Source of the DNA: Discostella pseudostelligera
Lineage: Eukaryota; Bacillariophyta; Thalassiosirophyceae; Thalassiosirales; Thalassiosiraceae
Assembly (NCBI GenBank): GCA_036940085.1
Contig: JALLBK010000069.1
Span: 12,501-38,765 of the forward strand
Length of the DNA: 26,265 nt
Direction: 5' to 3'
A program made the translations under genes and the position numbers. The notes beneath the pieces were generated by a model. It was not told the origin of the DNA. It made no database searches and worked only from the letters and a program-made list of their open reading frames with translations. This document shows positions 1 through 26,265 of this stretch, piece by piece. Numbering within the stretch: the stretch's first letter is position 1; every line of letters starts with the position of its first letter.

Positions 1-2
1 TT

Positions 3-113
3 AGAGGTGCGGTGTTGGATGCTGTTGACGCAGAGAGGAAGCTGGCTGTGCTGGAACGAGGACTTGTCAAGTCGATTAATAATTTAGATGGTACTAAGCC
101 ACTTAATATGTGA
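3..113 (+). CDS. 3' end of an unidentified gene (partial)
   Basis: An open frame enters from the left edge and runs 36 codons to a TGA at 111-113. The residues look coding: a charged amphipathic helix (RGAVLDAVDAERKLAVLERG) followed by a short polar tail ending in NLNM-like residues (PLNM). Its stop lies only 38 bp from the stop of the convergent D-lactate dehydrogenase gene, a spacing similar to the other tight convergent pair in this window (45 bp at 21829-21873). Too little is visible to name a family. It could also be a chance open frame, since it is short and has no visible start. Confidence 0.4.
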   Translation, partial: RGAVLDAVDAERKLAVLERGLVKSINNLDGTKPLNM

Positions 114-151
114 TAAAACTATCTTACAAATACTGCAAAATATGTCGCTGG

Positions 152-2514
152 TTATTTACCATACTTTGGGAGAGTTGACAATCCACCGATTCCAGGATTC
201 AGTACATTTAAAGCATCCATTGCCATCCATCGTTGCTGTGTCACAGGCGGTGCAACATATTCCGTCCCGTGTCCATGTTCCGCTGGTAATTTGCCTCCGT
301 GGAGCTCCACAATATGCTTCAGCGTCATCTTCTCCTTGTGAGTATCAACTCCCAACGAAAAAGCTATGTCCTCATGAACCACGTTGCATCCAAAGTGTGA
401 ATATCTCATTCGCTTCAGCGGGGTGGCTGCTTCGGGTGGAAGACGAGGCGCAAGACCTCCATTTTTCGGTAGGGCATAATCGACACTTATTCCTTGGATA
501 TCTTCGCCGATACAATACGTTTTGAAAGCGAGTGCGGCAACAAATCGAAATGCGTTTAATGCAGTCATCTCGGAGGGCGATTGAGCTTCAACGATGGACA
601 CTATCTTTACACCAACATTCTTCTCGTCCGCGATAACTTTATCATTGTGATTCTTGACAAACGCATCCATCCGCTCCATGAATCGATCTAAGGTTCCATC
701 TCCAAACTCTCCTGCTACAACCAAACAATGGTGATCCCATTCTCTACCAGCAGTCATAAACTTGTCGGGGATTGCTTCGGGTACCCAATTATTGAACGCG
801 TGCAACATCTTATCAGTGAACAATGGCGCCCAAGAGAATGGCAGGCTTTCAACTTTGACTTTGAGATCCCAGAGGTAACCCATAATTTCTCCCATGCCCA
901 GATACCGAACCATGTAAGTGGCAATCCTTCCGGATCGGTCAATAATATCCACAGAATCTCTATCCAAATATTCGCACGAGATGGGTAAGTCCTTCGGATT
1001 ATTCAAGCACACTTCCCTTCGGAATGCCAGAGCAGTCTCCATGTTGGGAAATGAAACCCAGAACATTCGTTTCTTCGTCGGAGCTGGAAAAGTATCATGC
1101 ACCGTTGCTAATATGACAACCTTGCCTTCCGATCGATTGCACTCTGCACCTGTAGTATCTGCATTGAACCGACTAACCTGCTTGGTGCATTGACATACGG
1201 TAAGCTGATAGTCCGAATCACTCGCTTTTGCCCGACCGTGAATTGAGTTCGATGATTTTGCCATGCTACGTTTGAATCCCTGTCGGACATCATTGGCATA
1301 GGCATCCAAAGCACCAATGACATCTTCTCCAGAGTGTTCCTGAAAGTCTGAATCTTCCAACCCCACAACACCGAGCGTATTCACCACAGTCACCACGTTC
1401 TCACCCCACTTGTTCCTTGATACTTTGCAGTACAAGGCACGATCTGTCCTCGCGGGTCCCTTTCTTACGTAGACTCCACCACTTCCAAAAGCAACCCCCT
1501 TCGATTTAGCGTGCCATATCGGATAAAAGTGATTCACGAGTTATGAGTTAGAGAAAACGATACTGTGAAGTCGTTCTGATATCTGATGATAAAAAAACTT
1601 ACAGCGGCAGTGGTAGGATTCAAGAATGTACTACCCAAAATAGAATGAGATTCACGTTCTGGAAACCAAGATTGGATCGATGAGGCTAGCGTTGAAATAC
1701 CACATCCAGCTAGACAGACGACTCGCTTGCCATCATCAATGGGGAAATGTGCGTCGAGACGTTTCATCGATAGTACCACCGCAGGACGTGTATCTAGAGT
1801 ATCATTCCGTGGTACAGATCTGTTCATTCAATAGACATGAGAATTCTTTCAGCTCAACCTCCTGTGATAAATAATGCAAACAAATAAGACAACTTACCCA
1901 CCAGTCAACCCAGTATTACTGCCCTGAGGCAATACCACACATCCAGCATCGACTATCTCTTGCAAGCATTTCACTGCCTCTCGAAGCGTTCGAGGCTGCA
2001 CAATACAAAGTGCCTTGCCATTTCCAAGCCTTGCCCCCTTTAAGAATGGAGCACTTGTGCTGCTGTTCGTCATGCCATCGTAGACGTGATCTTTTCCTAC
2101 AATTTTTTGCAGCTTTGACGAGAGTGCAATTTGAGCTTCCGTGAGTTCTGGAGTGCCCGATTTAGTAGTGGTAGATGATGCATCGCAGGAGCAGCACCCG
2201 CGCTCGCCTTTTGGCAACTCTCGATTTTTCTGTAGATCATTCCAGTGCTCGGAATGAGACGAGCCTAGGCAATAGCCGCCGACGAGGGAGGTGCCGGCGA
2301 TGAGAAGTGCGGTGGATGGTTTGATCGAATAATAATTCGTTGCATCTTGGGTGCTGTTGGACCTACTTGCAGCCGACACTGAAGTGGCGGCAGTAGCGGT
2401 GGAAGAAAATGGATGAGCGCGACGTGCTGATGGAAGTACCCGCAGCGACTGGATGGCTGCCCGAGGAACGAATAGCCTACGGGCAAGGATATGGATATTG
2501 GCCGCCATGGTCAT
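152..2514 (-). CDS. dld: Quinone-dependent D-lactate dehydrogenase, mitochondrial-type presequence
   Basis: FAD flavoprotein of the bacterial Dld type, oxidising D-lactate to pyruvate and passing electrons to a quinone. I splice three exons: 2514-1898, 1819-1603 and 1498-152 (introns 78 and 104 bp, GT-AG), giving 726 residues against about 570 in E. coli Dld. The extra length is N-terminal: an Arg/Ser/Ala-rich presequence (residues 1-50) and a hydrophobic segment near 67-84, suggesting import into mitochondria and inner-membrane attachment. Exon 1 ends in the FAD-binding signature LPQGSNTGLTGG, which continues as SVPRND in exon 2. Exon 3 holds the Dld membrane-binding domain, with GCNVVHEDIAF and the C-terminal motifs PAEHGHG and NPGIGGLS. 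The start has two in-frame ATGs (2514 and 2508); the second has the better context. The bacterial-type family suggests an ancient transfer; this is inference. Confidence 0.9.
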
Positions 2515-2913
2515 GGTGTGGCGTCGGTGAATGTTGTGCGTTCTGCGTTAGAGTTCGCTTGCTGCTTGGCGGGCGGCGATTTGGCGGGAAAGAGACGCGA
2601 AGTTTCCCGCCATAGATTCTATACACGTGGCAGTTGGCACTCCACGTGGATGCATTGTCTCACCAAGAAGCAGTCCTCCAAAGATGATGACGCCCACTCG
2701 AATATCTAGTAGATCGGAGAGAGCCAATTACGTTGTACGCCAACCTGATCAAGCGGAATGCAAAATGCATTGGTAGACATTAGATTGTGTTGCAATTTCA
2801 CGTGCATAGTTCTTTCTTCGTTCGTGAGGTATGCAAGAGATAGAGCCGAGATGAAGGCGAATGTAGATTGCCATAAATGTTATCTATGTGTGTCATATGA
2901 TGTGCAGACAGAA
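2515..2913. other. Intergenic region between the P4H stop and the D-LDH start
   Basis: No convincing coding sequence. It should hold the D-LDH promoter and 5' leader and the hydroxylase 3' end. The visible signals are a pair of GGCGGGAA motifs in inverted orientation (2583-2590 and 2604-2611), a similar GC-rich stretch just before them, and a TGACGC at about 2689. The short open frames here lack domain-like content. Confidence 0.5.
2583..2611. promoter_or_regulatory. Inverted pair of E2F-like GGCGGGAA sites
   Basis: TTTGGCGGGAAA spans 2581-2591 and its inverse TTTCCCGCC lies at 2603-2611, 13 bases apart, about 70-100 bp upstream of the D-LDH start codon. The sequence matches the E2F/DP consensus (TTTSSCGC type). 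The same core recurs upstream of other genes in this window. That it binds an E2F-family factor is inference. Confidence 0.45.
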
Positions 2914-4216
2914 CTAGTCCAATCCTCTAACACCAGCTCCGAAATTTCGAGGATGAATCCACCGATTGGCTACCCATTTCTCGCCCGTCAAAACAGGCAT
3001 ACCTGGAGGACAAGATATTATTCATCACAACACAAATAAAAACGACTATCTCATCATTTCATATGCTTGCAAAACAGCTACAGTATCCACAGCGACTTAC
3101 CTGCATGCCGTAACTTGCTGTCCACATTTAAAAACATATCTGCATTGTAATTCATCGATCCTGGTCTTTCCAATGTGTTGAAAAAGAAAAGAGCCGACCC
3201 CTTCTTCGGTTGTATTGCGGCATGGAATTCTGGGAACATTGTTTCACCTCCAGTGAAAGGTTGGTCTCCTCTTTCTAATGCACCAGATCGTTTGCTGAGT
3301 ACTTCCGCTCCCGTCACGGATTGCTCCGAATCATTCAAATAGACCAGGCAAGTGCACAACCGACCCCCACAATCGAACTCGTTGAAACTAAAACACATCA
3401 ATGATCAATATCACGGAACCAGCCTTTCATAAGAGGATTCAAAATAAAAGGAACCACAAAATCTAAGCAGTGTTCATGAAGTAGTACCTACCTATCCAAA
3501 TGATCCGTATGCATTCGAAACTCCTCCCCAGGCTCATATCTCACCACTTGCAAATTCTCCATGTTAATCGGCGGAAGGCAACTAAGCGCTGCAGCACGCG
3601 TTGCAAATGTACGAAGCGGCAAGGTGCAGCACTCCTCGTGAAGCCAAGCTGTGGAGGATGTGCGATGACCAGACTCCGTTTGCTCGTTACCCATCGTCGA
3701 GCGTTTCAGCCGATGCTTCGGCTTCGGGGCATCGTCGTTGCTATTTTCGGTGGACGACGACGTTGGTGCGAGAGTCGCATCAACAATGTCATCACAGTAA
3801 CTTTGTTCCAGAAATCCGTGTATGATCAACAGCTAGGACAACGCAAGAGTGGTTTTAGTATCCTGACTGGAATTGAATGAATGCATGAAATCGCTGCGAC
3901 GCACCGGGGGTTCCGCAGAGATGACTTCCACCCACCGGTTTTGTGCTTTGATAGATGGCGATGTGTTGCCGTCATAGGCGGAGGAGACAACATCATACTC
4001 GTTGTTGAATACCGCGTCAGACACAAAGTCGACAATCTCCTCTCGGCTGCGTGGCCTACCCCAGAAGTCGGTTGCTGTGTCGATGCCACCTTGAGCGACA
4101 GAGATCGTCGTCGTCGTCGATGATAATGATAATGGTTGTCTCGTGGTTCGTGAAGTTGAAAACGACGAGACTGTTGAGAGCTGGCTAGTAAACCCAAGCA
4201 CGAAGATGCACCTCAT
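2914..4216 (-). CDS. Prolyl 4-hydroxylase (2-oxoglutarate/Fe(II) dioxygenase)
   Basis: Hydroxylates peptidyl proline using O2 and 2-oxoglutarate. Four exons by inspection: 4216-3905, 3832-3492, 3387-3101 and 3002-2914 (introns 72, 104, 98 bp), giving 342 residues. The catalytic set is complete once spliced: HxD in RMHTDHLDS (H212, D214), GGETMFPE, the distal His in LRHAG (H312) and the 2-oxoglutarate-binding Lys in TGEKW (K322). The HAG-to-MPVLTGEKW run spans the last intron, which supports that splice. The first intron is 72 bp, in frame, and carries a TAG; splicing it gives EPPLLIIHGFL, the usual entry to the P4H fold. The N-terminus (IFVLGFTSQLSTVSSFS, then Ser/Thr/Arg-rich) reads as a signal peptide. 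A Phe after the likely cleavage site leaves a plastid bipartite presequence possible. Confidence 0.87.
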
Positions 4217-4411
4217 GTTATTGTAATGTCTGTGATTGACGAGTCCAAGAATAATGTCAGACTACTACTCCTACCATCATCATAATACTATGCTATGTTT
4301 ATATTCGTGTGTCGTTCTTTGTCATGATGATGATGTTGTCTGATTTTGTGCGAAGCGCGAAGGTTGAAGCTGGTGGAAACGCTGTGTCGCAGGACACGCA
4401 CGCGCGATTGA

Positions 4412-4494
4412 TGACGTGGGCGCGGGAAAGGGTGACGTGTGCTAGAGGTGCTGATGATGTCACCTCTCCTGTGACGTCTTTCAACTTCCACGTG
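4412..4494. promoter_or_regulatory. TGACGT cluster with G-box
   Basis: TGACGT occurs at 4412-4417, 4433-4438 and 4472-4477, with the related TGATGTCA at 4455-4462 and CACGTG at 4489-4494, all within 83 bp and about 200-280 bp upstream of the P4H start. TGACGT/ACGTCA are known CO2/cAMP-responsive elements of the Phaeodactylum PtCA1 promoter, read by bZIP factors. Function here is inference. Confidence 0.45.
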
Positions 4495-4627
4495 GCGAGC
4501 CTTGCCGGCGGCGGCGCCGACCGACGGACGGACGACGGACGCGCCGCCGACGCGACGCAGCACACCACCGTCACGGACACCGTGCACCTATCTAATCCGT
4601 AGCAACAGTGGCATTGACATCGACACG

Positions 4628-4730
4628 CAATGGTGTCCAACATCTTCTCCCTCCGCCCTGGTACCGAAACCCTCTCGGAGAATTGTGGCGGCGCGAGATG
4701 GGGTGCGGAAATCGATGGACGCATCGCCCC
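4628..4730 (+). repeat. Imperfect direct duplication, copy A
   Basis: This copy shares with 4807-4959 the ordered blocks CCAACATCTTC, CCCTGGTACCG, an AATTG element, GCGCGAGATGGGGTG and GAAATCGATGG, ending near GCATCGCCC. Spacing differs because copy B carries roughly 50 extra bases. Neither copy has a convincing reading frame. Confidence 0.75.
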
Positions 4731-4806
4731 GCCGGCACCCACCATGACATTGACAATTGACATGAGACATGACCATACACCTCCACAGCCAAACACTTCA
4801 TAGCAT

Positions 4807-4959
4807 CAATGGTTTCCAACATCTTCGCCCAGCCCTGGTACCGGAGACCTCTTGGATAATTGCGCACGCTCTTGGATGGTCGTGGTTTGTGGTGGTGGCG
4901 CGAGATGGGGTGGAGAAATCGATGGCCGATGGCCGATGGCCCGATGGCCGCATCGCCCG
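4807..4959 (+). repeat. Imperfect direct duplication, copy B
   Basis: Partner of 4628-4730, with the same blocks in the same order. It has an insertion (about 4862-4895, rich in TGGTGG) and a terminal expansion of GATGGCC units at 4920-4950. It lies about 240 bp upstream of the CNB-RGS start. Confidence 0.75.
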
Positions 4960-5198
4960 ATCTTTATGAGGCGTCTTTCGTGTGGTCACCTTCAACGCGA
5001 TGAAGAATTACGTCATGGACAAGGATGCATCAAACATCAGTTTGATGGTCGAGCGTGACTTTCACTTTGTTTCACGAGGTGCAAAACTGGAACCTGGCTC
5101 AGCTGCTGCACAAAAATTTAAAACGATAAGCGAATTTTCGCGAAGGTTGAAGAGGTGGTTGGTGGTTGCTTCATCAATTCTTGTCAATCCATCGTGCC

Positions 5199-7079
5199 AT
5201 GGGATCGGGGGTATCAACACACAGGAGGAAAGAAGGCGGGATAGTATCGTTGCAAGAGAAAGTGAAGTATTTGAAAGAATCTCCGTTCTTTCAGTACCTC
5301 ACTCCCGAAACAATCAACGATTTCGCAAAATGCTTCCCTGACACTCTGAGCACCAACCCGGGCAAACGGATTGCGCTTGACTCTCGAAAGATGTATATCG
5401 TTTGCAACGGTGAAGTTAATCTTAGCACATCATATCCCGACAAATTAGCTAAAATTGAAGCTAAGGGCTACTTGTGTCGGAAACGGCGTGGCGACACTGT
5501 CAGTGTTTGTAAAGCAAGGGCCGATGTACAGCGACGAATGACGGTCAAGAGTAATAAGATGAAGGAGCTAGCTGAAGATATAATGACGGTAGCTGGCGGT
5601 GATACGGACACTCTTCTTCTCTGTGGAGATTCAGGAATGTTGGAAAATTTCTGTACTTCGCATCCCGAGTTGTCAAAGAGCATCTATGAAATTTGTACTT
5701 CTCATATCGAGGATAGATTGCAATCCATACCCTTCCTTCAGAATGTATCCAAGTCAAAGCTTGCTGTGTTAGCTGCCATGTGTCGCTATGAAGCATTTGA
5801 CTCGGATAAAACGGTGTTTGAGGAAGATAGTTCGGCCGATAAACTTTATTTGATCCTCAGCGGTGTTGTGCAGGTGATTGCCAAATCACCTGTGGCTATA
5901 TCCCTCCAGAGTTGTACCAATATGTCGTCGCGGGCTCGTTCAGAACAAGCAGTGGCGTTGTTGAGATCGCTGGAATGCAGCACTGGTCGGAAGACTATAC
6001 TCGAAGGATTCGATGAACCGCATGCCATGATTGCCGAGCTCACGGGTGGAGACTACTTTGGTGAAACTGCTTTAGTGTTTAACATTGCTCGAACTTGTGG
6101 TGTCCGAACAGCCGAAAAGTGCCTGTTTCTAACTGTGCACAAGACAGATTTTGAGAACTTTCTAAAGATTTGCCCCATCGAAGAGTCACTGGAGAAAGTT
6201 ATTAAGCGACGAATGGTATCCAAATTTTCAACGTTGGGAATCCCGTTCTTGAATGGAATCCCCGATGAGCTTCTTTCATCTTTGGCTTCTTCTGTATCGA
6301 TCATCGAGGTACCAAAAGACCATGTTATATTTAATCAAGGAGACGTGGGCGATCGGTTCTACATAATTGTTCACGGCAGCGTTAAGGTGGAAACTACGGC
6401 AAATACTGATTCAAATTCGGACACCATCAAAATCTCCAATGATAATGATCATGGAGGGAGCACCCAAGTAATTTCCGAATCTGTTATTGTGGGCAATTCA
6501 CTTGGGTCACTTGGTCCTGGACAATATTTTGGTGAAATGTCTCTCGTCGACACTGAGTGTCATTTGAGAAAAGCAACCGTCACCGCGAATAAGAAATCTA
6601 TCTTATTGTCTATTGACAATGAAAGCTTCCAAACCTTTATTGGCTCCAATAGCGTTATAAACGCCGAGTTTCAGCTTCGCCTCCTGAAGAACTCGGCAAT
6701 GCTGAAGAACGTCCTTGAACACCCGCTCGGGATAGCGTCATTTAGAGATTTTCTGGACGAAGAGCATGCGAGCGAGAACATCGAATTCTGGGTTGCAGTC
6801 AAGAACTTCAAGGACGGAGCAAGCTCGGCGCAAAGGAAACAAAAGGGCAAGAACATCTATGAAAAGTTTTGCACCACATCGTCTAAAAAGCAGATTAATA
6901 TTGCGCACAAAATGCTTGCAGAGATCGATGCAGCATTGCAGAAGGATGAAGACATCTCGCCTGATATATTTGACGCGGCCTTTCTAGAAATTATGAGGGT
7001 ATTGGAATTGGACAAATTTCCAAGGTACAAAAAGTCGTCTTACTTCAAATCATTTTTGTCGAATCTGGGAATCCTGTGA
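5199..7079 (+). CDS. Triple cyclic-nucleotide-binding-like domain protein with C-terminal RGS domain
   Basis: Predicted signalling protein of 626 residues in one exon, linking cyclic-nucleotide sensing to G-alpha GTPase acceleration. The start is the ATG at 5199 in gccATGg context; the open frame extends upstream only to a TTG. The N-terminus MGSGVS fits N-myristoylation, so membrane anchoring is likely. Domains: a degenerate CNB-like region at about 25-110; CNB at about 172-324 with the phosphate-binding cassette FGETALVFNIARTCGV and an inserted Ser-rich loop; CNB at about 345-481 with FGEMSLVD and LRKATV; RGS at about 495-626 with LEHPLGIASFRDFLDEEH, ENIEFWVAV and the closing FPRYKKSSYFKSFL. 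The cassette Arg is present in the second and third domains, so both may bind nucleotide; the first lacks a recognisable cassette. No kinase or channel domain accompanies the CNBs. Divergent from the P4H gene. Confidence 0.88.
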   Translation: MGSGVSTHRRKEGGIVSLQEKVKYLKESPFFQYLTPETINDFAKCFPDTLSTNPGKRIALDSRKMYIVCNGEVNLSTSYPDKLAKIEAKGYLCRKRRGDTVSVCKARADVQRRMTVKSNKMKELAEDIMTVAGGDTDTLLLCGDSGMLENFCTSHPELSKSIYEICTSHIEDRLQSIPFLQNVSKSKLAVLAAMCRYEAFDSDKTVFEEDSSADKLYLILSGVVQVIAKSPVAISLQSCTNMSSRARSEQAVALLRSLECSTGRKTILEGFDEPHAMIAELTGGDYFGETALVFNIARTCGVRTAEKCLFLTVHKTDFENFLKICPIEESLEKVIKRRMVSKFSTLGIPFLNGIPDELLSSLASSVSIIEVPKDHVIFNQGDVGDRFYIIVHGSVKVETTANTDSNSDTIKISNDNDHGGSTQVISESVIVGNSLGSLGPGQYFGEMSLVDTECHLRKATVTANKKSILLSIDNESFQTFIGSNSVINAEFQLRLLKNSAMLKNVLEHPLGIASFRDFLDEEHASENIEFWVAVKNFKDGASSAQRKQKGKNIYEKFCTTSSKKQINIAHKMLAEIDAALQKDEDISPDIFDAAFLEIMRVLELDKFPRYKKSSYFKSFLSNLGIL

Positions 7080-7235
7080 GCCAATTAATGCTGGATGTAC
7101 TATAGCCTGTCTGTTGTCGAGTGGATTGCGCCATATTATCAGCTTTTGATCGAAGATGCTCGAGAGGACATTGCCAATGTTTTGAAATGGAGTGAGCGAA
7201 GTAAGACAATAATCTCGCTTACCAAGTTGATAAAG

Positions 7236-9441
7236 TTACTCATCAGGCCTCTTCCACTCCTCTGTATAACGAAATGATATCTTTCCGTAGTCTAATCCCA
7301 TTTCATTTGAGCGTAAGAATGGGATGAACTCCTTCTGCATCGGTCTGCCTACAAAACGACAAAGATTGTGTTCCACTCTCTGTTCCTTTACATGAATACC
7401 AAACACATCAAAGAATGTCTGCAAATCGCGAACTTTCCCTATTCCGTACGTCAACTCGTCCGTGCGGATCCAATCAGCATTTTGGCCAGGCGGAGTTGGT
7501 GCATCCATGTGAATTATTGCGTTGAGTCTTTTCATACCATATTCCCCTGATCCTCGATAAATGTTGCTATTCTCCCAGAATAATGGGACATTCTTCCGTC
7601 CATAATAATGAAAGCACACTGCCCTTTCAGGAGTATAATAGTCGTATCCATATCTGTTGTCAAGAGGCAGCGTCGAAAATGGTAAGCAGAATTACGAAGA
7701 GCTCAACAAAGAAGAGCAGAATTGCACAAACTCACGAAAAGCCTCGTAGACCAATCGAGATTTCTTCCCCCTGAAAGATCCAAGGTAAATGTTGATCATA
7801 GGGTATATTCACCACGAAATGTCCCCGTCCGAAGGAGAAGCCAGCTGCCCAAAACGGATGCAATGTTGGCATATCATGTATATACGGCGTCCCCTCGGGC
7901 TGTTGTCCATGCCGCAAGTGCTTATTTACTCCGTCACCCTCAAAGTCACTCTCACACATTATTGGTCGTGAATTGGAGATGCGCTTTCCCGAAGTCACAT
8001 CGATATGATCTTCCACACCAGAGAGGTAGGTACTCAATACTGCCATTTCATTTTTCGCCGAATGCCACTGCTCAATGATTTCGGTATCCCACCCGTTTGT
8101 GTATTCAACGTGCGCATCAGACTGGACGGCAAAGTATTCACCTCGATACAAACGATTGCCCAAATGCCTAGCGAATACTGGACCCACGGACAATTCGGCA
8201 TCCACTGTCAAATAATCTATTTGTGATTTGTATTTGCACGCTGCCTGCTCAGGATTCATGGTGCATGTTCCATTGGGAGGTACCGAACAGGGTGTATCAA
8301 TCCCAATATGAATTTGATCGACGACTGCCACACGTATCCGTTCGGGATGGGACGCTCGCTGAAATGCCGATTCGACCGTTCGGGAACATTGCCAGTCTCG
8401 ATAGGATGCCACCGCAATGAATATCGTTTCAAGTAGTTCTGCTTCTTCATTATTTGTGGTATTGTTGTTGTCATTCTGCAATGGAATTCGAGAACCAATG
8501 GACTTGGCCTCCACAGGTGTCATGAGACGTGAACCGTAGTTGCCGAGATAGCGACGCACGCCATCACCACCGCCCTCTCGTGTAGCATTATTGAGGATGC
8601 TGCTGTCGACAGTATTTCCATTCTGTCGTCGTTCTCGTTCATCGGCAATGATGCGGTAGGGAGCAGGATCCCAAAATTTAGGTACACGCATCAGCCCCTC
8701 GTCTTCTTGATTCTCGCGCTTGTAATTACCACCCACATTGCCTCTTAGTTGTTGATTACGTGATAATGCCCTTGCCAACTCTGCTGGCTTCATTCTTCGT
8801 TTCTTTAACAATGCGTGTGGATCTCCCTTGTTGAAGTATCGTAATGCTTCCGTGGCAGGATGCACAATTGTTTCCCAATTTGGATTCTTGCCATCGGTAT
8901 CTGCACCAATGGAAATTGGAAATTGATTGATACTATCATAGGATGCCAATAATATTTCTTGCTCGACTTCTGTTGTAAATGGAGAGTTGGCATTGGATAA
9001 TTCACTTAGAATTCGTTCAATGCTATCCGTTGGCCGTTGTCCTGCACCATCATGAGCATGATCATTGGGAGAATTCCCAACAATTATACAATGGTAACAG
9101 AATGTGACGATGATGAACAGTGTGGCCACGAAAAGAGAATGCACGCCCATCCATCGAAATCGAAGCGATGACTTTATTCTTCCTCGGATGATTCTATCCC
9201 GTGTCCCTCCGCTCTTGGTACGGACACTGATGCCCTTTCTAGTGGAGATAGATGGTGATAAGCCCGAGGCGGACGAGGGGTCAGTGTCGTCATCATCGGC
9301 AAGAGTAGTAGTGATGCTACCGCCGCCATTATTCAGTCCATTGTAGTCACCGCTGATATGACCACCAGCAACAAACCGTTTCCGTCTAGGAGGACGAGCT
9401 GATAGTAGTAGTGGATCGTCGTCGGCGCCCACCATGACCAT
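7236..9441 (-). CDS. GT60-type GlcNAc transferase, type II membrane protein
   Basis: Predicted UDP-GlcNAc transferase of the Pfam GlcNAc/CAZy GT60 family, which includes Skp1-hydroxyproline GlcNAc-transferase (Gnt1) and the trypanosome Golgi polypeptide alpha-GlcNAc transferase. Two exons: 9441-7736 and 7653-7236 (82-bp intron), 707 residues. The splice joins LRGFS to YGYDYYTPERAVCFHYYGR, a continuous family motif. Start: the open frame reaches upstream only to a TTG; the first ATG is 9441 (MVMVGADDD). A single membrane helix near 96-121 (LFVATLFIIVTFCYHCII), after a basic cytosolic tail, predicts a Golgi type II enzyme rather than the cytosolic Skp1 enzyme. Catalytic domain at about 335-690: IFIAVASYRDWQC, AVQSDAHVEYTNGWD (acidic, metal-binding-like), HPFWAAGFSFGRGHF and FQGEEISIGLRG. 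The 96-335 stem is low complexity. Three GGCGGGAA motifs lie 100-165 bp upstream. Confidence 0.88.
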
Positions 9442-9541
9442 TGTCAATAATGCATTCGAGGTCGAGTTGAGTTGTGGAAATGGAAAAAAATGGAAGGCGG
9501 ACACGACAATCGACAAAATAGGTAGAAAGGCTGTTCAAAAT

Positions 9542-9607
9542 GGCGGGAAGCTTCGGCGAAGATACTGGGGCGATAATGGCGGGAAGAAGTGGCAAAAATG
9601 GCGGGAA
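9542..9607 (+). promoter_or_regulatory. Three direct GGCGGGAA sites upstream of the GT60 gene
   Basis: AATGGCGGGAA occurs three times, with cores at 9542-9549, 9578-9585 and 9600-9607, all in the same orientation and 100-165 bp upstream of the GT60 ATG. The extended ATAATGGCGGGAAG of the second site recurs in inverse at 24916-24929 upstream of the DAG lipase. E2F-like; factor unknown. Confidence 0.5.
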
Positions 9608-10083
9608 ACAAGAGGTTGAAGCCGAATGAAGCAAGCAGCCGCAAATCGCAAATCCACAATCCACAGAACCATGACCAATGCCAATGCCGCCGCCACCCCA
9701 TCAAGCTCATAGCTGCGAAGACAGGGTCACTATTTATTATTTCACCCAATTAGAGTGGTAGATAGCCACTCTACCCCTATGTTCATATCGCATAGACACG
9801 TATCAGTGTCAGCAACAGCTGCCAAACCTCCTCCGCCAACCCATCAGCCCATCAGCTCCATAACCATAGGCATTAGCAGCAGCGGCGCCAAAATAACAAT
9901 GACACCATTCAACATATTCAGCGGCAGTGAGAATCATGTTCGGATCCAATCAAATATTTAGATCTCTATCATTATATTACTGTCCTTCTATGCGGATGGC
10001 CTGTCAGCAAAGGCGGCGGGGGAAATCAAACAGTACGACATTTCACATTTCTTGAGTACACCCCCCCTCCCTTGCACTTGCAT

Positions 10084-10182
10084 GGGGGATGCACTTGTGT
10101 GTGGGTGTGGGGGACCCGACAATTGCACAATAACATGGATAGGGGAGGGAGAGAGGGAGAATCGGGGTGGATGGGGGACGGG
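10084..10182 (+). other. G-run clusters, possible G-quadruplex
   Basis: Runs of three to five G occur at 10084-10088, 10103-10105, 10109-10113, 10142-10145, 10147-10149, 10154-10156, 10164-10167, 10173-10177 and 10180-10182. The 10142-10182 set fits the simple G3+N1-7 quadruplex rule. Confidence 0.4.
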
Positions 10183-10676
10183 AGATGCAGCCCAATCACT
10201 GCAATTGTGGTAATTATTGAATGACGTTGCCACGAGAAGCCATACCAATTCATGTTTCTACTTGATCAACCTCCAATTTAAAGCGGAAGCCATCCACCCT
10301 TCGGTTTCATAAGAGACCATCGTCTTGGATATGATATGTATTAATCAACAACTACACACACTGAATCAGATGTTGTGGGTTGACATAAGTCGCCTGAACT
10401 CGAACACGAAATGTGGGAGGGACGTTTAGTATCGTGCTGAGAACAGGACGGAGAATTAATACCCTGGGGGTTTCAATCAACGATGCAACCAGCTCACATC
10501 CAAAAATGAACAACCAACGTAATCTCTCATTGCAACCTTGAAGCAGAAATTGAGCTATGAACTACGATTGCATCGCTTCCTGAAAGTTATGCCTCCCGAA
10601 ATGCCACTCCGCAAGGGTCGTTCGTACACACGACATCAATGAGAGTTCGGTTTTGAGCGGAGAAGTGTGGTATCTC

Positions 10677-10695
10677 TAGAGAGAGAGAGAGAGAG
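10677..10695 (+). repeat. (GA)n microsatellite
   Basis: About nine uninterrupted GA units, followed by an imperfect purine-rich stretch to about 10712, in the gene-free region. Confidence 0.85.
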
Positions 10696-11308
10696 CGAGG
10701 GAGAGTGGAGAGGAATCTCATCAAAAAAATCAATCAAGTTCGCATCGCCCATGCTCCATCCATGCGTCCATCATGGGAAGGCATGATTGATTGGCGCTTC
10801 AACTTTTCATCTTGACCTACCACTCCATCCAGCAATTGAGGTGGTCGTAGAGTATGTCGTAGGATGGGTGAAATCGCATCGGAAAATATGGTCTCGGTCA
10901 TCGTCAATGTCAAGCATTTTCGGTACTTGTTCCTATTCCTACACAACATGATGTGTGGTCTCGCATGGCGATAGCAGTCATTTTGGTCATTGCACGACAT
11001 CGCACGATCCTTCGGTGTAGGGTTCTCATCGCAGCGAGATAGAGTGGAGAGGAGGTTACCATGCAAAGCAAGAATATTGCCGTGGTCGCAAGCAAGTTGC
11101 TCTCAATAGTGATGCCGTGCAAATACCTCTTCATGAACCCGTCTACCGATATCGCCTTGGCCACTAAATGTCCGATATCATATCGTGCCACTGAGTTCGT
11201 TTGTGGCTTGGCATTGCAATCACACGACCACTTGGATGTGAATCCGAATCCTAGTTGAGTCTCTCTCAGGGAAGAGGTGCATCGGTCGGTCATCATTGAG
11301 CATTATCA

Positions 11309-11453
11309 GCATAGTGTTTGATTGTCGAACGAACGAGCGAACTGGAGATGCAGCCATAATACATAACATCGGAGCCTCAANGCATAGTGTTTGATTGTCG
11401 AACGAACGAGCGAACTGGAGATGCAGCCATAATACATAACATCGGAGCCTCAA
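11309..11453 (+). repeat. Exact 72-bp tandem repeat around a single N (contig-join artefact)
   Basis: Bases 11309-11380 and 11382-11453 are identical over 72 positions and are separated only by the N at 11381. This is what results when two contigs with overlapping ends are joined by a placeholder N without merging. It ends three bases before the ATG of the LPMO-chitinase gene, so the real 5' leader is probably one copy. Confidence 0.85.
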
Positions 11454-11456
11454 AAG

Positions 11457-13076
11457 ATGATCTTCATCAAATCCACCAATCGCATCGCTGTGATAATCTT
11501 GACCGCCAATCTCACACTTCGTGGAGGTGACGCACATGGATATCTGAAATCTCCACGATCCAGAAACTATCATGCATCGGTCAACCCAGTCTGGTATGGC
11601 GGGTGCGTATTTTTCTATCTTATTCATCAGGCAGGCGTATTTGGCTCTGATACTCACATTACGTATTGCATTTCTTATTCAACAGAACGGCCACTACACC
11701 AGCACCTGAGAGTTGGTAAGAAGAGGAGTCTATGAATGTCGTTTGTTTTGGCTCAGCTGATGCATTACAATCTCAATCTTCCATTATCCTAGTCCACACT
11801 GCCTCAACATCGGAGGTTCAGTAGCCAGATGCGGTAAAATTGGTGAGTTTTGAAGCTGCTACCAGTGCACTGGTGGTAATTGTTGAGAGTTTTGACTCTG
11901 ATTGATTGTGTGCATCTTTCTATGGTAGACAACCGTAACTATGACTACCCACCCAACGCAGTAGGCGGTGTCCTTCCTCCAATTATACAAGCATGCTACG
12001 AACAAGGAGCGACAATTGATATTGAGAGTGTCCTTACTGCCCATCACAAGGGACATTTCGAGGTGAAGGCATGCCCAATAACTCCAGGCCAAGTTGCGAC
12101 ACAGGCATGTTTTGACAGCAATCCTCTTGGATTCGTTGAGGATAAGTTTTATGGTGCAGCTGTTGATCCTCTTTATCCCGAGAGAGCATACATCCCGAGG
12201 ACAGACTTTCCTGGAGGAATCAAGACTGGGCCTGGCGGCACTTATCTTTTTCATCATCGGTATAAGCTTCCGGATGGACTTCGTGGAGATCTCATTCTGC
12301 TCCAATGGTACTATATTACGGCGAACAGCTGGTGAGTTAGATTTTTCTACCGTTTCTGTCACTATCAAATGAAAATATTCACATGTCTCCTCTTGCTCAA
12401 TCAACAAATTGTCCAGTAAGCCTAAAGGATACGACACATATGCTTGGCCAAATGGATTTTATCCTGGAGACACCATTCCTATTTGTCAAGTCATTCCTCC
12501 CGACGGCCGAGGTGTTCCTGAACAGGTACGATATGCAGTTCGTTTTGGAACGTTTGGTTGCACGCATTTCGTTGCCTCTCATGATTCATATAACAAACCC
12601 TAATTTAGTTTTGGAACTGTGCCGAGGTCGAGATTAAAGTTGCGAACGGCTGTGGCGCGTCTTCGCCCCCAGCAGTTCTGCCGTCACCCAAGCCAACAAT
12701 ATCTCTCCCCACGGTAACTTCGACCACCACTTCAACCGTAGCAATCACATCAGGAGCAACAACTACAACAACTTCAAGCACAAGCACTACTACGAAATCT
12801 TCAAACTGTGCCACATATACTGGCATCTGCGGCCGCGACAAGATTTGTGCTAACGGAATGTGCTGTAGCCAGTGGGGGTATTGTGGGACAGGTGAAGCCT
12901 ACTGCGGGATGTGCTGCCAAAGTGGCAATTGTTTTGGTAACCCAACTTCACAGCGTCCAACTCCAAGCCCAACGAATCTGCTTCCATCGACGACTAGCAC
13001 ATCAAGTACCAGTGGCTCGACAACAGTCTTTAACCCCACCTCCACCACTTCTACTTTGGCCAGTACAACAGGATCC

Positions 13077-13107
<31 letters not shown>

Positions 13108-15286
13108 CGACAAAGCCTCCAAACTGTGCATCATACACCGGCTTATGCGGCCGGGACAAGCATTGCGCTGACGGAATGTGTTGCAGTCAGTGGGGGTACT
13201 GCGGAACAGGTGATGCTTATTGTGGGACATGCTGCCAAAGCGGCAATTGTATTGGTACTCCAACTACACCTTCAACAACTAGCACATCAAGTACCAGTAG
13301 TGCGAGTACTACCACAGCAACATCATTGACAACAACAACATCCTCATTTATTGGAGAGCTTGTTCTAAATAGTTCTGCTAGATGTGGAACTTCTGAGCTC
13401 GATGCTAGAGAGCATTGTAAGAATGTCTGTTCTACGAATTCTGACTGTGAAGGTGGCGAGTTCTGTTGGGTTGTGCACAGGAGTTACTGTGGAAGCTTGC
13501 CTCAGCGCGTGTACCAAAATCCAATTCAGTCATCGGTGACAACCCGTTGCGGGGTCTCTGAGGAAATAGCGAGGACATTCTGTGGTGAACCGTGCAGCTG
13601 GCAATGCAGCAAGCCTGGAGATTCATGCATCGCGGTGAGTAGTATCTGTGAGAAGGCCGAGTTATTGCCTTGCACAGCGAAGACTAACTGATCTGCGATT
13701 GAACTTGTCATGGCAGGTTCATTCAAACTATTGCGGCTCGTCTTACACTGAAGTTGGAGGCGTGACGACACCGGCAACAACAACTTCCAGCACTGCCGTC
13801 ACGACTAGTAATGCTACTCCCATTGCTGGCATTACCACAAGTACCCCATCAACCATGCCCACACCGAGGCCGAGTCTGAATCCCGCAGCGATATCCAGTA
13901 AACCCACGCCTCTTGGAGGCACCATAGCGCCTAGCCCAACTCAGCTGCTTTCAGCTAAGCCAACCACTCTTCTCTCTCCCCGTACATCATCGCCAATCGA
14001 CAGTCCTCCTGCAAACTCAGTAGCTGCAGCTGTGGAGGCTGTGCTGGAATTGAAAAAGGATGATATCGACAACAAGATATTATTATCCCAGGAACCCTCG
14101 ATGCAATGGGTTCCCTCTACAATATATCGCTACAAAGACCTCCTGGATGGACTGCGTGTGATGTACAATGATGGTGTAGCCAACAAGTATTTTTTCTTGG
14201 GTGAAGAAACTCCGAATGGTCACTTGTATGGCCTTGTCAACATTGCCGCATTCTTAGCGCAATCAATGAAGGAGACGATTCAATACAATGCGTGTGACGA
14301 AAACTCGTGGGACCGAATCAATGGCAAATATCCACTATCAAACTCCTGTGGACAGCTTGGCCAATCATACCAGGATTACAAGTGTTCCGAAAGCGATTCT
14401 TACATGGAATGTGCAGTGAACAAGGACATGGAAATCATAGCTACTACCAATGCAAAATGGTATGGCGCTCCTGCTCCACTGTTTTGTGGGCCGAAAACAA
14501 AGTATCCCTTCACGGGCACATGGGACTATATAAAGGAGTGCAACAAGCCATGGGCAATGCCACCTGAATTTTGCACCGTTTATCCAGGCCAGAAAGCGGG
14601 TGGTTTCGACAACTCATCGCCGTTCCCAAATTCGGCAGGCCGGACTGATGTGGAGGGTTGCTGCTTCTGGGGACGAGGTGTGATCCAGACTACAGTGAGT
14701 TGTTGTTTCGTTGCACATCTATCATGGATGTTTGGCTACTCAGCTAATTATTGACTCGTATCGCGCTTCTTATCCCGCACCATAGGGCGTTTGCAACTTT
14801 GGGAAGCTGAATTACTACCTTGGCAAACGTGCACACGACGAGGGCCGTGACAGCCGATTCCCTAACATCAATTTTTGCGAGACTCCAGATGCGATCTGTG
14901 CCAGTGAGGAACATAAGGAACTAAAGTGGATTGCGGGAATGTTCTATTGGGTCGAATCTGTTCAGAGCTACAATGTTGGTGGGTGGAACTACATCACCGA
15001 GCTGAAGAAGTTTGTTGATAACGGTATGTCCAGTACCAGCTTCATCGATTCTGTTTCAGGCATTGTTAACCGTAAGTGTGCTAATGTTGTGCTGCGGTTG
15101 TTGTCGTTCGATCGAGGTTCGATTTCTACTTGGAATGCACTTTTTTCGTATTGAAGTACTAACTGGCTTTGCGAATTGTACCAACCAGGCGGATGTCATG
15201 ATCCTCCCTGTTTGACCGGAGATGTGGATGGAAAATGGGAGAGATCTTCCAATTTTGTCAAAGTATTGACTGTGTTTGACATTTAG
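11457..15286 (+). CDS. Secreted LPMO (AA15/AA10-like) - CBM18 x2 - Cys-rich x2 - GH19 chitinase fusion
   Basis: Predicted extracellular chitin-degrading enzyme, 1041 residues from nine exons: 11457-11602, 11686-11715, 11793-11842, 11929-12331, 12417-12525, 12609-13634, 13717-14694, 14786-15071 and 15189-15286 (GT-AG introns of 77-117 bp). Residues 1-26 are a signal peptide; cleavage after GGDA exposes H27 of [11 protein letters not shown], the first His-brace ligand. The second is H115 in [10 protein letters not shown]; the module closes with [12 protein letters not shown] at about 245-256, where F247 is a candidate axial residue. Then come a Thr/Ser linker, CBM18 at 313-354 and about 419-460 (each ten Cys, [11 protein letters not shown]), Cys-rich repeats from 505 and 560, and a Ser/Thr/Pro linker. 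The GH19-type domain runs from about 700 to 1041: FLAQSMKET with candidate acid E774, [20 protein letters not shown] and [12 protein letters not shown]. The second GH19 catalytic acid was not assigned. No membrane anchor. Exon borders are by eye; the module order is firm. Confidence 0.86.
13077..13108 (+). repeat. (ACA)n microsatellite coding a poly-Thr linker
   Basis: About ten ACA units encode an uninterrupted Thr run in the linker between the two CBM18 domains. Being a triplet repeat in frame, length changes would alter only linker length. Confidence 0.85.
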
Positions 15287-15467
15287 AAAGTATTTGATGC
15301 TTGGCAGTGCTAAAGTCTGTGTGTGTACCATGTTTCAATGATTCAATATAAATATGCTTTTCAACGAAAGCCAAAATTGCATATTATTCTTGTCTAGACA
15401 TATGAAACAGGCGTTATAATAAAACGAAAAAGATATAACAATCGTCAGCTTCTCCTGACAGATTGGC

Positions 15468-18281
15468 TCAATGCAATGACTCCAACACCGAAGGTGAACT
15501 ATTTTTGGAAACAGATCGGGTCCGTTTCTGCACCTTTTTTACTGAAGAAGGAGAAGTATGTCCACCGTGACTCCCACGATGATATGTTTGTTTCTTTCCA
15601 TGCCTTTTTGCGGTACGACCACGAACGTCATCATCATCACTGGATGAGAATTCTTCATCGGCATGTTCATGATTCATCATGTCCCTTCTACGCTTGGGAA
15701 TGCGAGAATTAGTGGTTGGTGATAAATTATTGAGGTACCGTTTGCGATAATCTGACGATCGCTTCACTTTGTGCCTTCTCTCACCCGAGGACATGTCATC
15801 ATAATGACAATAATCATCATCGTCTTCATTTCTGTGATACTTCCTCGGAGAATGATACTGATAATTCAAGTTATGCCTCCCTCCCGTACTGGACGACCCC
15901 TCCTCTTCCGATTCTTCATGTATCACTCGCGTGATTGTCTCAACGACACGCCTCTTACGTTTCTTCTTCCTTTTCGATGCACTCGAAGATGAACGCATTC
16001 GTCCTATTTTCCTGTATTCGTTATCATAATCGTGGTGGACAGCATCGTAATCCATAGTTTCACGTTGTAGAGGATATCGTTCCCTTCTCCTGCGGGCATG
16101 CGGCTCATGATCGAGAGGAACTTCTTCGTCATCCCCAGATCTGTGCTTGAAAGAATCTGCGGTTTGGGCCATTCTCTGTTTATACACCATCTCACCAAAA
16201 GCAACGTCATCGTCTCTAGATGAAGAGGCGTCCCTCAATAGCAATTTCTCCGGCATAAATGCCGACCCCTTCTCATCCCCTCGCACCACCTGCTTATTAT
16301 TCATTATTGGATTGACTTGTATTGAATACATTTTCTGCAATTGCATCTTTCGATCCAATTCGTGCTGTAGAAATGCTAATTGGCCATACTCCAGCGCTAA
16401 ACTCTCCTTCACATTTTGACCACCTTGGGATGAGGATGTTGCCATCATGATATTCGTCTGACCGGGCGCGGTAAAAGGAGGAAGCCGTTCCGACCCATCA
16501 TGGTAATTGCCTGGATCCGTTACTCCCGTTGTCGCATTCATCATTTCCATCTTGCGTTTCAACTCATTATTCAAGAATGCTAATCGACCATATTCAACCT
16601 GCAATTCCTTTTGGATTGTTTCAGCATCATCCTTCTCCGTTGTTGTCATGCTACTGCTAGATAGACCACCGGTCAAGAAAGGAAGCGGCACCGAGCCAAG
16701 TGTGTTGGCGACATTTGATTCCACATTCCCATCCATCCTTCTTTGCAACTGCTTCTGATGCTCCAATTCCTGCATCAATACAGCCAATTTCCCATATTCC
16801 ACCTCCATCTGTTCCTTCGTATTTGTTTGAGGTAACGGCGATTGAATATTATATTCCCAGCTCTGTCGCAGTGGCAACCTATCCTCACCATCATTACAAC
16901 CAAGTGAGTGACCATCAAATTTCTTGGATTCGAAAGCTGGACCGTCGGTAGAGTGAACCTCTGCATCAAAATCACCACCGTCATCACCACAATCATCATG
17001 ATGGTAAGAGTCTTCCGAGGAAGATACTACGGAGGAGGATGGATCGTCAATTAATTCCTCATCTACCCTATCCTTCTTCTTCTTCGTCGACTGATTCGTC
17101 TCCTTCTGCTTCGTTGTCGTCGACTTCGACCTTTTCTCCTCTTTCTTACCACGTGATTTATCTTTCGAATTGATACTGCGAGGATTATGATCCGCGTCCG
17201 TTGGCTCTGTAGTTGTCGCACTTATTGTCGTCCATTGATCCACATACGATTTCAGCATTTTGGCATTATCATCATCGTGGTCGTCATCATTCTTCTTCGC
17301 AATAACATTTTTTGGTGGATGAGCCTCAGGGCGATAATCCAACGGAGAATAGGATGCATGGGCGAGTTGTTGTTTGTCTCTGCCCGTACTACTGCGTGCC
17401 TTGTTAGTTTTTGGCGCGATGCGGTCGGAAGAGGTAGATTGGTGTTGTTTTTGTTGTTGTGATTGCTGTTCCTTCGAATCATTCTTTGCAAAAATGTGAT
17501 CATCATCATCAAGCATTTCCAGAGTAGATTTCTGCGGAGATCGTTTCTTACTTGATTGACGAACAGAAGCACCAGGTGAGGATGTCATCGCGCCCCCCCT
17601 CTGTTCCTTCAACTTCTTTTCAGCACGGACTTTAGTTATTGGTGTAGACCTAGTGTCGGCACCCCCCAAAATCTCAGACACTAATGATTCCGTAGCTCTT
17701 ACTCCCTGCCTCGTATTACCAACTTTCTTACGATTGTTTTCCGGTGTAGAATTAGGACGAGTCAAATTCGCTGAGCGATCCAGCTTCGACTGGCTTTCTG
17801 GTGACAATATGATCCGTTGGTGCAGCCGTCCTCGGAAGTGCTTGGTGCGTGATGGTGTAGTTGCTGGAGCTGGAGATGTTGTGTCTTCGTCTGCTGATGC
17901 AGATGCTGCTGCGTCCCCCACCCTCCCCGTGTTCGACGACGACACTGAAGCACTGCCGAGAGATGATGCGGGTGTCGACAACATCATCAGAGAGGATGGT
18001 AAGTTTTTTCGTTTTATTTTGGTTGAATTCGAACTAGACGTAGGTGTGGAAGGTGGTGGTGGCGGCGGCGGAGTTCGTTTTGGTGCAACAGGTGCACCAG
18101 CACCATCGGCAGCAGAGCCCAAAACTTCCAACGACGAGCGACAATGCTTGCTTTTCTTCCTCGATCGAGCAGACGAGGAAGAGGCTGCCATTGTAGTGGC
18201 TGGTGTGGTTGGGGAGGAGGATGCCACCGGCCGAGGATGGGGTTGGGGTGTCATGTTACTGGCTTCGGGTTGCGGCGGCAT
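15468..18281 (-). CDS. Large disordered basic protein with three EYGxLA coiled-coil repeats
   Basis: Single open frame, 937 residues from the ATG at 18281 (upstream the frame reaches only a TTG). No family recognised. Most of it is low complexity: Ser/Thr/Pro-rich N-terminus with a proline run, acidic patches, and a very basic C-terminal third with KRKKKRKRR, suggesting a nuclear or nucleic-acid-associated protein. Two internal patterns stand out. First, three units about 67 residues apart (near 494, 561 and 629) share the helix EYGxLAxLxxEL, each preceded by an LPLR-, LPFL- or LPPF-type stretch. Second, a short motif S-[ST]-L-x-x-L next to basic residues occurs near 47 (SSLEVL), 95 (SSLMML) and 250 (STLEML), with SVLESLH at the extreme C-terminus. 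Its start is 382 bp from the divergent EDR2-C gene, and a GGCGGGAA site lies 19 bp upstream of the ATG. Confidence 0.75.
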   Translation of the reverse strand: MPPQPEASNMTPQPHPRPVASSSPTTPATTMAASSSSARSRKKSKHCRSSLEVLGSAADGAGAPVAPKRTPPPPPPPSTPTSSSNSTKIKRKNLPSSLMMLSTPASSLGSASVSSSNTGRVGDAAASASADEDTTSPAPATTPSRTKHFRGRLHQRIILSPESQSKLDRSANLTRPNSTPENNRKKVGNTRQGVRATESLVSEILGGADTRSTPITKVRAEKKLKEQRGGAMTSSPGASVRQSSKKRSPQKSTLEMLDDDDHIFAKNDSKEQQSQQQKQHQSTSSDRIAPKTNKARSSTGRDKQQLAHASYSPLDYRPEAHPPKNVIAKKNDDDHDDDNAKMLKSYVDQWTTISATTTEPTDADHNPRSINSKDKSRGKKEEKRSKSTTTKQKETNQSTKKKKDRVDEELIDDPSSSVVSSSEDSYHHDDCGDDGGDFDAEVHSTDGPAFESKKFDGHSLGCNDGEDRLPLRQSWEYNIQSPLPQTNTKEQMEVEYGKLAVLMQELEHQKQLQRRMDGNVESNVANTLGSVPLPFLTGGLSSSSMTTTEKDDAETIQKELQVEYGRLAFLNNELKRKMEMMNATTGVTDPGNYHDGSERLPPFTAPGQTNIMMATSSSQGGQNVKESLALEYGQLAFLQHELDRKMQLQKMYSIQVNPIMNNKQVVRGDEKGSAFMPEKLLLRDASSSRDDDVAFGEMVYKQRMAQTADSFKHRSGDDEEVPLDHEPHARRRRERYPLQRETMDYDAVHHDYDNEYRKIGRMRSSSSASKRKKKRKRRVVETITRVIHEESEEEGSSSTGGRHNLNYQYHSPRKYHRNEDDDDYCHYDDMSSGERRHKVKRSSDYRKRYLNNLSPTTNSRIPKRRRDMMNHEHADEEFSSSDDDDVRGRTAKRHGKKQTYHRGSHGGHTSPSSVKKVQKRTRSVSKNSSPSVLESLH

Positions 18282-18663
18282 AATGGTCAACCACAAGCTG
18301 GCGGGAAGCGGGAAGATGAAAGCGTGGAAAAAGGAAAAGGGCAACAAATCGGTTTGGCCCAAAAATCAATTCGTCTTCTTTGCATAGGAATCAATATTAA
18401 ATTTGGAGCGCTCCAAATTGGTGAAGAATTTTGATCTTCAACGCACTCAGGTAGGAATAAGTGAATTGTCTAAAATATCCGCATGAAATACACAAACGAA
18501 GATGTATGTAGATAGGAGTAAATGTTTTTAATTTTGTTCCAATACGATTGCACTTACTCTTTCACTTAGGGCTAAAGAGACCTCCCACACCAGTGCCCAA
18601 GATGCAATAATTATTTATGCAACGCAACATAAAAATGCAAGGCATGAGTAACTCGAACCAACA
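18282..18663. promoter_or_regulatory. Divergent promoter region, disordered protein / EDR2-C gene
   Basis: These 382 bp separate two divergent start codons (18281 - and 18664 +), so both promoters should lie here. A GGCGGGAA core sits at 18300-18307 on the plus strand, next to the minus-strand start. AT-rich stretches fill 18390-18560. No coding content is visible. Confidence 0.5.
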
Positions 18664-21600
18664 ATGATGTCCAACTCCAACCATACTATGGACTATGATG
18701 CATCGTCCACCACCTCTGAGGACAGTCAAGAGCCCTACTATCACATTACCACGGGGAAGGTCGTCAAGGCGCGTGAGGCGTGGGCAATTCTTGCTGCGGA
18801 AAATCATCCTCGGTATGCCGGTCGTCGACTCAGTCGCAATGATGTATCGCCATCGGCATCGGGACCAGTGAAACAAGGCAGCAATGGGGGCCTAGTGCAT
18901 GCTGATAACAGAAAAGAAGATGCCAACAACAGAATCATGAATGAGTCTATTTTTCGCTCGTCGGATGAAGAGATGATTAGCAGCGATGACGCCATCGACA
19001 ATTTGTTGCATGATCTGTCGTCTCCTTCCTTCGAATCAAACAATAATCATCATCACATTCGTCAAGATTCCTCCTTCTCTGCCGACCCCACACAATCTTC
19101 CATCGATAGAGCATTGATCAATCCGGAATCACCCACGGCATCCATCTCACCCTACAAAGACATGAAACAAATATACAAACCAGCATCTACAAATTCACCC
19201 TTTGAAGATGGTCACCACAGCAGCCACAATCCCTACATTAACAATCATCACAATGCAGAAGTACCACCCCCCTACGATACCGACGATGATGAAGAATCCG
19301 ATCCCATCATCTTACGTGCCACCGCCATGGCACTTGCCGCCCAAAATGGTCTCAAATTAACACCGGAACAAATGGCATTGATTGCTCAACCGGATGTACA
19401 GCAACAGAAATTAATTGAGGAGGCAAAGCGTGTCCAGAAGGCTAAAGAGATGCAATTGCTACAACAACAGCAGGGTTCAGGAGCGGTGAATTTGCAATCG
19501 TTGAGTGCCGACATTAAGAAATTTATCCGTATTGAGAAGGAGAAACCACCAATGCAATGGGGGGCGGATTTGGGCAAGTTTATTGAGAGTCAGATTCAGC
19601 ATGCGCATCATGCGGGAGGTGCTGGTGCTAGTCATGCTTCTTCGTCTAGTGCTACTACTGCAACCAATGCCAATGCGGATTTGGGTCAGGAGGGAAAGAA
19701 TGGAGATGAATCAAGTAGTAGTACCCCGAGACCATCTCCACCCAAGAAGAAGATGGAGGGGTTTGGTTGTGATCCAACTGATTCCGCTACCCCGTCTGAA
19801 CCGTTCTCATCGTCATTGCTTGGTGGCAAGGGACTGAATTGGCCAATATTGAATGAAAGTATCACTAATATTTTACCCGGCGGCGGCGGAGGGGGGGGCG
19901 GCATAGCAAATCGATCTGAGCCGGGGGGTACCACAGACATGCTGACATCCTCATCAATAACTTCTCCTACCGACACTATTGATTTCAATGATCCAGTAAT
20001 CATCTCGACAACTTCATGGAAACGTCGAGCTGTGGGGAAGCGAAATGCCATGATGTTGGCATCATCTTCGTCCTCGTCATCATCATGGGAACGGATACGT
20101 GTCGAATTGCGTGGAAACAAGTTAATTTATTACAAAGCATCCGCAGCAACAACAACATTCGATGGGAGAGAGAAGAAGGACGATGACAATGGCACCAGTG
20201 TCGCAGACTCGACGACGAAGCGGTTAAGTGTATTGTTTCAAGCGGCCGAGCAGAAGATCCAAACGGCCAAGGAGGAATTTAACCGTCTTGCATCGGGCAC
20301 TGGACTAGAACGGAAGACATCATCGTCTTCTGATCCTCTTGGCGTAATGGATTTGGTCAAGGAAAATGCATCCGTTTCAGCATCGATGGGACATTCCGGT
20401 GCGCCGACCCCATTCTGTCTTTCGATTAAGGTCAAGTCCGAAACGAAATGGAAATTTTCATTCGATAGACATGGTGAAATGATGGAGTGGCTTTGTGCTT
20501 TGACCGATGTTATTGTTCAGTCTAGTGTCGATGCTTCAGGTAGCGGTCGGGAGATGGAGATGTACTGCATTCAACGTCGCGGCGGGCAGAACAGAAATCA
20601 TGGTGATAAGGCCGTGGCAGCTGCTTCATCCACATCACTGCGCTCTTTCTTTACAAATGCAGCATTTTTGGGAGACAAGGAAACAAAGTGGGTCATTTGG
20701 GCGACATTGGCGTTACTCAATTTTGCCGTCATATTGGCTCGGACGACTGGACTATCATTTTTGAAATTGATTATACTTTTTAATTTGGGAATGTGGCAGC
20801 TCACGAGGTATTCCCTGCAAGCCGTCGGGAGAGTGAAAATGGGTAACAATCTGACGTCGACACCTACCGACGCTGGAGCTGGACGCAAGTGGTCCTATAA
20901 GCCGATTGCTGGCAGCACCACTATTAAGGTTACAAAAGAGGACGATCCCAATATCACCGAGAAGGGGCATCAGCTGCCAACTTGGGTGCCAATATCATCG
21001 AGTGGAATGGAGGTTAGATCTCATGGCTATTTGACAACGAAAAGAAAGATACCAAGCCCAGGCGAGCTTTATGAGTGCGTTGCGGTTGATTGCTTCGTTT
21101 CCAATGCCCGTGTGTCAGAGATAGCTACGCGAATGAAATTCGACCAACAATTTGAAGCAACCGCTACTGGTAAAACTTGGAAGAGTCCCGACATATTTAT
21201 CGTCTCAATCGCAATACCAACGGAGGCACCAAAATTAGGATACAGCGCAGATGACGGTCCGGGCGCAACCATAGTAGGATACTTCAAAATGAAGGAGGAA
21301 ACGCGAACAATACTCCGCCGGATCACGGCTACTTCGTATGATCCCTTGACAGATTCATCCGATTCGGAAATAGACATCCAGAAACAGCTAACGAATGGAG
21401 TGCGACTTTGGGAGCAATTCTGCCAAGTAGCACCCACTGATTCAACGTTCCAGGCTCGGTTCAAGCTCATCCCGTCAGCCAACCTTGAAGAAATGGGTTG
21501 CCCTTCGTACATTGCCAAATATAACGCAAAGCCAGTTCTTATAAAACGTAACCAAGTGACAGGCTTCTTCACCGACTACCCGACACTGAATGCAATGGAA

Positions 21601-21828
21601 TTCGACATTAGCCTTCACCCCTTCCCGTATCTGTTTAAGCAGGGCATGGCTTACATTAAAGAGTACTTTGACAAATCTGTTTGGACGTTTGGTTTCGTCA
21701 TTGAAGGAAGGAATAACGATGAGTTGCCTGAGGTAGTGGTTGGGGCGATGAAAGTATGCCACCCCAGTCCCAAATTTACTGTGAATGCAGACGAACTCTT
21801 TTCTGGAACTTGTTCAAAAGTACAATAA
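18664..21828 (+). CDS. PH domain - membrane segments - EDR2-C (DUF1336) lipid-binding protein
   Basis: Single exon, 1054 residues, starting at the first of two adjacent ATGs. The C-terminal region (about 768-1050) matches the EDR2-C/DUF1336 family: IFIVSIAIPTEAPKLGY, RFKLIPSANLEEMGCPSY, EFDISLHPFPYLFKQGMAY and WTFGFVIEGRNNDELPE. A PH domain at about 453-617 starts SWKRRAVGKRN, continues with IRVELRGNKLIYYKA and ends KWKFSFDRHGEMMEWLCAL; it is interrupted by a poly-Ser run and an insertion of roughly 100 residues. Between them, about 676-716 is hydrophobic enough for one or two membrane helices. In plant EDR2 the order is PH-START-EDR2-C and PI4P binding is known; here no START domain is recognisable. 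The first 440 residues are disordered, with His/Asn, Gln and Gly runs. Probable role: phosphoinositide or lipid binding at a membrane. Its stop is 45 bp from the convergent DAG lipase stop. Confidence 0.85.
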   Translation: MMSNSNHTMDYDASSTTSEDSQEPYYHITTGKVVKAREAWAILAAENHPRYAGRRLSRNDVSPSASGPVKQGSNGGLVHADNRKEDANNRIMNESIFRSSDEEMISSDDAIDNLLHDLSSPSFESNNNHHHIRQDSSFSADPTQSSIDRALINPESPTASISPYKDMKQIYKPASTNSPFEDGHHSSHNPYINNHHNAEVPPPYDTDDDEESDPIILRATAMALAAQNGLKLTPEQMALIAQPDVQQQKLIEEAKRVQKAKEMQLLQQQQGSGAVNLQSLSADIKKFIRIEKEKPPMQWGADLGKFIESQIQHAHHAGGAGASHASSSSATTATNANADLGQEGKNGDESSSSTPRPSPPKKKMEGFGCDPTDSATPSEPFSSSLLGGKGLNWPILNESITNILPGGGGGGGGIANRSEPGGTTDMLTSSSITSPTDTIDFNDPVIISTTSWKRRAVGKRNAMMLASSSSSSSSWERIRVELRGNKLIYYKASAATTTFDGREKKDDDNGTSVADSTTKRLSVLFQAAEQKIQTAKEEFNRLASGTGLERKTSSSSDPLGVMDLVKENASVSASMGHSGAPTPFCLSIKVKSETKWKFSFDRHGEMMEWLCALTDVIVQSSVDASGSGREMEMYCIQRRGGQNRNHGDKAVAAASSTSLRSFFTNAAFLGDKETKWVIWATLALLNFAVILARTTGLSFLKLIILFNLGMWQLTRYSLQAVGRVKMGNNLTSTPTDAGAGRKWSYKPIAGSTTIKVTKEDDPNITEKGHQLPTWVPISSSGMEVRSHGYLTTKRKIPSPGELYECVAVDCFVSNARVSEIATRMKFDQQFEATATGKTWKSPDIFIVSIAIPTEAPKLGYSADDGPGATIVGYFKMKEETRTILRRITATSYDPLTDSSDSEIDIQKQLTNGVRLWEQFCQVAPTDSTFQARFKLIPSANLEEMGCPSYIAKYNAKPVLIKRNQVTGFFTDYPTLNAMEFDISLHPFPYLFKQGMAYIKEYFDKSVWTFGFVIEGRNNDELPEVVVGAMKVCHPSPKFTVNADELFSGTCSKVQ

Positions 21829-21873
21829 TATCCTAAATGCCGTCGCAATCAGAATGATCAATTTTATGGTAGC

Positions 21874-24703
21874 TTATCGAACCATGTTGGCTCCTTCCAG
21901 ATTGCATCCATCCCCATCCCGATACATAGTAGTTGCTCGACCAGCAGCACCGTATGATTCTGCTGCAATATCAAGCGCATGTGCGATATTGTAAGGAAAA
22001 TGATCTGCCATCATCGTGGGGGCTGCGATATGAAGCAATCAACTGTGAGAACACATTGAACAATATGAAAGGGTAATTAAGTTAGGGAATGACTCACAGA
22101 TGTAGATCTCAGTAAGATCTTTGGAATCTATCCAACGAACCTTGTATTTTTTGGTGACAGGGCTGAACCCGCAGCAGACGATACATTTCATGCATGATAA
22201 AATGCAACTGCATGGTACATTATCCAATCTAGCCGATGTGCGGACCATATGCATGATTTTTCCAGGAGCACTCATCTTGCTTTGTTGACCACCTCGTTCT
22301 TGTTGTCTCTCAGATTGCCTCAACTTAAATCTCTCAAACTCGTTGTAGAATTTAGTTGCAGGGATATCGGCTTTGCTGTACAGAAGTGTCTCTGGAAGAC
22401 TGAGCAAGGCCTTTTCATTCCATGGCCTGAAATTTGCATCAAACACTTTATGTTTCGGGCACTTAATCCTTGCGATCATTTCAATGAGATCATTGCGGAA
22501 GTTCACCAAAGATTCGTAGGATAATCTTGGGACAATGTCGTTATGCAAGACGTAGGAACAAACATAATCTTTGCTTTCTTTCGCCGTCCTTTCTGAGAAC
22601 ACGCAGCCAGGCGGACTGAAACAAAGGCAGTACAAATTTGGATACTGCTGCCTTAACATTCTGCCAAGCATTGCCGCAACTCCAGCCCCAAGAGAGTGAC
22701 CAATGATGCGCAGCCCGAAGTCTGAATGAGCTTCCAAAGCTTCATCTAGAATTCTATGTCGTTTCAAGTCGTCGTAAATCCAACATGCTCCAGCAAGAAA
22801 TCCACTGTGGCAAAATTCTCCTCGTCCATCAAATCCATATTTCTCCCCTATCTCGTCCAACGGTTTAGGAGTGAGAGTCACATCAGATATCATATCCTCA
22901 AAACTCAAGGTGCCTCTAATCGTCAGAACAATTGTCTTCCACTCGTCATCCTTCACGATGAAGTAGGGGTTGACGCCGACATCATTACAAAAATTGGCAT
23001 ACAGTAGATTCGATTCATCAATCTGAAGTGTTTTCAAAACGGTGGCTTTCTTCCATCCGCAGATGTTGTCTCCAATAAGATTTTCATCAGACCGACAACA
23101 CCTTGGATGACTCGACGCCGTCAATTCACAGCATCCAGTGCATTTTTTGGTCCACAAATACATCATCCAAGAGTATGACGCCAGTGCTACTGCACAATAA
23201 CGACTTCCTTCACCTAATGCGAAACAATCGAACGCGTTTCGTGGCGAAAGTACACTGGCCATTGTAGGCTCGAATGACACGTGGCTGTGTTCATGGATTA
23301 GTCTGTAAGAAATACTTTGCATTGCATCCTTGTTTGTCAGTATTTTACGGAGGTCAGCATCTGTCGGCCGAGACAAAGATGAAATGTACGATCCCATCTC
23401 ATCTTTATCAAAGAAAATCATGGCGTTAGTGTAGATAGTAACCAATTGATGGTAAATTATTGAATGATTGACACTTTGATCTCACCTCCATTATCTTTCG
23501 CTTTCATCTTGCTTTGGCTGATGTTCATCGCAACTTCCTGCCCTCCTGATTCCACATCACCTGCCATAGTCATGTCCAGCGTTTCTTTCAATGAAGCAGC
23601 ACTGCCACTATGCCTCGTATGACCTCGATGAGAAGCATCAGAACTGATGAATTGCTTCCATAACCTATCGGCCAATTTCCTGTCCTTTGCAAACAACCCA
23701 CCCTGCTGTAACAATTGATGCTTACAATCGATCTGCTTCTGCTTCTGAATATTCACTAGACATATCAGTGCTGCCGCTATATCCGACGTCACAATATCTA
23801 AACTCCCTTCATCGTCCAGAAAGTCCGCAAGTGCAATGGCAACATCGGCATAGCTTCCTGCGGTTAATTTCTGTCCACCAAACATGTAACAAGTCATTAA
23901 TGCCGAACATTCACACAATCGCTTGCATGTCGTCTGCCACGATCGTTGGACATCTTCTATTGATCTATCTCTCCGCGGTCGTATACGACGATAAACTTTG
24001 CGAATCTTCTGTTTGGTTACCGTAACAAGTGTAATGAACGGGAACAGAACATCACAAGCCATTGTGAAAATGAGAATAATGGCAGTGGTTCGTAGGTCAT
24101 CGGTTGGACATGCCGAAAGAAACTCCTCCCCCTCACGAGAAGAATTATGGTAGGCGCATTTGCAAAATCGATTGGTCACTGTTAATGAAACAATGAGAAA
24201 AATAAATCCAAGCGTGCGCACAAATAACATGGGCACCATGTAACATTTGCATATTGGCACCAAGTGCCGTCGCTTTTCTGTTTCGGTCGGAGTGCCTCTA
24301 CCAGAGATTTTGAAGATTGCCACCTCAATTAATGCACCAACAACACTGTAGAATAAAGTGAGGAAACATCCAATGACAATGGCGCTATACCATAACCAAT
24401 ATCTGTCTTCGTCATTCAAGCAGCCCGTCTCAATAAAGGTCTCGGGTTTGTGTTCAAACTGTATGATCTGGTGGATTATGTAGCTAACCAGGCAAATTTG
24501 GAATACACGCAGGGAGAATGTTATCATGGATATGAGACGCAAGTCATCGCCTGCAAAAATTGATCGCTCCCATACCACCTTTTCGGAACGGGTAGAGATA
24601 ATAGAGCAGAAGCGGCATAATGAGAATTGAAAATAGTGATACCCTGCAGTCTCCACTCTGAATACATTCCCTCACAGTCACAGGCACTTACAAGAGCAGG
24701 CAT
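21874..24703 (-). CDS. sn-1-specific diacylglycerol lipase (DAGL-like), four-transmembrane
   Basis: Class 3 lipase releasing an sn-1 fatty acid from diacylglycerol to give 2-monoacylglycerol. Four exons: 24703-24692 (12 bp, MPAL), 24578-23486, 23402-22098 and 22022-21874 (introns 113, 83, 75 bp), 852 residues. The micro-exon restores MPALVVWERSIFAGDDL, close to the MPxxVVxxRRW...DDL start of animal DAGLs. Four membrane helices lie within about 18-190, followed by the family motif GSLDIVTSDIAAALICL. The catalytic domain has IRGTLSFEDMISDV, the nucleophile elbow GHSLGAG (S605), FSPPG and LHNDIVPRLS (D657). The catalytic His candidate is H811 in MMADHFPYNIAHAL, encoded only by the last exon; reading through that intron would lose it. 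Cys clusters occur after GCCEL and near the C-terminus. Expected at the plasma membrane or endomembranes in lipid signalling. Confidence 0.88.
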
Positions 24704-24917
24704 TTTAACTCAGTATTTTCAACAGTATATCGAGCGAGTGCCGCCGTAATATGCTCGATAGCAAGCCGTCATCATCTATGGGGTCGCCATTTGTTTCGGA
24801 TGAGGGGAATGCATATTTGGGGAACCGCCATGGTCAGCGTCCAGGCCATGGTCGTCGGCGGACGGCGGAAGCCGCCCGGAATCGAATGCCCGAAGTTCGC
24901 AGTAGGTACACTCCGAC

Positions 24918-24925
24918 TTCCCGCC
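24918..24925 (-). promoter_or_regulatory. GGCGGGAA site upstream of the DAG lipase
   Basis: On the minus strand this reads ATAATGGCGGGAAG, identical to the second site before the GT60 gene. It lies about 215 bp upstream of the DAG lipase ATG, at the stop codon of the next gene upstream. A further TTTGGCGGGAAA at 25084-25095 lies inside that gene's last exon and may be chance. Confidence 0.4.
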
Positions 24926-24926
24926 A

Positions 24927-26265
24927 TTATTTGCACCATTCGATTCTTTCCCACCGTAGCTCTTCATACGGACTCCGACGGTGAAGAATTTGAGAGACCC
25001 AATTTAAATCTAATGAGTTCCGACGTGGAAGATATGCCGCAAATTTTAAATTTGAATTCGAATTCGAGAATTGAGAAACGAGATTTGGCGGGAAATTTAG
25101 AACCACAATCACAACACCATCCTCGGAGATCCTCGGCATACAACTACTTTTAGCACACCATGTGACAGAACTAAAGTATTGTCTCGTCCAAGTTTTTCCC
25201 GATCGAGTGAATGCATTGCCACTTACAGATGGCATGTTCGAATCATAATGCACTGCTTTTGGAATCTTGTAGACACTACATTGATGGACAGCGGGGAAAC
25301 CTTTGATGACGATGACGACGAAGGACAAAGCACGACAAAATCTCTATTCAGACAAAGATTCTCAGCACAAAAGTAGGAATCAACACCACTTCTCATTCGA
25401 CCACTTGCCAAGAGAATGTCCCGGGCATAGGCAATGGCTTGAGCTTCCGTTATTCGATCCTGGTTCGGCAACAACTTGTCGTGATTGTCATGAAATGATG
25501 CATCCGATGATCGTATTAATTGAGTGAGTTTCCCAATGATTCGTTCCGGTCCATGGAAGCTGTCCCCTGATAATATATCTCCATTAATCTCAACCGTATC
25601 ATGAACCTTCCACAATTGCTCCACACTCAAGGGAATTTCACTCTCGATAAAGTATGAATTGTCAATGTCATCGTCCAATTGAGCCTTGATCCACTGAACA
25701 GGAATTGTGATGGAGTTGTCACATAAGCGAGATACTGCAGCACAATAGTCCTCTGTCCTCTTTTGTAGTTGCATCATGATCACTGCCCTTATGTCCAAAT
25801 ATTGCTCTAGATATTCTCTGTAGGGTAGATCAGGTGGTAAGCTCCGTCTCTTCTTCGTTTGGGGGCTCAATCTTTTACCGTTTTGCTGCTGCTCAGCGAC
25901 AACTTGATACTGTAAGAAATTATCCCCCCGAATCACCGATGCTCCAATCATTGAATTGTGTATTGTCTGCATCCAATCCTGTCGCTCCTCGGGTGTATTG
26001 GCCATCTATATCGACAATGGCCATCATTGGTCTGGAGTTCAAATACCGACCCTCCTCCTAGTGCTCCTACAGATTATGGTGATTGGGAAGAAATCTCATG
26101 GTGCGTGTTTGATAGCCCGACAAGTACAGGTTGATGCTCGCAGCATTATATCATTTCATAATAATTGATGACTGGTTCGTTGATGTTGTTTGGCATTCAC
26201 ATCAAAGTAGGAAAAGGAGCCTTTTCTAATTTCAACAAACTTTGTCTTCCACAATCCCTTGATTC
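24927..26265 (-). CDS. PH-domain protein, 5' part beyond window, PH region apparently frameshifted
   Basis: Unnamed protein entering from the right edge. At the edge a PH-domain start is clear (GLWKTKFVEIRKGSFSYFD, frame beginning 26260). The end of a PH domain is also clear from 26005: MANTPEERQDWMQTIHNSM. Between them the expected strands lie in mixed frames: TCTCRAIKH in the same frame but after a TGA, and FELQTNDGHCRYRW in another frame, directly abutting MANT with no possible intron. From 26005 the frame is open to a GTAAGT at 25226; a 56-bp intron then joins exon 25170-24927, ending in TAA. The body contains ARDILLASGRMRSG and NLCLNRDFVVLCP, which I do not assign to a family. A direct in-frame splice from FD to MANT (about 190-bp intron) is a less satisfying alternative, because it would delete half the PH fold. 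Confidence 0.5.

Follow-up and report, generated by a model that had tools for sequence, protein, structure and literature searches.

A single diatom gene in the window (the whole 26,265-nucleotide stretch of DNA that was analyzed, part of contig C69 in an assembly of 963 contigs and 23 Mb) probably encodes a secreted, bicatalytic chitin-degrading enzyme, acting most likely on the alga's own beta-chitin. The beta-chitin of diatoms ranks among the major polymers of the sea, and little is known of the way in which a diatom cuts the fibers it makes. Splice reconstruction and translation yielded one open frame of 1,041 residues from nine exons at 11457-15286, in which a signal-like segment is followed by an AA15 LPMO, two CBM18 domains, two six-cysteine repeats and a C-terminal GH19-like chitinase module (Table 1).

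Results

Structure of the gene and its surroundings

The original prediction had described one gene of the LPMO-CBM18-CBM18-GH19 type encoding 1,041 residues, and the reconstructed nine-exon frame bears this out, with GT-AG boundaries at eight of eight introns (77-117 nt). Exon 6, whose first residue is F247, holds the LPMO C-terminus and both CBM18s, as had been claimed, together with the first Cys repeat and most of the second, which is indeed completed across intron 6. The signal-like segment is hydrophobic and, judged by eye, ends before H27. When the whole window protein was scanned with Pfam, the two CBM18s alone scored above cut-off. Scanning the window for Rfam families and tRNAs returned no matches.

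Table 1. Features of the LPMO-chitinase gene, in window coordinates.
Feature	Position	Strand	Basis or remark
Whole gene, ATG to TAG, 9 exons, 1,041 residues	11457..15286	+	Splicing, translation; order conserved in two paralogs
Exons 1-5	11457-11602, 11686-11715, 11793-11842, 11929-12331, 12417-12525	+	Splice reconstruction
Exons 6-9	12609-13634, 13717-14694, 14786-15071, 15189-15286	+	Splice reconstruction
Signal-like segment, residues 1-26	11457..11534	+	Sequence; cleavage before H27 judged by eye
AA15-type LPMO catalytic module (putative), residues 27-262, exons 1-6; brace H27 and H115, axial F247	11535..12656	+	
CBM18 (Chitin_bind_1) copy 1, residues 320-356	12828..12938	+	PF00187; wheat germ agglutinin matches
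(ACA)n tandem repeat, poly-Thr in linker between the two CBM18s	13077..13113	+	
CBM18 copy 2, residues 426-462	13146..13256	+	PF00187; wheat germ agglutinin matches
Six-cysteine repeat 1, residues 505-540	13383..13490	+	Motif scan; in relatives beside AA15 and chitinase modules
Six-cysteine repeat 2, residues 560-594, split by intron 6	13548..13734	+	Uninterrupted in P0015
Intron 6, phase 0	13635..13716	+	Same codon in C69, C107 and C155
GH19-like chitinase module (putative), residues 690-1041, exons 7-9	14020..15283	+	
E774 codon, equivalent of GH19 catalytic proton donor	14272..14274	+	
E783 codon, candidate equivalent of GH19 catalytic base, +9 spacing	14299..14301	+	Includes residue table of PMC8547705 (available part)

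Just 5' of the ATG, a single N at 11381 separates the two copies of a perfect 72-bp direct repeat (11309-11380 and 11382-11453), a pattern suggestive of overlapping contig ends joined during assembly. A like arrangement, an N with repeated coding sequence, is found at the LPMO-GH18 locus L076 on C817. The upstream neighbor gene (7236-9534, minus strand) carries a PF11397 GlcNAc-type glycosyltransferase domain in the frame 7732-9534. Elsewhere in the window, one open frame (5151-7079) contains several cyclic-nucleotide-binding domains and a C-terminal RGS domain, which strikes us as an unusual signaling combination; a large open frame at 18652-21828 contains EDR2_C and a sub-threshold PH domain match, and a class 3 lipase domain (PF01764) lies at 22039-23481 on the minus strand.

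The LPMO module

The LPMO region had 96 protein matches at E<=0.001. The solved AA15 structure 5msz matched it at 3e-6 with the window sequence and at 5e-22 with a profile of 46 homologs (alignment A1), 11 of which are LPMO proteins lacking the GH19-like module, and in a search of the diatom's own genome LPMO_10 scored 27.3 bits on the window against a cut-off of 23. The original prediction had named H27, H115 and F247 as copper-site residues, and all three fall at those positions. Across an alignment of 95 LPMO modules, three from this genome and 92 from database proteins, the second brace His (H115) and the axial Phe (F247) are invariant, and the first brace His (H27) is present in all 89 rows that cover the position, the other six being gapped there. 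A model of the relative P0015 contains the LPMO beta-sandwich, with AA15 as its nearest solved relative.

According to the available sections of two reports, an axial Phe accompanies chitin-active AA15s (PMC5823890, PMC8393829); as described there, the chitin-active TdAA15B and AaAA15A share this residue with the window LPMO, whereas TdAA15A (PDB 5msz) has an axial Tyr. Unlike these three, the window LPMO is one module among several. We assign it to AA15 as a putative copper-binding LPMO with the axial Phe of the chitin-active members.

CBM18 domains, linkers and six-cysteine repeats

PF00187 scored 45.3 bits on the window protein (cut-off 27.8) over two stretches. The modules are separated by long, low-complexity linkers rich in Thr, Ser and Pro. 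The six-cysteine repeat, of about 36 residues, was found by motif in 12 of the 207 listed matches and in all three paralogs of this genome; a separate search for it returned 14 proteins, and it recurs beside AA15, CBM18, GH18 and GH19-like modules. It may be an undescribed chitin-binding module. Because pLDDT is below 50 over most linkers and Cys repeats of the P0015 model, we make no claim on the fold of the repeats. By description, they resemble the short Cys-rich domains X473 and X474, reported, in the available part of PMC8393829, on AA15s and GH18/GH19 proteins of Saprolegniales, in being attached to AA15s and chitinases; X473 likewise has six Cys.

The GH19-like module

The original prediction had called the C-terminal module GH19-type. 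The fold and the catalytic residues speak for this, but the family profile does not: PF00182 gave no match to the window protein at E<=1, nor did it match any of 46 homologs scanned at E<=0.5 (35 of these carry the module, two in cut form), and it was absent among the families listed (25 of 28) when homologs were scanned at E<=1. Among seven bacterial relatives, one scored 15.8 bits with PF00182, below the 25.5 cut-off. An ordinary PF00182 GH19 was therefore rejected. The profile misses the window module, whereas the same genome has its own PF00182 GH19s on C369, C16 and C934. At the C16 locus (L039, G000:C16:17500-22000), GH18 and PF00182 GH19 modules lie in succession on one strand with a Cys-rich tail, making it a candidate GH18-GH19 fusion.

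Profile-profile alignment of the module with seven GH19 sequences by hhalign gave a probability of 96% and an E-value of 2.1e-9; the controls (10 column shuffles, one reversal and an LPMO profile) all gave E 0.015 or worse. Structure was compared on models of relatives, P0015 (71% and 80% identical to the window protein in the two catalytic modules) and the bacterial L041. In these models VIA-align recovered the GH19 fold over about 190-200 residues at 16-24% identity. Foldseek listed no GH19 among the first 50 rows for the two-domain model and matched GH19s weakly for the single-module model (best E 0.28), so the fold claim relies on hhalign and on VIA-align, which re-examined Foldseek's own candidates. 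Fold and catalytic residue set are shared with Streptomyces ChiC (2dbt/1wvu), maize class IV (4mck) and barley (2baa) enzymes; the module, with 352 residues, is larger than the solved catalytic domains of these enzymes, which span 201-246.

Scored against the residue table in the available part of PMC8547705, the GH19 set of two catalytic Glu and the equivalents of Q118, S120 and N124 is present in full as E774, E783, Q912, T914 and N918, with E783 assigned by spacing and conservation rather than superposition. All five residues occur in 19 of 19 aligned LPMO-fused modules (that of the window and those of 18 database proteins; P0123 and P0175, whose modules are cut, lay outside the alignment) and in 29 of 29 bacterial modules, and the C107 and C155 modules are identical at these positions. 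By predicted fold and catalytic residues, the module is a divergent relative of GH19, which we call GH19-like rather than filing it as a GH19 member.

Paralogs and fused relatives

Two diverged paralogs in the same genome, on C107 and C155, keep the module order and intron 6; in all three genes this intron interrupts the second Cys repeat at an identical codon and phase. The fusion does not depend on a single splice site, as had been argued before. A CBM18-type domain was seen by eye in C107, and none in C155. Intron 3 is common to C69 and C107 in position and phase, and the exon boundary at the EQ/FWNCAE junction (intron 5) was also found, by eye, at the LPMO-CBM18-GH18 locus on C337. Ka/Ks was 0.057-0.15 in seven of nine module comparisons, with Ks saturated in the other two; the compared modules are under strong purifying selection.

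Relatives carrying both catalytic modules were also found. P0015 (834 residues; longest contig 2,727 nt) carries the LPMO, both Cys repeats and the chitinase module in one frame without a break. Both catalytic modules were found in 19 of the 207 listed matches (blastp at 1e-4), and by HMM in 22 of 239 proteins (the 207 matches, three genes of this genome and 29 bacterial proteins), none of the 22 bacterial. P0119 (Porphyridium), in which the HMM missed a PF03067 domain present in a precomputed list, was counted as fused in the module tree and the residue alignment. Given the 19 matches and the three genes of this genome, we rejected a one-off fusion. As far as sequence tells, the fusion is real.

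The chitinase region had 462 protein matches at E<=0.001. Among the best 120, named eukaryotes included Thalassiosira, Cyclotella, Skeletonema, Hondaea, Durusdinium, Chromera and Porphyridium, with LPMO-module fusions in Hondaea, Durusdinium and Porphyridium. The 29 bacterial loci (best-segment identity 38-51%) belong to Myxococcota and other former Deltaproteobacteria, one Bdellovibrionales MAG and Gammaproteobacteria including mussel symbionts. Since the homolog searches took proteins of 0.55-1.75x query length, free-standing LPMOs or modules are under-sampled. On the module tree (129 rows, 21 labeled LPMO-fused, 23 E774-lacking rows dropped beforehand), 10 changes of the LPMO label are required, of which starred branches force at least six, with the caveats that incomplete database proteins may be mislabeled as unfused and that FastTree warned of long branches meeting. 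Thus LPMO and module have apparently undergone repeated fusion or separation. A viral origin was rejected within the reach of one collection and pattern: of 64 pattern matches to alignment A2 in IMG/VR, none was confirmed as a relative.

Chitin-related loci in the genome

AA15 was found on six contigs, a count from searches that scored the best candidates only in the 963-contig assembly, and at all six loci a chitinase module follows the LPMO on the same strand: GH19-like in C69, C107 and C155, GH18 in C336, C817 and C337. The last three joins were read by eye from open frames, the LPMO C-terminus and GH18 start sharing a frame in C336 and C817 (an assembly N lies near the C817 joint) and CBM18 exons linking LPMO to GH18 in C337. 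A protein query recovered six of six loci and PF03067 five of six, and the PF03067 search of the genome gave no LPMO locus beyond the six. The GH19-like module occurs on seven contigs and GH18 on 13. Matches to the chitin-synthase family (PF03142) lie on four contigs, two above 500 bits; the same profile matched 4 of 14 control bacteria, so these matches support, rather than specifically prove, chitin synthesis by the alga.

Discussion

We propose that, once the signal peptide is removed, H27 would become the N-terminal copper ligand of the LPMO, which would nick the crystalline chitin surface oxidatively. The two CBM18s, and perhaps the six-Cys repeats, spaced by linkers, would hold the protein on the fiber, and the GH19-like module, with E774 as acid and E783 as base, would hydrolyze the chains loosened by the LPMO. 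Its job would most likely be to trim, release or recycle the alga's own beta-chitin. A 2023 review, in its available sections, names one characterized LPMO-chitinase enzyme, the bacterial AA10-CBM5-GH18 protein Jd1381 (JdLPMO10A), whose full-length form outperforms its separated parts through intramolecular synergy (PMC10154629). As Jd1381 is described there, the window protein has the same bicatalytic LPMO-CBM-chitinase order, with an LPMO, chitin-binding modules and a chitinase-fold module in one chain, and by analogy its two catalytic modules may work in intramolecular synergy. Jd1381 differs in being bacterial and in its LPMO family, its CBM and its GH18 rather than GH19 fold.

The same enzyme could instead be aimed at foreign chitin, in defense against chitin-walled parasites such as chytrids or in scavenging of detritus. 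Plant lectins and class I chitinases contain similar CBM18s, and homologs of the module occur in marine bacteria of genera that we take to be chitin degraders. Hondaea, Durusdinium and Porphyridium are not known to make beta-chitin fibers, and the fused proteins there weaken a purely own-fiber role, those of Hondaea and Porphyridium fitting a foreign target. However, an endogenous substrate fits better with the strong chitin-synthase-family matches (albeit of a profile that also hits control bacteria) and with six AA15 loci all tied to chitinases. If the alga makes chitin, the enzyme probably trims or recycles it; we lean toward own over external chitin as the substrate and regard a foreign target as unlikely, though the most serious rival.

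The C-terminal module might also be a chitin-binding lectin that no longer hydrolyzes, leaving the LPMO as the sole catalyst. Such loss has a precedent in the family: 23 of 121 eukaryotic modules, P0107, P0108, P0111 and P0112 among them, lack the acid E774, and these have also lost the S120 equivalent (no T or S at 914 in any of the 23) and the N124 equivalent in all but one (N at 918 in 1/23), which suggests a non-hydrolytic side branch. The window module, however, keeps all five residues, like every LPMO-fused and bacterial module aligned, and is under strong purifying selection, making loss of hydrolysis here highly improbable. We give equally little credence to a lysozyme-type GH19 cutting bacterial peptidoglycan. 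Endolysins belong in GH19, and T914 (the S120 position) and the +9 Glu spacing fit the second, presumed endolysin, column of the table in the available part of PMC8547705, so a peptidoglycan substrate is possible. Two adjacent genes wrongly joined by the gene model, an idea that the sequence-level support and the long low-complexity linkers would allow, is the least credible reading and was rejected, given the codon and phase at which intron 6 splits Cys repeat 2 in three paralogs, the uninterrupted junction in P0015 and the 19 of 207 listed matches with both modules.

Returning to the bicatalytic chitin-degrading enzyme, the idea of such a fusion is not new. AA15-GH19 fusions were listed from sequence in Oomycota and Haptophyta in 2018, and AA15-GH18 fusions in Chlorophyta, diatoms and tunicates (Sabbadin et al. 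2018, PMC5823890, available part). These share with the window protein an AA15 joined to a chitinase in a eukaryote; the present protein differs in coming from a diatom and in having a GH19-like partner with CBM18s and six-Cys repeats, while the GH19s of that list are known by family alone in the sections available. In the available part of PMC8615602, GH9, GH18 or other partners are given for 18% of AA15s having disordered C-terminal regions. The earlier claim of novelty accordingly stands for characterized enzymes, the 2023 review naming only Jd1381 and the accessible portions of the open-access literature yielding no characterized AA15-GH19 enzyme, but does not extend to the listing of eukaryotic AA15-GH19 proteins. 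What appears new is the diatom version with CBM18s and Cys repeats and the divergent GH19 branch, since those same portions of the open-access literature yielded a description of neither.

Diatom GH19s are known: TwChi2 of Thalassiosira weissflogii is a chitinase with measured chitin hydrolysis, which, as described in the available part of PMC12028343, differs from the window protein in being single-domain and of the PF00182 type. That inventory, with domains from Pfam and CDD, gives 38 chitinases and no GH19 among eight Chitin_bind_1 chitinases; the one for T. pseudonana (PMC7874618, available part) gives 24, with GH19s taken by PF00182 and six Glyco_hydro_19 proteins disjoint from ten with Chitin_bind_1, CBM_14 or LPMO_10. 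A T. weissflogii transcriptome set (taxid 67004) includes P0012, a protein in which the module is present and PF00182 finds nothing at E<=0.5; inventories of this kind may therefore overlook the enzyme class.

Tentatively, and with slightly less than even confidence, we read the module as part of a large unnamed GH19-fold chitinase family, common to algae, other protists, Myxococcota and marine Gammaproteobacteria, with a dead side branch, several joinings to LPMOs in eukaryotes and, in this diatom, every LPMO tied to a chitinase. On that reading, the family would have been overlooked because the curated profiles tried miss it, although it is not wholly unannotated, since UniRef labels at least one member (P0043) a GH19 protein, and the diatom would always deliver oxidative and hydrolytic chitin cutting together. 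The apparently dead side branch provides natural controls for the catalytic residues, and the family supplies candidates for knock-out in laboratory-grown Thalassiosira as well as one-chain chitin-degrading enzymes.
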